Below the pieces are notes generated by a model. That model had not been told where the DNA came from. It did not search any database and saw only the letters and a list, made by a program, of their open reading frames with translations. A program made the position numbers and the translations under genes. DNA of 64,000 nt, from NCBI RefSeq assembly GCF_024282095.1, contig NZ_JAMWZS010000005.1, positions 1 to 64,000 of the forward strand, in the 5' to 3' direction. This document shows positions 1 to 64,000 of this stretch, piece by piece. The stretch's first letter is position 1. Every line of letters starts with the position of its first letter. The stretch is from Nitrosomonas sp. (GTDB lineage Bacteria > Pseudomonadota > Gammaproteobacteria > Burkholderiales > Nitrosomonadaceae).

Positions 1-196
1 GATGTACAGTTATCCCCAGAATTCATCGTATAGCAAGAGCATCATAAAGAGAAAAAATCTTTTTCGATAGAATTTGTACTGAATTATGTTTCTTTATATT
101 GTGTTTCAATAATTGCTTTCTGTGCACTGGTAGTTTCTTAGTGCCACAGAGGAGAATATCCCTTCAGCTTACTTCGTAACTCAGGAAAAACTGAAT

Positions 197-219
197 AACC
201 CGCTGATGGCGGGTTTTTT
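197..219 (+). terminator. Rho-independent terminator
   Basis: A short GC-rich hairpin (AACCCGC, loop TGAT, GGCGGGTT) is followed directly by a run of T. It ends whatever transcript comes from upstream of the window. An ATG lies inside this hairpin in frame with the next gene, which is why that upstream ATG is not taken as the start. Positions 1-196 hold no gene I can recognise. Confidence 0.8.
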
Positions 220-244
220 ATTACAATGTAGGGTTTTTTGTATT

Positions 245-997
245 ATGTTTGACCATTTTCCTAAACCTGATGTGGCTTATCCACATAGAAATCGGGATTA
301 TTTTATTGCTGGTTTTACATTCTTTTGTGTAGCGGTAAGCTTGGTAATTGATGGAAGTGCGAGTATTCAAGTCCAGAACCTATTGGGTGTTATTGCTTGG
401 ATTTTTCTAATCGGATTATTAATTGGAGAGAATAGAGAAATAAGAATGCAGGTCATTATTGCTGTGGCATTTGCTACTGCAGGGGAACACTTTGCATCTA
501 TTTATATGGAAGGCTATACCTATCGATTTGGAAATGTACCGTATTATGTACCTCCGGGACATGGAATGGTCTATCTGACAGCTGTTAAGCTTGCACGCTC
601 AAGATTTTTCTTAATGAATGCAAAAAAACTGGCTTTCTTTGTGATAGCGATTGGTGGATTATGGTCGCTATGGGGTATTAGTGGGATACCTGAACAAGGA
701 GATCAAGTGGGTGCATTTTTGTTTTGTATTTTTGTTGTTTGTATTTTTAAAGGGCGGTCACCGATGGTTTATCTTGGTGCTTTCTTTATTTGTACTTGGT
801 TGGAAATTATTGGTACGGCAGCCGGAACATGGAAATGGGCATCTATTGAGCCGATTTTTAATTGGACGCAAGGAAATCCACCTAGCGGTGTGGCTGCTTG
901 GTACTGTTTGGTTGATGCAGTGGCTATTGGTTTTGCTCCAAAACTTCTAAATGGTTTGCAAAAAATGAATAACTGGTATAAAACAATTGCTCATTGA
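245..997 (+). CDS. Conserved integral membrane protein of unknown function
   Basis: A 250-residue hydrophobic protein with about seven or eight predicted membrane segments and short polar loops. I do not recognise a named family. Visible landmarks are a polar stretch near residues 80-110 (EHFASIYMEGYTYRFGN, then PYYVPPGHG) and a C-terminal WLEIIGTAAGTWKW segment followed by NPPSGVAAWY. Acid- and aromatic-rich motifs of this kind inside the membrane occur in carotenoid-modifying membrane enzymes, but that is only a resemblance. The ATG at 245 is chosen because the in-frame ATG at 206 lies inside a terminator hairpin. It precedes thrS by 79 bp on the same strand. No function is assigned. Confidence 0.7.
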   Translation: MFDHFPKPDVAYPHRNRDYFIAGFTFFCVAVSLVIDGSASIQVQNLLGVIAWIFLIGLLIGENREIRMQVIIAVAFATAGEHFASIYMEGYTYRFGNVPYYVPPGHGMVYLTAVKLARSRFFLMNAKKLAFFVIAIGGLWSLWGISGIPEQGDQVGAFLFCIFVVCIFKGRSPMVYLGAFFICTWLEIIGTAAGTWKWASIEPIFNWTQGNPPSGVAAWYCLVDAVAIGFAPKLLNGLQKMNNWYKTIAH

Positions 998-1076
998 AGA
1001 AAAGTTTTTACGAATTACAAGGTAATTAATAGAAGTCATTGTTTTGTTGAATAACTGTGAGACGGAAGGAATATTT

Positions 1077-2984
1077 GTGACTGTTGTTCGTTTACCAGAT
1101 GGCTCTGAGCGCATTTTTGATCAGCCTGTAAGCGTTATAGACGTGGCTTCAGCAATTGGATCCGGTTTAGCTCGTGCAGCGATAGCAGGGAAGATGAACG
1201 GTAAGCTGGTTGATGTTTACAGTCAAATTGACGGGAATTGTGAGCTTGCCATTATTACGGAGAAAGATGCTGAAGGATTGGAAATTATTCGGCATTCCTG
1301 CGCTCATTTGCTTGCTCACGCTGTCAAGGAATTATTTCCTGATGCGCAGGTTACCATTGGACCTGTAATTGATGATGGATTTTATTATGATTTTTCTTAT
1401 AAGCGCGCATTTACTCCTGAAGATTTGATTGCTATCGAGAAGCGCATGCTTGAAATCAGCAAACGAGATTTAAAGATAGAACGAAAAGTATTGGAGCGTT
1501 CTGATGCGATTGACTTCTTTAAACAGCAAGGGGAACACTACAAAGCACAGATCATTGAGTCCATACCAGGTGATGAGGATTTGTCGCTTTATTCTCAGGG
1601 TAATTTTACAGATCTTTGTCGAGGGCCGCATGTTCCTACGACTTCAAAGATAAAAGTTTTTAAACTCATGAAAGTGGCAGGAGCTTATTGGCGAGGTGAC
1701 TCCAATAATGAAATGCTACAACGTATTTATGGAACAGCCTGGACAAACAAGGATGATCAGAAAGACTATTTACATCGTTTAGAAGAAGCGGAAAAGCGAG
1801 ATCATCGGAGACTTGGAAAACAGCTTGACCTGTTTCATGTACAGGATGAAGCGCCGGGCATGGTATTCTGGCATCCCAAAGGATGGACACTATGGCAACA
1901 AATTGAACAATATATGAGAAGTATATTGAATCAAAATGGCTATCAGGAAATACGAACACCACAAATACTGGATAAGAATTTGTGGGTACGCTCTGGGCAT
2001 TGGGAAAATTTTCGTGAAAATATGTTTACTACGAATTCGGATGAACGAGATTTTGCCATAAAACCAATGAACTGCCCGGGGCATGTTCAAATATTTAATC
2101 AAGGTTTGCGAAGCTACCGGGAACTACCGATAAGATTGGCTGAATTTGGTTCATGCCATCGGAATGAAGCATCCGGCGCACTACATGGTATTATGCGGGT
2201 GCGTGCATTTACACAAGATGATGCGCATATCTTCTGTACAGAAGATCAAATACAAGATGAGGTTGTAAGATTCATTGATTTACTGAAATCTGTTTATGCT
2301 GATTTTGGTTTTAAAGAGCTCTTGGTTAAGCTTTCAACGCGTCCACAAAAGCGTGTAGGATCAGAAGTACAATGGGATAAATCTGAAGCAGCACTTGAGG
2401 CAGCTGTAAATGAGGCTAAGCTTGAATGGGAGTTGCAGCCTGGTGAAGGTGCATTTTATGGACCCAAAATTGAATTTTCTCTAAAGGATTGCATTGGGCG
2501 TGTATGGCAATGCGGTACATTGCAACTGGATTTTTCTATGCCCGACCGTTTAGGCGCGGAATATGTAGCAGAGGATAATTCGCGCCAAGTACCAGTTATG
2601 CTGCATAGAGCTATTTTAGGGTCTCTGGAGAGATTTATCGGCATACTGATAGAAAACTATGCAGGTGCGTTTCCGCTATGGTTGTCACCCGAGCAAGTTG
2701 TTGTATTAAATATTTCCCGGGGACAGGCTGATTATGCTCAAGAAGTAGCTACTCAACTGAAGTATCATGGAATTAGAGTCGGATTAGACTTGAGAAATGA
2801 AAAGATAACCTATAAAATTCGCGAGCATAGTTTACAGAAACTTCCTTATCAGATTATTGTTGGAGATGAAGAAGTACGAACAAATAAAGTTGCTGTTCGT
2901 AATCGTGTAGGAGAGGACCTTGGTCAAATGACATTACAAGCCTTAATAGAGCGCCTTAAAGAAGAACTTTCCTCGAAAGTATAA
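1077..2984 (+). CDS. thrS: Threonine--tRNA ligase
   Basis: Cytoplasmic class II aminoacyl-tRNA synthetase that charges tRNA-Thr. The 635-residue product has the family order: N-terminal TGS domain ([16 protein letters not shown]), a second additional domain with the HxxxH editing-site motif ([16 protein letters not shown]), the class II catalytic core (motif 2 [24 protein letters not shown], split here as FRNE-type RNEASGAL then [14 protein letters not shown]), and a C-terminal anticodon-binding domain ([14 protein letters not shown] onward). The GTG at 1077 is preferred over an upstream TTG at 1044. It has a GGAAGGA ribosome-binding site six bases upstream and gives the usual family length. 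It heads the conserved thrS-infC-rpmI-rplT-pheST-ihfA cluster. Confidence 0.97.
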
Positions 2985-3048
2985 ATTTTCTTTTAATTTC
3001 ATCAGGGTTTATTTCGCCGCTCCTTGTGGAAGAGGGACGGTAGAAAAT

Positions 3049-3118
3049 CAGCAGCCTGAAGAGTGCTCTTAAAACCTCGCTGCTGAGCGGGGTGCTTTAT
3101 TAAACTAAACTTAGGGGA
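3049..3118 (+). promoter_or_regulatory. infC leader with two competing hairpins
   Basis: CAGCAGC at 3049-3055 pairs perfectly with GCTGCTG at 3079-3085, enclosing a small AAGA/TCTT hairpin. The same GCTGCTG overlaps a second stem, CCTCGCT (3075-3081) with AGCGGGG (3086-3092), so the two structures exclude each other. The second stem ends about 20 bases before the AGGGGA ribosome-binding site at 3113-3118. The pairing is seen in the sequence; an attenuation or translational switch role is inference. Confidence 0.4.
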
Positions 3119-3124
3119 TTTACC

Positions 3125-3682
3125 ATAGCTCAGGAAAAAACAGCGCGCGTCAATCATGAGATAGATGTGCCAGAAGTACGCTTGATTGGTGTGAATGGGG
3201 AGCAAGTAGGTATCGTTGCACTTGCTGATGCAAATGCATTAGCAGATGAAGCAGGAGTTGATCTGGTTGAGATCGCGCCGACAGCGCAGCCCCCTGTTTG
3301 TCGCTTGATGGATTATGGCAAGTTTCGCTACCAGGAAAGTAAGAAAAAACATGATGCGAAGCTGAAGCAGAAACAAGTTCAGATCAAAGAAATTAAGTTT
3401 AGACCGAATACGGATGAAGGCGACTACAATATAAAATTAAGAAATTTAACTAATTTCCTTAATGAAGGGGATAAGGTTAAAGTGACACTACGCTTCCGAG
3501 GACGAGAAATGGCGCATCAGGAATTTGGTATGCGCTTATTAGAGCGTGTGAAGGATGACTTAGAGTCATTTGCAGTGGTGGAACAGTTTCCTAAAATGGA
3601 AGGTCGGCAAATGGTTATGGTGTTATCACCGAAGAAAAAAGAGCCTAAAGTAAAGATGGAAACTTCGACCACAGTATCGTAG
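3125..3682 (+). CDS. infC: Translation initiation factor IF-3, probable AUA start
   Basis: IF-3 binds the 30S subunit and checks start-codon pairing. The 185-residue product carries the N-terminal domain ([16 protein letters not shown], then [20 protein letters not shown]) and C-terminal domain ([30 protein letters not shown]) in family order. No ATG, GTG or TTG lies between the in-frame TAA at 3101 and the GTG at 3167, and starting at 3167 would cut off the conserved N-terminus. An ATA at 3125 sits six bases after a strong AGGGGA site and gives [21 protein letters not shown], the expected IF-3 N-terminus. In E. coli infC starts at AUU and IF-3 represses it through this rare start. The same autocontrol is likely here. 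Confidence 0.9.
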
Positions 3683-3734
3683 TTCTTGTCTTAGTAATTT
3701 TCTGTTGTCAATGTGGTGAAATAATAAGTGATCA

Positions 3735-3772
3735 CTAGGTTGGAGAAGTTTTTCAATAATGAAAACACCTAG
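3735..3772 (+). promoter_or_regulatory. Structured rpmI 5' leader
   Basis: CTAGGT (3735-3740) pairs with ACCTAG (3767-3772). Inside it GTTTTTC (3748-3754) pairs with GAAAAC (3761-3766), leaving a one-sided bulge TGGAGAA. It lies between infC and rpmI, where L20 represses rpmI-rplT in other bacteria by binding leader RNA. The hairpin is seen; the L20 role is inferred from position. Confidence 0.45.
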
Positions 3773-3796
3773 CTTCATGTTAAATAGGGAGTATTT

Positions 3797-3994
3797 ATGC
3801 CAAAAATGAAAACCAAGAGTGGCGCGGCGAAACGCTTCAAGTTTCGAGCAAATGGAAGTATTAAACGCTCACAAGCTTTTAAGCGTCATATCTTGACAAA
3901 AAAGACGACCAAAAATAAGCGTCAATTACGAGGTGTGGTTAGTGTTCACTCCACTAATGTAACTTCAGTGCGCGCTATGATGCCGTACGCATAA
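3797..3994 (+). CDS. rpmI: 50S ribosomal protein L35
   Basis: A 65-residue, very basic protein of the large ribosomal subunit, with the L35 signature [20 protein letters not shown] at the N-terminus and [16 protein letters not shown] in the middle. Length matches the family. A GGGAG ribosome-binding site lies just upstream. It is followed after 12 bp by rplT, the usual pair with infC. Confidence 0.97.
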
Positions 3995-4006
3995 AGGAGA
4001 ACGATC

Positions 4007-4366
4007 ATGCCAAGAGTTAAACGTGGTGTAACCGCTCATGCGCGGCACAAGAAAATATTAGATCTGGCTAAAGGATACCGTGGACGTCGTAAGAACGTCT
4101 ATCGTATAGCTAAGCAAGCTGTTATGAAGGCTGGTCAATACGCCTATAGAGATCGCCGTCAACGTAAAAGACAATTTCGGGCTCTATGGATCGCACGTAT
4201 TAATGCGGCTGCTCGTGAATGTGGCTTGTCGTATAGCGTATTTATGAATGGTCTTAAAAAGGCAAGTATCGAAGTAGATAGAAAAGTATTGGCTGATTTG
4301 GCTGTATTTGATAAGAAAGCTTTTGAGAGTATTGCGGAGCAAGCAAAAGCCAGTTTGGCCACATAA
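4007..4366 (+). CDS. rplT: 50S ribosomal protein L20
   Basis: A 119-residue basic protein required for early assembly of the large subunit. It shows the L20 pattern throughout: [40 protein letters not shown], then [20 protein letters not shown] and the C-terminal domain ending near [18 protein letters not shown] site precedes the ATG. It is translated from the same transcript as rpmI and in many bacteria represses that transcript. Confidence 0.97.
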
Positions 4367-4389
4367 CTAACTGTAATGAAAAAAATATC

Positions 4390-4424
4390 GGGAGGTCGGG
4401 GTATAAACCTGAGCCTCCCTTTTT
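4390..4424 (+). terminator. Terminator or attenuator before pheS
   Basis: GGGAGG (4390-4395) pairs with CCTCCC (4414-4419), followed by TTTTTC. It lies between rplT and pheS. In enterobacteria the pheST genes are controlled by a leader-peptide attenuator at this place; I see no convincing Phe-rich leader peptide here, so a plain or partial terminator is as likely. Confidence 0.65.
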
Positions 4425-4473
4425 CTTGTTAAATGTAATGATCGTAATTCTGCTCATTAACGCTAAATGTTGA

Positions 4474-5499
<1,026 letters not shown>

Positions 5500-5543
5500 A
5501 CCTGATTAACTTACTTATCTGTTGTAATTCATAGTAGATTCAC

Positions 5544-7910
5544 ATGAAATTTTCTGAAAACTGGCTACGTACCTTTGTTAATCCACCTTGCTCAAGTAAT
5601 GAACTGGCACATGCGCTAACCATGGCGGGGATTGAAGTTGAAAGTATCCAACCGGTAGCGGCAATCTTTGATAAAGTTGTTGTGGCTGAAGTGCTTTCGG
5701 TCGAGAAGCATCCTACCGCAGATCGATTGAAAGTCTGCAATGTCAAGACAGGAAATGCCGAGACAGACTTGCTGCAGATTGTCTGTGGCGCACCTAATGT
5801 CAGCGTCGGTGTGAAAGTGCCTTGCGCACTGATTGGAGCGACTTTGCCGGGTTTTACGATCAAAAAAACGAAGCTGCGTGGCATTGATTCTGCCGGTATG
5901 TTGTGTTCTGCCAAGGAATTGGGTATTACTGATGCGACTGACGGCTTGTTACTGCTTCCTGAGAATGCTGCGGTAGGCGCAGATTTTCGTAGTTATTACG
6001 GACTTGACGATAATGTTTTTACGCTGAGTCTGACGCCCAATCGTGCTGATTGTCTTGGCGTGTTGGGTGTGGCGCGCGAGGTGGCTGCTATTACAGCTGC
6101 TGAGTTAACCTCGCTAGCGATAGATCGGGTTCCTGGAGAAATTGAAAATACACTGAATGTGAACGTGATGGCTCCTGCAGCCTGTCCCTTGTATTGTGGC
6201 CGGATAATACGTGGCGTCAATCTCGATGTATTAACGCCACTATGGATAACGCAGCGGCTGGAGCGTAGCGAGATACGATCTATCAATCCAATCGTCGATA
6301 TCACTAATTATGTACTGCTGGAAACGGGTCAGCCCATGCATGCTTTTGATATGGCCAAGATCGCGGGCGCTATTCAAGTCCGTTACGCACTGCCGCATGA
6401 AAAGATGCAATTATTGAATGATAGCCAGGTAAACCTAACTTCAGACATGCTGTTAATCGCTGATGAACATAAACCGCTCGCACTAGCCGGTATTATGGGT
6501 GGACTGGACAGCGGTGTAACGTGCGGTACAACAGACATTTTTTTAGAAAGCGCATTCTTTAACCCGAATGTGATCAGCGGCAAATCATTTCATCTTGGAT
6601 TCAGTTCCGATTCTGCTTATCGTTTTGAACGTGGTGTAGATTTCGCCGCAACCAGAGATGCATTGGAGCGCGCTACCTATCTGATACAGGCGATATGTGG
6701 CGGTAAAGCAGGGCCTGTGACCGAGGTGAGACATGCATTGCCGCGAAGATATTCTGTAAATGTACGCGTCGATCGAGTAAAGCGAGTATTGGGCATTGAT
6801 ATGACTAAACAACAAATCAGTGACTACTTTAAACGCTTGGGATTTGAGTTCTCGATAAGAGAGGATATTTTCAATGTTATACCTCCAAGCTATCGTTTCG
6901 ACTTAGTGATTGAAGAAGATTTTATAGAAGAGCTGGCACGCATTTATGGATATGATCACATACCTATTCATTTCCCGCGCGCCGATATGGCGATGCTGCC
7001 GACATCGGAAGCCAAGCATTCCACAGCAGAGATAAAGCAGTTACTCGTCGTTCGTGATTATCAGGAAGTCATTAATTATGCGTTTGTAGATGCAGAATGG
7101 GAACTTGATTTTGTGGATAATGGTAAAGCGATTGCATTAAAGAATCCGATTGCGAGCCAGATGAGCGTGATGCGCAGTACATTGATTGGTAGCTTGATAT
7201 CCAACTTGCAATTTAATTTAAATCGTAAGCAAATCAGAGTGCGTTTGTTTGAAATGGGGTGTTGTTTTGTCAGGAGTGATGTAAGTGACTGTGAGCAGAT
7301 AGAGAAACTTGCGGGGCTCTGTTATGGAGATATGGCGTTTGAGCAGTGGGGCATGCCGGCTAGAAACGTTGATTTCTATGATGTCAAAGCAGATATAGAA
7401 GCTTTGTATAGAAATCAGAATATTCAGTTCAAGAGATTCTCTCATCCGGCGTTGCATCCTGGAAAAGCAGCACAAATCTGTATTGATGATCAAGCAGTTG
7501 GATGGCTGGGAGAACTGCACCCGCGTTGGCAGAAGAAATATGGTTTGCAAAAGAATGCAATAGTATTTGAAGTGAGTTCAGAGAGCCTGATACCGAAATC
7601 ATTACCCGTTGCTAAGGAAATTTCTAAATTCCCGCCAGTGCGGCGCGATATTGCGATAATCGTTGACAATGATGTTACGGTGCATTCATTGTTAACCAGT
7701 ATGTACGCAGAAAAATCAGCGATTGTAGCGGATATTTCATTGTTTGATATTTATCGCGGCAAGGGTGTGGAAAACACCAAAAAAAGTCTTGCATTCCGTG
7801 TGTTGTTACAAGATACTGAGAAAACATTGACCGATGAAGAAGCTGATTTTGCAGTAACAAGCTTGATAAAAATTTTGGAAAATAAGTTTTGTGCAACATT
7901 ACGTAACTGA
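5544..7910 (+). CDS. pheT: Phenylalanine--tRNA ligase beta subunit
   Basis: The large subunit, 788 residues. It has an N-terminal tRNA-binding OB-fold (about 40-150, with KVVVAEVLSVEKHPTADRLK and VCGAPNV), the B3/B4 editing region, the B5 domain, a catalytically inactive class II fold, and a C-terminal anticodon-binding domain (FPPVRRDIAIIVDNDV, ending near VLLQDTEKTLTDEE). This order and length are standard. The C-terminal domain is intact, so the protein should bind and edit tRNA-Phe normally. About 170 bp separate it from ihfA. Confidence 0.97.
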   Translation: MKFSENWLRTFVNPPCSSNELAHALTMAGIEVESIQPVAAIFDKVVVAEVLSVEKHPTADRLKVCNVKTGNAETDLLQIVCGAPNVSVGVKVPCALIGATLPGFTIKKTKLRGIDSAGMLCSAKELGITDATDGLLLLPENAAVGADFRSYYGLDDNVFTLSLTPNRADCLGVLGVAREVAAITAAELTSLAIDRVPGEIENTLNVNVMAPAACPLYCGRIIRGVNLDVLTPLWITQRLERSEIRSINPIVDITNYVLLETGQPMHAFDMAKIAGAIQVRYALPHEKMQLLNDSQVNLTSDMLLIADEHKPLALAGIMGGLDSGVTCGTTDIFLESAFFNPNVISGKSFHLGFSSDSAYRFERGVDFAATRDALERATYLIQAICGGKAGPVTEVRHALPRRYSVNVRVDRVKRVLGIDMTKQQISDYFKRLGFEFSIREDIFNVIPPSYRFDLVIEEDFIEELARIYGYDHIPIHFPRADMAMLPTSEAKHSTAEIKQLLVVRDYQEVINYAFVDAEWELDFVDNGKAIALKNPIASQMSVMRSTLIGSLISNLQFNLNRKQIRVRLFEMGCCFVRSDVSDCEQIEKLAGLCYGDMAFEQWGMPARNVDFYDVKADIEALYRNQNIQFKRFSHPALHPGKAAQICIDDQAVGWLGELHPRWQKKYGLQKNAIVFEVSSESLIPKSLPVAKEISKFPPVRRDIAIIVDNDVTVHSLLTSMYAEKSAIVADISLFDIYRGKGVENTKKSLAFRVLLQDTEKTLTDEEADFAVTSLIKILENKFCATLRN

Positions 7911-8082
7911 TGATCATTCAAAAGTTGTATTAATTAGTCTATATGGGGCGAAGTTTATTCTTCGCAAGCCTAGTATATGAGATGAGTGATTAATCAGTTT
8001 TTATTAAAAGTGCTACTGTTTGATGAATTTAGCTATAAATGAATTAAAAGTTACAAAAATTGATGACTAAATGGAGTGAAGT

Positions 8083-8391
8083 ATGGCGTTAACGAAAGCT
8101 GAATTAGCAGATTTATTATTTGAGAATGTAGGGCTTAATAAACGTGAAGCAAAGGACATGGTTGAGTCTTTTTATGAGGAAGTACGTAATGCTTTGCAAA
8201 ATAACGAAGGTGTTAAGCTCTCAGGATTTGGTAACTTTCAATTACGAGAAAAACCCCAGCGTCCTGGTAGAAATCCTAAAACGGGAGAGGAAATTCCTAT
8301 TACCGCACGCCGCGTGGTTACATTTCATGCCAGCCAGAAACTAAAAACCTTGGTTGAAAAGAATTATCATGGAAAACAAAAAACCAAGTAA
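8083..8391 (+). CDS. ihfA: Integration host factor alpha subunit
   Basis: A DNA-bending nucleoid protein that works as a heterodimer with IHF-beta. The 102-residue product has the HU/IHF fold, with [20 protein letters not shown] at the start, the core [20 protein letters not shown] and the beta-arm [20 protein letters not shown], in which the intercalating proline lies. Placement after pheT is a known conserved arrangement. A GGAG-type site precedes the ATG. The 3' end overlaps the next gene by 23 bp, so the two are probably translated from one mRNA. Confidence 0.96.
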
Positions 8392-8749
8392 TGTATCACT
8401 TCCAATCCCGGCAAAACGTTATTTTACAATTGGCGAGGTAGGCACTCTTTGTGGTGTTAAACCGCATGTATTACGCTACTGGGAGCAGGAGTTTACACAA
8501 TTAAAACCTGTTAAACGTCGCGGTAATCGACGTTATTATCAGCATCAAGAAGTATTATTAATTCGGCGTATTAGAGAACTGCTTTATGATCAAGGTTTTA
8601 CGATTAGTGGGGCACGTAACCGACTCGATCATAGTGAAGATAAATCAACGCATATAAAATCAACCGATATCAATATATCTCCTTCTAGCGCAGATTTACA
8701 ACACATTCGACATGAGATTAAAAGTGTGATGTCACTACTTCTTTCCTAA
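8369..8749 (+). CDS. MerR-family transcriptional regulator
   Basis: A 126-residue regulator with one N-terminal MerR winged helix-turn-helix ([20 protein letters not shown], then [20 protein letters not shown]) followed by a short helical tail. There is no C-terminal Cys cluster or ligand-binding domain, so metal sensing is unlikely. The ATG at 8369 is preferred over a TTG at 8354. It overlaps the end of ihfA. The same ihfA-merR pair is common in proteobacteria, but its regulatory targets are not evident from the sequence. Confidence 0.9.
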
Positions 8750-8797
8750 GGAATATGTTTTTCAGCGTTAGTTTAGAAGTTAGAGCGTTTAATTTGT

Positions 8798-8803
8798 TAT
8801 AAT
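8798..8803 (+). promoter_or_regulatory. -10 element of tRNA-Pro promoter
   Basis: A perfect TATAAT lies eight bases before the mature tRNA 5' end. A clear -35 at the usual spacing is not visible, the best candidates being TTAG-type matches near 8772-8780. The tRNA may therefore be transcribed from its own promoter, from upstream read-through, or both. Confidence 0.5.
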
Positions 8804-8811
8804 TTCCTGTT

Positions 8812-8888
<77 letters not shown>

Positions 8889-8986
8889 TTGGGTAGGTAA
8901 CGCTCAATTTAAATAGAATTGATACTGAGTTTACTGTGCAAAAAGTATTTATTTGACTATTCACTGATTATCATGGCCTTATAGAA

Positions 8987-9730
8987 ATGCGCATATTACT
9001 TAGTAATGATGATGGATATTTTGCACCTGGTCTTGCATGCCTTGCTGAATTACTTTCTGAAGTTGCTGAAATCATTGTAGTTGCCCCTGAAAGGGATCGC
9101 AGTGGATCCAGCAATTCACTCACATTAGATCGTCCACTAAGCTTACATAAATCCCATAATGGTTTCTATTATGTCAATGGAACCCCCACGGATTGTGTGC
9201 ATCTTGCTGTTACCGGTATGCTGGATGTTATGCCAGACATGATAATTTCGGGTGTGAATAGTGGCGCTAATATGGGCGATGACACAATTTATTCAGGTAC
9301 GGTGGCTGCGGCGACAGAAGGCTTCTTGCTGGGAATTCCCTCGTTAGCTGTTTCTTTGGTCGATGCATCCAAGGGAAATTTCGTGACAGCAGCCCGTGTT
9401 GCAGTTGATATGGTAAAGCGGTTCCGAGAAAATGAAATTCATGACCCAGTTTTATTAAATATCAATGTGCCGGATATTGCATATCAGCAACTGGAAGGGA
9501 TTGAAGTTACCCGATTGGGCCGACGCCATAAAGCAGAACCAGTCATTAAATCGCAAAGTCCGCGTGGTGAAAGTCTATATTGGGTTGGTGCGGCGGGTGC
9601 TGCGCAGGATGCAGGTAAAGGTACAGATTTTTATGCTGTGCAGCATAACCGGGTTTCGGTAACTCCATTACAGATTGATTTGACTCGATACGATCAATTG
9701 GATCTTATAACAAGGTGGCTTAATAATTAG
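8987..9730 (+). CDS. surE: 5'/3'-nucleotidase SurE
   Basis: Metal-dependent nucleoside monophosphate phosphatase of the stationary-phase survival family. The 247-residue protein has the N-terminal metal-binding [13 protein letters not shown], the [16 protein letters not shown] loop, [11 protein letters not shown], and [20 protein letters not shown], all active-site signatures. No strong ribosome-binding site precedes the ATG. It starts the surE-pcm-nlpD block, which in many proteobacteria continues into rpoS. Confidence 0.95.
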
Positions 9731-9773
9731 GTACTTGTTGTGTTTCAGTAATATAAAATTTTATGGATACTAA

Positions 9774-10439
9774 TTGGTGAGTGTTCGTCATTCTGGAATT
9801 GGTATGACTTCGCAGCGCACACGAATGCGAATGATTGAGCGTTTACGCACATTGGGTATTGCTGATGAAGTGATTTTGTCTGCCATGGGCGCTGTTCCCC
9901 GTCATATTTTCGTTGAAGAAGCCCTGGCAAGTCGTGCTTATGAAGATGTTTCTTTACCGATCAATTATGGGCAAACCATATCCAGTCCTTGGATTGTTGC
10001 ACGCATGAGTGAGTTATTGCGTGCTCATTCTGATTTGGGAAAAGTCCTGGAGATTGGCACCGGCTGTGGTTATCAGACGGCAATATTGGCACAAATTGCG
10101 CAGAAAGTTTACTCAATCGAACGTATTGGGCCATTATTGACCCGCACCCGGATCCGATTGCAGGAATTGCAGATCAGAAATGTGCATATGAGACATGCCG
10201 ACGGTCTGCACGGATTAGCGGAAGCTGCGCCATTTGATGGTATTATCATGACAGCTGTAACGACGCATGTCCCTGCTTTGTTGTTGGAACAATTAGTTGT
10301 GGGGGGTAGAATGGTTTTTCCCAAAGGAACTCAGAAACAGAATTTGTGTATTATTGAACGGAATTCCCAAGGTTATACTGAAACCATACTGGAAGAGGTA
10401 AATTTTGTACCCTTATTATCTGGTGTCGTAAAGAAATAA
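9774..10439 (+). CDS. pcm: Protein-L-isoaspartate O-methyltransferase
   Basis: Repairs damaged isoaspartyl residues in proteins using S-adenosylmethionine. The sequence shows the N-terminal helical region (MIERLRTLGIADEVILSAM), the conserved PINYGQTISSPWIVARM substrate loop, and the SAM-binding motif KVLEIGTGCGYQTAILAQ. Length (221 residues from the TTG at 9774) is close to the family norm. The start is uncertain: TTG 9774, GTG 9777 and ATG 9804 are all possible and none has a strong ribosome-binding site. It lies between surE and nlpD, the standard neighbourhood. Confidence 0.93.
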   Translation: MVSVRHSGIGMTSQRTRMRMIERLRTLGIADEVILSAMGAVPRHIFVEEALASRAYEDVSLPINYGQTISSPWIVARMSELLRAHSDLGKVLEIGTGCGYQTAILAQIAQKVYSIERIGPLLTRTRIRLQELQIRNVHMRHADGLHGLAEAAPFDGIIMTAVTTHVPALLLEQLVVGGRMVFPKGTQKQNLCIIERNSQGYTETILEEVNFVPLLSGVVKK

Positions 10440-10458
10440 CGATACAGGGAATATTAAA

Positions 10459-11544
10459 ATGACAAACAATCCAACCGGGCTAATCGATATTGCTATCAGT
10501 AGCTGTACCATCAAGGTAATTCGCCCTTTGAAAAATCGGTCGCAGGCACTATCTTTGAAGCGCTACTTGTTGCTATTTATGATCTGTTTTGTACTGATTG
10601 GCTGTAGCACAACGCAGCCTCCGGTACCCGTGGTGGATCGCGTAAAAACTGACTCGTCTGGATTAGCGAATAAAGCAACCGAAGCAAATAATCTAAATAA
10701 TCAGTTTTATATCGTACAGAAAGGGGACACGCTATACAGCATTGCACTGAATCATGGTATCGATTTCAAGAAAATAGCGGAATGGAATAACATTGCCGAC
10801 CCCAAAGCCATTAAACCAGGGCAGAAAATAAGTTTGTTTGCTCCGGAAAATGAGGCCCGCCCTGTTTTATTTGCGCTACCTCAGCAACCCATAGAAACAA
10901 CGATCGAACCCAACGAACAGCCCTTCGCGGCGGTTCCTGAAGAAAGCGAGAGTCGTGCCGGCAGTAATGTGAAAGCAAACCTGAAAACAAGCCCTAAAGC
11001 GCTCAAGTTGCCGTTCTCAGAACAGAATGTGGCACAGTTAAGAAAACCAGTAAATGCATCGTCTGCGGCAGTGGCGCCTTTACCTTCTCGGCCGGTGGAA
11101 GTAGCAAAAAATAACAGGATTGAAGTTGCTCCTCAGCCAGAACTGCAAAAATCTGCTGATAAGGCGGCTAATCAATCTGATACTGAATGGATATGGCCGA
11201 CAACGGGTAAATTACTATCGTCCTTCTCAAAAAACTCCAAAGGTGTAAAGATCTCCGGTCAGGCTGGGCAGCCGATCCTGGCATCTGCTGCCGGTGAAGT
11301 GGTTTATAGTGGTCATGGATTGCGTGGTTATGGAAACTTGATCATCATTAAACACAATAATACTTTCCTAAGTGCCTATGCGCATAATAGTAAGATACTG
11401 GTGAAAGAAGGAGAAGCGGTGACAAAAGGTCAAAAAATTGCGGAAATGGGTAATACCGATACAGATACAATACAACTGCATTTTGAGATACGGAAACATG
11501 GCAAACCAGTCGATCCGATGGAGTACCTGCCTAATCAGTCGTGA
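10459..11544 (+). CDS. nlpD: NlpD-type lipoprotein, LysM plus degenerate M23 domain
   Basis: A 361-residue envelope lipoprotein. After about 34 residues comes a hydrophobic signal with lipobox VLIGC, so Cys49 would be lipidated. A LysM peptidoglycan-binding domain follows (about 83-127, FYIVQKGDTLYSIALNHGID), then a Pro/Ala-rich linker, then a C-terminal LytM/M23 domain (about 250-358). The zinc ligands of active M23 enzymes are not preserved: the HxxxD position reads GVKISGQAG and the final HxH reads HFE. This matches NlpD/EnvC-type proteins, which activate amidases rather than cut peptidoglycan. The ATG has a GGGAA site upstream. The N-terminal extension before the signal is unusually long. 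Downstream is transposon debris, not rpoS. Confidence 0.9.
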   Translation: MTNNPTGLIDIAISSCTIKVIRPLKNRSQALSLKRYLLLFMICFVLIGCSTTQPPVPVVDRVKTDSSGLANKATEANNLNNQFYIVQKGDTLYSIALNHGIDFKKIAEWNNIADPKAIKPGQKISLFAPENEARPVLFALPQQPIETTIEPNEQPFAAVPEESESRAGSNVKANLKTSPKALKLPFSEQNVAQLRKPVNASSAAVAPLPSRPVEVAKNNRIEVAPQPELQKSADKAANQSDTEWIWPTTGKLLSSFSKNSKGVKISGQAGQPILASAAGEVVYSGHGLRGYGNLIIIKHNNTFLSAYAHNSKILVKEGEAVTKGQKIAEMGNTDTDTIQLHFEIRKHGKPVDPMEYLPNQS

Positions 11545-11617
11545 TAGTAGCTACCAATGTAAGCGTCCAGCGCAACTACCTGTCATTCATTCAGTTTAAG
11601 TGATTTAATAAATTCCG

Positions 11618-11780
11618 GCATTAGAGGCACCACAATTCGTCGATACGGCTATTCGGTCGGGTGGGGAGTTTTATGAGCGTGTTTTGGGCCATGAGGGAGG
11701 ATCGATACCGTTGAGCTGGGCGGTGTCGAGCAGGGTTTGCATTAGCCGGTCGTATAATGCAGCGAATACCGGCAGGCTTT
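11618..11780 (-). pseudogene. IS66-family transposase, C-terminal remnant
   Basis: Read on the minus strand, the frames give DRLMQTLLDTAQLNGIDPP and, after a frame change, KLPTRPNSRIDEL, the characteristic end of IS66 TnpC transposases (tail pattern NSRIDELLP). No upstream part of the gene survives, because the next element begins a few bases away. It is a dead fragment. Confidence 0.7.
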
Positions 11781-11785
11781 TCTCA

Positions 11786-12791
11786 GGGGGTTTCCTAGAT
11801 TTTGTGTAAACGGAGTTTAATAGCGGAGGGGGATTCTCTCCTCGAATTGAATAGTAAACCTGTTTAACGCAGGCTTCCAATCTTTAATTGGCATAGACCA
11901 TTTTTTGGCGATATTGCTGAGAGCCAAATAGAACAATTTGATTACAGCGTTATCGTTAGGAAACGATCCGCGGTTTTTGCTGACTTTGCGTAGGCTTATG
12001 TTGACTGATTCAATCGCTTCCGGAAAGCCCTTCAAGCCATCAACACAGGCGATAAAGATATCCTGCACGCCACGGTTCTTGAGTTCAGTGACAACGCTGA
12101 GCCAGAACTTGGCACCCTCGGCCTGAGCAATCCATAAGCCCAGTATTTCTTTATGGCCCTCCATATGTTATGCCGATCGCCAGGTAAATCGCTTTGGTAC
12201 GAACGCTACCCGCGTCACGAACTTTGGCATGGATGCAGTCAAGATAGATAACAGGATACACCGCATTGAGAGGCCGAGATTGCCAGTGACCGTAGAAATA
12301 AGCGAAGGCGATACTTTCGGCGCCATACATTTCGGTGAAGTGCTGCTGGGTCTCACGCACTGTCATGCCACGGGCATACAGCGAAAGAATCTTGTCATCA
12401 AATCCCGCCCAGCGGGTTTGATGCTTGGAAATGATTTGCGGTTCAAAACGGTCTTCACGGTCACGGGGAATCTCGATGGGCAATTCACCTTCAGGGTCTT
12501 ACGACTTTTACCATTTCTGGCAGTGCCAGTGGGATTGGTTACCGTTTCGTAGTTATCGTGACCAAGATGCTCGATCATTTCTGCTTGCAGAGCACGCTCA
12601 ACCAGCGCTTTGGTGAGTTGCTTGAGAACACCATGCTCACCGATTAAATCTTGCGGTTTTTTGTAATCGGCCAGCAGGCTATCAATTAAGTCGGTCGACA
12701 GGGATTTGGGGGTAGTCATTTTTACTCCCAAAAAAGTATATAAGCAGTTTCCATGCTAAATGGCCATCTACACAAAATTATTTACACCCCC
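11786..12791 (-). mobile_element. Internally deleted IS256-family element
   Basis: The 26-bp ends are imperfect inverted repeats: both read GGGGGT, seven variable bases, then ATTTTGTGTA toward the inside (11786 and, on the other strand, 12791). Between them is an IS256 (mutator-type) transposase on the minus strand, broken into frames 12731-12363, 12483-12151 and 12164-11817. They read MTTPKSLSTDLIDSLLADYK, QIISKHQTRWAGFDDKILSL, then GHKEILGLWIAQAEGAKFW. A further in-frame internal deletion joins GFPEAIESV directly to NISLRKVSKNRGSFPND, removing the roughly 80 residues normally found there. At 1.0 kb it is shorter than the usual 1.3 kb. It could move only if a transposase acts in trans. No clear target duplication is visible. 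Confidence 0.85.
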
Positions 12792-13449
12792 ATTCCAACA
12801 TCAGTGGGCGTCCATTCCATTACTTCACCTCCTGAAAATAACCTGAAGATATCAGGAGTGATTTTTGATTTTTAGACGGTGAGGTTGGATGCTTACAAAA
12901 TACTCCTATTTTGTCGGTAAGTAACAAAAAGCGTCATATTGCCATCTGAGTATTCGTCAATATCTATTTTCTTAGATATCGCGCAGAATTATTCAAATTG
13001 ATATCTGGCGTATTAATTAAAATGAATTTATTTATCATTCACAATTCCATCAACTGATTGAATCATTGCTCTTTGATAAAAGAACTCCGCCATACCATCC
13101 GAGTGATAAAGTCTGTTACATAACCGCATTTAAACACATCAATATTACTTTACTCACGCTAAAGAGCAATCCAATCTGTTCGAGCGCCGCTTCAAAACTC
13201 TCCCCAACTACCTATCTAGGACGGTGCCCTGCTACGTAATCCATATCGATTCTCACAGCTCGTATCAAACAGATATACCCAGCAGCCATATTGTCCATAG
13301 CGCAAATGGATTAATAATTACCTCAGCTACGCTGAAAAGCTTATAACACGCATTCCAGCTTATACAACTGCAATATCCAAAGTTACTAGTTGTAGTTATT
13401 TATCACAATAATATTATATTGGCACAATTTGTGCTTTATTAGCACTGCA
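12792..13449. other. Intergenic region without recognisable gene
   Basis: About 660 bp between the IS256 remnant and the riboswitch. A stem CTCCTGA/TCAGGAG with a 16-base loop near 12829-12858 is followed by T-rich sequence on the plus strand and may be a weak terminator. No coding frame of substance or transposase similarity was found in the rest. Confidence 0.5.
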
Positions 13450-13545
13450 GTATGAAAAAGGCAAACTCTGCGAAAGCAGAGGACGCAAAGTCACTGATCT
13501 AACGGGCAAATGCCCCATGATGGCAGGACTGCCAGATAACGCCAC
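13450..13545 (+). promoter_or_regulatory. Cyclic-di-GMP-I (GEMM-I) riboswitch
   Basis: The core matches the GEMM-I aptamer in order: GGCAAAC, a hairpin CTCTGC-GAAA-GCAGAG with the conserved GAAA tetraloop, GGACGCAAAG, then CACTGATCTAA, and the 3' helix ATGGCAGGACTGCCA carrying the GGNAGG signature. These are the ligand-pocket segments of the class. It lies on the plus strand about 100 bases upstream of the secreted protein gene at 13646. The intervening leader has a 7-bp hairpin (GTATCGA 13574-13580 with TCGATAC 13592-13598) and TCCTT (13618-13622), which could pair with the AAGGA of the ribosome-binding site. Confidence 0.88.
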
Positions 13546-13645
13546 TCGTCTTATCGCACATGTGATTTGGTGAGTATCGAGCAATAAAACTTCGATACAC
13601 GTATCCGCGCAGTTCCGTCCTTTTAATTTTAAGGAGGAATCTAAT

Positions 13646-14833
13646 ATGAACACCAGTAATAAAGCACTACTGACTACCAGCTTGCTACCACTTGCTACCA
13701 TAAAACCCAATCTGCTCATTGCACATAAAAAAGCGCATCAGGCCATCCTGATTGCACTTATGTGCTTTATTAGCATGATCTCCATGTCTTGGGAAACAGC
13801 GCATGCCGGTGCTACAACACCGCCAGTAACCACGCCAGTTAAATGGCACCCAGGCCATTATTACTCGCTTATGGATCATGGAAAAGATGCTTCTTGGTAT
13901 TTGTCGATGGTGTACAAAGAACTCAAAGCAACGCCAGCGTTACGTGGAATACATATTCGTTACTCATGGGCAGAGCTAGAAACATCTGAAGGCGTATATA
14001 ATTTTTCGTCGATTGCAAAGCGTCTTACTGAGCTCAGTGCAATAGGCAAGCGCCTGATTATTATGTTGGATATGAGAACCTTCGATCCTTTAGAAGAGCT
14101 CGTGCCTGACTATGTAAAAACGGCTAAGTACGAAGAAGGCGTATTTACTTATGATAGTGTCAATCAAGAAGGTCAACAAGGGAGTAATATTAAGTTGTGG
14201 AATCCGCTAGTACGTGACCGCTTGACCGCACTAATCCGTGCATTGGGAAATCGTTTCAATTCTAACGCTTACTTTGAAGGCATCGGCTTAACCGAAACTG
14301 CTATGGGACAGGCAGTAATACCATTAACCAGTGCTCAAATAAACGACTATTACGCCAATATGCTCAACCTGCAACAACAGATGCGTAATTACTTCCCCAA
14401 TACGGTGACATTCCAGTTCACGAATTATCCACGCCCTATTCTAGAATCATTTATCGGCAGCTTGAATACAATGGGAACAGGGTTGGGTGGACCGGATGTT
14501 TTCCTAGAAGAACCAGGACTTCAGTACCCAGGCACTCCAAAAGGAGTCTACAACTACTATCCTGAACTTTCCGGGGTTGTGCCTCTAACGCCTTCGGTAA
14601 TGTCAGGTAATTATAAAAATACCAGAACCGACGGAACTGGTTATCAACCTACCATTTCAGAACTCCTAACTTTTGCTCGGGATACGTTGAAAGCTAACTA
14701 CATTTTCTGGACACGCAATCCAGATTATTATTCCAAGGTACTGGAAACGTTGAATATGAAAGCTCAGAAGATCACACCTTCAGGTGGATTGGATGCAACT
14801 TGTCCCAGTACTTATTCCTCTTGCGTCAACTAG
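13646..14833 (+). CDS. Secreted TIM-barrel-like protein, putative glycoside hydrolase
   Basis: A 395-residue protein with a long N-terminal region ending in a hydrophobic signal (about residues 31-54, likely cleaved after AHA), so it is exported. The mature part resembles (alpha/beta)8 glycosidases of the GH5/GH42 type: ALRGIHIRYSWAELETSEGVYN is the usual early beta-strand and the following strand reads KRLIIMLDMRT. Possible acids are Glu217 (GIGLTETAMG) and Glu288/289 (VFLEEPG); which are catalytic cannot be told from sequence alone. Strong AAGGAGG site at 13631-13637. It is the only gene after the c-di-GMP riboswitch, and a terminator hairpin follows, so it is probably a single-gene unit. 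A biofilm-matrix role is inference. Confidence 0.8.
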   Translation: MNTSNKALLTTSLLPLATIKPNLLIAHKKAHQAILIALMCFISMISMSWETAHAGATTPPVTTPVKWHPGHYYSLMDHGKDASWYLSMVYKELKATPALRGIHIRYSWAELETSEGVYNFSSIAKRLTELSAIGKRLIIMLDMRTFDPLEELVPDYVKTAKYEEGVFTYDSVNQEGQQGSNIKLWNPLVRDRLTALIRALGNRFNSNAYFEGIGLTETAMGQAVIPLTSAQINDYYANMLNLQQQMRNYFPNTVTFQFTNYPRPILESFIGSLNTMGTGLGGPDVFLEEPGLQYPGTPKGVYNYYPELSGVVPLTPSVMSGNYKNTRTDGTGYQPTISELLTFARDTLKANYIFWTRNPDYYSKVLETLNMKAQKITPSGGLDATCPSTYSSCVN

Positions 14834-14858
14834 AAATTTTCTGAACGACCTTGCTGCG

Positions 14859-14886
14859 AAGAACATACTTCCCAAAGTATGTTCTT
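14859..14886 (+). terminator. Terminator hairpin
   Basis: A perfect 12-bp stem AAGAACATACTT / AAGTATGTTCTT with loop CCCA, 26 bases after the stop of the secreted protein gene. The T run after it is short, so efficiency is uncertain. Confidence 0.75.
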
Positions 14887-14914
14887 CATCTTGATTATTG
14901 AGCCAGCCATTAAA

Positions 14915-15480
14915 TAGTCGCCCCTGCAAAATTTACGCAGTCATGCCAGCATAAGGTTTTTCTGCGTAAAAGCTATTGATCAGCAAAAGCAATGCAAGCT
15001 GCAATAAAGCATTCTTTAGACCCAAACGGTGTATTGTTCTCTTCAGTTGCACAAGCTGTAACTTGCCGCATATACCGCAGAGCGCAGTACATTACCCAAC
15101 TTGCCCGGTAAACCAACGGCGATCCATTCGATGACCCGATTTCAGATGTCCGATTGCAGGTTCTATGATCTATCTGCGCTTGAGCCGCGATCCTGCGATT
15201 TCATCAACGACTTGTACTTGCCACGAGTGATTTCCAGTAATCGGCTATCCATCGGATGGCAATCGCCTTTTCCTGGATTGCCGTATCAACAATGACTCGT
15301 TTGAATTCGGCTGGTTTGATCGCCTGGGGTGTGCACCGCAGTGTCAATAGCTGCCTTCGGCAGTGCTTTTAACACCGGCCTCACCAATGATGGCGCGGAA
15401 CAACTGATCTGTGTGGCATCGCAGGGCAATTTCGGTATGAAGTACTCCTGGCTTCAAACACCTTTTTGCCAGTCTCAAAT
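14915..15480 (-). pseudogene. Degraded IS5/IS1182-like transposase
   Basis: On the minus strand several frames together give FKRVIVDTAIQEKAIA, RGKYKS-type residues, and PAIGHLKSGHRMDR, matching the C-terminal half of the transposase fragment at 46.4-47.0 kb (GKYKSL, AIGHLKSDHRMDRCWL). Multiple frameshifts and stop codons make it non-functional. Both copies end with a similar CAGGGGCGACTA sequence, a likely part of the element end. Confidence 0.7.
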
Positions 15481-15633
15481 AACTCTCGTGGTTGTGATAT
15501 AAGGTCAAGTGCAATTCCCTTTTAAAGTGCTTTGGGATTTAATTCTCCGCTCTTTGGAGTTAAGGCTGGTAAAAAAACGGCGATTTGAAGTGCGTTTTCA
15601 ATATTGCGTTGGTTGCGGCGAGGTGCTTTATTA

Positions 15634-16197
15634 TTACTTGGTGTACTTTATTTCGATTATTGTGCTTGCATCCGTTGCGTCGAGTAAAACAGCAAAACGT
15701 TCATCAATATAGATAGATTGACCATGACCAAATCGGATACTGCTTGGTGTTGGCGATTCGCAGAATCTTTCTTTTCGTATTTTTTCTGACATATCGGTAC
15801 AGACAGACTGATACAGTTGTTGCGCCATACCGATTTCAGCAGCGGGAACCGGTGCATCGCGAACAGCGGGACTTTTTACCCGCCCGCCGCCAAGGCTTCT
15901 GGAATAAGTGATTTGATGGAATATGGCATTGTTTTCGGTGGTTATGCGATAGATGGCGTTACGCCCGTTTTGCAGTTGTTCTTGTTTGGTATACAGGGAC
16001 TCATTGACCGGTGTGTAGCCTTGCGCCTGCAGAATCCCTGCAATCATTTCCGCTGGTGTACTCATAGAGATACCTGCGATTTCAATTGCTTGTAATGGTT
16101 GTTCTGCAATGTTGCCAGCATGATTGTGAGACGTAAACACGAACAATGCTGCAACCATCCATCGCAACAAAGGCCTCGGTAGTTGAATGGGGTTCAT
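15634..16197 (-). CDS. Exported protein of unknown function
   Basis: A 187-residue protein with an N-terminal hydrophobic segment (RWMVAALFVFTSHNHAG) that looks like a signal peptide. I recognise no domain. The body has a helical start (STPAEMIAGILQAQGYTPVN) and a middle with GGGRVKSPAVRDAP, and it contains two cysteines (QSVCTDM and ERFCESP) that could pair in the periplasm. It follows the CopD-cytochrome fusion by 20 bp on the same strand, so the two are probably co-transcribed and may act together. No function is assigned. Confidence 0.7.
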   Translation of the reverse strand: MNPIQLPRPLLRWMVAALFVFTSHNHAGNIAEQPLQAIEIAGISMSTPAEMIAGILQAQGYTPVNESLYTKQEQLQNGRNAIYRITTENNAIFHQITYSRSLGGGRVKSPAVRDAPVPAAEIGMAQQLYQSVCTDMSEKIRKERFCESPTPSSIRFGHGQSIYIDERFAVLLDATDASTIIEIKYTK

Positions 16198-16217
16198 GAT
16201 GAAATCCTTGGCAAAAA

Positions 16218-18239
16218 TTAGTGCGCATGCTCACCGGGAGGTGGCATGATTTCATTTTCCTGATTGAGTTGGGTCAACTGCAGAGTCATGGCACCTACGT
16301 TTTGCCAGCCGTATCCCTCGAATTGAGCGACCCATCGTGCACGCAAATATCCGAAACGATCGGTTATAAATTCCATATGCCCCGGAAACATACCTTTACC
16401 CGATAAATCGGGGACGGTCCTGACCCGCCGGTATAACCAATAACTGTCTTTGATTTCCGGCCACCCTTCAGTGATGATTGGAAAAGGAACAATCTCGGCA
16501 ATTTGTTCCAATTCCTGCTCACTGAGCGCACGAATCGGGATCGCCAGGATCTCAGTGTTGAGCGCTTGGATTCTGTCATAAGCCGCGGCCAGCTGGAAAA
16601 AGCGTTCCTTGGATTGCGGCCAGGAAAACAGCACCATCAACACATTTTTTTGCAGGCGGAAATCCTTTAAATTACCGCTGGAACCATCATGCGCAGAATA
16701 GTTGAATACAGGCGATGCAATCGCCGGATTCTCGGGGACGATCATACTACCGAGTAAGCGCGCATCAAAGCCGCGTGACAAGGCGTGGAGATAATTGATG
16801 AGATCCCAGCGATTTTCTTCCGACAGTGTGGTGGAAAAACCGGGCATAGTAGTTCCCGGAATTCCATGCGATAACTGGTGAAAAATGTTGCCGACGGTAT
16901 ATTTCGCGGTATGTGGTTCGGTCAACAGATCCGTTGGGTCTTTTATTTCCGGATCGGTAATCACCCCAGCGCCCTTGCCTTGCGGGCCATGACAACTGGC
17001 ACAATGTGCAGCAAATAACTGAGAGCCATTGGATATTGAAATGACATCAAAGGGGACCGTCGGTTTGAGGTAGGTTTCGGGGTAAGCTTCAATCGCCAGG
17101 GGCGGTAAAGCGATTGCCATTGAACCGATTCCCAGCAAGCCCGGTATCAGGATTTTTTTCGTACTATTCCAGTTGCTTCGTATGCCTAGCCAAACCATAC
17201 CCAGTGCAACAAAAAACAATGCAATACCAGACCACACCATTTCCTGCACATTCGGCTCATCCCACGTTGCATTCAACGAGAAACGGAATGGATAAGGCCA
17301 GTTATCAATCATGGTATGCTTGGCGGGAAGCGTATTGGCCAGAATGGTTGCCAGTAGTACTAGGAGTAGTGCCAAAATAAATTCAACACTGACCCATTTT
17401 TTTAAATGAGCCGCACTTCCATCGCTTTGCTGAGTATCTTCCTTGGAAAGTATGGGAAGCCACTGATAGCGTGCCCGATAGGCGATCACCAAAATAATTG
17501 CCAAAATACTGAGCTTGGCATTTAACAGCCAACCGTAAGGACTGGCAACCAACGTATGATAATAGGTCTCAACCAAGCGATCAGTGACAATTAAACCGGT
17601 TACCGCCAGCAGTACCATCACCGGCAATGCAATTGCCGAGAATTTCGTTAGATAGGCTGCGGTTGTCAGATTCGATGTTTTGTCGGATTTGCGATGATCG
17701 CTCAATAGAATAAACAAAAAAGCCGGCAGCGCGCCAAACCATACTCCTGCTAACAAGATATGCAGCGCATACGGCGCGACTGCACTAAACGACATTTCAT
17801 CCGCGCTGGAGTGACTCATCAGCGTACCTGCTATCAGGGGCAGCGCTGCGGCGGCGGCACACAAACCGTAATGCCATCGCTGCCGATCCATACGTCCGAT
17901 AACCAGAGTGACGCTCAATAATAACACCGCTAGTAGCGCCCGAGCCGCCCAGATATATCCGATCTGTGTCTGTTGCACGATTTCAAACCATGCGTGCGGG
18001 TTCCAGACGTTGGAAACTTCCCCCGTTGCTTCACCGGTTGTGGTGGCTAAAATTCCCACTAATCCCAGCAAGATTACACCTGCCAGCCAGGGAAATCCCT
18101 TTTCCAGGCGGATCGCCCAGGAAGCCTCAAACACAGTCTTTTGCTGTCCGACGATGACGAGAAAAACACAACTGCCAAACAAAATCAGATTGGCGGTTAG
18201 TTGCGACCACCGGGCAAAAGTAGCAATGATTTCAATCAT
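16218..18239 (-). CDS. CopD - cytochrome c - redoxin-like fusion protein
   Basis: A 673-residue inner-membrane protein with three parts. Residues 1-305 hold about eight membrane helices of the CopD copper-handling family (ARWSQLTANLILFG at the start). Around 330-390 lie further helices. Residues 400-490 are a class I cytochrome c with heme motif CASCH (Cys413, Cys416, His417) and probable axial Met465 (TMPGF). Residues about 505-650 resemble SCO/AhpC-type thioredoxin folds (PVFNYSAHDGSSGNLKDF, then VLMVLFSWPQSK), but the CxxxC site is absent, so it is probably not a thiol redox enzyme. Copper transfer or electron transfer to the periplasm is inferred. It starts the two-gene operon with the gene at 15634-16197. 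Confidence 0.85.
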   Translation of the reverse strand: MIEIIATFARWSQLTANLILFGSCVFLVIVGQQKTVFEASWAIRLEKGFPWLAGVILLGLVGILATTTGEATGEVSNVWNPHAWFEIVQQTQIGYIWAARALLAVLLLSVTLVIGRMDRQRWHYGLCAAAAALPLIAGTLMSHSSADEMSFSAVAPYALHILLAGVWFGALPAFLFILLSDHRKSDKTSNLTTAAYLTKFSAIALPVMVLLAVTGLIVTDRLVETYYHTLVASPYGWLLNAKLSILAIILVIAYRARYQWLPILSKEDTQQSDGSAAHLKKWVSVEFILALLLVLLATILANTLPAKHTMIDNWPYPFRFSLNATWDEPNVQEMVWSGIALFFVALGMVWLGIRSNWNSTKKILIPGLLGIGSMAIALPPLAIEAYPETYLKPTVPFDVISISNGSQLFAAHCASCHGPQGKGAGVITDPEIKDPTDLLTEPHTAKYTVGNIFHQLSHGIPGTTMPGFSTTLSEENRWDLINYLHALSRGFDARLLGSMIVPENPAIASPVFNYSAHDGSSGNLKDFRLQKNVLMVLFSWPQSKERFFQLAAAYDRIQALNTEILAIPIRALSEQELEQIAEIVPFPIITEGWPEIKDSYWLYRRVRTVPDLSGKGMFPGHMEFITDRFGYLRARWVAQFEGYGWQNVGAMTLQLTQLNQENEIMPPPGEHAH

Positions 18240-18672
18240 GATTTTGCGCCAGGAATATTATCAATATCAGTGACATAGGTTGTAATGGTGTCAGTCAATT
18301 CAGCAGGCAATTTGCAACACTCTGGATTCAGAAGAAAATTCTCAGAATATTTTACCTTGAGTTAAAGGATATTCAAATCGGTTTGCAACATCATGGAATC
18401 AAATGAATGATCACGGACGAGCTGGCAATATAAATAATGTCGTCAATAAATTTGTTACGGACAGTGGCTACAATCAATTCTAATTTGGCTATAATTATGA
18501 GGCTTTACGTTGTTTAAAGTATAAGAATTATCAGTAATTTGAATGTGGAATAGCCGGTATTCTCTTAAAGTAAAGCAGAATTTATCAATCGGCAAATCTC
18601 TATAGAATACGCGCATCAATGATCTATTGATTAAGTTTGCATTGTCATCATTTATTTTAAAGGAAGAGAAAT
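18240..18672. other. Divergent promoter region
   Basis: About 430 bp between the copper fusion gene (minus) and the small membrane protein (plus). A TATAAT at 18490-18495 is a possible -10 element for the plus-strand gene but has no clear -35. A good AAGGAAGAG ribosome-binding site precedes the gene at 18673. Nothing else recognisable. Confidence 0.4.
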
Positions 18673-19065
18673 ATGAGTATGGAAAGTGAGATTAAAACGA
18701 GATTTGGAGGTTTCTGGAATTCCCTTATTCTCTTTGTCGTGATTGTGATTTGTCTGCGCTTCTCAAGTCTTGAGCTAGCTGCGGAAAGTTTAGCGGAAAG
18801 GGTTCATTGCGCGATACACCTGTTCTTGGGATGTGTGGCGGCCGGTGTTTTGCTCGGTATATTAAGAATATTTCTGGCGTTCTCGAATCAAACCTATACA
18901 CGTGCACCTGCATCAGCGAATTTTGTGTCAGGATTGAAATATGGCATAGTCGGTGGTGGTTTATTGATTCTGATTGTGGGTGTGCTGCAATTGAATAATT
19001 TCTTGGGTGTATTTCAACCGATAATCAATGGATTATTGGCAAAATTAACCAGTATTTTTGCATAA
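18673..19065 (+). CDS. Small integral membrane protein, unknown function
   Basis: A 130-residue protein with three predicted membrane helices: about residues 16-37 (SLILFVVIVICLRF), 45-68 (AIHLFLGCVAAGVLLGILRI) and 88-112 (YGIVGGGLLILIVGVLQL). I recognise no family. A strong ribosome-binding site supports translation. It is a single gene, convergent with the Rh50 channel gene, with a hairpin between them. Function is not assignable. Confidence 0.65.
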   Translation: MSMESEIKTRFGGFWNSLILFVVIVICLRFSSLELAAESLAERVHCAIHLFLGCVAAGVLLGILRIFLAFSNQTYTRAPASANFVSGLKYGIVGGGLLILIVGVLQLNNFLGVFQPIINGLLAKLTSIFA

Positions 19066-19072
19066 AAACAAA

Positions 19073-19099
19073 TCAGGGTCAGCAATTCACTGACCCTGA
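19073..19099 (-). terminator. Terminator of the Rh50 gene
   Basis: A perfect 10-bp stem TCAGGGTCAG / CTGACCCTGA with a 7-base loop. In minus-strand orientation it is followed by ATTTGTTTTT, so it best serves the Rh50 gene that ends at 19157. The symmetrical stem could also slow transcripts coming from the plus strand. Confidence 0.75.
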
Positions 19100-19156
19100 G
19101 TGGATACTCACTGAACAACCTCGTCTCAAGCAACGAGGAATTCAACGCTTATAAGA

Positions 19157-20533
19157 TTAATGCTGAGGTTCCGGTTTTTCTTCGATATTTGAAGTTTGTG
19201 TAGCTGCAGCTTTCCCTTCCAATACCATGATGCGGGCTTCCAGTCTTGCCACCAACGCTCTTGTTTCAGGTGATTCAACCGGAGCTTGTGGTTTTATCGT
19301 AGCAGCGCGGGTTTCCAAAACTTCTATGCGTGTTTGTAATTGCTGTGGCAGATCTTCCGACTCAGGTCCTGCCAGGTGTGTAAATTCCACACTGTCTTCA
19401 TAAGGCTCACGTGTGGTACCGGTCGCTTTGATGATCGCACCTGCAGTCAGCCCCCCCACGATTGCTATGACGAGGGTAATGGCTATGCCGTTGAATTGCG
19501 CGATTGCAATGTCGGGGACAACCAAGAAAGCACTGAGACCTCCTAATAATCCGGGCATGCCGTGCAAATTGTGAACGCCGCAGGTATCAACGATTTTGAA
19601 TTTTGACTCTAATAGGGGTTGCAGGAAAACATAGCCCAGCACGGAAACTGTACCTGCCAACAAGCCTATACCAAATGCACCGGTTGGCGACACGACGTCA
19701 CACACGGAACCGATGGCTACCCCTCCGGCCAGTGCGGCATTGGCCATATCGACCATGGATGTCTTGCCATGATGCAACTTGGAACTGAGAAAATAAGTGG
19801 CAATGGTGGCACCTGATAACGCGAGTAATGTATTGGCTACAGTCTGTGGCATATTTTCCAAAGGAACCAATGCAGTGGCAAAGCTTGGCCAGAATAACCA
19901 AAGTACCATTGAACCCAGCATCGCGAAGCGATCAGAAGTGTGGTCCGATTCGATGGGCTTGCTGCGCTGATAGACTGTGGTCAGGACAATAGACATACTC
20001 AGTCCAAAATAGGCACCAAATGCATGGATGACGATTGAGCCGGCTGAATCTTTGAATCCGGTGGTATAGCCTATTGCATCATCAAGCACAATCCATTCGT
20101 TCAATAGATACAGCGGAACAACCAAGAGTGCTAGCAATGCATACTGGAAAACGCGTAAACGGCCCAGTACAGCGCCCATAGCAATTAATGATGTTGCTAC
20201 CGATAGCTCGGCAAACAGTAATGCATCAAGCGTATGCGGTGACAATTGATGACCGAAAATACCGTTTGCGCGTAACAGGATATAGAGTGGAAGTCCAACT
20301 GCAACGACCAAATAGGTGCCGGTTACCGCACCAAATCCATAACGACGAACAAATACCATCAGAAAACCGAACCCGACCAGCAACATGGCCAGGATATGGA
20401 TAATGTAATTATATTGCGCAACAATGCGTGCTTCACTCAAAGCCGGTGCAGCTTCGGCACTCACCCAACTACTGAAACTTAGGAGAAACAGGCTTATTGC
20501 TCCTTGCAATAACAAGCTAAAGCTTTTCTTCAT
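19157..20533 (-). CDS. Rh50-type ammonium/ammonia channel
   Basis: Rhesus-family member of the Amt/Rh channels, which conduct ammonia or ammonium through the inner membrane. The 458-residue protein starts with a cleavable signal (about 1-27), then has about eleven membrane helices. The pore twin histidines are at His170 (GSIVIHAFGAYFG) and His324 (VHNLHGMPGLLGG), both conserved. The Rh signature EWIVL and the AFGAYFG motif set it apart from AmtB. After the last helix a hydrophilic tail (about 385-458) includes heptad-like helices LQTRIEVLETRA and LVARLEARIMVLEGKA, probably a coiled coil. Rh proteins are rare in bacteria but well known in Nitrosomonas, where ammonia is the energy source. A MITE-like repeat lies about 75 bp upstream. 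Confidence 0.93.
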   Translation of the reverse strand: MKKSFSLLLQGAISLFLLSFSSWVSAEAAPALSEARIVAQYNYIIHILAMLLVGFGFLMVFVRRYGFGAVTGTYLVVAVGLPLYILLRANGIFGHQLSPHTLDALLFAELSVATSLIAMGAVLGRLRVFQYALLALLVVPLYLLNEWIVLDDAIGYTTGFKDSAGSIVIHAFGAYFGLSMSIVLTTVYQRSKPIESDHTSDRFAMLGSMVLWLFWPSFATALVPLENMPQTVANTLLALSGATIATYFLSSKLHHGKTSMVDMANAALAGGVAIGSVCDVVSPTGAFGIGLLAGTVSVLGYVFLQPLLESKFKIVDTCGVHNLHGMPGLLGGLSAFLVVPDIAIAQFNGIAITLVIAIVGGLTAGAIIKATGTTREPYEDSVEFTHLAGPESEDLPQQLQTRIEVLETRAATIKPQAPVESPETRALVARLEARIMVLEGKAAATQTSNIEEKPEPQH

Positions 20534-20605
20534 GTGATTCTTCCTTATTTTAGTGATGTTTCGGGTTATTCCTCGGTGAGATCCTGAGGAAGGAAATATA
20601 CCTAC

Positions 20606-20746
20606 CAGCCCGTTGAAAAACGATCTGCGCTGCTACGGTGTTAAAAACAGGCTCAAGAATGCGCATGCATCACGCATAAACTGCGTTTTATCGCCGTTTT
20701 TGGCCTGGTACCGGCTGCCTCGAAAAAGTTCTTCAACGGCCTGCTA
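20606..20746 (+). repeat. MITE-like repeat, copy 1
   Basis: A roughly 140-bp element whose ends are inverted copies of AGGCCGTTGAAAAAC (left end slightly changed, right end TTCAACGGCCTG). The inside contains GGTGTTAAAA, CGCATAAACTGCG and TGCCTGGTACCGGCTGCCTC, shared with copies 2 and 3. It has no coding capacity. It lies between the CNP1-like gene and the Rh50 gene, about 75 bp upstream of the Rh50 start. Confidence 0.85.
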
Positions 20747-20957
20747 CATGCAGGTTGTTTCCCCGACGAAGTGTGAGCTTTAATTACCATAAATACAATG
20801 GGGTTTAAGTAACTAATTATTGTTAATGCTTGCGTGCTGGAAAGAATAGCGATCCGTTATCATCCAAATTAATGGATATATATATTAAAAACAGATGGTT
20901 GTGGAATGATTGCGATGTCGGAGCAGACTGGTTGGCGCGGCGATACTGTATTTTGTG

Positions 20958-21476
20958 TCAGCGAATTATGCTGCGATGCATACCTGCTTGCAGAGCCTGA
21001 ATAGCTTCTTCAGTGTTGCTGACAATTTGTCGATGCGGACAGAAGATATTTTTTGCGAGTTCTCGCTGCGCATAAAATTGTCGGACAAAATCGAGTTTTT
21101 GCCATTCCGATGCGCGGGGTTGGATCCAGGTTTTGTTATCTCGTCCCAGTGCATATAATTTTCTTTCGCCGGTGGCGCAGCGAATACCTTCATAGCTGAC
21201 ATTCATAGCAGCTGCAGAGGATTTAATAACCAGAGTAAAGCGGATGACGCCATCTTCGCCTATCTTGATGGAAGTTGTATCAACCAAATATTGATTACTG
21301 GTGGCAGAACCGGCGTCGAATGCCAGCAGATTTTTTACGTCCGGGTAGGCGGGCAGTTGTGTCAGTTGCTCGATCCAGGGTTTATCACTTTCAAATTCAT
21401 CCTTGAATGGTTGCTTACCGGCACAAGCCGTCAGCAACGAAGTGCAAATCAGTGCAAGGAGTATGATTTGCTTCAT
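20958..21476 (-). CDS. CNP1-like lipoprotein
   Basis: A 172-residue lipoprotein with lipobox LLTAC (Cys18 lipidated). The body fits the CNP1-like family by its PWIEQLTQLPAYPDVKNLLAFD opening and the RCATGERKLYALGRDNKTW segment. The family has no known biochemical role. Its start overlaps the stop of the FeS/DUF3501 gene by four bases (ATGA), so translation is coupled. It is the last gene of the rubrerythrin operon. Confidence 0.8.
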   Translation of the reverse strand: MKQIILLALICTSLLTACAGKQPFKDEFESDKPWIEQLTQLPAYPDVKNLLAFDAGSATSNQYLVDTTSIKIGEDGVIRFTLVIKSSAAAMNVSYEGIRCATGERKLYALGRDNKTWIQPRASEWQKLDFVRQFYAQRELAKNIFCPHRQIVSNTEEAIQALQAGMHRSIIR

Positions 21477-23470
21477 GTGATGGATAAATCGTTCAATAAC
21501 GAGGTACGAATGTTGACATCAACGATATCAGTCGATGCCTGATACGCAGGATGATCGACACCCATACTGAGCGCGGCACCCTGATGCAATGACTGGATCA
21601 TTTCGGAGGTAAGCTCAAAGCGCAGGAAATGAACCGACGAAGTTTTTTCGCTGGTTTCCCGTTCCAGATCTTCATCAGCAATCGCGTAAACTGGTGCAAA
21701 TCCGGCAATTCTGACCCAGACCTTATCTTCGATGCCCACCATAGTGGCGAGTTTGGCTGCACGTATCGCCGGATCGGGGTATTCGATCATCATGGTGGTC
21801 TTCCAGTTGCTGCCATTGGGGATTAATGGAGTATAAGTTTCAAATTCATGAATAATTTCTTCTTCCTGAAATATACGTTCTACGTGCAACATCTCCTGAA
21901 TTTGGTAACGAATGGTTAGCGCATCTTCAAAGATCAGCGTGATGTTTTCTCCCAGAAAGATTTTGCGGTTTTTTTTATGCGTCATTACTTGAGCGCGGAA
22001 ATCCTTGCGTATTTTGGCATAGGCTTCCAGCGTCAACAGGCTGTCACGGGTCATTGGGGTCATGAGTTTTTCATCGCGTTGAATGGTATTGATAACGGGT
22101 GGATCAGAATCGACCGGCAGCTGGTGATCGGTATTGTCGGTATTGGTGCTATAGGCCATCCATAATAACGTGAGCGGGTGTAGCTTCTGCGCTTTACTTT
22201 CACCGATGCCTTGTTCGATATGCCGTGCGGCAATCGCACAATCCGAACTGATGTAATCCGGATTTGAAGCAGCCATTTGTTTGAAAACCGGGCGACCGAT
22301 TTTCATCGAGTCTGCGAAGTGTTCGCTTTTTACACCCCAGGTACCATCATGGCCTGAGCAACGCTCGACGACATTGATGGTGGTATCCGGTATAAGCTGC
22401 AAAATATCGCGGGTTTTCTTGCCAATATTTTGTACGCGTTGATGACAGGGGATATGATAAGCCACAGTGCCCAGTGATTTCTTGAAATTCGTTTTGAGTA
22501 AATTATCCTGGTTTCGTAACGACAAGTATTCAAACGGATCAAACATGGCGGCAGCAACAGCCTGAACCGATTCATCATCAGGAAACATGAGCGGCAATTC
22601 TTGTTTGTACATCAATGTGCAGGAAGGTACTGCGGAGAGAATGGCATAGCCTTCTTGCGCGAATTTCAGTAAATGGGGAATGTTTTTGTTTTTAAGTTTT
22701 TCCACCGTTTCCAAATCGCCCAGTTCCAGTTTCGGCATGCCGCAACAAGCCACTTTCTCTACCAGACAGGTTGGAATTTCGTTGTGTTCCAGTATCTTGA
22801 GTAAATCATGCCCGATGCCGGGTTCGTTATAATTAACGTAGCAAGTGGCATAAATGGCAACTTTTCCGGGCGTGCGTGCGCCATTGATGACTGCAAAAGT
22901 ATCGTTAGGATGCGCGCTGGAACGAAATTTATCCGCTGCATACTCGGGCAATTTTCTATCGGCATGAATTCCCAGCATGCTATCCATTAACTTGCGGGTA
23001 GCCGGTGTTTTGTTAATGGCATTGACTGTTTGAACTACCACTGGGATGGTTGCCAGCTTGCCCATCAAATCGGTGTTAGAGAGTAATTGGTCGCGAAAAC
23101 CGGCACCTTGGTTTTTATATTTAACTGCTTTGGCGCGCAGCATCAGATGCGGGAAATCAATATTCCATTCATGCGGAGGCACGTAAGGGCACTTGGTCAT
23201 GAAACACATGTCGCAGAGATAGCAGCGATCGACAACCTCTCCGAGCTGATTTTTATCGACACCATCGAGTTCGCCGGTGGCGCTTTCATCAATCAGATCA
23301 AACAAGCGCGGGAAAGCTGTGCACAGATTGACGCAACGCCGGCATCCGTGGCAAATATCGAAAACCCGTTCCATTTCCTGATTCAAACTGAGTTCGTTAT
23401 AGAAATCAGGATTCTTCCAGTCGATCGGGTGACGTTTGGGGGCTTCAAGACTGCCTTCACGAGTAGCCAT
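21473..23470 (-). CDS. FeS oxidoreductase (CCG domains) fused to DUF3501
   Basis: A 665-residue soluble protein. The N-terminus has two 4Fe-4S ferredoxin motifs, Cys40/43/46/50 (CHGCRRCVNLC) and Cys83/86/89/94 (CYLCDMCFMTKC). Residues about 200-440 carry two heterodisulfide-reductase-type cysteine-rich repeats (CCGMP and PCHQRVQ...RCSGHDG). Residues about 470-665 are the DUF3501 domain (EKLMTPMTRDSLLTLEAYAK, EEIIHEFETYTPLIPNG). In many proteobacteria these two are separate genes beside rubrerythrin; here they are fused. Rubrerythrin lies 115 bp upstream. An electron-transfer role in peroxide or oxidative stress handling is inferred from that neighbour. Confidence 0.88.
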   Translation of the reverse strand: MATREGSLEAPKRHPIDWKNPDFYNELSLNQEMERVFDICHGCRRCVNLCTAFPRLFDLIDESATGELDGVDKNQLGEVVDRCYLCDMCFMTKCPYVPPHEWNIDFPHLMLRAKAVKYKNQGAGFRDQLLSNTDLMGKLATIPVVVQTVNAINKTPATRKLMDSMLGIHADRKLPEYAADKFRSSAHPNDTFAVINGARTPGKVAIYATCYVNYNEPGIGHDLLKILEHNEIPTCLVEKVACCGMPKLELGDLETVEKLKNKNIPHLLKFAQEGYAILSAVPSCTLMYKQELPLMFPDDESVQAVAAAMFDPFEYLSLRNQDNLLKTNFKKSLGTVAYHIPCHQRVQNIGKKTRDILQLIPDTTINVVERCSGHDGTWGVKSEHFADSMKIGRPVFKQMAASNPDYISSDCAIAARHIEQGIGESKAQKLHPLTLLWMAYSTNTDNTDHQLPVDSDPPVINTIQRDEKLMTPMTRDSLLTLEAYAKIRKDFRAQVMTHKKNRKIFLGENITLIFEDALTIRYQIQEMLHVERIFQEEEIIHEFETYTPLIPNGSNWKTTMMIEYPDPAIRAAKLATMVGIEDKVWVRIAGFAPVYAIADEDLERETSEKTSSVHFLRFELTSEMIQSLHQGAALSMGVDHPAYQASTDIVDVNIRTSLLNDLSIT

Positions 23471-23585
23471 AGATGAATATCATTGTGTCAGAAATTGTTG
23501 AACCAAACTGGGATTTAACCGAATGACACGATGCCATGGATAAACCCCAGTGCTGCTAAGTACGACGATCTTGCTGTGTGACGGA

Positions 23586-24005
23586 CTAATCGGCCAAGCT
23601 ATCCAATGCGCGTTGGAAGCGGTTGGCATGAGAACGTTCAGCCTTGGCCAGCGTTTCAAACCAATCAGCAATTTCATCAAATCCTTCATCGCGTGCTATT
23701 CGTGCCATGCCTGGATACATATCAGTATATTCGTGCGTTTCACCCGCGATAGCTGTTTTCAGGTTGTCACGGGAAGCGCCGAAAGGCATACCGGTTGCCG
23801 GGTCGCCGCAGTTTTCCAGATATTCCAGATGACCGTGCGCGTGGCCGGTTTCGCCTTCAGCGGTGGAGCGGAATACAGCGGCTACATCATTTTGCCCTTC
23901 CACGTCGGCTTTAGCTGCAAAATATAAATAACGGCGATTGGCTTGAGATTCACCGGCAAAAGCGGCTTTCAAATTTCCTTCGGTTTTAGATCCTTTGAGT
24001 TCCAT
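23586..24005 (-). CDS. Rubrerythrin-type diiron protein
   Basis: A 139-residue four-helix ferritin-like protein with the two diiron-site motifs [15 protein letters not shown] and [16 protein letters not shown] plus the repeated ExxH pattern (AERSHANRF). It lacks the C-terminal rubredoxin domain, so it is the short 'erythrin' form and needs a separate electron donor. The adjacent FeS oxidoreductase, next in the operon, is a plausible donor (inference). Peroxide reduction is the known family activity. An AAGGAGAAAATT site precedes the ATG, and a MITE copy begins about 45 bp upstream of the start. Confidence 0.9.
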
Positions 24006-24050
24006 AATTTTCTCCTTTTTAATTGTACGAGCTTAACTATATTTATTATT

Positions 24051-24193
24051 AGCAAGCCGTTGAAAAACTATCTGCGTTGCCGCTACGGTGTTAAAACAGG
24101 CTCAAAATGCTCATTTATACGCATAAACTGCGCTTTTTCACCTGCTCTTGCCTGGTACCGGCTGCCTCGAAAACGTTTTTCAACGGCCTGTTA
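24051..24193 (+). repeat. MITE-like repeat, copy 2
   Basis: Same element as copies 1 and 3, with ends AAGCCGTTGAAAAAC and TTTTTCAACGGCCTGTTA. Internal landmarks match (GGTGTTAAAACAGGCTCAA, CGCATAAACTGCG, TGCCTGGTACCGGCTGCCTC). Same orientation as copy 1. Just upstream of the rubrerythrin start. Confidence 0.85.
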
Positions 24194-24507
24194 GTCACAC
24201 AAAAAACAATTTTGATTAGCTGAGAAACGCAGACATGAAGTGATGAGTGTGCATCTTGCCAACGTTAGCTTCAGTGTAATCAGAGCATGGCGAGTGCGTA
24301 AAAATACAAAGTTTAGTGCGTGCGAAGAGACTATCGAAGGGCTTATGGATTGTCAACTATTAGCGTTGTTTCGATGTGTTTTACCGTAGAGAGATGGCGA
24401 AGAAATTGTGCTTGATACGCAAATTATTTGAGACAGAATGGTATCGTATGATGTAATTGGTTATCTTGTTAGGGTTTTTATTAAATAATTTATAGGGTAT
24501 TGCACGG
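24194..24507. other. Intergenic region without recognisable gene
   Basis: About 310 bp. I see no open frame of substance, no tRNA and no clear promoter. A short GGGT-type ribosome-binding site lies before the gene at 24508. Confidence 0.5.
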
Positions 24508-24789
24508 ATGCAACCCACCGTAATCATCGATCAACATCGCCATACGGCAATAATCGTTGCAGCACAAGGCAAAAATTTGCTTATTATCAAATTAGGCAAG
24601 GGGAAACTGACAGTCACCCCACTGTCTCCGGAAAAAATTAAGATTCAGGGCTATACGACCAGTGATTATTCACCGAAACTTGCGGCACAGTCTTATTTGC
24701 AGCACGGAGCAGGCGTGAGCGAGAGAGCCAAAAAATATCTTGAAAAGATTGCCTGTGGAGAATATTCCAATAGTTTGATATTTACTTAA
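24508..24789 (+). CDS. Small soluble protein of unknown function
   Basis: A 93-residue protein without signal or membrane segments. It has a beta-rich N-terminal half (TVIIDQHRHTAIIVAAQGKN, LLIIKLGKGKLTVTPLSPEK) and a helical C-terminus (SPKLAAQSYLQHGAG, SERAKKYLEKIA). I recognise no family. Codon pattern and a fair ribosome-binding site support it as real. No neighbour suggests a role. Confidence 0.55.
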   Translation: MQPTVIIDQHRHTAIIVAAQGKNLLIIKLGKGKLTVTPLSPEKIKIQGYTTSDYSPKLAAQSYLQHGAGVSERAKKYLEKIACGEYSNSLIFT

Positions 24790-25222
24790 ATCTTGTTGGA
24801 TTATATTTGCTGTTGTTTATAGTCCGCGTAGTCACATGGTTACAAAGCATGCTTGACTAAACATCTACCCCTACGTATATTGGTCTTGCAGAAGGGATTG
24901 TTTTTCATGCAATTCTTTTGTTTTTCCAAAGAAAACCATGACACAACAGAATTCAAGTCCTATGATATTAGGCGTATAAAGCCAGAGTATTTTTAGATAT
25001 TTCAGTTTACTTCGTACTGCCAATTACACGATACAATGAAGCTGTTACTAGTGAGCGGCGGCCTATTTTTCCGAAAAGGATACCTGCGAATTCCATCCTA
25101 GTTACGTCCAGGATCCCGGCAACAATGCAGAATGAAACCAGGATGGCTGTAAGAGAGGGATCCGGGTAATTCAAGGAAACACTTAGATGCTTTCGTTACC
25201 CGAACTTCATGTCTAATGCCTC
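24790..25222. other. Intergenic region without recognisable gene
   Basis: About 430 bp between the small unknown gene and the GT25 gene. No credible coding frame, RNA gene or repeat was seen. It may hold the promoter of the glycosyltransferase. Confidence 0.45.
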
Positions 25223-26077
25223 ATGATGAGAAATTCTAATTTATATAAAAAGTATGTTCGCCCGCATCGTGGTTCTAGGACCGGGCCATGGCGATTGCTT
25301 TTTGGTACCAAGAGAGCGTTGCAATCGGTGTTTTCAGCCGGGTTGCTAGCATTGGATCGCTTGCGTTTTGCTTTGGGGCGAGATGACATCAAATTGTTAT
25401 ATGCGCAGACCGATTCGATTAACTTCGACATCACTTGCATTAATCTGCTTCGCAGGCCGGACAAGAGACAGTTTATTGAGAAGCAACTTGACGGAGCGGG
25501 TTTTAATTTTAAAATTTTTCCTGCAATCGATGGATTGGAAATTGATACCGATCAATTGATAAAGGATGGCATATTAGCACCTGATAATTTTTGTCCGGCC
25601 ACAGGTATACCGCTGATTCCAGCGCAGATAGGCGCATATCTTTCTCACTACGAATTGTGGAAAGCAACGCTCAACTCACCCAATAAAGTATCGCTCATTC
25701 TGGAGGATGATGCCTTATTGGTCTGTGATAAGCCGACGCTGGAAGAGTTTGTGCGTCATATCCCGGCAGATACCGATTTGTTTTTTATAAACCGTAGAAA
25801 AAATAAAATAAAGCATATTAGTTTGCATGCATCGAAATTTGCATGTGATTTTTGGGGACTGACTGCTTATTTTCTGACCAAACAAGGCGCGGAGAAGCTC
25901 ATAAACTTAGCGCTACCCATTTATACAAGCGCTGATGAATCAATTAGTGAGCTAAACAAAAGCGGCATGATCAACTGCTATTGTTCACGGCAGGAACTGG
26001 TAGTGGAATGCAGCAACTCCAAAGATGCGCAGAACTTTCGTTTTGCCAGCGATATTATCGATCGAACGGGAGAATGA
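25223..26077 (+). CDS. Glycosyltransferase family 25 (LPS biosynthesis)
   Basis: A 284-residue cytoplasmic enzyme. After an approximately 65-residue N-terminal extension comes the GT25 pattern: ITCINLLRRPDKRQFIEKQL at the nucleotide-sugar end, IPAQIGAYLSHYELWKATL, and the DxD-containing SLILEDDALLV. GT25 enzymes add galactose or related sugars to lipooligosaccharide. Two adjacent ATG codons (25223, 25226) are both possible starts. The acceptor cannot be predicted. It is a single gene opposed by the downstream GGDEF/EAL gene. Confidence 0.87.
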   Translation: MMRNSNLYKKYVRPHRGSRTGPWRLLFGTKRALQSVFSAGLLALDRLRFALGRDDIKLLYAQTDSINFDITCINLLRRPDKRQFIEKQLDGAGFNFKIFPAIDGLEIDTDQLIKDGILAPDNFCPATGIPLIPAQIGAYLSHYELWKATLNSPNKVSLILEDDALLVCDKPTLEEFVRHIPADTDLFFINRRKNKIKHISLHASKFACDFWGLTAYFLTKQGAEKLINLALPIYTSADESISELNKSGMINCYCSRQELVVECSNSKDAQNFRFASDIIDRTGE

Positions 26078-26119
26078 TTTCCGAGGATTTGCCAGTGCTG
26101 TAGAAGTGATAGGGAATGT

Positions 26120-28618
26120 TCATTTTTCGGCTGCCTTTAAAGGTTTGGCAGACTCTGATCGAAACAGATAAGGCGTGGCGAGTTCGTATCCCTGAACATA
26201 GTCGACACCGATTTCTTCAAGTAACTTTAATGTTTCCGCATTTTCAACCCATTCAGCGATTGTTTTCAATCCCATCACGTGCCCAATGTGATTAATGGAC
26301 TCGACCATCGCCCGGTCAACTGGATCGCTGAGTATGCCTTTAACCAGCTGCCCGTCAATTTTGAGGTAATCCAGCGGAATATTCTTCAAATAACCGAATG
26401 ACGATAAGCCGCTACCGAAATCATCCATCGAGAAATGACAACCCAGTGCTTTAAGGGTCGAGATGAATTTCATGACATGTTGTAGATCCGCCAGTGCAAC
26501 ATTTTCGGTAATTTCAAAACAAATGCTGGATGGATCGCTGTTGTGGATCTTCAGATTCTCTACTACAAAATCAAGAAAATCTTCGTTTCCCAATGCATGC
26601 GCTGATAGATTGATCGCGTACATATTTTTGGACCGGCGCTGCGAACGAGTTTTGAGTAGCTTAAGTGATTCCTCGATTACCCAACGGTCAATCGCCAGCA
26701 TTTGATCATATCGTTCGGCAGAGGGGAGAAATGAACCGGGAAAGATCAATTGATTGTGCTCACCTCGTAGCCGCAGCAGAAATTCACCGTGTTCTTCAAG
26801 CTCATTCTTATTGGAAATGGCGATGATCGGTTGAAAATATAAACATAGCCGCTGATTTGCGATAGCTTTTTGCAGGCGTGGTAACCATTGCATTTCGCCG
26901 GATCTTTTTTGCAACACATTATCATCGGATTGATAAATATGAACTCGGTTCCGCCCTCGATCCTTGGCAGCGAAACAAGCGCTATCCGCTGCACTCAATG
27001 CGCTCACTAGGCCTTCATTATTATGGGTAATCGGGAACAATCCGATACTGACGCCAATTGTGAAAGTTTTATCCTGCCACTGAAAGCGGAAGTTTTGCAC
27101 TAATTCACGCAGTGCATTGGCAACTTGTACCGCTTCATTTTTCGGGCAATGCTCCAAAATGATTCCGAACTCATCACCCCCTAGTCGTGCCAGAGTGTCG
27201 CGCGCGCGCAGCTTGGAATGTAACAGTGCCGTTACCTGACGCAGCAATTCATCACCTGCGTTGTGTCCACAGGTATCATTGATGACTTTAAACTGATCCA
27301 GGTCGAGATATAACAGTGCGTGGATATCGTGTTTACGAGTCGATGTTAGAATTTTGTTGAGGCGATTTTCAAATTCATCGCGATTTAACAAGCCGGTTAA
27401 GGAATCATGTGCTGCTTGATAAGCAAGTTTTTGCGTCAATTTGCGTTGTTCCGTGACATCCCGAAAAGTCAATACAGCACCGATCACGTCTTTCTTATGA
27501 TTTAAAATCGGCGCTACGGAATAATCGATAATGCACTCCTGTTTATCTTTTTGGACCAGTAGGCATTCTTGGTTTCTACCGGATTTGTCGGATTTATTCA
27601 GGCAATCCGTGAGTGGGTTTTCGATCAACACCTGTGTCGTCACATCTTTAATACGAAAAATATCCTGTAACGAAGCACCATGTGCATCGCTATTACGCCA
27701 GCCGGTAAATAATTCCGCAATTGGATTCAGATAAGTGATCTTTCCTAAAGAATCGGTAGTGATGACTGCGTCACCAATACTGGCCAATGTGACCTGAAAG
27801 AGTTCTTTTTCCTGATGCAGGATTTCATTGGATAAGGCAAGTGCTTCAGTGCGCTCAGCCACGCGTTGTTCCAGCTGTTCCTTGGCGTCTTGCAAGGCTT
27901 TCTGTGTAAGATCCTTTTCCGCGATTTGTGTTTGCAATTCCTGATTCATCGCATTCAGATAATCTTTGGCCCGGAGTAAGCGGTTTAATAGATCGAAATT
28001 ATCAAATCGAAATTTAAGGGCATCGATAATGGTGTAGTGCAGTTGACGCGAAATCTTGCCTATCAGGATAATAAAAAGTAGATACGTGCATGCTATTGCA
28101 ATATAGGTATCACTTTCATGGGTGACTACTTGGTAGAGATAAGGAAAAATAACGGGTACTGAGAAAACCAGAAAAGCATTTTTGTACGATGATAAGGTAG
28201 ACATCGCTCCCGCGATCATGCCGCCAAGCAGGAAGGCCAGGAATAATTGGTGAACCGCGCTGTCTTCAACAAAAAAAATGCCTCCCGCTATACTCCAGAC
28301 TACGCTCGAAAGAAATACACCTAATACAAAGAGGCGGCCCCAAGCGGCTGACTCGGCTACCGAAGGATTTTTTCGAAAATATGCCCTGACGAGCAGGAAT
28401 CTGACAAAAGTAAGTAGACAGACCGTTGTTAACCACCCCAGAAGCCAGCTCTTGGGAACATAATCCCAAAAAACCAAGACGAGCGCCAACGCGATGAAGA
28501 GCGTACCAAGAAAAGCAGATGTAGCTTGTTGGTGAAGCAGCTTTATCTGTTCTGCAAGCAGGGCGGCAGAGTAATTGGATTGCTGAAACTGAGAATCTTC
28601 GTTATGGTTGTCCAACAT
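26120..28618 (-). CDS. Membrane PAS-GGDEF-EAL protein (c-di-GMP turnover)
   Basis: About 832 residues from the start chosen. Order: an N-terminal region of six or seven membrane helices (about 20-215), a coiled-coil linker (LTQKALQDAKEQLEQRVAER), a PAS domain (about 280-400, GKITYLNPIAELFTGW), a GGDEF domain with the intact active site (LARLGGDEFGIIL), and an EAL domain with DDFGSGLSSFGYLK intact and the name motif read as EFLLRL instead of EALLR. Diguanylate cyclase activity is likely; the phosphodiesterase half keeps the DDFG metal site. The ATG at 28618 follows AAGGGA; the ATG at 28642 lacks a ribosome-binding site. It is a possible source of the signal read by the riboswitch at 13.5 kb (inference). 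Confidence 0.9.
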   Translation of the reverse strand: MLDNHNEDSQFQQSNYSAALLAEQIKLLHQQATSAFLGTLFIALALVLVFWDYVPKSWLLGWLTTVCLLTFVRFLLVRAYFRKNPSVAESAAWGRLFVLGVFLSSVVWSIAGGIFFVEDSAVHQLFLAFLLGGMIAGAMSTLSSYKNAFLVFSVPVIFPYLYQVVTHESDTYIAIACTYLLFIILIGKISRQLHYTIIDALKFRFDNFDLLNRLLRAKDYLNAMNQELQTQIAEKDLTQKALQDAKEQLEQRVAERTEALALSNEILHQEKELFQVTLASIGDAVITTDSLGKITYLNPIAELFTGWRNSDAHGASLQDIFRIKDVTTQVLIENPLTDCLNKSDKSGRNQECLLVQKDKQECIIDYSVAPILNHKKDVIGAVLTFRDVTEQRKLTQKLAYQAAHDSLTGLLNRDEFENRLNKILTSTRKHDIHALLYLDLDQFKVINDTCGHNAGDELLRQVTALLHSKLRARDTLARLGGDEFGIILEHCPKNEAVQVANALRELVQNFRFQWQDKTFTIGVSIGLFPITHNNEGLVSALSAADSACFAAKDRGRNRVHIYQSDDNVLQKRSGEMQWLPRLQKAIANQRLCLYFQPIIAISNKNELEEHGEFLLRLRGEHNQLIFPGSFLPSAERYDQMLAIDRWVIEESLKLLKTRSQRRSKNMYAINLSAHALGNEDFLDFVVENLKIHNSDPSSICFEITENVALADLQHVMKFISTLKALGCHFSMDDFGSGLSSFGYLKNIPLDYLKIDGQLVKGILSDPVDRAMVESINHIGHVMGLKTIAEWVENAETLKLLEEIGVDYVQGYELATPYLFRSESAKPLKAAEK

Positions 28619-28990
28619 TGATCCCTTGTAATCATTTTTCATTGTTGGTTGGTGATATAAATTGTACGCATTTTGCTGATCAATTTCCTATTAATCCGCG
28701 CAATTAATAAGGAATTAATTGAAATGAAAACAGGCTTAATCTAAATTAGGCGAATTGAGTTGTTAAGAAGTATAGCCATAATCAAATTAAGCCGCTCTCG
28801 CGAAATAGGTTGATTTTATACTTCTGATTGTCGGATATGTCTTATTGACAATAGGAAAATTATACCCAAGAATTCCAAGCAATGACACAGCCGATCAGAT
28901 GATCAGCGATCTTAAGAAAGTCGTTGTGCGGTCATGCTGATTGTTTCGCATGATGACGAGTAGAAAAACTACGGGGAGTAAAATCTCAAA

Positions 28991-30349
28991 TTGAATAATG
29001 CTACAGCTCGTTTTTCTCATAGTGGTATCTATTTTATAAGTTTTTTTATCGTTTTCTTTTCGATACCGACAATGAGTGCCGGTATCGCAGTAATGGAGCA
29101 GAGTGTTAAAGAACTGGGACAGGCATTTTCCGGCGCTCCGACCAACATTACTGACGGCAGCATGGTGTTTTTTAATCCCGGTGCGATGAGCCAGGTTCGG
29201 GGCAGATTAGCCTCGATGGCAGGCTATGTTGTCGCACCGTCTGCAACCTTTCACAACAGCGCTTCACAGTTGAGTCCGGCACTTGGCGGCGCGCCGCTCA
29301 GGGGAAATGAAGGGGGTGATGCAGCGAATCTGGTATTTGTTCCCAATATTTATTATGTCCAGGAATTGACCAAGCGGGTGGCATTCGGCTTTGGAATTAA
29401 TACGCCTGTTGGTATGCGAAACAGCTATGACTCTGGCTGGAAAGGGCGCTATCAAGCGCTTGACTCGGAAATTGCAGTGCTGAACTTTAATCCATCCCTA
29501 TCCCTGAAAGTAACAGAGAAGCTTTCACTGGGCGCCGGTTTTAATGTGCAGTACCTGCGAACCAGATTAACCAATGCCGTTGATTTCGGATCCATTTGCC
29601 TGCAAGCTTTGGGGCCGGCGCCTTGTGCCGGTCAGGGGTTGCTACCGCAAGCAGCGGATGGACATGCCTCACTCAAAGGCGATAGTGTAGGGTTTGGTTA
29701 TAACTTTGGCGCTTTTTATGCGTTGAATCAAGATACGCATTTGGGTGTGAGTTATCGTTTTAGAGTTGCGCATGACGTGCATAGCAATGCAAATTTCTCT
29801 GTACCCGATAGTGCCGCAGTATTAACACAGGGCGACCGTTTTGTTGATACGCATGCGCGCACCTCGGTCACACTGCCCGATAATGTATTGTTTGGTTTTT
29901 CTCATCGCCTCAATCCGCGCTGGGCAATTTCTGCAGATGCTTTGTGGACACATTGGAGTCTGGTGCGCGAACTCAGAACGGATTTTTTATCGGCGCAACG
30001 CGATGACGTGGTGGATATGAAATGGCAGGATACATGGCGCTATGCCTTTGGTATCAATTATCTGTCCGAAGGCAATAAATGGATGCTGAGAACCGGATTT
30101 GCATACGACCAGACACCGGTTCCGAATGCGCAGCACAGATCGCCAAGAATCCCTGACAGCAGTCGCTACTGGTTAACAGCAGGTGTGACGTATGCAGTGC
30201 TGAAAAATGTCAATATACACGCTGCTTATGCACACTTGTTTATGGACGATGCCACGATTAACCGGCGCGGAGCAACCGCAGACCTTCTTGCCGGGCAATA
30301 TTCCGAACAAGTCAATATCGGCGGTCTGCAGATGGATTGGCGTTTCTGA
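28991..30349 (+). CDS. FadL/TodX-family outer-membrane transporter
   Basis: A 452-residue outer-membrane beta-barrel for hydrophobic compounds such as long-chain fatty acids or aromatics. A signal peptide (about 1-31, ending TMSA) precedes the family plug, GIAVMEQSVKELGQAFSGAP and the NPGAM motif. Typical barrel strands follow (TPVGMRNSYDSGWKGRYQA, LNFNPSLSLKVTEKLSLGAG), and the protein ends with a terminal aromatic (WRF). The start is TTG at 28991; a GGGGAG site lies 12 bases upstream. The gene next downstream, ftsH-like, follows after 127 bp. Confidence 0.9.
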   Translation: MNNATARFSHSGIYFISFFIVFFSIPTMSAGIAVMEQSVKELGQAFSGAPTNITDGSMVFFNPGAMSQVRGRLASMAGYVVAPSATFHNSASQLSPALGGAPLRGNEGGDAANLVFVPNIYYVQELTKRVAFGFGINTPVGMRNSYDSGWKGRYQALDSEIAVLNFNPSLSLKVTEKLSLGAGFNVQYLRTRLTNAVDFGSICLQALGPAPCAGQGLLPQAADGHASLKGDSVGFGYNFGAFYALNQDTHLGVSYRFRVAHDVHSNANFSVPDSAAVLTQGDRFVDTHARTSVTLPDNVLFGFSHRLNPRWAISADALWTHWSLVRELRTDFLSAQRDDVVDMKWQDTWRYAFGINYLSEGNKWMLRTGFAYDQTPVPNAQHRSPRIPDSSRYWLTAGVTYAVLKNVNIHAAYAHLFMDDATINRRGATADLLAGQYSEQVNIGGLQMDWRF

Positions 30350-30476
30350 TTTGAGTGTCGATACATCACATCAATCAATGGATTGCTGAAAATTATCACT
30401 GATTGAGGTATCTTATTGTGCCAAGGGATTCTGGCATGACAGGAAATATGATCACCGATAAAAATTGAGGCAATCC

Positions 30477-32297
30477 ATGGATAAAAAAGCACAAGTCAAC
30501 TTCTGGTTTATCATTGTGGCGGTACTGAGTTTGCTGTTGATACAGAATTTATATACGCAATACACTCAGATTAAGCCTATTCCGTACAGTCAATTTCAAC
30601 ATTTCCTGGAACAGGGACGTGTTGCCGAAATCGCAATTACGCAAAATCAGATCTATGGCACGCTCAAGGAACAGCATGCAGACGGATTTAAGGATTTTGT
30701 GACTACGCGCGTAGAGCCTGGGTTGGCTGAGATACTGGACAAACACAACGTGGTTTATACCGGAGTTGTGCAAAGCACTTGGTTGCGCGATTTACTTTCT
30801 TGGATTGTACCCACGGCCATTTTTATCGGTATTTGGTTTTTTATTATGCGGCGTATGGGCGGCAATATGAGCAGTGGATTGATGTCGATCGGTAAGAGCC
30901 GCGCCAAAGTGTTCGTGGAGAAGGAAACCAAAGTAACCTTTAATGATGTGGCGGGTGTTGATGAAGCCAAGGAAGAATTGGTTGAAATCATCAATTTTTT
31001 GAAAAATCCTGTTGATTATGGCCGTTTGGGCGGTCGCGCACCCAAAGGGATTTTGCTGGTAGGGCCGCCAGGTACCGGTAAAACATTACTGGCACGCGCC
31101 GTGGCAGGTGAAGCGGGAGTGCCGTTCTTTTCCATTTCCGGTTCGGAATTTGTCGAAATGTTTGTCGGTGTGGGGGCAGCCAGGGTGCGTGATTTGTTCG
31201 AGCAAGCGCGGCAAATGGCACCAGCCATTATTTTTATCGATGAATTGGATGCGCTGGGTCGTGCGCGCGGTGCCTACGGATTGGGCGGAGGGCATGATGA
31301 GAAAGAGCAAACACTGAATCAATTGCTGGCCGAATTGGACGGTTTCGATTCCAGCAGCGGAATTGTGTTACTGGCCGCGACCAATCGTCCGGAAATTCTT
31401 GATCCGGCGTTATTGCGCGCCGGACGGTTTGATCGGCAAGTGCTGGTGGATCGACCCGATAAAATCGGGCGTGAGCAAATCCTCGTGGTGCATGCAAAAA
31501 AGGTGAAGTTGCATACTGATGTGAAAATCGAGCAAATTGCGGCTTTGACGCCCGGATTTACCGGTGCGGATCTGGCAAACCTTATCAATGAAGCCACACT
31601 GCTGGCCACGAGACGCGGTGCTAACAATGTGGCCATGGAAGATTTCAATAATGCCATCGAACGTATTGTCGCGGGATTGGAGAAACGCAATCGTCTATTG
31701 AATCCTGATGAACGGCGCGTAGTGGCATTCCATGAACTGGGCCACGCCATGGTGGCATTGGCACTGCCGCGCACTGACGAAGTGCACAAGATATCGATTA
31801 TTCCGCGCGGCATCGGCGCATTGGGTTATACCATTCAACGTCCGACGGAAGATCGCTATCTGATGACGCGTGTGGAATTGCAAAATAAAATGGCGGTGTT
31901 GCTGGGTGGGCGTGCCGCCGAGCAAATCGTGTTCAGCGAAGTATCCACAGGGGCTGCGGATGACCTGGTGCGCGCTACCGATATTGCCCGAGCCATGGTG
32001 CTGCGCTACGGCATGAGTGAAACTTTGGGCAATGTGGCTTATGATCGGGAACAATCGGTGTTTCTACAAACGAATATTCCGATGCCGCAGAATCGTAATT
32101 ACAGCGAAGAAACCGCCAACAAGATTGATATTGCCGTACGTGAACTGGTCGATCAGGCACTGGAGCGCGCAATCAATATTTTGCAAACCAATCGAAACTT
32201 GCTGAATCAGACTGCGGAAGAATTATTGCAGCATGAAACACTGAATCAACCTGAGATATATAAACTAAAGCAGGCGATTGCTTCGAATGCGTTTTAA
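30477..32297 (+). CDS. FtsH-like ATP-dependent zinc metalloprotease
   Basis: A membrane-bound AAA+ protease of 606 residues. Two helices (about 10-26 and 104-122) flank a periplasmic part, followed by the AAA domain: Walker A GPPGTGKT (196-203), Walker [11 protein letters not shown], second-region motif [20 protein letters not shown]. The C-terminal peptidase carries the zinc motif HELGH (residues 419-423), where most FtsH have HEAGH. Its second half is typical but it lacks the long polar tail of the main FtsH. The ATG at 30477 follows TTGAGG; an in-frame TTG lies 12 bases further upstream. It is probably an accessory FtsH in addition to a main copy elsewhere (inference). Confidence 0.9.
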
Positions 32298-32298
32298 C

Positions 32299-32314
32299 GA
32301 CCTGTTAACAGGTC
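32299..32314. terminator. Palindrome between convergent genes
   Basis: GACCTGTTAACAGGTC is a perfect 16-base palindrome placed exactly between the stops of the ftsH-like gene (32297) and the lipid kinase gene (32313). It may act as a weak bidirectional terminator, though there is no clear loop and no T run. Confidence 0.35.
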
Positions 32315-33317
32315 AGTTATTGGCAACCTGAAGTGCATCGCTATGCAGATAAGGTGGAATCAATACGCGAATGGGTCTTGGGCTGATGCAGAACGCAACG
32401 GTGCTTTCCGCCTCGATATCGCGATTGCGGAAATAATCGCCATCCACTTGCAGCGGGTAAGATTGCTGATGCAGGGTACATGCAATATGTTTTCCTGAAA
32501 AATACTGCATGGGCAGATTTGCGGGTTTGTGTTGCAGGATTTTCATGGCTTTGATCAACTCATGCTGATGCCGTGCTCCCGGTAGGAAACCCAAAACAAG
32601 CTCGTTTTTTGATGGATCAGCAGTTGGCACGAGTTGCAAATTTCTGGCATACGCTGAATTGTTGGCCACTATGATATATCCGGACCCATGATCAATGACT
32701 TGTTTTCCATCAACGCTGACCGATACCGTCGGATGATGCAAGGCGCATAACGCTTTCAGTCCATGCCAGATATAAATCGAATCATTCAACGGTCCTTTCC
32801 GTTTACCGATATTCTTGACCGTCAGCGAATCCAGACCCATGGATGCCATATGAAAGAAAGGCTTTTCCCCTTGGATGCCTTGACCGCTGATTAAGCCATA
32901 GAATTGCTGCAGGCATGTTCCTGCATCAATGGCCCGAAGCAAGTCATCGGCGCTGGTACTCATTTCATAGGAACGTGCAAATAATGATTCATTGCCACCC
33001 GGGATGGCATAAATCGGCGTGCCCGTTTGGTTGATGGCATCCAGCAATTTTCTGATGGTGCCGTCTCCGCCGACTACCACGACAAGATCACTGGCTGCGA
33101 TATCGTCTGTAATGCGCGTGTAACCTTTCATCTTTTTTTCAGAGGTGCGCACGGTAACGACTTTTCCTTGCAAAGCCAATGCCATTTCCAGCTTGCAGGC
33201 GAGTGTTTCGGTATTGCCTGCACTGGATATCGGGTTATAGATAATCAGGATTTTCTGTGGTGACGGTATTTTGATGATCAGCTGATCGGGTTGAAATAGG
33301 GAATTATTTTTCATCAA
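32313..33317 (-). CDS. Diacylglycerol kinase-family lipid kinase
   Basis: A 334-residue soluble kinase of the DAGK/sphingosine-kinase family. The ATP-binding motif GGDGT is at residues 83-87 (VVVGGDGTIRKLLDAI), followed by IYAIPGGNESLFARS, and the C-terminal beta-domain carries conserved residues (IIVANNSAYARNLQLVPTAD). Such enzymes phosphorylate diacylglycerol or related lipids. It is the third gene after the patatin gene on this strand, with a glycosyltransferase gene between them, so all are likely parts of one lipid-metabolism unit. Confidence 0.85.
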   Translation of the reverse strand: MMKNNSLFQPDQLIIKIPSPQKILIIYNPISSAGNTETLACKLEMALALQGKVVTVRTSEKKMKGYTRITDDIAASDLVVVVGGDGTIRKLLDAINQTGTPIYAIPGGNESLFARSYEMSTSADDLLRAIDAGTCLQQFYGLISGQGIQGEKPFFHMASMGLDSLTVKNIGKRKGPLNDSIYIWHGLKALCALHHPTVSVSVDGKQVIDHGSGYIIVANNSAYARNLQLVPTADPSKNELVLGFLPGARHQHELIKAMKILQHKPANLPMQYFSGKHIACTLHQQSYPLQVDGDYFRNRDIEAESTVAFCISPRPIRVLIPPYLHSDALQVANN

Positions 33318-33331
33318 AGTCTAATATTCAG

Positions 33332-34375
33332 TTAAGCACATGCAACGGGTGATACGGTTACCCCAGACCAAATCTGCTGGTACCATGATCGATCAATCGG
33401 CGGCATGCCATCCTTGATCCATTGCACCAGATACCGGGCGGTATTCGGATAAGTGACGCGAACGGCTTGGGTTGCATAGAGCCATTGCTCAATCAGTGCA
33501 GCATCCATGACGTGCATCATGCGTCCGTAACCTAACGTTTGCAGCGCCAGTGCATTGGATACCTGCTCCATCTGTGCATGTACCGGTTTTACCAGGATTT
33601 TCTTGCCCAGTTGTAACGATTCGCTGGCCAGTTCAAAGCCGGCGTTGCAAATGATGCCCGCACAATCCGCCAAATCGCTTTGAAAGCCTTCCAGCGATAG
33701 CGGCTTGCAGTGAATGTGTTCGTGCGCGGAGGGGATGACCTCAGGGGAGTAGTTGAAAAATTCGAATGCTTTGAAGGGCGCCAAAATTGCCATCACACGA
33801 TGCTGATCTTCAAACGGCAGGTAGACGACGATTTTATTTTTTTGTGTCCGCTGTTGCGCGATGGGTGTTTCAATCACCGGTGGCAGAATGGGCTGATCAA
33901 AATGATGCCAATGCAAACCGATGCCGGTACTCACCGGCGCAAAATTGCTCATGACAGCTTCAGACAACGGATCATTACCCGCGCGCGGGATGTCGTATTG
34001 AAACGCATATTGATGGCTGATGCCGATAGTTTTCTTGTTTTGCCGGCGTGCCGCCCAAGCGGTTACCGGTTCGTAATCGCAAATAACCAGATCGTAGCTA
34101 CTCAAATCCAATTGTTTGATGTCTCTCAGGAAATGTAGCGGTTTGGATTGAAATACTGTTTTCAAGTGATTGATTTTGCCGTTCTGAGTACTGAAAGTCA
34201 GGCCTTGGCGCCATTGATAACCGTTAAAAACATGCATGTCGAAAAACTTATCCTGCGGCCTGCCGCTAAACTGATAAGTCACTTCAAAATTCGCAGCTTG
34301 TAATTCCCTGGCCATAATCCGGCCGCGCGTGATATGACCGTTACCTGTTCCCTGAATACCATAAAATATTTTCAT
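33332..34375 (-). CDS. Glycosyltransferase (MJ1255-like, GT-B fold)
   Basis: A 347-residue protein with a GT-B-type sugar-transferase pattern: MKIFYGIQGTGNGHITRGRI at the start (GxGHxxR), DLVICDYEPVTAWAARR, and a C-terminal donor-site motif ICNAGFELASESLQLGKKIL. This resembles the family typified by MJ1255, related to MurG-like enzymes. The ATG at 34375 (after a GGGAAG site) is preferred over an in-frame TTG at 34393. It follows the phospholipase gene and precedes the lipid kinase gene with a 14-bp gap. Substrate unknown; a glycolipid product is plausible from the neighbours (inference). Confidence 0.8.
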   Translation of the reverse strand: MKIFYGIQGTGNGHITRGRIMARELQAANFEVTYQFSGRPQDKFFDMHVFNGYQWRQGLTFSTQNGKINHLKTVFQSKPLHFLRDIKQLDLSSYDLVICDYEPVTAWAARRQNKKTIGISHQYAFQYDIPRAGNDPLSEAVMSNFAPVSTGIGLHWHHFDQPILPPVIETPIAQQRTQKNKIVVYLPFEDQHRVMAILAPFKAFEFFNYSPEVIPSAHEHIHCKPLSLEGFQSDLADCAGIICNAGFELASESLQLGKKILVKPVHAQMEQVSNALALQTLGYGRMMHVMDAALIEQWLYATQAVRVTYPNTARYLVQWIKDGMPPIDRSWYQQIWSGVTVSPVACA

Positions 34376-34642
34376 ATTAGTGTGACTTCCCAACGGATTG
34401 GCGTGGCATTGAATGCGAACCTGAATCAGCCAGTGTATTAATATTCTTTGGTGGCATCATCATGGTCATATTCAACGAGACCAACAAAGTTTAGCGATCT
34501 GCGATGACAAAAAAATGACGGTTTTTTGGCGTTTATGTGACAGTTTGATGGATATTGGATTATTGAATCGACACCTAGAGTGACAGTCATCCGGTGGTTC
34601 ATGAGTGACATGTTGCAGTGAATCAACGACGCTTCTGGTCAG

Positions 34643-35557
34643 TTAACTGTTTTGCATCCATTGATGGATTTGTTGGCGCTGATCGGCGTACCATAATTTG
34701 CCGACATCTAATGCTTTTTGCTGCATGACCGCGTTATTGGCGGAATCCATACTGTCCGGCATATCGAAGTTTTTCAGACAATGATTGATATACAACAAGC
34801 GATTGCCCAGCATTTCCCCGGTCATTCTGACATTTGCCATCATCTTCTCTCTGAGAATGATGGACGCGATTCCTTTCGCCGACCATTGTAATCCGCCATA
34901 GCCGCACGCCTTGGCGCCGTTCACTGCAAAGCTGCGCCAGCCTGAGCCGATGGAGAGCACTTTGATTTCGCAGGCATGCCAATATTGCTTGGCATGGAGA
35001 TAGCTGCTGAGCCCGGGGTTATTCATGCCGACACCGCCATCGATGCGCCAGTCGCCATCCGCCATTTGCACGGGCGGGTAAAACGATGGTGCCGCTGTAC
35101 AGGCATCGGCGATTTCGCTTAACAGGAAATCCGGCTGGTTGTCATTGGTGAAAACTTCCAGTTGATCCTGATTGAGGTTGAAACAGGGAATCAATATGCG
35201 CTTGCTGAGCGATGACAGCCTCAAGCTTCCCAGTTCTTTTTGTAACGCCAAACGCTTCGAAGTGCCTTGATACTTTGGGCGGATTTGCAGTTTATTGAAT
35301 AACCGATTTACCCAATGTTCTGCCATTATTTTTTCCAGCAATTTTTCTTGCTCGACTAATCGGATGATTGCTGTTGCACTCATGCCGCGTCCCATGATCA
35401 GGCAGGTAATCAATCCCCCTGATGAGGAACCGGCCATCATGTCAAATAGATCGTAGGTTGAGGTGCCGGTGTCTTGTTCCAAACAAGCCAATACGCTCAA
35501 TTGAATCAGCAAATGACTGCCGCCGCCGTCCAGACTGAGGACATGCTTAACTTGCAA
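34643..35557 (-). CDS. Patatin-like phospholipase
   Basis: A 304-residue lipid acyl hydrolase. All core motifs are present: oxyanion loop DGGG (Asp10-Gly13), nucleophile elbow GSSSG with Ser45, and catalytic Asp in DGG (Asp173). The patatin dyad is therefore intact and an active enzyme is likely. It has no signal or membrane segment, so it acts on the cytoplasmic side. It sits in a minus-strand group with an LpxH-like phosphatase upstream and glycosyltransferase and lipid kinase genes downstream. I see no partner that would make it an anti-phage effector. Confidence 0.87.
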   Translation of the reverse strand: MQVKHVLSLDGGGSHLLIQLSVLACLEQDTGTSTYDLFDMMAGSSSGGLITCLIMGRGMSATAIIRLVEQEKLLEKIMAEHWVNRLFNKLQIRPKYQGTSKRLALQKELGSLRLSSLSKRILIPCFNLNQDQLEVFTNDNQPDFLLSEIADACTAAPSFYPPVQMADGDWRIDGGVGMNNPGLSSYLHAKQYWHACEIKVLSIGSGWRSFAVNGAKACGYGGLQWSAKGIASIILREKMMANVRMTGEMLGNRLLYINHCLKNFDMPDSMDSANNAVMQQKALDVGKLWYADQRQQIHQWMQNS

Positions 35558-35644
35558 TGCGCATCTCCGATATCATCCAGTGCCTCCAATATCATCCTGA
35601 GTGATACAGTTTGCAGCGGTTTGGAAGCTTGTCATGTTGCGGGC

Positions 35645-36454
35645 TTACGCAGCTTTTTTACTGGCCAGCAATTCTTCCTGCACATAGTTTTTGTGTTGCT
35701 CAAACCGCTCGGACCAGAAAACCAGTTCCAATGATCCATCGTTATGTTCCAGCAATGTGGAGCAACTTTCCACCCAATCACCGTCATTGCAATACAGTAT
35801 CGAGTTGATTTCTCTCAATTCAGCGTGGTGGATGTGACCGCAAACTACGCCATCGACGCCACGATCTTTTGCCAGATGCGCCAATGCATCCTCAAAACTG
35901 CTGATGTAGCTGACTGCGTTTTTTACCCGCAATTTTAGATAGGCTGCGAGCGACCAATAAGAAAACCCGAAGTATTTGCGTAAACCGTTGATGTAGTGAT
36001 TCAGATCCAGCAACGTATCGTAGGCGACATTGCCGAGTTTTGCGAGCCAGCGGCTATTTTTGACGATGACATCAAATTCATCGCCATGCATGATCAACAG
36101 CTTTTTACCTTCGGCTGTAGTGTGTACATAATCCTGGTGAATTTCCACATTACCGAAAACGTGACCAACGCAGTCCCGCATACCTTCATCATGATTACCC
36201 GGTATATAAATGACTTTGGTGCCATGTTTGGCTTTGCCTAAAATGGACCGGACCACATTGGTATGCGCTTGCGGCCAATAAGGACTCTTTTTGATACTCC
36301 AGAAATCGACGATATCGCCGACCAGGAAAAGGTAATCGGTTTCAACCGAATGCAGAAAATGCAGCAGCGCTTCCGCTTGGCAACCGCGGAACCCGAGATG
36401 CACATCGGAAATCCAAACACTTCTTACTTTGATAGGGGCTTTATTTTTTAACAT
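35645..36454 (-). CDS. Metallophosphatase, LpxH-like
   Basis: A 269-residue calcineurin-like phosphoesterase with all metal-site motifs: ISDVHLG (Asp17, His19), LVGDIVDFW (Asp47), PGNHDEG (Asn87, His88), LLIMHGDEFD, and VVCGHIHHAEL. This is the UDP-2,3-diacylglucosamine hydrolase-related family. It may cleave UDP-diacylglucosamine in lipid A synthesis or another phospho-compound, so no symbol is given. It is the first gene of the minus-strand lipid group (36454 down to 32313), although about 90 bp and 270 bp gaps leave promoters possible. The peptidase gene at 36663 is divergent. Confidence 0.85.
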   Translation of the reverse strand: MLKNKAPIKVRSVWISDVHLGFRGCQAEALLHFLHSVETDYLFLVGDIVDFWSIKKSPYWPQAHTNVVRSILGKAKHGTKVIYIPGNHDEGMRDCVGHVFGNVEIHQDYVHTTAEGKKLLIMHGDEFDVIVKNSRWLAKLGNVAYDTLLDLNHYINGLRKYFGFSYWSLAAYLKLRVKNAVSYISSFEDALAHLAKDRGVDGVVCGHIHHAELREINSILYCNDGDWVESCSTLLEHNDGSLELVFWSERFEQHKNYVQEELLASKKAA

Positions 36455-36662
36455 ACATGCCTTTTTAAGTGGATAAGTGACGGTTCCACAGCATAAAGTG
36501 TGTTTGTTAAGCTTCCTTGAAGTATTTGTTAAATATTCATGAAATCTTTGTGAAAAAAGCTTGGGGAGTGATTTTTGCTATGAATCTTTGATGCCGATCA
36601 GCGGATTCAAGTAAGATTTGTTTTCGACAACATCTTAACCGGCGACACTACACCCGAACATA

Positions 36663-37691
36663 ATGCATAGCACACCCACTTTGAAACAGGCATTACCCGA
36701 GCTGCAGCAAATTGAAGCCATTATTCAGCAGGACAACGCCGTGCATTTACATACTAGGGTGCTATGCCGCGTAGCTTGTGGTGATAGTGAATTGCCGGTG
36801 TATGTGCTGACACTCGGCAATAGTGCGCAAGATATTCCGTGTGTGACGTATGTCGCCGGTATCCATGGGTTGGAGCGTATTGGCACGCAAGTGGTCATTG
36901 CATTTCTTGAGGGCCTGCTGGAGCGTTTGAAGTGGGATCGGGTTCTGGCTGAAATGCTGCAGCGGGTAAGAATTAACATCCTGCCCATCGTCAATCCAGT
37001 TGGGATGTTGAATAACACTCGCGCAAACGGGCAAGGCGTCGATCTGATGCGCAATGCGCCGGTGGACAGTCACGAAAAAACCATTCTACTGGCCGGCGGG
37101 CACCGCATTTCATCCCGATTGCCGTGGTACCGCGGCAAAGCGGATGAGTCCATGCAACCGGAAGCGCAGGCGTTGTGCGATTTTATTGCGCAAGAAGTTT
37201 TACCTGCGCCGTTCAGCCTGGTTCTGGATTGTCATTCCGGTTTCGGTTTTCGCAACCAAATCTGGTTTCCTTATGCCAGAAGCCGGCTTGAGCCGATCAA
37301 ACATTTAAAGGAAGTGTGTAATCTGCGCAATCTCTTCATGCAAACCTATCCGCATCAGGATTATCTGTTTGAACCGCAATCGCAGCATTATCTGGTGCAT
37401 GGCGATCTATGGGATTTTCTGTATCTGAAATCGCTGCAGAACGATAACGTTTTTCTGCCATTGACACTGGAAATGGGGTCGTGGCGATGGATACGCAAGA
37501 ATCCGCTGCAGTTACGCCGATTGTCGGGGCTATATCACCCGATCAAGCTGCATCGACTCAATCGGGTGTTGAGAAGCCACTTAATTCTGATGGAATTTTT
37601 GTTGCATGCAACGTTATCGTATCAAAACTGGATTAATGACAGTGATGCGCTGGAATTGGAGCAACAAGCGCGGGTGCTCTGGTATTCATGA
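36663..37691 (+). CDS. M14-family zinc carboxypeptidase-like protein
   Basis: A 342-residue metallopeptidase-like protein with the M14 zinc ligands: His68 and Glu71 in GIHGLERIG and a later His in VLDCHSGFGFRNQ. It also has the substrate-site stretch NPVGMLNNTRANGQGVDLMRN and a probable catalytic Glu in LPLTLEMGSWRW. It fits the succinylglutamate desuccinylase/DUF2817-like branch, not classical digestive carboxypeptidases. Its stop overlaps the start of the alpha/beta hydrolase gene by four bases, so the two are coupled. Substrate not predictable. Confidence 0.8.
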   Translation: MHSTPTLKQALPELQQIEAIIQQDNAVHLHTRVLCRVACGDSELPVYVLTLGNSAQDIPCVTYVAGIHGLERIGTQVVIAFLEGLLERLKWDRVLAEMLQRVRINILPIVNPVGMLNNTRANGQGVDLMRNAPVDSHEKTILLAGGHRISSRLPWYRGKADESMQPEAQALCDFIAQEVLPAPFSLVLDCHSGFGFRNQIWFPYARSRLEPIKHLKEVCNLRNLFMQTYPHQDYLFEPQSQHYLVHGDLWDFLYLKSLQNDNVFLPLTLEMGSWRWIRKNPLQLRRLSGLYHPIKLHRLNRVLRSHLILMEFLLHATLSYQNWINDSDALELEQQARVLWYS

Positions 37692-38434
37692 TGCAACGTG
37701 AACATTTTGTGCTGATCCGCGGATTATTGCGTGAAGCCCGGCACTGGGGGGAATTTACCGGCAATCTGCAGCAACAATTTTCCGATGCCGTGATCAGTAC
37801 ACCGGATATCCGAGGCAATGGCCGGTTGCATCAGCTCACCAGCCCAAAAACCATCGCGGGAATGACCGAAGCACTGCGCCAGCAAATCGACACAACCCAA
37901 CCGCTCAGATTGATCGCACTCTCGATGGGCGGAATGATCGCGATGGATTGGATGACGCGCTATCCCCATGAAGTGGCAACAGTTGTTTTAATCAACACCA
38001 GCGCGAGACCGCTATCGCCGTTTTACCATCGCTTGCGCTGGACGATCTATCCTCAAGTGCTCAAGATGATTACCCATTCTGCTGCACAAAGGGAAGCGGA
38101 TATTCTGAATCTGACTTCAAACCGCCATCAGCACGACAGTAAATTGCTGGGGTCCTGGCAGCAGTGGCGGCAGCAAAATCCGGTGTCAACGGCCAGCGCC
38201 AGGAATCAATTTCTGGCAGCGCTAAAATTTTCCATCGCAGCCAAGCCGCAACAGCCCATACTCGTTGTGACCAGCCAAGCGGATCGTCTGGTGGATTACC
38301 GTTGCAGCCTGAAACTGGCACAAACCTGGCAAACCGGCTATGTGCAGCATGAGTCGGCGGGGCATGATTTGCCGCTGGATGAGCCGGAATGGTTGGCTGA
38401 AATCATCAGGAAGTGGGTTGATCAGAAAATTTAA
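37688..38434 (+). CDS. Alpha/beta hydrolase
   Basis: A 248-residue serine hydrolase. The nucleophile elbow is ALSMGG (Ser within), the acid is probably in VVTSQADRLVDY, and the histidine in ESAGHDLPLDEPEW. The oxyanion region is RGLLREARHW. The form is that of an esterase or lipase-type lid-containing enzyme. It overlaps the M14 peptidase gene, suggesting they act in the same process. No signal peptide. Substrate unknown. Confidence 0.8.
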   Translation: MMQREHFVLIRGLLREARHWGEFTGNLQQQFSDAVISTPDIRGNGRLHQLTSPKTIAGMTEALRQQIDTTQPLRLIALSMGGMIAMDWMTRYPHEVATVVLINTSARPLSPFYHRLRWTIYPQVLKMITHSAAQREADILNLTSNRHQHDSKLLGSWQQWRQQNPVSTASARNQFLAALKFSIAAKPQQPILVVTSQADRLVDYRCSLKLAQTWQTGYVQHESAGHDLPLDEPEWLAEIIRKWVDQKI

Positions 38435-38441
38435 TTTAAAT

Positions 38442-38654
38442 TTAGACGGTTATTTCAGCATATGGAACAATACTTGTTGGCTGCGGTACAGGCAAACCAT
38501 CTTCAATCATACCTTCGATATGCAGTTCAATCGCGTCACGAATTTCCTGTTCTGCTTCCTCAATGGTAGCGCCGGTTGCTATGCAACCAGGCAAATCGGG
38601 CACATAGGCTGAGTAGTTATTTTCCGCTTTTTCGACAACGATTGCGTAATGCAT
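38442..38654 (-). CDS. hicB: HicB-family antitoxin
   Basis: A 70-residue protein with the HicB fold: MHYAIVVEKAENNYSAYVPDLPGCIATGATIEEAEQEI shows the YVPDLPGC strand typical of the family. In intact modules HicB binds and silences the RNA-cutting toxin HicA and also represses the operon; the short form here lacks a clear C-terminal DNA-binding helix. The gene starts four bases after the stop of the broken hicA remnant, with an AAGGAG site. With the toxin damaged it is an orphan antitoxin (inference). Confidence 0.85.
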   Translation of the reverse strand: MHYAIVVEKAENNYSAYVPDLPGCIATGATIEEAEQEIRDAIELHIEGMIEDGLPVPQPTSIVPYAEITV

Positions 38655-38657
38655 GAT

Positions 38658-38762
38658 TTACTCCTTCAGTTTCGCTTGCTTGAATTGTCGATGACTGCCT
38701 CGTGTTGTGACAAGATACCAGCCATCTCGTTTCAGCATGCTCAAAATTTCATTTACTTTCAT
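38658..38762 (-). pseudogene. hicA: hicA toxin gene with internal deletion
   Basis: The minus-strand ATG at 38762 opens a 34-residue frame reading MKVNEILSMLKRDGW, then YLVTTRGSHRQFKQAKLKE, then TAA. The N-terminal half is a typical HicA (double-stranded RNA-binding-like fold with the key GSHRQF histidine). The C-terminal KQAKLKE is the usual HicA end. The roughly 25 residues between them (the KPGxxTVPxHxxxxxxxGTxxSIL part) are missing. The deletion keeps frame, so a short product may be made but should not be an active toxin. Confidence 0.75.
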
Positions 38763-38829
38763 GAAAATAGGATAACAGATTGCAATAGCTTTTCCACAAT
38801 GCCCAATGTTCGATAGTTATAAGATGCCG

Positions 38830-39075
38830 TTAATGATTTCCACGCAGTAAGCCAGACACACTGAGGTCTTCATCGATATCTGGCCAATGGATACCTTCAC
38901 CATCGCCCAGAAGTTCGTAGTTCGTTCGCTGATTTTTCGTGGCAGCTGCCAAGCGAGGAAACCACACTAAAGGAACAATGATTTTTCTTCCATCCACCAG
39001 AGAGACAATCATATCGTCATCTGTAAATTCAACACCTTCTGCTAAAGCATATGTTTCAACTGCCAATATACTCAT
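38830..39075 (-). CDS. DUF2442 protein (toxin-antitoxin-like partner)
   Basis: An 81-residue protein with the DUF2442 pattern (VEFTDDDMIVSLVDGRKIIVPLVWFPRLAAAT, ending in a DIDEDLSVSGLL C-terminus). The ATG at 39075 is preferred over an upstream in-frame codon at 39138 because it gives the family length. It overlaps the end of the DUF4160 gene by 20 bp. Such pairs occur as small two-gene modules and are suspected toxin-antitoxin systems; activity has not been shown for this pair here. Confidence 0.8.
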   Translation of the reverse strand: MSILAVETYALAEGVEFTDDDMIVSLVDGRKIIVPLVWFPRLAAATKNQRTNYELLGDGEGIHWPDIDEDLSVSGLLRGNH

Positions 39076-39292
39076 TCCATGCCTCCATAAACATCTGTCG
39101 ATTTTCGTCAACGTGCTTCTGTATCGCTCGTAACTCATGTGAAGAAAAGTGCTTTGAGCTTGCTAACCCGACGGGATTTAACCAGAATTTAGCAAGAAAT
39201 CTCTCGCGTTGCACGTGAATGTGTGGTGGCTCGCCTTTTTCGTTGCTGTAAAAGAAGAAACGATAAGAACTTAACCTGAGTATTGTGGGCAT
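39056..39292 (-). CDS. DUF4160 protein
   Basis: A 78-residue protein with the DUF4160 signature (MPTILRLSSYRFFFYSNEKG, EPPHIHVQRE, ending with the HxLRAIQKHVDENRQMFMEAWN helix). It is the first gene of a two-gene module with the DUF2442 partner, whose start lies inside this gene. The invariant GEPPHIHV stretch is intact. It is proposed as a toxin-antitoxin-like partner by family context only. Confidence 0.82.
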   Translation of the reverse strand: MPTILRLSSYRFFFYSNEKGEPPHIHVQRERFLAKFWLNPVGLASSKHFSSHELRAIQKHVDENRQMFMEAWNEYIGS

Positions 39293-39476
39293 ATTGTTAC
39301 CTACTTCATCCTTTTTTAGGCATAAAGTTTGAGTTATCTGTTTTCATGAAGAGTGGATTCTCAGCTTGGTTTCTGCCTCGCGCAGGAGTGAATGGTAAGA
39401 GCGTATCTGTACTTCAGGTATATTACGATTCCACGCGGTTCGCGAAAACTCTTTAGGCGAAGTTGATCGCGCAAAT

Positions 39477-39500
39477 ATGCCTGCGCTTCAGCGCAGGCAT
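39477..39500. repeat. Isolated perfect hairpin
   Basis: ATGCCTGCGC and GCGCAGGCAT form a perfect 10-bp stem with loop TTCA. It lies in the 340-bp gap between the DUF4160 gene and the acyltransferase. No T run follows on either strand, so it may be a REP-type palindrome and not a terminator. The rest of the gap shows no gene. Confidence 0.5.
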
Positions 39501-39632
39501 CGATATCATCATATCAAATTCGCCAATCTCTCGGAAATTCAGTTAATAAATCAGTAAAAAGTTAACGTCATTTTTCTGTCACATTAATCCTCTATCGTAT
39601 CCAACATTCAATTCCCGTAATGGAGTCGGTTT

Positions 39633-41390
39633 ATGCTGAATGTCGATGCCTTGCTGAAAGATTATTTTCAGAATACGGATGAGGCCAATGACAAGCCGCT
39701 GATGAAGGCGGCTTCCTCAGTCTTAAAAAAGCTTTTTCATCAGAAAGAAATTAACGATTTCATTGAGACTCACCAATATCTGGAGGGATTGGAGTTTAAC
39801 GATGCGGTACTGGAGCATTTTAATTTTACCTTTCAGGTTTCCAGCAAAGACCGCGCACGCATCCCTGATCAACGTCGTTTGCTGATTGTCGCCAATCATC
39901 CCATCGGCTCGCTGGATGGATTGGCGCTGCTCAAGCTGGTATCGGAGATCAGAACCGATGTGAAGGTTGTTGCAACGGCTTTGTTGAATTGTATTGATCC
40001 GCTGAAAAGCTTGTTTCTCTCGGTGGACAACTCGTCAGAATCAGCCAATCATCGCGAAAGCATGCATCAGATAGTTGAGGCACTGGAAGCGGAGCAGGCG
40101 GTCATTTTATTTCCAACCGGAGAAGTTTCGCGAATTTCCCCGATGGGCGTACGCGATGGTAAATGGAAAACCGGTTTCTTATCGCTAGCCAAGAAAACCA
40201 AGACTCCCATTGTTCCAGTCTATATCGGTGGCAAGAATTCAACGCTGTTTTATGGCCTTTCCAGTATCTATAAACCGTTAGGTACAGTGATGCTGGTCAA
40301 TGAGATGTTCAACCAAAAGGGCGGTGAAATTTCATTTCGGATCGGCAAACCGATCCCGTGGGAATCGATTGCGGCAATGGATTTATCCAAAAAAGCTGTG
40401 GCGAAACTGATGCGCAAGCAGGTCTATTTATTAGGTAAGAAGAAGAAAAAAGAACTGTTCAAACCGATTGAAAATATCATTCACCCAGTTCGCACCCAAT
40501 TAATCCGCAAGGAATTGAAAGCTTCGCAACTCATTGGTAAAACCCAGGATGGCAAGCACATCTATTTATTTGACTATATGTCGAATTCCAGTGTGATGCG
40601 TGAAATCGGCCGGTTGCGAGAATTATCTTTCAGGCAGGTACAGGAGGGAACCGGTAATGCTCTGGATATCGACAGTTATGATCGCTATTACCGGCACCTG
40701 ATTCTCTGGGACGAAGACGAATTGGAAATTATCGGCTCCTATCGCATCGGAGAAGCCGCCAGGATTCTCAAGGAACATGGAGAAGCAGGGCTGTACACTC
40801 ATAGCTTATTCGAGTTTAGTCCAGCGTTTAGGCCTTATCTGGAGCACGCGATCGAGTTGGGGCGCAGTTTCATTCAACCCAGATATCAGGGGAAACGCAG
40901 CCTGGATTATCTGTGGTATGGAATTGGCGCTTATCTGTATCAGCATCCAGAGATACGCTATATGGTTGGGCCGGTTTCGCTGAGCACTTCTTTGCCTGAG
41001 TCTGCGCAGAGAGTGATTGCAGGTTTTTATACAGGGCTTTTCGGCAAAGACGAATTGCTTGTTCGTGCCAGACTTCAATTTGAATTTGATCTGATTGAAG
41101 ATTTTTCACCATTCAATAAGGTTTCGGATGCAACTGAATATAAGCAAGCCTATGCGGTGCTTAAAGAAAAAATGGAAGAATTTGGCGTAAAGGTGCCGGT
41201 ATTGTATAAGCAATACGTGGAGCTATGCGAGCCGGGTGGTTGTGAATTTCTGGGTTTTAATATTGATCCTAGTTTTTCGAACTGCGTGGATGCATTGATT
41301 CTGGTGCATATCAATGCCATTAAAGAAAAGAAACACCAGCGCTATATTGAAAGCCATGCAGTAGTTACGCAGAATCTGCATTCTGCATAA
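39633..41390 (+). CDS. Two-domain acyltransferase (PlsC plus GNAT), OlsF-like
   Basis: A 585-residue protein. The N-terminal half is a PlsC-like O-acyltransferase with NHPIGSLDG (His89, Asp95) and ILFPTGEVSRISPMGV. The C-terminal half (about 300-585) is a GNAT-like N-acyltransferase related to OlsB (VMREIGRLRELSFR, then SLDYLWYGIGAYLYQ). One protein doing both acylations is known from OlsF, which makes ornithine lipids. An ornithine or other amino-acid lipid product is therefore likely (inference). No neighbour clarifies the substrate. Confidence 0.85.
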   Translation: MLNVDALLKDYFQNTDEANDKPLMKAASSVLKKLFHQKEINDFIETHQYLEGLEFNDAVLEHFNFTFQVSSKDRARIPDQRRLLIVANHPIGSLDGLALLKLVSEIRTDVKVVATALLNCIDPLKSLFLSVDNSSESANHRESMHQIVEALEAEQAVILFPTGEVSRISPMGVRDGKWKTGFLSLAKKTKTPIVPVYIGGKNSTLFYGLSSIYKPLGTVMLVNEMFNQKGGEISFRIGKPIPWESIAAMDLSKKAVAKLMRKQVYLLGKKKKKELFKPIENIIHPVRTQLIRKELKASQLIGKTQDGKHIYLFDYMSNSSVMREIGRLRELSFRQVQEGTGNALDIDSYDRYYRHLILWDEDELEIIGSYRIGEAARILKEHGEAGLYTHSLFEFSPAFRPYLEHAIELGRSFIQPRYQGKRSLDYLWYGIGAYLYQHPEIRYMVGPVSLSTSLPESAQRVIAGFYTGLFGKDELLVRARLQFEFDLIEDFSPFNKVSDATEYKQAYAVLKEKMEEFGVKVPVLYKQYVELCEPGGCEFLGFNIDPSFSNCVDALILVHINAIKEKKHQRYIESHAVVTQNLHSA

Positions 41391-41992
41391 ATCACTATTT
41401 TGAATATTAAGAATGATGAATTGGAGTTGATATTATCGTCCCATTATTTGTGCCAAATAAGACGCAAAATTTTATATTTTTGTTCTATTCTTTGATATTT
41501 TGTACCAAACTGGTTTTTGTTTATTTTTCTGCGCTAATCCCTAATTGATGCACTTTTCAAGCATTTTTTCTTTCCTCTTATCTAGTGCTGGTGGCTCTGG
41601 TGGTGCAAATGGTCAAATTACTACTAGGCGCATAATGAATCCAACACTATCAAAAGGAAGTAGCCCGGGGTATCCTCGTGGTTGCTTCAAGTATTAAATT
41701 CAGCATCTTCTAAACCGCAAGGTGTAGATCCATATACTGGAAACACGCTATCCAACGCACAAACGCATTTTCTGAGGTTTGTTGCTTAATGCAGTGTTTG
41801 TCAGTGTTGCGGCAATGCGTAAGATATCAATGGCTATATCATTTTTCATAAGATTCTCCCGTGTTAAATTAAGATTGCGTTTCTGAGTTGCGATAGCAGT
41901 TTAATACAGGAATATGTCATCTAAATGTCACACAAGATAATTAACAAATAAGCTACACTCTCAAGCGAAGCAATCAAATTGGGAAATATGCT
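41391..41992. other. Intergenic region without recognisable gene
   Basis: About 600 bp of mostly AT-rich sequence after the acyltransferase gene. I see no credible coding frame or RNA gene. It may contain degraded insertion debris, but no family could be named. It marks the border of the accessory island that begins with the methylase gene. Confidence 0.4.
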
Positions 41993-42856
41993 ATGAAGTT
42001 CGATACCCCACTACGTTACCCGGGCGACAAAGCCAGATTGGCAGACTTTTTCAAGATGGTTTTTAGGCACAATGCCTTGCTGGACGGTCATTACGTTGAG
42101 CCATATGCTGGCGGCGCTGGGATAGCGCTAAACTTGCTTACTCAGGGCTATGTATCCTGTATTCATCTGAACGATTTGAGTCCTGCTGTATTTGCTTTCT
42201 GGCATAGCGTTATCAATCAACCGGAAGAGCTTTGTAGAGCCATTCATGATGTAAAAATAACAAAAGAAGAATGGCTTAAACAAGAAGCTATTCTTAATAC
42301 GCCTGCCGATCATAGTCTGCTTGAGGTCGGATTCTCGAACTTTTTTCTGAATCGTACTAACCGACCAGGAGTGCTCTGGAAAAATGCATTCAGGGAAATA
42401 AAACAGAGCGAGCTTTGGGCGGTTGATCCGCGTTTTAACAAAAATGAGTTGATTCGCCGGATTGAATGGATTGCCATGTTTCGCCCACGGATTCGCTTGT
42501 ATAACCTGGATGCAGAAGAATTTATTAAATCCGTATTGCCTGCACTTCCAAGTAAAACGCTCGTTTATCTTGATCCTCCCTACTATGTCAAAGGATGGTG
42601 GCCTTATGAAGGCGACTATTCACATGATGACCATATAAACATCGCAAAGCTGGTCAAGGAACAGATCGACCAGTATTGGATGGTTTCATACGACAATGTA
42701 CCAGAAGCCATTGAAATGTATAAAGGTTACCCATCTATAGTCTATGATATGAAGCATCGTGCGCGAGATAGCTACATAGGTACTGAGATCATGTTTTTTA
42801 GCGATAGACTGATTATTCCTGATGTAGATAATCCTGTGGATCTGAAGGCAGCTTAA
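41993..42856 (+). CDS. D12-class DNA adenine methyltransferase
   Basis: A 287-residue N6-adenine DNA methylase of the MethyltransfD12 (Dam-like) family. It has the SAM motif EPYAGGAG (residues 36-43), then the catalytic DPPY (194-197, YLDPPYYVKGWWPYEGDYS), which contacts the target base. No restriction endonuclease was seen beside it, so it is either an orphan or a phage-type methylase. Recognition sequence unknown. A broken IS256 copy and IS3 elements in the same island suggest horizontal gain. Confidence 0.87.
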   Translation: MKFDTPLRYPGDKARLADFFKMVFRHNALLDGHYVEPYAGGAGIALNLLTQGYVSCIHLNDLSPAVFAFWHSVINQPEELCRAIHDVKITKEEWLKQEAILNTPADHSLLEVGFSNFFLNRTNRPGVLWKNAFREIKQSELWAVDPRFNKNELIRRIEWIAMFRPRIRLYNLDAEEFIKSVLPALPSKTLVYLDPPYYVKGWWPYEGDYSHDDHINIAKLVKEQIDQYWMVSYDNVPEAIEMYKGYPSIVYDMKHRARDSYIGTEIMFFSDRLIIPDVDNPVDLKAA

Positions 42857-43039
42857 TTGCGCACCAGGTTACATGGGAGCGGTGGGCCGCGCTATTTTAT
42901 GGACAAAATTGTCCTGCTAAAGCCATAAATACCTGACAAGATAGCTAAAGGCATTTATTGATACGCACTGGCTGAAATATTGAGGAATTTCTGCCCTGGT
43001 GTTACCCGAGGGGCATTTCAAAGGGAGATTTTTCAGAGA

Positions 43040-43450
43040 CACTGCTTGGGTGCATAAAACTGTCAATTAGAAAAACTGCCCAAAGCCATGCAGCCCAACG
43101 TCAAAAAAGCTTTGCATAATATCTGGCAGGCAGAGCCCGGAAAGAAGTTTACAAAGCATTGGATGACTGTATTGAACGGTTCAGTCGGAAATACCCCTAG
43201 CGCGATGGACTGTCTGGCCAAAGACAAAGATTCCATGCTGGTTTTTATGATTATCCTACCGAGAATTGGCAGCATATCAGAACCACCAATCCGATTGAGT
43301 CTGTATTTGCTACTGCCAGACTAAGAACTGCCAAAACGAGAAATTGTGGCAGCCGGACAACAATACTGACTATGGCTTCTAAATCAATGAAAAATGCACA
43401 GAAAAAATGGCTCCGGTTGAGAGGGTATAACTTGCGAAGGCTGTCTTGTT
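43040..43450 (+). pseudogene. IS256-family transposase, C-terminal fragment
   Basis: In several frames the sequence reads LPKAMQPNVKKALHNIWQAE, AMDCLAKDKDSMLVF, RTTNPIESVFATARLRTAKT and KNAQKKWLRLRGYN, the C-terminal third of an IS256 transposase. Stops and frameshifts break it. The part before it is missing. It is not the same copy as the element at 11.8-12.8 kb. Confidence 0.8.
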
Positions 43451-43480
43451 CGTTAAGAAAATTTTTACTGGAGTGAATCA

Positions 43481-44611
43481 ATGAAAAAGATCAAGCTTCA
43501 ATTTGAGAAAGAAGGGGAGGGAATATCGAAGTCTCTGTCTGCGTTTGTACGTTTAGGGGATTCGATTTTCGCAGCAGGCGACGAAGGGGGCGATCTAGCC
43601 AGACTTAAAGAATTTGATGATGGCACTTGTTTTAGGCTCAAGGAATTGATCAATTTGAGTAATTGGTTTGATTTTCCAATCCCGCCACAAAAAGACCAGA
43701 CAAAACAGGTGATGGAAGTTGATCTTGAAGGGATGGATTTTGACTATACCAATCAGCTCTTATGGCTGGTTGGCTCGCATAGTCTGAAACGCGGTAAGGC
43801 GGATGCAACGTTTGATACAAAGAAGAATTTGGAACTACTTGGTAAAGTGAAACCAGATGCAAATCGATTTTTTCTAGGTTGCATGTTCCTGCATAAAAAC
43901 AAAAATAATCAGTTTCGACTTTCTCTGAATGAGGGTGCCAACAACACACGTGCAGCTCAGCTTAGATGTGATGCAACCACAAGCGAACTGCTGGACGAGA
44001 TTAGACGCGATACGCTATTCACTCGTTTTTGTGACCAAAATGGTGGAATTCCTGGCAAGGATAATGGCATTGATATTGAGGGCTTAGCATGTGTGCCCAA
44101 TGGAAGAGTGCTTGTAGGAATGCGCGGGCCAGTGTTACGAGGAATCGCAACTATTCTTGAATTAGCGCCGGAGCGGATTGATTCACCTAGTACGAAAGCC
44201 GATCAGTTGCAACTGACAAAGATTGGTCCCACGGGGCTTAAATATCGTCGCCATTTTTTGGATCTGGCTGGGCATGGAGTTCGTGATTTGTGCTGGGATG
44301 GTGATGATCTGTTAGTTCTTGCCGGACCAACTACAGGTCTTGACTCACCACCATTAGTTTTTCGATGGAAAGCAGCGATCAAGGCATTTGGGAAAATGAG
44401 TGGTGATGAAGAAAAGTTCGTTTGGCGTTCAGAAAATGTGCTTGTGCAACAATCCCTAGGCTCAACCTGGAAGCAGGTTGAGACAGGTGCTGATCATGCT
44501 GAAGCGATTACATTGTTTGACAAGAAGCGCCTAATGATCGGTTACGATTCGCCCAGCACAAAACGTTTCCACAAACCGGCTTCGGTTATAGTGGATATCG
44601 TTGATTTGTAG
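43481..44611 (+). CDS. DUF3616 protein
   Basis: A 376-residue soluble protein with the DUF3616 beta-propeller-like pattern: DIEGLACVPNGRVLVGMRGP, HFLDLAGHGVRDLCWDGDDL, LVLAGPTTGLDSPP. No catalytic residues are recognisable and no biochemical role is known for the family. It starts 31 bp after the end of the IS256 fragment with a good ribosome-binding site (ACTGGAG). It lies in the accessory island next to transposon remains, so it may have arrived with them (inference). Confidence 0.8.
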   Translation: MKKIKLQFEKEGEGISKSLSAFVRLGDSIFAAGDEGGDLARLKEFDDGTCFRLKELINLSNWFDFPIPPQKDQTKQVMEVDLEGMDFDYTNQLLWLVGSHSLKRGKADATFDTKKNLELLGKVKPDANRFFLGCMFLHKNKNNQFRLSLNEGANNTRAAQLRCDATTSELLDEIRRDTLFTRFCDQNGGIPGKDNGIDIEGLACVPNGRVLVGMRGPVLRGIATILELAPERIDSPSTKADQLQLTKIGPTGLKYRRHFLDLAGHGVRDLCWDGDDLLVLAGPTTGLDSPPLVFRWKAAIKAFGKMSGDEEKFVWRSENVLVQQSLGSTWKQVETGADHAEAITLFDKKRLMIGYDSPSTKRFHKPASVIVDIVDL

Positions 44612-44671
44612 AGCTACAGTAAATTAGAATTTTTTTTGATTGCTGATGAAAAGTTACTGCCAGTCAATACT

Positions 44672-44739
44672 GGCGGATTCAACTTTGAAGTGCAATTTTT
44701 GTAAGGAAGTTTATAGGCAAGCTGCGATAGTATCGGAGC
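44672..44739 (-). repeat. 68-bp dispersed repeat, copy A
   Basis: About 68 bp (GGCGGATTCAACTTTGAAG at the left, AAGGAAGTTTATAGGCAAGC in the middle, GTATCGGAGCT at the right) recur in reverse orientation at 53921-53988 with about four mismatches. It ends about 30 bp before the complete IS3 element. It may be an end fragment of another insertion sequence; family not identified. Confidence 0.7.
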
Positions 44740-44821
44740 TACTTAAACGACCAAGTAAAAGGAGCACAGATTGAATCGCACCGGATTTTCCGGAGATAAA
44801 ATGATTTGAGAGGAGGAGAAG

Positions 44822-45141
44822 ATGAAGAATCAAATCAGTTATTCACCGGAAGTACGAGAACGAGCGGTAAGATTGGTATTCGAGCAGCAAAAGGAGCATG
44901 GATCGCAGTGGTCGGCGATCAAATCGATTGCATCAAAGATTGGCTGCACAGCGGAAACATTGCGGACATGGGTAAGAAGAGCGGAGACCGATCAGGGAAT
45001 TCGGGGAGGCATGTCGACTGCGGATCGGGAAAGGCTCAAGGAATTGGAGCGGGAGAATCGGGAATTAAAGCGAGCCAACGAGATATTGCGTAAGGCATCG
45101 GCTTATTTTGCCCAGGCGGAGCTCGACCGCCGACCGAAATA

Positions 45142-45142
<1 letters not shown>
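44822..45142 (+). CDS. IS3-family transposase OrfA
   Basis: A 106-residue DNA-binding subunit. The N-terminal helix-turn-helix ([20 protein letters not shown] and [16 protein letters not shown]) is followed by a leucine-zipper-like helix ([20 protein letters not shown]). It overlaps the orfB start as TAATG, so orfB is reached by reinitiation or frameshifting. Typical for IS3/IS150-type elements. Confidence 0.9.
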
Positions 45143-46041
<899 letters not shown>

Positions 46042-46081
46042 CTCAAAACAAACAGTCTCCGGAAATACCGGGGCGATTCAG

Positions 46082-46440
46082 TTTGTCGTTAAGCTCAATC
46101 ATCATCTTGCGTTCCGTTGCGCTTAATGATCGAGCTTTCTGGCTAAAAAATCGCGTTCTACCGTCAGTTGCCCTATGACACGATGTAAATCGTCTGTGGT
46201 TTGTCCGCTTGCTTTGCCAGCACTGTTGTTCCTGGAAAACAACTCGGCCGCTTGTTCTATGAGTTGCCGTTTCCAGCTATTGATCTGCGTGGGATGTATC
46301 CCATAACGTGCTGCCAGTTGCGCAATGGTTTCATCTTCCCGTATCGCCGCCAGCGCTACTTTCGCCTTGAATTCAATGGAATATTGTGTGCGTTTCTTGC
46401 TCATGATTATGATCCTCGGATTGTCCATAGCAGAGCTTAA
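46082..46440 (-). pseudogene. IS3-type OrfA and start of OrfB, truncated
   Basis: The minus strand from an ATG at 46404 encodes MSKKRTQYSIEFKAKVALAA and YGIHPTQINSWKRQ, a transposase OrfA of another IS3 subgroup than copy 1, complete to KLDH at 46123. Immediately after it a second frame gives SLSATERKMMIELNDKL, the usual OrfB start, which is cut at about 46081 by the right end of copy 1. It is a disrupted element. Confidence 0.8.
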
Positions 46441-46459
46441 CAACCTGTACAGTTTTGCG

Positions 46460-47035
46460 GTACCACTTCAGCTGGAGCGAGCACAGCGGATTCACAAGCA
46501 GCAGCCGAAAGACAAAAACAAACTCTACGCGCTGCATGTGCCGAAAGTCGAATGCATCGGCAAGGGCAAGGCGTGCAAGCCGAACGAATTCGGTGTCAAG
46601 ACCAGCATTGTGGTCACGCACAAGAACGGCCTGATGGTCGGTGCAAAAACCTTCCCCCGCAATCCCTACGATGGCCATATTCTTCATAAGCAGCTCACAC
46701 AGACACAGATTTTACTCGAAGATGCAGGATCAACACCGAAGCAAGTCATTGCCGATCTCGGATTTTGCGGGGTGGATGCCGACAACCCGGACGTGAACAT
46801 CATCCATCGTGGCAAGTACAAGTCACTGACAATGCCGCAGCGACGCTGGCTCCAGCGTCGACAGGCCGTGGAGCCTGCGATTGGGCACCTGAAGTCGGAT
46901 CACCGAATGGATCGCTGCTGGTTGCAGGGCAGGAGATGCGCTGCATGCTGTGCTGTGTGCGGCGGGATACAACCTGCGCTGGCTGATTGTGGGCATTACT
47001 CCGCTTGGGGCTAAAGAGTATTTTGTTGCGCCTTG
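46460..47035 (+). pseudogene. IS5/IS1182-like transposase fragment
   Basis: The coding frame gives LERAQRIHKQQPKDKNKLYA, LHVPKVECIGKGKACKPNEF, GVKTSIVVTHKNGLMVGAK, KYKSLTMPQRRWLQRRQAVE and PAIGHLKSDHRMDRCW, the C-terminal half of the family. A frameshift near 46925 moves the end (GDALHAVLCAAGYNLRWL) out of frame. The N-terminal half is absent, lost where the IS3-type fragment begins. Related to the more decayed copy at 14.9-15.5 kb. Confidence 0.8.
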
Positions 47036-47213
47036 TGTTACTTCAGTTGATCAACCGCTTCCGCGCTAAACAGCCATATATTGACGAAGCTTGCTTAAAT
47101 ACGCCTGTCATTGCTAAGGCAGGGGCGACTACCAAGTATGCACTTGCCGGATGAACCAAACATTCGATCTTCCCGCTAAATTCACACCCATTTTCTCACC
47201 TTGAAATTCCTAA

Positions 47214-47390
47214 TGGAAAATCTGGGATGAGTTGTGCGAAAAGAACTTTCATAACCGCATATTCGACAGTATTGGCGTGCTCAAATCTCATTTGGTCGAT
47301 GCAATTCGACGTATGGAGGAATCCTCGGATGTGGTGAAATCAATCACCGGGTGGGATTGGAAAATTAATTCACTTTGTAACGCTAATTAG
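47214..47390 (+). pseudogene. IS630-family transposase, C-terminal tail
   Basis: A frame of about 58 residues reads WKIWDELCEKNFHNRIFDSI, GVLKSHLVDAIRRMEESSD and VVKSITGWDWKINSLCNAN before TAG, the tail of IS630-type transposases. Nothing upstream in this family remains. A dead fragment at the border of the cbb cluster. Confidence 0.7.
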
Positions 47391-47452
47391 AATAAGGGGG
47401 GTGATTTTGTTCTGACCAGAACCGGATTTTGACAGCTAGGTGCAAGCACAGG

Positions 47453-48670
47453 CTATGCATCTACTAATTCCTTCAATCCAAATTCCGTACTTGATAAAGT
47501 CGGAGCAAAAGTAATACTGATTTTTTCAGGGTCAACGGATCGGGATAATTGATTGAAAAAATATATATACTCCGGATGGGATTGTAAGTTGCTAATGGCA
47601 TCGGTATGGGCTAGCTGAATACGCCAGCATAAGCGATATTGATTCAATTCAGATAATGCCCAGCCGGAGAAAACTTGGCGCACACCAGGAATAGCCGTTA
47701 AGGTTTTGCGGCCTAGTTCAATCAGGGCATCCAATTGTCGTAAGCGATGGCTTTCAACGTAGCAAAGGATGATCTGTTCTGCGGGTTGCCAAGGACGGCA
47801 CTGAATCAATACTTCCGCTGCACGGCCTGCCGAACCCCAAAGATGCATCCACTGCTTGATTTGTTCAAAGAGGCTCTCCGTCACTCCATGAAGAACCTCA
47901 ATATAGCCTTTTCTGGCGCGCGTTTGAACATTGGAACGAATTGTCGCGGCTGCAATATCGGAAAGCTCCGTGTAACAATTGATTTTGGCAACGCCATTTA
48001 AGATTAACTTATGGTATTGGTCTTCAACCAAACCGCTGCCGCCATGCAATACCAGCGGAATTCCAATTTCATCATTAATTCGTTTCAGACGTTTGAAATC
48101 TAGTTTAATCCGGCTATGCTGACGGCCATGCAGGGTGCCAATGGATACGGCGAGAAAGTCTATACCGGTGCGGTCAACATATGCTTTTGCCTCTTCAGCT
48201 GAAGTATAAATAACTTCGCCAAGGTGATTGTCCGCATTTTCCCCTTCTGTGCCACCTACAAAACCAAGCATTCCCTCAATTGCAGCGCCGCATGCGTGCG
48301 CTATTTCTGCGGCACGGCTAGTCTGAGTGATATTGTCGGTAAACGACTCTAAGGAAACATCCAGCATGACACTATTACATCCCAAGTTAATAGCCTCGGT
48401 AATAGATTCGTGTTTTTTTGCATGGTCAAAATGTATCGCTATCGGTACCTTAGCCTGATGTGCGGCTCGTTCAACCGCTGGAATGATTAGCCTGAAATCA
48501 TGTGCTTTGAAGAGCGGCTCGGAAAGATTAAGAATGGCGGGTGAACGGCAGGATTCGGCTGCCATGATAATAGCTTCCATGAAATCCAGACTTACCAGTC
48601 CAAAACCACCAATTGCATAGTTATTTTGATAAGCATGATCCAACATATCGCGCATATCTACAAGTGGCAT
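47453..48670 (-). CDS. Class II fructose-bisphosphate aldolase-like protein with C-terminal Dabb domain
   Basis: A 405-residue protein. Residues 1-290 are a class II aldolase with zinc-site pattern HFDHAKKHES (His83), TLHGRQHS (His181) and HGGSGL (His209), and Glu132 in the expected place. Residues about 298-390 (IILCYVESHRLRQLDALIEL, then WRIQLAHTDAISNLQSHPEYIYF) look like a Dabb (stress-responsive A/B barrel) domain. This joining is unusual. In the cbb operon the enzyme would cleave or make fructose or sedoheptulose bisphosphate in the Calvin cycle (inference from context). It is the last gene of the operon, 38 bp after the unknown protein. Confidence 0.82.
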   Translation of the reverse strand: MPLVDMRDMLDHAYQNNYAIGGFGLVSLDFMEAIIMAAESCRSPAILNLSEPLFKAHDFRLIIPAVERAAHQAKVPIAIHFDHAKKHESITEAINLGCNSVMLDVSLESFTDNITQTSRAAEIAHACGAAIEGMLGFVGGTEGENADNHLGEVIYTSAEEAKAYVDRTGIDFLAVSIGTLHGRQHSRIKLDFKRLKRINDEIGIPLVLHGGSGLVEDQYHKLILNGVAKINCYTELSDIAAATIRSNVQTRARKGYIEVLHGVTESLFEQIKQWMHLWGSAGRAAEVLIQCRPWQPAEQIILCYVESHRLRQLDALIELGRKTLTAIPGVRQVFSGWALSELNQYRLCWRIQLAHTDAISNLQSHPEYIYFFNQLSRSVDPEKISITFAPTLSSTEFGLKELVDA

Positions 48671-48708
48671 TTTTATCCTCTGAAATTTAGGGGTGTGAAA
48701 AAATTAGC

Positions 48709-49059
48709 TCAATGCATAATTTTTTCAAGTGCCTGATCCAAATCATCCAGAGCTGAACCCATGATAAGACCTGCACAGCTATGGTATAACCACAATTCAC
48801 AAGAAATGGGCAGGTGTAAACTATGTCGTCCACGAATCTGAAACTCGCGCCATGCCAAAATGGGCTGATCCTCTGTGTTGCTGTCAACACATAACCACAT
48901 GGTACTGTCTAGAATGACTTCTAATCCACGATGCTGCTGTAATGTAACTCGCAGTGGATAGCCTAATCGCAGCAGCGCAAGCCGCCCGCGGTTATAACAA
49001 GCCGCTTCGATCGTTTTAGGGAAAATTCGCCAGGGGAGAGTTAGCGTTTCCATCGCCAT
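48709..49059 (-). CDS. Unknown protein of the cbb operon
   Basis: A protein of about 116 residues from the ATG at 49059 (an ATG at 49053 is also possible; the longer frame runs into cbbX). It contains basic and aromatic residues (LPWRIFPKTIEAACYNRGRL and LALLRLGYPLRVTLQQHRG) and a C-terminal acidic helix (SALDDLDQALEKIMH). I recognise no family. The 17-bp gap after cbbX and the 38-bp gap before the aldolase show it is part of the operon, so a role with RuBisCO activation or sugar phosphates is possible but not shown. Confidence 0.6.
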   Translation of the reverse strand: MAMETLTLPWRIFPKTIEAACYNRGRLALLRLGYPLRVTLQQHRGLEVILDSTMWLCVDSNTEDQPILAWREFQIRGRHSLHLPISCELWLYHSCAGLIMGSALDDLDQALEKIMH

Positions 49060-49075
49060 CCAGGTACTGTAAATT

Positions 49076-50017
49076 TTATTTTTTATTTTTTGTATTGCGC
49101 TCACTATCCAGCGTACTTTCAAGAAAAACACGACTCGCTAGAATATCTTCCGCTTCTAATGTGATGAGATCAGTTTTGGATAACGATTTCTTTGTTCCAG
49201 AAAATAATCGATTTGCTTGTCGCAGTCGAGCACGATCAAGCGCATTGCGAACCGAACGGGCATTGGCAAAATGCTCCGACTTCATACGCAGGCGTATATA
49301 TTTCCCGAAGGCCTCTTCCCCGGCTGCACTGAAACAGTAATTCTGGCTTGCTAACATTAATTTAGCGATTGCAACTAATTCATCTGGGCCATAATCCGGA
49401 AAGTCGATATGGTGCGCTATACGCGAGCGCATGCCGGGATTGCTATGAAAGAATTTATCCATGCGATCTTTGTAACCTGCCAGAATAACGACCAAATCAT
49501 CACGGTTATTTTCCATCGTTTGCAGCAGAATTTCTATTGATTCCGCGCCATAATCACGTTCGTTCTCTGGTTTATAAAGATAATAAGCTTCATCGATAAA
49601 AAGAACACCCCCCATCGCTTTTTTTATTACTTCTTTTGTTTTGGGTGCGGTATGTCCAATGTATTGACCGACCAAGTCATCCCGGGTTACCGAAACCAGG
49701 TGCCCTTCACGTACATAGCCCAGGCGGTGTAAGATTTCCGCCATACGCAGAGCTACTGTCGTTTTTCCAGTACCAGGATTTCCAGTAAAACACATATGTA
49801 AACTGGGTGCACCCGCAGATAATCCCAGTTGTTTACGTACACGATCGACAAGCAACAATGCTGCAGTCTCACGAATACGAGTCTTCACAGGGATTAAACC
49901 AATCAGCTCACGATCTAGTTTATCCAGCACTTCCTGGATATTAGATTCCCGGAACTCTGCATCCAAATCAATCAATGTGTCTTTGGACGAGGTTAAGTTT
50001 TTAGATTGCTTAGACAT
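49076..50017 (-). CDS. cbbX: Red-type RuBisCO activase CbbX
   Basis: A 313-residue AAA+ ATPase that remodels red-type RuBisCO to remove inhibitory sugar phosphates. It has Walker A GNPGTGKT (79-86), Walker [13 protein letters not shown], sensor I region [16 protein letters not shown] and arginine-finger [13 protein letters not shown], plus the [16 protein letters not shown] pore-loop region. Length and motifs match the CbbX family. It follows cbbS after about 160 bp and a hairpin. Confidence 0.95.
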
Positions 50018-50128
50018 GTTTGATCACTCATCGAGGTCTCATGGGATAGAGACTGGCATACATTAATTATATTAATTTAATCTTTAAGATAACTTCTATT
50101 TAATGCTATCACCCTTGCATTGTTACTA

Positions 50129-50159
50129 TTTCTCTCCCTCCTTTATGGGGAGAGAGAAA
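50129..50159 (-). terminator. Hairpin between cbbS and cbbX
   Basis: TTTCTCTCC (50129-50137) pairs with GGAGAGAAA-type sequence (to 50159), a long stem with a loop of about ten bases. No good T run follows in the transcript direction. It may lower read-through into cbbX or protect the cbbLS mRNA end (inference). Confidence 0.55.
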
Positions 50160-50175
50160 CCTTACTCTTACTACT

Positions 50176-50610
50176 CTAATAGCGCTCAGCTTCCGGTTTG
50201 TCGGTCGCATAGGAGTGAATAGTATAACTAATGCTCCGTCCAGCTCCTTCTTGACGCACCAAACCAAAACCTGGTTCTTTCTTAGGCCGGTTGACAATAT
50301 AGGACATAGTTGGACTTTCCACTCCACGTGTCGAGTTAAATGCAGTTACGCGGATATAGTGGTTTGGAAAAGTTTTACGACAGCTATTGATTTCCATCAA
50401 AATTCCAGCAGGGTCCTTCAAATCAAACATTGGATTACCAAACATTTCCCAATAGGTATTCCGTGGATGAGGGTCATCCGTGTATTCAATTCCGATTGCC
50501 CAGCCATTTTTCAACGCATATTTGAGTTGTGTTGAAATTTGCTTGTCGGTCAACGGAGGCAAGAAAGAAAATTGCCCCTGTGTGAGTATATTACCTGGAT
50601 TAGTCATCAT
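50176..50610 (-). CDS. cbbS: RuBisCO small subunit (form IC)
   Basis: A 144-residue subunit of the L8S8 enzyme. It has the red-type features: QGQFSFLPPLTDKQISTQLK, KNGWAIGIEYTDDPHPRNTY, WEMFGNPMFD, and the C-terminal extension RPKKEPGFGLVRQE, which is typical of red-like small subunits (the beta-hairpin extension that closes the central pore). The start may be either of the two ATG codons at 50610 and 50607. It lies 20 bp after cbbL. Confidence 0.96.
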   Translation of the reverse strand: MMTNPGNILTQGQFSFLPPLTDKQISTQLKYALKNGWAIGIEYTDDPHPRNTYWEMFGNPMFDLKDPAGILMEINSCRKTFPNHYIRVTAFNSTRGVESPTMSYIVNRPKKEPGFGLVRQEGAGRSISYTIHSYATDKPEAERY

Positions 50611-50630
50611 AATTGTATCTCCTAAAATGG

Positions 50631-52136
<1,506 letters not shown>

Positions 52137-52232
52137 CTATAAACATTAGTTAGGAAGTAGCCATCAGCGGGGAAAAACTATAGTAGAATCTTTAAACCAT
52201 AAATAACAATCAATTGTTTCGATGATTGTGAT

Positions 52233-52248
52233 AGATTTTTATCTATAT
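52233..52248. promoter_or_regulatory. Palindrome in the cbbL-cbbR intergenic region
   Basis: ATAGAT-TTTT-ATCTAT is a perfect inverted repeat 23 bases upstream of the cbbR start and about 130 bases from cbbL. LysR regulators bind such dyads, so it may be a CbbR operator; the match to the usual T-N11-A pattern is not strict, so this is a suggestion. Confidence 0.4.
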
Positions 52249-52270
52249 GTGAAAATACAAGGAGAATTTC

Positions 52271-53224
52271 ATGCGCCACAGCACTTTGCGGCAACTTGAG
52301 GTTTTTGAAGCGATTGCTCGCTTGAAAAGCTTTACCCGTGCGGCTGAAGAATTATTTCTGACTCAACCAACGGTATCGATGCAAGCCAAAAAACTGGCGG
52401 ATGAGATTGGCCTACCTTTATTTGAGCAAGTCGGCAAGAAAATTTATCTGACCGATGCAGGAAAAGAGTTTTATCAAACGTGTCTTGTCATATTTGAGCA
52501 TTTTTCCCGTTTCGAAATGATCGCATCCGACATGAAAGGCCTGAAATCAGGAAAACTGCGGCTTGCGGTGGTCACTACGGCGAAATATTTTACGCCACGT
52601 TTACTGGGCATGTTTTGCCAGAAATACCCTGGTATAGACGTTGCACTGAAAGTGACGAACCGCGAGCGTGTACTAGAGCGACTAACCAATAATCAGGACG
52701 ATCTCTATATCTTAGGTCAAGTTCCAGATGCAATTGATGCCGTAGCGGAAGTATTTTTGGACAACCCATTGGTTGTTCTTGCCGCGGCAGATCACTTGCT
52801 TGCCAATGAAAAAAAAATTACTGTTGATCGCATCTGTGATGAGCCCTTTATCATGCGTGAGCCAGGTTCTGGAACAAGAATGGCTACAGAACGGTTTTTT
52901 TTAGAACATAATCACAAACTGAAAGTTCGCATGGAATTGGGGAGTAACGAGGCGATTAAACAAGCTATTGTTGGCGGATTAGGTATCGCCGTCTTGTCGC
53001 GGCATACTCTGGCGCTTGATGCACCGATGGGGCAGCTTGCGATACTTGATGTTGAAGGATTTCCAATTGAACGTCACTGGTATTTTGCTTATCCATCCGG
53101 CAAGCAATTGTCGATTGTGGCGCAGACGTTCTTGGAGTATTTGCGGCAGGCATCTGATTACCTGGAAGATTTATCATGCCGCCATGCGATTTCTGGACAT
53201 TGTCCCTTGTTAAAAAACGAATAA
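52271..53224 (+). CDS. cbbR: LysR-type regulator CbbR
   Basis: A 317-residue activator of the Calvin-cycle genes. It has the N-terminal winged helix (TLRQLEVFEAIARLKSFTRA, then AEELFLTQPTVSMQAKKLAD) and a periplasmic-binding-like effector domain (LRLAVVTTAKYFTPRLLG, AIVGGLGIAVLSRHT). Similar proteins sense metabolites of the Calvin cycle. It is transcribed away from cbbL, the standard arrangement. A strong AAGGAG site precedes the ATG. Confidence 0.94.
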   Translation: MRHSTLRQLEVFEAIARLKSFTRAAEELFLTQPTVSMQAKKLADEIGLPLFEQVGKKIYLTDAGKEFYQTCLVIFEHFSRFEMIASDMKGLKSGKLRLAVVTTAKYFTPRLLGMFCQKYPGIDVALKVTNRERVLERLTNNQDDLYILGQVPDAIDAVAEVFLDNPLVVLAAADHLLANEKKITVDRICDEPFIMREPGSGTRMATERFFLEHNHKLKVRMELGSNEAIKQAIVGGLGIAVLSRHTLALDAPMGQLAILDVEGFPIERHWYFAYPSGKQLSIVAQTFLEYLRQASDYLEDLSCRHAISGHCPLLKNE

Positions 53225-53284
53225 GGTATCATCGGATGTAGCGTATTAATTGATAGGGTTCAGAACTTTAGCAGGCTGTTAAAG

Positions 53285-53920
53285 TGAATCCCCACGGGTT
53301 TCCCGGAGATTAAATGATTTGAGAGGGGGAAAAGAAGAAGAGTCAAATCAGTTATTCACCGGAAGTACGAGAACGAGCGGCAAGATTAGTATTTGAGCAG
53401 CAAAAAGAGCATTGGGATGCGATCAAATCGATCGCATCGAAGATTGGCTGCACAGCGGAAACATTGCGAACTTGGGTAAGGCGGGTGGAGACCGATCAGG
53501 GGGTTCGTGCAGGCATGTCGACATCGGATCTGGAAAGGCTCAAGGAATTGGAGCGTGAGAATCGGGAATTAAAGCGGGCCAGCGAGATATTACGGAAGGC
53601 ATCAGCTTATTTTGCGGAAGGATGCTCGACCGCCGGCCGAAGTGATGGCAATATTTGTCGATCAACATAACAGTACGGGGTCGAGCCGATCTCGCTGGCA
53701 AATTCAGATTGCCTCGTCGAGCAACTCATGAGCATAAAGCACGACAACGCGATCCTGATCGGCTAACCGATCGCATCAAACGAGACTTGGCGCTTGAACG
53801 CGATGTGCAGCGTATCTGGGAAAAGAACTTCAAAGTCTATGGCGCTGACAAAGTATGGCGGCAACTATTGCGTGAAGGTATTCGCGTTGCCCGTTGTACA
53901 GTTGAACGGTTGATGAAGAA
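53285..53920 (+). mobile_element. IS3-family insertion sequence, copy 2 (truncated)
   Basis: Same element as copy 1, starting with the left repeat TGAATCCCCACGGGTTTCCCGG. The orfA start ATG is changed to AAG, and a 9-bp stretch is missing near its front, so orfA is dead. orfB keeps CAG where copy 1 has TAG but has a frameshift and stops near its start, and is cut after [19 protein letters not shown]...LMKK. The right end and most of orfB are missing, replaced by the 68-bp repeat. Confidence 0.85.
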
Positions 53921-53988
53921 GTTCCGATACTACCGCAGCTTGCCTATAAACTTCCTTACAAAAGTTGCACTTCGAAATTGAATCCGCC
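53921..53988 (+). repeat. 68-bp dispersed repeat, copy B
   Basis: Reverse of the sequence at 44672-44739 with about four mismatches (CCGATACTACCGCAGCTTGC, then CTATAAACTTCCTTACAAAA). It begins right where the truncated IS3 copy ends, so its insertion or recombination probably cut that element. Confidence 0.7.
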
Positions 53989-54047
53989 CTCTTCCACTTC
54001 ATTGAGCACATCCTGTTATGGTGTTTATTTTGTTTAGCCACTGCAGC

Positions 54048-56948
54048 TTACGTCGCCACAATCACCCGCACGGCGTCGAGCCGCAGATTGCTGGACTTCA
54101 ATGCATTGGTCAGTTGCAGCAATTGCTGTTCAAAGAATTGAATTTCTTCTGCGCGTACGTTCGGATTGACTTGTTGCAAGGCTTTGAGGCGTTCGATTTC
54201 CGGGAAGAAGGTTTGTTTTATTCGTGTTTCAGCCTGCGCAATGAGTTGCGGTGCTTGCGCATTAGCTTTTTGCTCGCTTAAAGTCAGCAAGGCCTTTATC
54301 GCATCTTCTTTCAGTTGAATCACCTGTTTGGCGATACCTGCCGCTACCGCTGCCAAATGCTGATTGATCGCATCGTGCTCCAGGTGCGGATAATCGTCGT
54401 TACCCTGTTCATCCAGCAAAACACGAATCAACGCGGACGGCAAGTAGCGATTACCTTGCTGCACACCTTGCCCGCCCGCTTCCAGCACGAACAGGCTTTC
54501 CAGAAATAAGGTGCCCGGTTGTACTTTTTTATGTTTCATGGCAGAAACCACGGCGTTACCGGTTTCATGATTCAGGATTCTTTCCATCGCGTGGATGACC
54601 ATCGGATGTTCCCACGTCAGGAAGTGCATATCTTCATTGGCGAGCGCAACATTCCTGGCATACGTAATCACCGAGCCTTCATCCTGCAAGCCGGGAAACG
54701 GCATGCTCATGTGTTCGCTCGGCTCAATCAGAAAACTACCGGCGCGGTGTTCTTCGACATGGACGCCACAACAATCGAACACCGTCTCCATGTATTGCAG
54801 CAGTACGGGATCGTCATCCTGAGCGCACGCTTCCTGATACAGTCTTTCCGCAATAGCGGGACGAAAAGAATTATATTCCAGCAGCTTATCGCGCCCGCGA
54901 TCCAACGCCTCGTTCAATGCCTGATTGACCGATTGTGTAACAGCGATCAGATCGGACAACGTGTCACCGTGGGTTTGACGCTGATGCAGCGCAGCGATAA
55001 GCGCGCCTTCCGTTTGCGAGAAGACGGTTTGGCCTGCCGGGCAGGTTTTCTCAAACGCATTCAAGCCCTCGTGGTACCAGTGAAACATCACCGCCAGCGC
55101 GCTGTTTTCCAGATAGGAAACATGAATCTGAATGGTTTCCGTCTGCCCGATACGATCCAATCGGCCTATGCGCTGCTCCAGCAAGTCAGGATTGAGCGGC
55201 AAATCAAATAACACCAGATGATGGGAAAATTGAAAATTGCGCCCTTCGCTACCGATTTCCGAACAAATCAATACCTGCCCGCCAGCATCCTTATCGGCAA
55301 AATAGGCCGCTGCACGGTCACGTTCAATCAAACTCATGCTCTCATGAAATACCGGTATATATTGGCCAGTCAGAATCTTGAGTGCCTGAGCGATATCCCG
55401 GGCGGTTTGCGCATTAGCGGTAATAACCAGCACTTTTTCCGGTTTCAACTGCTTGAGCGTGACAGTTAACCAGTGAATACGCGGATCTACGTCTGTCCAA
55501 TAGGGATCTTCCGGCTCGGCTCTGACCTGATAGAGCAATTCAGGGCACAACAACAATTGGGGTTTTGACAGGTTCGTTGTTTCAAAGGTGGTCAAACATT
55601 GCTGATATTGTGCCGGTAACATCAGGGGAACCGCGTTAAGTTTGCGCTCAGGAAATCCTTTAACCGCAGCACGCGTGTTACGAAACAATATGCGACCGGT
55701 TCCATGCCGATCCAGCAATAATTCAGCCAACATTTTTCTTGCCCGCCGGCTTTGTTCCCCATCTGCTTCCTGGCCTTGTAGCTGCGCAAGCAATTCTTTG
55801 CATTGCGCGGAATCGACGGTCGAAATAATCATCTGCCGGATTGCGTCATTCAGCTTCCGGCCTTCCAATAACGCTTCGACTGCTTTGGCAATCGGCTCAT
55901 AGGATTGTTCTTCAGCAACAAAAGCCGCAAAGCTGTTGAAGCGATCCGGGTCAAGCAAGCGCAGGCGCGCAAAATGACTGGCTTTGCCTAATTGCTCCGG
56001 GGTCGCTGTCAATAACAGCACGCCCTTGATACAGGACGCCAATTGCTCAATCATGGCATACTCCGGGCTGATCTCCTGTTCAGACCAGCGTAAATGATGC
56101 GCTTCATCGACCACCAACAAGTCCCAATTGCCTGCCAGTGCAGCCTGAAATCGTTTTGGGTTTTGGCACAAAAAATTCAAGCTGCACAGTATGAGTTGCT
56201 CACTATGAAATGGATTTTCCCACTCGCCACCTTCTTCCAGTGACTGGCAGCGTGCTTCATCAAATATGCTGAATTGCAGATTGAAACGCCGCAGCATTTC
56301 CACCAGCCACTGGTGTATCAAGGTTTCCGGAACCACAATAAGTACGCGCTTGACACGTTCTGTCAACAATTGCTGGTGTAGTATCAATCCCGCTTCAATT
56401 GTTTTTCCCAACCCCACTTCGTCCGCCAGTAAAACACGGGGCGCATAACGACGCGCAACTTCATGCGCAATATAGAGTTGATGCGGAATCAGGCTGGTAC
56501 GAGTACCAATCAGTCCGCATAGCGGCGCATGCGCCAGTTGATTACGCATCAGCAAGGTTTGATAGCGAATCCGGAACCATTTGTCCTGGTCAAACTGGCC
56601 GGTAAATAAGCGTTCTGCCGGACGGTTCAATTGCAGATGATGTGCTAGCTGTTCTTCGGCGAGTTCAAGCCAATCTCCGCGCTCACTTACGCCGGAATAG
56701 ACAACCAGGCCATCATGCTCATCCACTTGCTCGACTTTCAATGAAATGCCGTCATGGCTACTGATGACATCGCCCACCTTGAAAATAACACGTGTCAACG
56801 GTGCTGAAAGCCTGGCGTATGCGCGAGTTTCGTTCACCGCTCCAAAAGCGATAATTATCACTCTATGTTCAACATTCCGGACCGTGCCCAGACCCAGTTG
56901 TAAATCAACATCGCAAATCCAACGTTGACCCGGCTTAAAATCGTGCAT
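54048..56948 (-). CDS. rapA: RNA polymerase-associated ATPase RapA
   Basis: A 966-residue Swi2/Snf2-type ATPase that recycles RNA polymerase. The N-terminal part has a Tudor-like region (PGQRWICDVDLQLGLGTVRN). The helicase core has Walker A DEVGLGKTIEAG (176-187), the DEAHH box (LLVVDEAHHLRW), LLLTATPEQLGKASHFARL, and the C-terminal motif V-VI region QVLICSEIGSEGRNFQF and DLLEQRIGRLDRIGQ. The RapA C-terminal domain follows. Full family length. A gene-free stretch with a terminator lies just upstream. Confidence 0.95.
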   Translation of the reverse strand: MHDFKPGQRWICDVDLQLGLGTVRNVEHRVIIIAFGAVNETRAYARLSAPLTRVIFKVGDVISSHDGISLKVEQVDEHDGLVVYSGVSERGDWLELAEEQLAHHLQLNRPAERLFTGQFDQDKWFRIRYQTLLMRNQLAHAPLCGLIGTRTSLIPHQLYIAHEVARRYAPRVLLADEVGLGKTIEAGLILHQQLLTERVKRVLIVVPETLIHQWLVEMLRRFNLQFSIFDEARCQSLEEGGEWENPFHSEQLILCSLNFLCQNPKRFQAALAGNWDLLVVDEAHHLRWSEQEISPEYAMIEQLASCIKGVLLLTATPEQLGKASHFARLRLLDPDRFNSFAAFVAEEQSYEPIAKAVEALLEGRKLNDAIRQMIISTVDSAQCKELLAQLQGQEADGEQSRRARKMLAELLLDRHGTGRILFRNTRAAVKGFPERKLNAVPLMLPAQYQQCLTTFETTNLSKPQLLLCPELLYQVRAEPEDPYWTDVDPRIHWLTVTLKQLKPEKVLVITANAQTARDIAQALKILTGQYIPVFHESMSLIERDRAAAYFADKDAGGQVLICSEIGSEGRNFQFSHHLVLFDLPLNPDLLEQRIGRLDRIGQTETIQIHVSYLENSALAVMFHWYHEGLNAFEKTCPAGQTVFSQTEGALIAALHQRQTHGDTLSDLIAVTQSVNQALNEALDRGRDKLLEYNSFRPAIAERLYQEACAQDDDPVLLQYMETVFDCCGVHVEEHRAGSFLIEPSEHMSMPFPGLQDEGSVITYARNVALANEDMHFLTWEHPMVIHAMERILNHETGNAVVSAMKHKKVQPGTLFLESLFVLEAGGQGVQQGNRYLPSALIRVLLDEQGNDDYPHLEHDAINQHLAAVAAGIAKQVIQLKEDAIKALLTLSEQKANAQAPQLIAQAETRIKQTFFPEIERLKALQQVNPNVRAEEIQFFEQQLLQLTNALKSSNLRLDAVRVIVAT

Positions 56949-57125
56949 GTGATGCTTTGTGATTAGAAAGAGAGCAGTATAGTAATGGAAACAGAAAAAA
57001 AATATGACTATTTCTTGGATCTGTTCAGATTACGAATAGACAATGAATTCAGGAAAAAAACCAGGAAACGGGAAATCCGTTGACAGATATACTCTGTGAT
57101 ACAAGCTTGGAAACAGAAAAATTTT

Positions 57126-57164
57126 GGCCGATTAATTTCTTGAGTTAAAGGAAATTAATCGGCC
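57126..57164 (-). terminator. Terminator of the DUF2490 gene
   Basis: A perfect 14-bp stem GGCCGATTAATTTC / GAAATTAATCGGCC with an 11-base loop. In minus orientation it is followed by an A/T-rich stretch ending in TTTTT. It serves the gene ending at 57214. Confidence 0.8.
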
Positions 57165-57213
57165 GAATAAGAAACAGACACTACTGTTATATAAAGCAGT
57201 ACAGCAAATCAGT

Positions 57214-57969
57214 TTAGAAATTCAGAAACAAATTAGCTACCAGATTGTGCATCATTTGATCAGGACGAGCGCTATGCGGTCTGTTGATGAATTGGTTCAT
57301 ATAACCCAATTCAACGGTTGCATACTGATTGATTTTGTAACCCAATCCAACGAATGCCCGGTTCTGATCGTAACCACGAGAAATGAAACCAGGATTATCA
57401 ACGGTCGTCATGGCGATAAACAATTCGCTTTGAACGATAAAACTGAGATTCGGATCTATTGCCGGCATTGGAACCGCCAGTTTAACCAATTGGCGGAATC
57501 GATGAGCCACATCATCACTACCAGCAATGGGAGCGTTATGGTCGAAGAATCGCTGCTCAAAACGGCTACGTGCTGATAATCTACCAAATGAGAAATTATC
57601 CGCCCAGGTCACTTGCTCCCAGATTCGGTGCTCATTAAATGGATGCGCGATCGATAACGGTTCAGCTGTTGGTGCCCAAGCGTAACCTGCCCACACAACA
57701 ATTTTATCGGTTATCGCATAACCTAAACCAGGACGTATCAGGGATTGCGTAAATTGAGTAGCATCATTACCAAAACGTCCTTGTCCTTCCATCCACCATC
57801 TGAATTTTTTTAAGTCCGGATTATTCGGGTTAATCGCACCAAAATTACCCAGTGCTGTAATATTTCCCCAAACTTCAAAATCTTCTACGGTCCTGTCAGC
57901 AGCGGCCGGGTTACTAAAAATCAAACCAAACGCAACCAATAAAATAAATTTGTTTATTTTCTTAAACAT
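57214..57969 (-). CDS. Outer-membrane DUF2490-type protein
   Basis: A 251-residue protein with a signal peptide (about 1-24, SNPAAA) and amphipathic beta-strands such as WWMEGQGRFGNDATQFTQSL, RPGLGYAITDKIVVWAGYAW and VELGYMNQFINRPH, ending in a terminal Phe (NLFLNF). This fits the DUF2490 family of outer-membrane barrel proteins. Function unknown; it is not a classical porin. Single gene with its own terminator. Two repeat blocks resembling response-regulator sites lie upstream. Confidence 0.8.
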   Translation of the reverse strand: MFKKINKFILLVAFGLIFSNPAAADRTVEDFEVWGNITALGNFGAINPNNPDLKKFRWWMEGQGRFGNDATQFTQSLIRPGLGYAITDKIVVWAGYAWAPTAEPLSIAHPFNEHRIWEQVTWADNFSFGRLSARSRFEQRFFDHNAPIAGSDDVAHRFRQLVKLAVPMPAIDPNLSFIVQSELFIAMTTVDNPGFISRGYDQNRAFVGLGYKINQYATVELGYMNQFINRPHSARPDQMMHNLVANLFLNF

Positions 57970-58127
57970 GCAATCTCCCTTTAAAACAATATAATTTTCT
58001 GAAGCTGTTAGTTAATATAAAAAAGCAACCTCTACGCATGCAACCACTCACTATTTATTGAATGTAAGCAGTTGCTTGCTTCACTTTCTCGCCTGAAAAA
58101 TGAATTTTCACGCACACCTTACTAATT

Positions 58128-58183
58128 ACACAGTCGCGCACATTAACACAATAAATGTCAAGAAAATGTTAAGAAAAACGACC
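58128..58183. promoter_or_regulatory. Repeat block 1, tandem TGTYA elements
   Basis: Contains TGTCA-AGAAAA-TGTTA-AGAAAA, two 5-bp elements with an 11-bp period, preceded by ACACAGTCGCGCACATTAACAC. A near copy lies about 144 bp away at 58272-58326. Elements with this spacing are typical of OmpR/PhoB-type response regulators. Its position upstream of the DUF2490 gene (and on the far side of the cytochrome gene) suggests a control region (inference). Confidence 0.4.
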
Positions 58184-58271
58184 GCAACAAACCATATTAT
58201 TACAGCTAATTACAATTAAGATTTAATAACCTAGATTAGAAATCCAAGAACTCTAATGACATTTTTTTATG

Positions 58272-58326
58272 ACACAGCTGCGCACAATAACACGGCAATT
58301 GTTAAGAAAGTGTCAAGAAAAAACCA
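58272..58326. promoter_or_regulatory. Repeat block 2, tandem TGTYA elements
   Basis: TGTTA-AGAAAG-TGTCA-AGAAAA with the same flanking ACACAG and GCGCACA as block 1. It lies between block 1 and the third MITE copy, about 300 bp upstream of the DUF2490 start. Confidence 0.4.
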
Positions 58327-58361
58327 CAATGTGTGATAGTACTTCTATTGTTCTCATTAAC

Positions 58362-58509
58362 AGACAGGCCGTTGAAAAACGTTTTCGAGGCAGCCGATAC
58401 CAGGCAAAAACAAATGAGAAAGCGCAGTTTACGCGTGATAAATGAGCATCTTGAAGCTGTTTTTAACACCGCGTAGTGGCGACACAGATAGTTTTTCAAC
58501 GGCCTGTTA
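58362..58509 (-). repeat. MITE-like repeat, copy 3
   Basis: Same element as copies 1 and 2 but inverted. Ends AGGCCGTTGAAAAACG and GTTTTTCAACGGCCTGTTA. Internal landmarks in reverse complement: GGTGTTAAAAACAG, GCTCATTTATCACGCG, TGCCTGGTATCGGCTGCCTC. Slightly longer than the others. Located between the DUF2490 gene and the cytochrome gene. Confidence 0.85.
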
Positions 58510-58667
58510 AGGCTCAGCACCTTAAGCCGGCATTATTTTCCTGAGAATTTTCACCTTTATTAAAATAATATACTTCCTTAAACCACAAATTACTTTAATA
58601 ATCAATGCACTAAATATCTCAAGAAAGATGGATACAAAGTAACTGATAACCAACTTAAAACATTTGT

Positions 58668-58697
58668 TTGACAAGTTGTCATGACACTGGGTATGGT
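58668..58697 (+). promoter_or_regulatory. Promoter with dyad at the cytochrome gene
   Basis: TTGACA (58668-58673) and TATGGT (58692-58697) at 18-bp spacing fit a sigma-70 promoter. The -35 box lies inside a palindrome TGACAA-G-TTGTCA (58669-58681), so a regulator bound there would cover the -35. The regulator is unknown. Confidence 0.55.
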
Positions 58698-58811
58698 AGG
58701 CTGGTTATATGGCGACTGATTATATAATGCTAATGTAGCTAATTTTTGGACGGAATTTTTTCCGTGTCATTGAAAATTGAATTGAATAAAACTGCAAACT
58801 GGAGTTAGAAA

Positions 58812-59123
58812 ATGAAAAAATTGAATTGTGCGTTAACGATGTCGGCACTACTGATATTAGTCGGCTGCGGAGCGAGTAAAGACTATACTCCTCCAGCAGA
58901 TGCTTCTGGTGAAACGATCTTCAGCTCAGCGTGTACAGAATGCCACAAACCGATAAGCGCTAATGTTGCGATGGTGCTGAGTGAAAAAGTTGCGAATAAG
59001 GAAGCGATTATTAAGAAATTTCAGTCGGGAAGCATGAGAATGCCGGCATTCAAAAATATTCAAGGTGAAGCCGCAAATCGTTTAGCCGAGTATGTTCTGA
59101 CGAATAGTCAAGTCAGCAAATAG
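58812..59123 (+). CDS. Cytochrome c lipoprotein
   Basis: A 103-residue small c-type cytochrome. It has lipobox LVGC (Cys19 lipidated) and heme motif CTECH (Cys41, Cys44, His45), with Met75 or Met77 (GSMRMP) as the probable sixth ligand. It would sit on the outer face of the inner membrane or on the inner face of the outer membrane and carry electrons. Size fits small class I cytochromes. Next to a HemN-like gene and fnr, though on the other strand from HemN. Electron partners unknown. Confidence 0.88.
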   Translation: MKKLNCALTMSALLILVGCGASKDYTPPADASGETIFSSACTECHKPISANVAMVLSEKVANKEAIIKKFQSGSMRMPAFKNIQGEAANRLAEYVLTNSQVSK

Positions 59124-59166
59124 TGTTTCACCCGGCAGTCTGGATAGACGCGTAGGTGAAATTAAA

Positions 59167-60600
59167 TCATATCAGCAGCGAATGATTTTTGCGCTGCTGA
59201 TGGGTACGCAGATATTTATCAAAAATTCCGCAAATACTACTAATCAGCAGCTGCCCTCTCGGTGTAACAACAATCTCTTCATCATCCAACGTTATCAATT
59301 CAGCTTGTGCATACAACAGAAGTTCTTTTAATTCCGTTGCGAAGTAGTATTTAAATTCAATTGGAAAGAAAGTTTCTACCGATTCGAATGAGAGTACTGA
59401 GTGACAAATAAGCGCTTGCATAACGGAACGGCGCATCAAATCGTCAGCACTTAATTCAATCCCACGCATTATTGGAAGCATGCCGTGTTCTAGCTTGTCG
59501 TAGTAGTGCAGAAGATCACAATGATTCTGGCTTAAGGTCGGCCCGACACTTCCGATTCCTGAGACACCTAATGCGATATGATCGCAATCAGGATAAATCG
59601 AATAACCTTGTAAACCGTAATGCAACCTGCCTTGTCGTTGTGCAATGACTAACTGATCGTCCTGTTTAGCAAAAAGATTCATGCCAATATGCGTATAACC
59701 CGCATCAGTCAAACGAGTAATTGCAAGCAACAACATCTCAAGCCTGGTTTCTTCATTTGGCAAATCTTCTAAGTTAATGCTTCGCTGTGGCTTGAATTTC
59801 TCCGGTAGATGCCAATAATTCAATAAATTAATTTGAACCGGATTTGCAGCAATAATGCTTTCCAAAGTATAGGCAAATTTTTCTAGGCTCTGTTTGGGTA
59901 ATCCGTAAATCAATTCAATTCTGATTGTTTTAAAGCCTGCTTGTTGCGCATCGCGAATAGCACACAATGTAGCATCTTCTGTTTGAATACGATGTATGGA
60001 CTGCTGTACCAGTTGATCAAAATCCTGTACCCCGATAATTGCGCAGTTAAAACCGATTGCTTTCAATGCGGGCATAGAAAGTTGAGCAATTTGCCGCGAA
60101 TCAATCTCTATGCAAAACTCCCCCGCTTTTATTAAATTAAAATTTTTCTGGATGTCATTGATGATGCCACTTAATTGCGCATTACTCAGAAAAGTAGGTG
60201 TACCGCCTCCAAAATACAATCGCTCAACTATGGGAGCATTTTTAAGTAACTGGCCTTGGAGTCTTATTTCACGTGACAAATAATTAAGATATTTTTTTAT
60301 ACTGCCATGATTATCAGAAACAATCTGATTAGAATGGCAATAAAAGCATGCAGAATGACAAAAAGGAATGTGCACATACAATGACAACGATCTACGAAAA
60401 GATCCAGTCTTACGACGACTAAACCAAGCTGAATATCGATGCGCATCAAATGTTTCAACAAAATAATCTATTTCCGGATACACGCGATAGTCTGCATAAT
60501 GACATCCGAAATGGCGCATAAAGTCCAAATTAATTTCCAGCAAAGCAGCAGCCGATGGCGAATGCACTAAGATATTTTCCTTTGTAACGATTGAAGTCAA
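59167..60600 (-). CDS. hemN: HemN-like oxygen-independent coproporphyrinogen III oxidase
   Basis: A 477-residue radical SAM protein. It has the HemN architecture: YVHIPFCHSACFYCHSNQ with cluster cysteines Cys81, Cys85 and Cys88, then RLYFGGGTPTFLSNAQ, GVQDFDQLVQQSIHR and the C-terminal HemN domain. In well-studied HemN the next residue pair gives a fourth cysteine (CxC); here Ser90 takes that place. It may be a true HemN, making protoporphyrinogen without oxygen, or a close paralogue, so the symbol is tentative. It is divergent from fnr with an FNR-type box in between. Confidence 0.75.
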   Translation of the reverse strand: MTSIVTKENILVHSPSAAALLEINLDFMRHFGCHYADYRVYPEIDYFVETFDAHRYSAWFSRRKTGSFRRSLSLYVHIPFCHSACFYCHSNQIVSDNHGSIKKYLNYLSREIRLQGQLLKNAPIVERLYFGGGTPTFLSNAQLSGIINDIQKNFNLIKAGEFCIEIDSRQIAQLSMPALKAIGFNCAIIGVQDFDQLVQQSIHRIQTEDATLCAIRDAQQAGFKTIRIELIYGLPKQSLEKFAYTLESIIAANPVQINLLNYWHLPEKFKPQRSINLEDLPNEETRLEMLLLAITRLTDAGYTHIGMNLFAKQDDQLVIAQRQGRLHYGLQGYSIYPDCDHIALGVSGIGSVGPTLSQNHCDLLHYYDKLEHGMLPIMRGIELSADDLMRRSVMQALICHSVLSFESVETFFPIEFKYYFATELKELLLYAQAELITLDDEEIVVTPRGQLLISSICGIFDKYLRTHQQRKNHSLLI

Positions 60601-60739
60601 AAGAAATTAAAATTGATGTGTAATAAGTAAATCTACTGACGCCTATCCGCATGATCTTAAATACTGTTCAAATCAAAAAAGAAACTCCACTTTCTTGGAT
60701 AATATCGGTAAGATTATGCATAAATCACAAATATCAGCT

Positions 60740-60753
60740 TTGATTCAAATCAA
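60740..60753. promoter_or_regulatory. FNR-type binding site
   Basis: TTGAT-TCAA-ATCAA matches the FNR/CRP-family consensus TTGATNNNNATCAA at every defined base. It lies 140 bp from the hemN-like start and about 30 bp from the probable fnr start, so it could control both, activating hemN and repressing fnr itself (inference). Confidence 0.85.
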
Positions 60754-60782
60754 CCGGAGTATGAATACGCAGTTCCTTACAT

Positions 60783-61547
60783 TTGGAAAATACTTTGCCT
60801 CTAGAAATCTCGACATGTAATCATCTTGACATCTCACACGTCAGATCAAGCTGTGCGACCTGTAGTTTGCGCGAACTATGCTTGCCAGTCGGCCTAAATG
60901 AGCAAGAGATACAAGCGCTCGGCGATGTAGTAAGCCATAAGCGTAAAATTCAACGAGGCGGATCGCTCTATCGCACAGGTTCAAAGTTTCAATCACTATT
61001 TGCCATTCGTAGAGGATTTTTAAAGACCTGCATACTCGAACAAGACGGGCGGCAACAAGTTACTGGTTTTCATATGACAGGCGAATTGCTGGGATTGGAT
61101 GCTATCAGCACAGAAATACATACGTGTGATGCGATCGCCCTTGAAGATAGTGAAGTATGCGAGATTCCTTTTGAGAAATTAGAGGAAATCAGCCGCGTTA
61201 TCCCGTCACTGATGCGTCATTTTCATAAAATCATGAGCCGTGAGATAGTGCGGGATCACGGGGTTATGCTGCTGCTAGGCAGTATGAAGGCGGAAGAGCG
61301 CCTGGCGACCTTTCTGCTCAACTTATCGCGCCGGTTTCTAATGCGTGGCTATTCCGAATGCAATTTTAATCTACGCATGACGCGCGAAGAGATTGGCAGC
61401 TACCTCGGCCTTAAACTAGAAACCGTTAGTCGCGCTTTTTCTAAACTCCAGGATGAAAATATCATTACAGTCGATAACAAGCACATACAAATAAACGATA
61501 TTGCTCGCTTAAGAATGAAAATGGGAAACACAACCTGTGATACCTAG
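60783..61547 (+). CDS. fnr: FNR-type oxygen-sensing regulator
   Basis: A 254-residue Crp/Fnr-family regulator. The iron-sulfur cluster cysteines of FNR are present: Cys24, Cys27 and Cys33 (SSCATCSLRELCLP), plus Cys126 (EVCEIPFE). The C-terminal helix-turn-helix (MTREEIGSYLGLKLETVSRA) has the E-SR DNA-reading residues that recognise TTGAT boxes. The start is probably TTG at 60783: an in-frame TGA at 60762 bars anything further upstream, but no good ribosome-binding site precedes the TTG. A box matching its own consensus lies upstream, so autoregulation is likely. Confidence 0.9.
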   Translation: MENTLPLEISTCNHLDISHVRSSCATCSLRELCLPVGLNEQEIQALGDVVSHKRKIQRGGSLYRTGSKFQSLFAIRRGFLKTCILEQDGRQQVTGFHMTGELLGLDAISTEIHTCDAIALEDSEVCEIPFEKLEEISRVIPSLMRHFHKIMSREIVRDHGVMLLLGSMKAEERLATFLLNLSRRFLMRGYSECNFNLRMTREEIGSYLGLKLETVSRAFSKLQDENIITVDNKHIQINDIARLRMKMGNTTCDT

Positions 61548-61664
61548 CAAACCTTGACGATCTTTGCCACGAATCAACAGAACATCTTATCAGATCAGTC
61601 CCCTGGAAAAGTTTCCATCACAACATAAAAATCGTCAACACGCTTATTCTATTTCATGTCAACT

Positions 61665-61691
61665 TGAGTAAGTATTGGAAAATGCTATAAT
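61665..61691 (+). promoter_or_regulatory. Promoter of rpsB
   Basis: TATAAT at 61686-61691 with a weaker TTGAGT or ACTTGA 15-17 bases upstream. Transcription from here leaves a leader of about 150 bases before rpsB, long enough for the autogenous S2 control known in other bacteria; no specific structure is claimed. Confidence 0.6.
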
Positions 61692-61841
61692 ATACAAATA
61701 ATTTGACTCTAAATTATTGGTAACTGGCTGTAATGCCTGCATTATATGCAAGTCAAATTAAATTCGCACATTCGCCTACAAAATACACTCTGCATATGGA
61801 GTGATTGCGGTGAATGGAGGCTCAATCCTAAAGGAGAACTT

Positions 61842-62564
61842 ATGTCTGTAACCATGCGACAAATGCTGGAAGCAGGTGTTCATTTTGGACACCAAACACG
61901 CTTCTGGAATCCCAAAATGGCCCCGTATATATTTGGCCATCGTAATAAAATTCACATCATCAACCTTGAAAACACTTTGGTGATGTACGAAGAAGCCATG
62001 AAATACGTACGCCAATTATCAGCGAACAAAGGTGTTATCCTGTTTGTTGGCACCAAGCGGCAGGCGCGTGACATTGTGCGCGAAGAAGCGATGCGCTGCA
62101 ATTCCCCTTATGTAGACCAACGCTGGTTAGGCGGAATGCTGACTAATTTCAAAACTATAAAGCAATCTGTCAAACGCTTACAAGATATGGAAAATATGGC
62201 TCAAGATGGCACACTGGATAAGTTAGTAAAAAAAGAAGCGCTTGATCTCCAAAGAGAATTAGAAAAACTCAACAACAGCTTAGGTGGCATCAAAGACATG
62301 AAAGGCCTTCCCGATGCTTTATTTGTCATTGATGTTGGATATCAAAAAGGTGCTATTACAGAAGCCAGAAAGCTTGGCATTCCAGTCATTGGCGTAGTGG
62401 ACACCAATCATAATCCGGATGGTTTACAGTACATCATTCCAGGAAACGATGATTCAAGTCGGGCAATACGCTTATATGCCCGTGGTGTAGCTGATGCTAT
62501 TCTGGAAGGACGTAATCAAGCCATTCAAGAAATTGTTGAAATGAGTACTGCAGAAGCTGAATAA
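61842..62564 (+). CDS. rpsB: 30S ribosomal protein S2
   Basis: A 240-residue small-subunit protein. Family features: [40 protein letters not shown], and [20 protein letters not shown]. The ATG at 61842 has AAGGAG upstream; the longer reading frame starting at 61746 would add non-family residues. It begins the conserved rpsB-tsf-pyrH group. Confidence 0.97.
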
Positions 62565-62618
62565 GCAAAAAACTGCTTTTCTTTAGTATTCATCAGACAT
62601 ATGGACTATATATGTGCA

Positions 62619-62666
62619 ACTTACCAGATTTGTATAGAATGTAAGCGTACTCTCTATCTGGTAAGT
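62619..62666 (+). terminator. Hairpin between rpsB and tsf
   Basis: ACTTACCAGAT (62619-62629) pairs perfectly with ATCTGGTAAGT (62656-62666), an 11-bp stem with a 26-base loop. There is no T run after it. It lies between rpsB and tsf and may be a partial terminator that lowers tsf relative to rpsB, or an mRNA-stability element. Confidence 0.55.
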
Positions 62667-62714
62667 ATCTGTACCCCATTCGTAAACTAATTTTGTATCT
62701 GGAGTAAAGTAAAA

Positions 62715-63596
62715 ATGGCGGAAATTACCGCAAGCATGGTAAAAGAACTGCGTGAGATGACAGGGCTCGGCATGATGGAATGCAAGAAAGCCTTGGCAGA
62801 GACTGCTGGTGATATGAAGGCAGCTGAGGATTTGTTGAGAATTAAAAGTGGTGCCAAAGCAAGTAAGGCAGCTGGCCGAATTGCAGCGGAAGGTGTCGTT
62901 GGCGTATATATCTCAGCAGATAGTCGTTGCGGTGCACTCGTTGAAGTCAATTGCGAGACGGATTTTGTTGCCAAGAACGACGATCTCATTCATTTTTCCA
63001 AAAACCTGGCTGAACTCATAGCAACCAAAAGCTTGACTGACATCGCAGCATTAAGTGATGCATCGCTACCTTCCGGCGAAACTGTGGAATCAACCCGCAA
63101 GGCACTAATCATGAAATTGGGGGAGAACATCAGTATCCGCCGTTGTGCACGCCATACGACACAAGGCCAGCTGGCATCCTATCTTCATGGAACCAAAATC
63201 GGTGTCATGGTGGATTACACGGGTGGAGACGAAGTACTGGGCAAGGATTTGGCAATGCATATTGCGGCCAGTAAACCTATGTGCGTATCCAAGGAGCAAG
63301 TGTCGGCAGATGTGCTGGAACATGAACGTCAGATTTTTACTGCACAAGCCGCCGATAGTGGTAAGCCGGCGAATATTATCGAAAAAATGGTCGATGGTCG
63401 CATTGCAAAATATCTTGCAGAAATCACACTATTAGGCCAACCCTTTGTTAAAGACCCAGAGCAAACCGTGGAAAAATTACTGGCCAAAAAATCCGCCAAA
63501 GTAAATGGTTTTACTATGTTCGTTGTCGGTGAAGGTATAGAAAAGAAATCTGAGAATTTTGCTGAGGAAGTAAAAGCACAGATGGGACAAGTATAA
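62715..63596 (+). CDS. tsf: Elongation factor Ts
   Basis: A 293-residue guanine-nucleotide exchange factor for EF-Tu. It shows the UBA-like N-terminal domain ([29 protein letters not shown]), the core ([16 protein letters not shown]) and the coiled-coil/C-terminal part. Full family length. It lies downstream of rpsB in the classic order. A GGAG-type site precedes the ATG. Confidence 0.97.
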
Positions 63597-63633
63597 TCAT
63601 TCAAGTTACGGTACTCTCAAAAAGCCATCCGCT

Positions 63634-64000
63634 ATGACCACAACTGCCTATAAACGTATTTTACTCAAACTATCCGGTGAAGCCCTGATGGGCGAAGACA
63701 AATATGGCATTAATCACGCGGTAATGGGAAGAATCGTTGCTGAGATTGAAGAAATCAGTAAGCTAGGGGTTGAAATCGCAATCGTTGTAGGTGGTGGTAA
63801 TATTTTTCGTGGCATGCAATCGGCTAATAGTGGACTTGAGCGTGTTACTGCAGATTATATGGGGATGCTGGCTACCGTCATGAATGCTTTGGCATTGCAA
63901 GATGCCATGAAATTGGCTGGACTGGTGCCGCGTATACAATCCGCTTTGCGCATCGAGCAAGTGGTAGAGCCTTATATCCGTGGAAGAGCGATACGTTATC
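63634..64000 (+). CDS. pyrH: Uridylate kinase, 5' part
   Basis: Makes UDP from UMP. The window holds the first 122 residues: [58 protein letters not shown]. The reading frame stays open to the last base, so the gene is cut by the window edge and no 3' end is given. Standard position after rpsB-tsf. Confidence 0.96.

Follow-up and report, generated by a model that had tools for sequence, protein, structure and literature searches.

A complete c-di-GMP-I (GEMM-I) riboswitch lies upstream of a gene in Nitrosomonas sp. that encodes a predicted TIM-barrel protein, here called F1, and it probably switches off translation of what would be a secreted, glycosidase-like matrix enzyme with a role in dispersal. 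The window, meaning the entire stretch of 64 000 nucleotides that was analysed, contains the switch as a single unit and not in tandem; its features are listed in Table 1. Beyond a previous sequence-only reading of the same DNA, the present analysis covers the direction of the switch, the structure of its output, a second target family (F2) and the expansion of F1 paralogues.

Table 1. Features of the riboswitch locus in the window
Feature	Position	Strand	Basis
c-di-GMP-I (GEMM-I) aptamer, complete	13450..13536	+	RF01051, 86.6 bits, model 1-87/87; G at model position 11
Possible closing helix P1 (13446-13453 with 13536-13543)	13446..13543	+	71.5% of cells paired, 47 leaders
Proposed anti-aptamer helix	13526..13616	+	13526-13532 and 13535-13542 with 13599-13605 and 13609-13616
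SD-hiding hairpin (13613-13622 with 13631-13639)	13613..13639	+	RNAalifold on 47 leaders
Shine-Dalgarno region AAGGAGGAA	13631..13639	+	Sequence; recurs in leaders bearing the riboswitch
F1 protein, 395 aa, probably secreted, TIM-barrel, glycosidase-like	13646..14833	+	ORF, AlphaFold2, Foldseek
Terminator-like hairpin 3′ of the gene, 13 pairs	14858..14887	+	Pattern scan only

Aptamer, expression platform and proposed direction of the switch

The interval 13450-13645 consists of the aptamer and its expression platform. Using cmscan with Rfam 15, the aptamer matches RF01051 over the full length of the model at 86.6 bits (E 1e-15), where the gathering score is 35, and with zero non-standard modelled pairs flagged. 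The sequence-only reading had proposed a c-di-GMP-I riboswitch with all pocket segments in order and had named a search with this covariance model as the check; the strong match bears it out and, judged by its sequence, the element is a c-di-GMP-I riboswitch, a known class. The aptamer ends 109 nt before the ATG at 13646, which is preceded by AAGGAGGAA, in keeping with the earlier estimate of about 100 bases. The host genome (2.8 Mb in 81 contigs) contains three GEMM-I matches, of which the window aptamer scores best; the other two reach 56 and 37.2 bits, the latter barely exceeding the cut-off, and none of 14 control genomes contains a match. The folding of the window leader is bettered by only one of 200 shuffles. 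Matches above cut-off to GGDEF (25) and EAL (17) in the host indicate that it can probably both make and break the ligand. GGDEF and EAL matches adjoin within the window at ∼26171-27415 (− strand), ∼12.6 kb from the riboswitch.

The ligand-selectivity column of the aptamer (model position 11, which we take to be Vc2 G20) is occupied by G in all 47 aligned leaders, including that of the window. According to the available portions of two papers, G at this position favours c-di-GMP and A favours cGAMP, the latter being preferred by GEMM-I variants with A (PMC9481103, PMC6274999). Recognition of another cyclic dinucleotide (3′,3′-cGAMP) is opposed by the invariant G and is very improbable. It is hardly credible that the riboswitch is a relic without present function: degenerate leaders are known (L106 and L137) and one leader, L034, is parted from its gene, but the window has a complete aptamer, an SD hairpin and an open frame, and the spacing between aptamer and ATG is kept across diverged genomes (177-201 nt from the aptamer core to the ATG in 47 distinct leaders).

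The expression platform was analysed on these 47 leaders, which were picked with a pattern that requires an SD-like motif, so that the 3′ arm of the SD hairpin is favoured by construction. In this hairpin UUCC.UCCUU pairs with AAGGAGGAA and covers the ribosome-binding site. It was recovered unprompted in the RNAalifold consensus, with 96.2% of its cells paired compared with 49-67% when slid. Four cells show two-sided changes, a number matched by none of 500 shuffles; these changes involve two pairs, and 44 of the 500 shuffles match two pairs. The 3′ strand of the aptamer, GGACUGC..GAUAACGC, is in turn complementary to a downstream element, CGUAUC..GCAGUUCC, and the proposed anti-aptamer helix that they would form overlaps both the aptamer and the SD hairpin. 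Its downstream element overlaps the 5′ arm of the SD hairpin and can therefore have only one partner at a time. The cells of this helix are paired in 93.9% of cases in the 47 leaders (29-52% when slid) and in 96.4% in a set of 18 leaders. Its covariation beats the shuffles in the 18-leader set (four pairs, 0/500 shuffles) and is mixed in the 47 leaders, with six two-sided cells (4/500 shuffles as high), a covariation score of 0.092 (3/500), three two-sided pairs (81/500) and pair types at chance level (465/500); the helix slid by +2 gives 12 two-sided cells. It is absent from the RNAalifold consensus of the 47 leaders, which is a single-structure output. A closing helix, P1, is weakly supported by the alignment, its paired fraction being compared with 19-52% when slid; it was rejected as a covarying switch helix, with covariation not above shuffles in the 47 leaders. 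A pattern scan of the + strand between aptamer and ATG returned zero terminator-like sites, and transcription termination was therefore rejected as the output.

The direction of the switch was assessed by forced folding of the 47 leaders, in which ligand and tertiary energies are left out. The mean pair probability of the SD hairpin is 0.88 with the aptamer forced and 0.23 with the first anti-aptamer helix forced. For transcripts that end before the SD, stability favours the first anti-aptamer helix by an average of 4.8 kcal/mol and does so in 46 of the 47 leaders; once the leader is complete, it favours the aptamer state over the anti-aptamer state by a mean of 1.55 kcal/mol. In 42 of the 47 leaders the aptamer is disturbed more by the real platform than by the average shuffled one, and 209 of the 940 shuffles equal the real platform in this; for the window leader, six of 20 shuffled platforms are as disturbing as the real one. 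Equilibrium folding of the full-length leader failed as proof of direction: the SD hairpin prevails whether the leader is free (mean 0.83) or has the aptamer forced (0.90; 18 leaders). The SD itself is unpaired with a mean of only 0.041 in the free state and 0.023 in the forced one, the free state leaving it marginally more exposed in 17 of these 18 leaders. As the hairpin is kept in both equilibrium states and the aptamer state is the better one, a switch must be kinetic or factor-assisted.

Provided that the element is a switch, these calculations make a kinetic translational OFF switch a good likelihood. With c-di-GMP low, the 3′ strand of the aptamer would pair, during transcription of the leader, with CGUAUC..GCAGUUCC, which, so occupied, could not hide the ribosome-binding site, and the protein would be made. 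At high c-di-GMP the ligand-bound aptamer would retain its own 3′ strand, the freed UUCC.UCCUU would pair with AAGGAGGAA and translation would stop. The enzyme may thus trim extracellular polysaccharide when c-di-GMP falls, i.e. on dispersal. A translational ON switch, in which c-di-GMP raises the output and the protein builds or remodels the matrix, is unlikely. It has a parallel in the class I element Vc1 of Vibrio cholerae, which, according to the accessible part of the report, precedes the gene for GbpA, an attachment factor for N-acetylglucosamine surfaces, and acts positively (PMC4744006); furthermore, a default-OFF state is conceivable because the ligand-free full leader hides the SD at equilibrium. 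The ON direction is opposed by the forced folds, in which the SD hairpin is consistently stronger with the aptamer than with the anti-aptamer helix, in 47 of 47 leaders, and by inspection no anti-sequestering element that requires a formed aptamer was noticed.

Structure and likely function of F1

In F1 a long N-terminal stretch leads up to a hydrophobic segment at approximately residues 33-47, followed by AHA at residues 52-54, an arrangement that resembles a signal peptide by eye, as the sequence-only reading had noted. The hydrophobic segment and the AHA motif make it likely that the window protein is exported. It has zero Pfam matches up to E 1 and scores 11.5 bits against the NCBIfam GH35 model, below the cut-off of 500. 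Among 29 F1 members, 17 touch Pfam Glyco_hydro_42 (best E 4.8e-5) and all 29 touch NCBIfam GH35 within a limit of E 0.1 (best E 4.2e-7), and a profile of the 29 compared with the PDB matches GH35 chains with E 6e-4 over ∼87 positions. F1 thus shares with the GH35 and GH42 β-galactosidases a TIM barrel and a weak profile similarity; assignment to either family was rejected, since the likeness covers a single segment, the window protein falls far short of the GH35 cut-off and Pfam has no match to it.

The AlphaFold2 model of F1, computed from an alignment of 78 sequences, is confident (pLDDT 89.6, pTM 0.82) and contains eight barrel strands. A Foldseek search with this model, with a limit of E 0.001, gave 571 PDB matches. 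The best 50 of the 571 are glycoside hydrolases of several families (β-amylase, GH164, GH5-type, GH35, GH42, α-glucosidases and α-galactosidase), with query TM-scores of 0.40-0.53 and no clear winner among them. The model therefore suggests that F1 is glycosidase-like at the level of the fold; to this extent the earlier description as glycosidase-like holds, and it does not extend to a claim by any family model on the window protein. The barrel is presumably unrelated to GbpA.

Strand 4 of the barrel ends with Glu217 and strand 6 with Asp284. Each of these acidic residues is present in 77 of the 78 sequences, the exception being in both cases the same long-branched aberrant copy (L084). A conserved acid at the end of strand 7 is absent from the 78 sequences, a further difference from GH35 and GH42. 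In clan GH-A the TIM barrel carries one Glu at the end of strand 4 and another, the nucleophile, at the end of strand 7. F1 has the barrel and the strand-4 Glu217, lacks the strand-7 acid and was not placed in this clan. Glu217 and Asp284 may instead form a strand-4/strand-6 catalytic pair. The lack of a conserved strand-7 acid, and the fact that the window protein is above the cut-off of no family model, would suit a non-catalytic carbohydrate-binding or matrix scaffold protein. We consider this somewhat doubtful, as the near-invariance of Glu217 and Asp284 and their joint loss in L084 are what an active-site pair would show, and catalytic pairs on strands 4 and 6 are known in clan GH-D. An enzyme thus remains our preferred reading of F1.

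Recurrence of the leader and a second target family

F1 matches occur in 36 of 125 genomes of the host's family, with a maximum of 14 per genome and five in the host. A scan of 84 980 species genomes returned 169 F1 relatives, and the best 80, from 78 loci, were retained; within these 80 the titles are Nitrosomonas or betaproteobacteria, apart from eight that are Nitrospira or Nitrospiraceae and include the complete chromosome of Candidatus Nitrospira defluvii. The nearest named relatives are Nitrosomonas, which agrees with the earlier attribution to an ammonia oxidiser; a close copy, at 78% identity, is present in the culturable strain Nitrosomonas sp. Nm84. F1 is thus rich in paralogues in Nitrosomonas and is also present in Nitrospira. 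The Nitrospira copies (L102, L103, L110, L111, L122, L123, L135 and L138) occupy two separate positions in the tree, which suggests exchange between nitrifiers. These eight loci have zero Rfam matches, and riboswitch control of the Nitrospira copies was rejected. The four other host copies of F1 are single, lack an aptamer just upstream and lie among genes that look unrelated by eye, so that genomic context was rejected as a clue to the substrate. Upstream of the window leader, broken transposase-like reading frames, which presumably resemble IS256, are present at 11817-12731 (− strand). Elsewhere in the window are two ALIL pseudoknots (RF01497), at 45100-45216 and 53604-53716 (+ strand; 91.2 and 51.8 bits, cut-off 50), which we take to be frameshift signals of IS3-type transposases.

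The association of riboswitch and F1 is not a one-off. When 150 listed F1 places were compared with 151 listed riboswitch places, lists in which absence is not proof, 37 of the 150 F1 places, spread over 27 of the 32 genomes represented, had a same-strand aptamer upstream, closer than 700 nt, and 43 of the 151 aptamers were accounted for in this way. The majority of listed copies (113 of 150) have no listed aptamer nearby, and in five genomes (G036, G046, G056, G069 and G092) no listed F1 copy has a listed upstream aptamer. The leader is distributed patchily over a tree of 74 F1 members, 19 of them labelled as having the switch: the label needs nine changes, at least eight of which are forced by well supported branches, and the leader has therefore been gained or lost repeatedly and was not inherited by one clade. 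In six genomes two complete riboswitch units, 240-243 nt apart, precede an F1 copy (loci L143, L147, L151, L155, L156 and L157). Each unit has its own SD and ATG, and the first opens a frame of 5-6 codons (MNIIP, MNIIPQ, MNIILR or MNIIPR).

The other two GEMM-I elements of the host (L002 on contig C56 and L003 on contig C38) lie ahead of the genes for an RTX serralysin-like protease and a PEP-CTERM protein, the second element being the one of only 37.2 bits; the whole GEMM-I set of the host thus faces proteins of exported types. Elsewhere in the family, GEMM-I elements (L059 in G030 and L043 in G100) stand before a subtilase and before a protein that has a carbohydrate-binding domain.

Apparently the same leader precedes a different protein, F2 (∼450 aa, probably secreted), in other Nitrosomonas genomes. 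Three of four F2 members tested have weak Pfam Polysacc_lyase matches (5.6e-5 to 0.007, below cut-off), and in a comparison of one member with the PDB a C-terminal stretch is related to a domain of chitinase A1. One F1 and one F2 protein gave no meaningful alignment with each other, and homology between the families was rejected. F2 matches occur in 16 of the 125 genomes and are strong (E below 1e-70) in 12; F1 is also found only in G046 and, weakly, in G054 among these 12. The sole listed aptamer of G046 precedes F2. In one further genome (L034; G034:C1:942364-942450) the GEMM-I leader ends inside the Shine-Dalgarno sequence and an F2 gene follows ∼1 kb beyond, which looks like the result of an insertion that separated the gene from its switch.

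Region by region, F1 and F2 leaders have mean nucleotide identities to each other of 0.89 (aptamer), 0.49 (linker), 0.79 (platform) and 0.57 (first 24 coding bases); the corresponding values within F1 are 0.89, 0.55, 0.80 and 0.65. An opening motif, M-x(2-4)-[NDHY]-[QKE], stands behind the switch in 24 of 35 F1 and five of nine F2 proteins and in one of 55 F1 proteins without a switch, a comparison in which the rules for picking the start codon differ between the switch and no-switch sets. Tentatively, and at somewhat less than an even chance, we propose that Nitrosomonas has a transferable cassette, made up of aptamer, translational platform, start and the first codons before the signal peptide, which fronts various F1 members and, in other lineages, the polysaccharide-lyase-like F2, and which may place one or two secreted sugar-active proteins per genome under direct repression by c-di-GMP.

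Relation to known systems and significance

The window element shares with the RF01051 class a complete aptamer, G at the c-di-GMP selectivity position and a location in the 5′ leader, and differs from it in a target protein without a Pfam match. The output also differs from that of Bc1, for which the consulted part of the report describes two intrinsic terminators (PMC11218506), here replaced by an SD-hiding hairpin and a proposed competing helix. Vc1-gbpA is likewise a class I element before a carbohydrate-associated protein and, as far as the accessible part of the report goes, acts positively, whereas OFF is predicted here (PMC4744006). Tandem c-di-GMP-I doublets are common, 347 being given in the part of the report consulted (PMC9481103); the doublets before F1 belong with these and differ in that both units come with an SD and an ATG of their own and in the frame of 5-6 codons that the first one opens. 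A GEMM-I element before a carbohydrate-associated protein and tandem GEMM-I doublets are thus already known from these sources. We found no description of a c-di-GMP riboswitch in Nitrosomonas among open-licence PMC papers, some of them represented by the title or the start of the abstract, and no report in open-licence PMC papers of a c-di-GMP-I riboswitch with a glycoside hydrolase. As far as this literature shows, the presence of the riboswitch in Nitrosomonas, the family that it targets and the occurrence of the proposed cassette before two unrelated families are new. The earlier suggestion of undescribed biology stands with respect to Nitrosomonas, and the idea is less new than was then held because of the Vc1-gbpA precedent.

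Nitrosomonas (ammonia-oxidizing) and Nitrospira (nitrite-oxidizing) are partners in nitrifying flocs. With up to 14 matches per genome and a presence in both genera, F1 is a candidate for an unrecognized glycan system of nitrifiers. The biofilm formation of ammonia oxidizers is described as poorly understood in the portion consulted of a paper on Nitrosomonas europaea (PMC6711990). That the leader stands before both F1 and the unrelated F2 suggests that c-di-GMP directly controls the sugar coat of the cell, and an RNA that couples c-di-GMP directly to a sugar-active protein, probably a secreted one, would make biofilm control testable with a single reporter.
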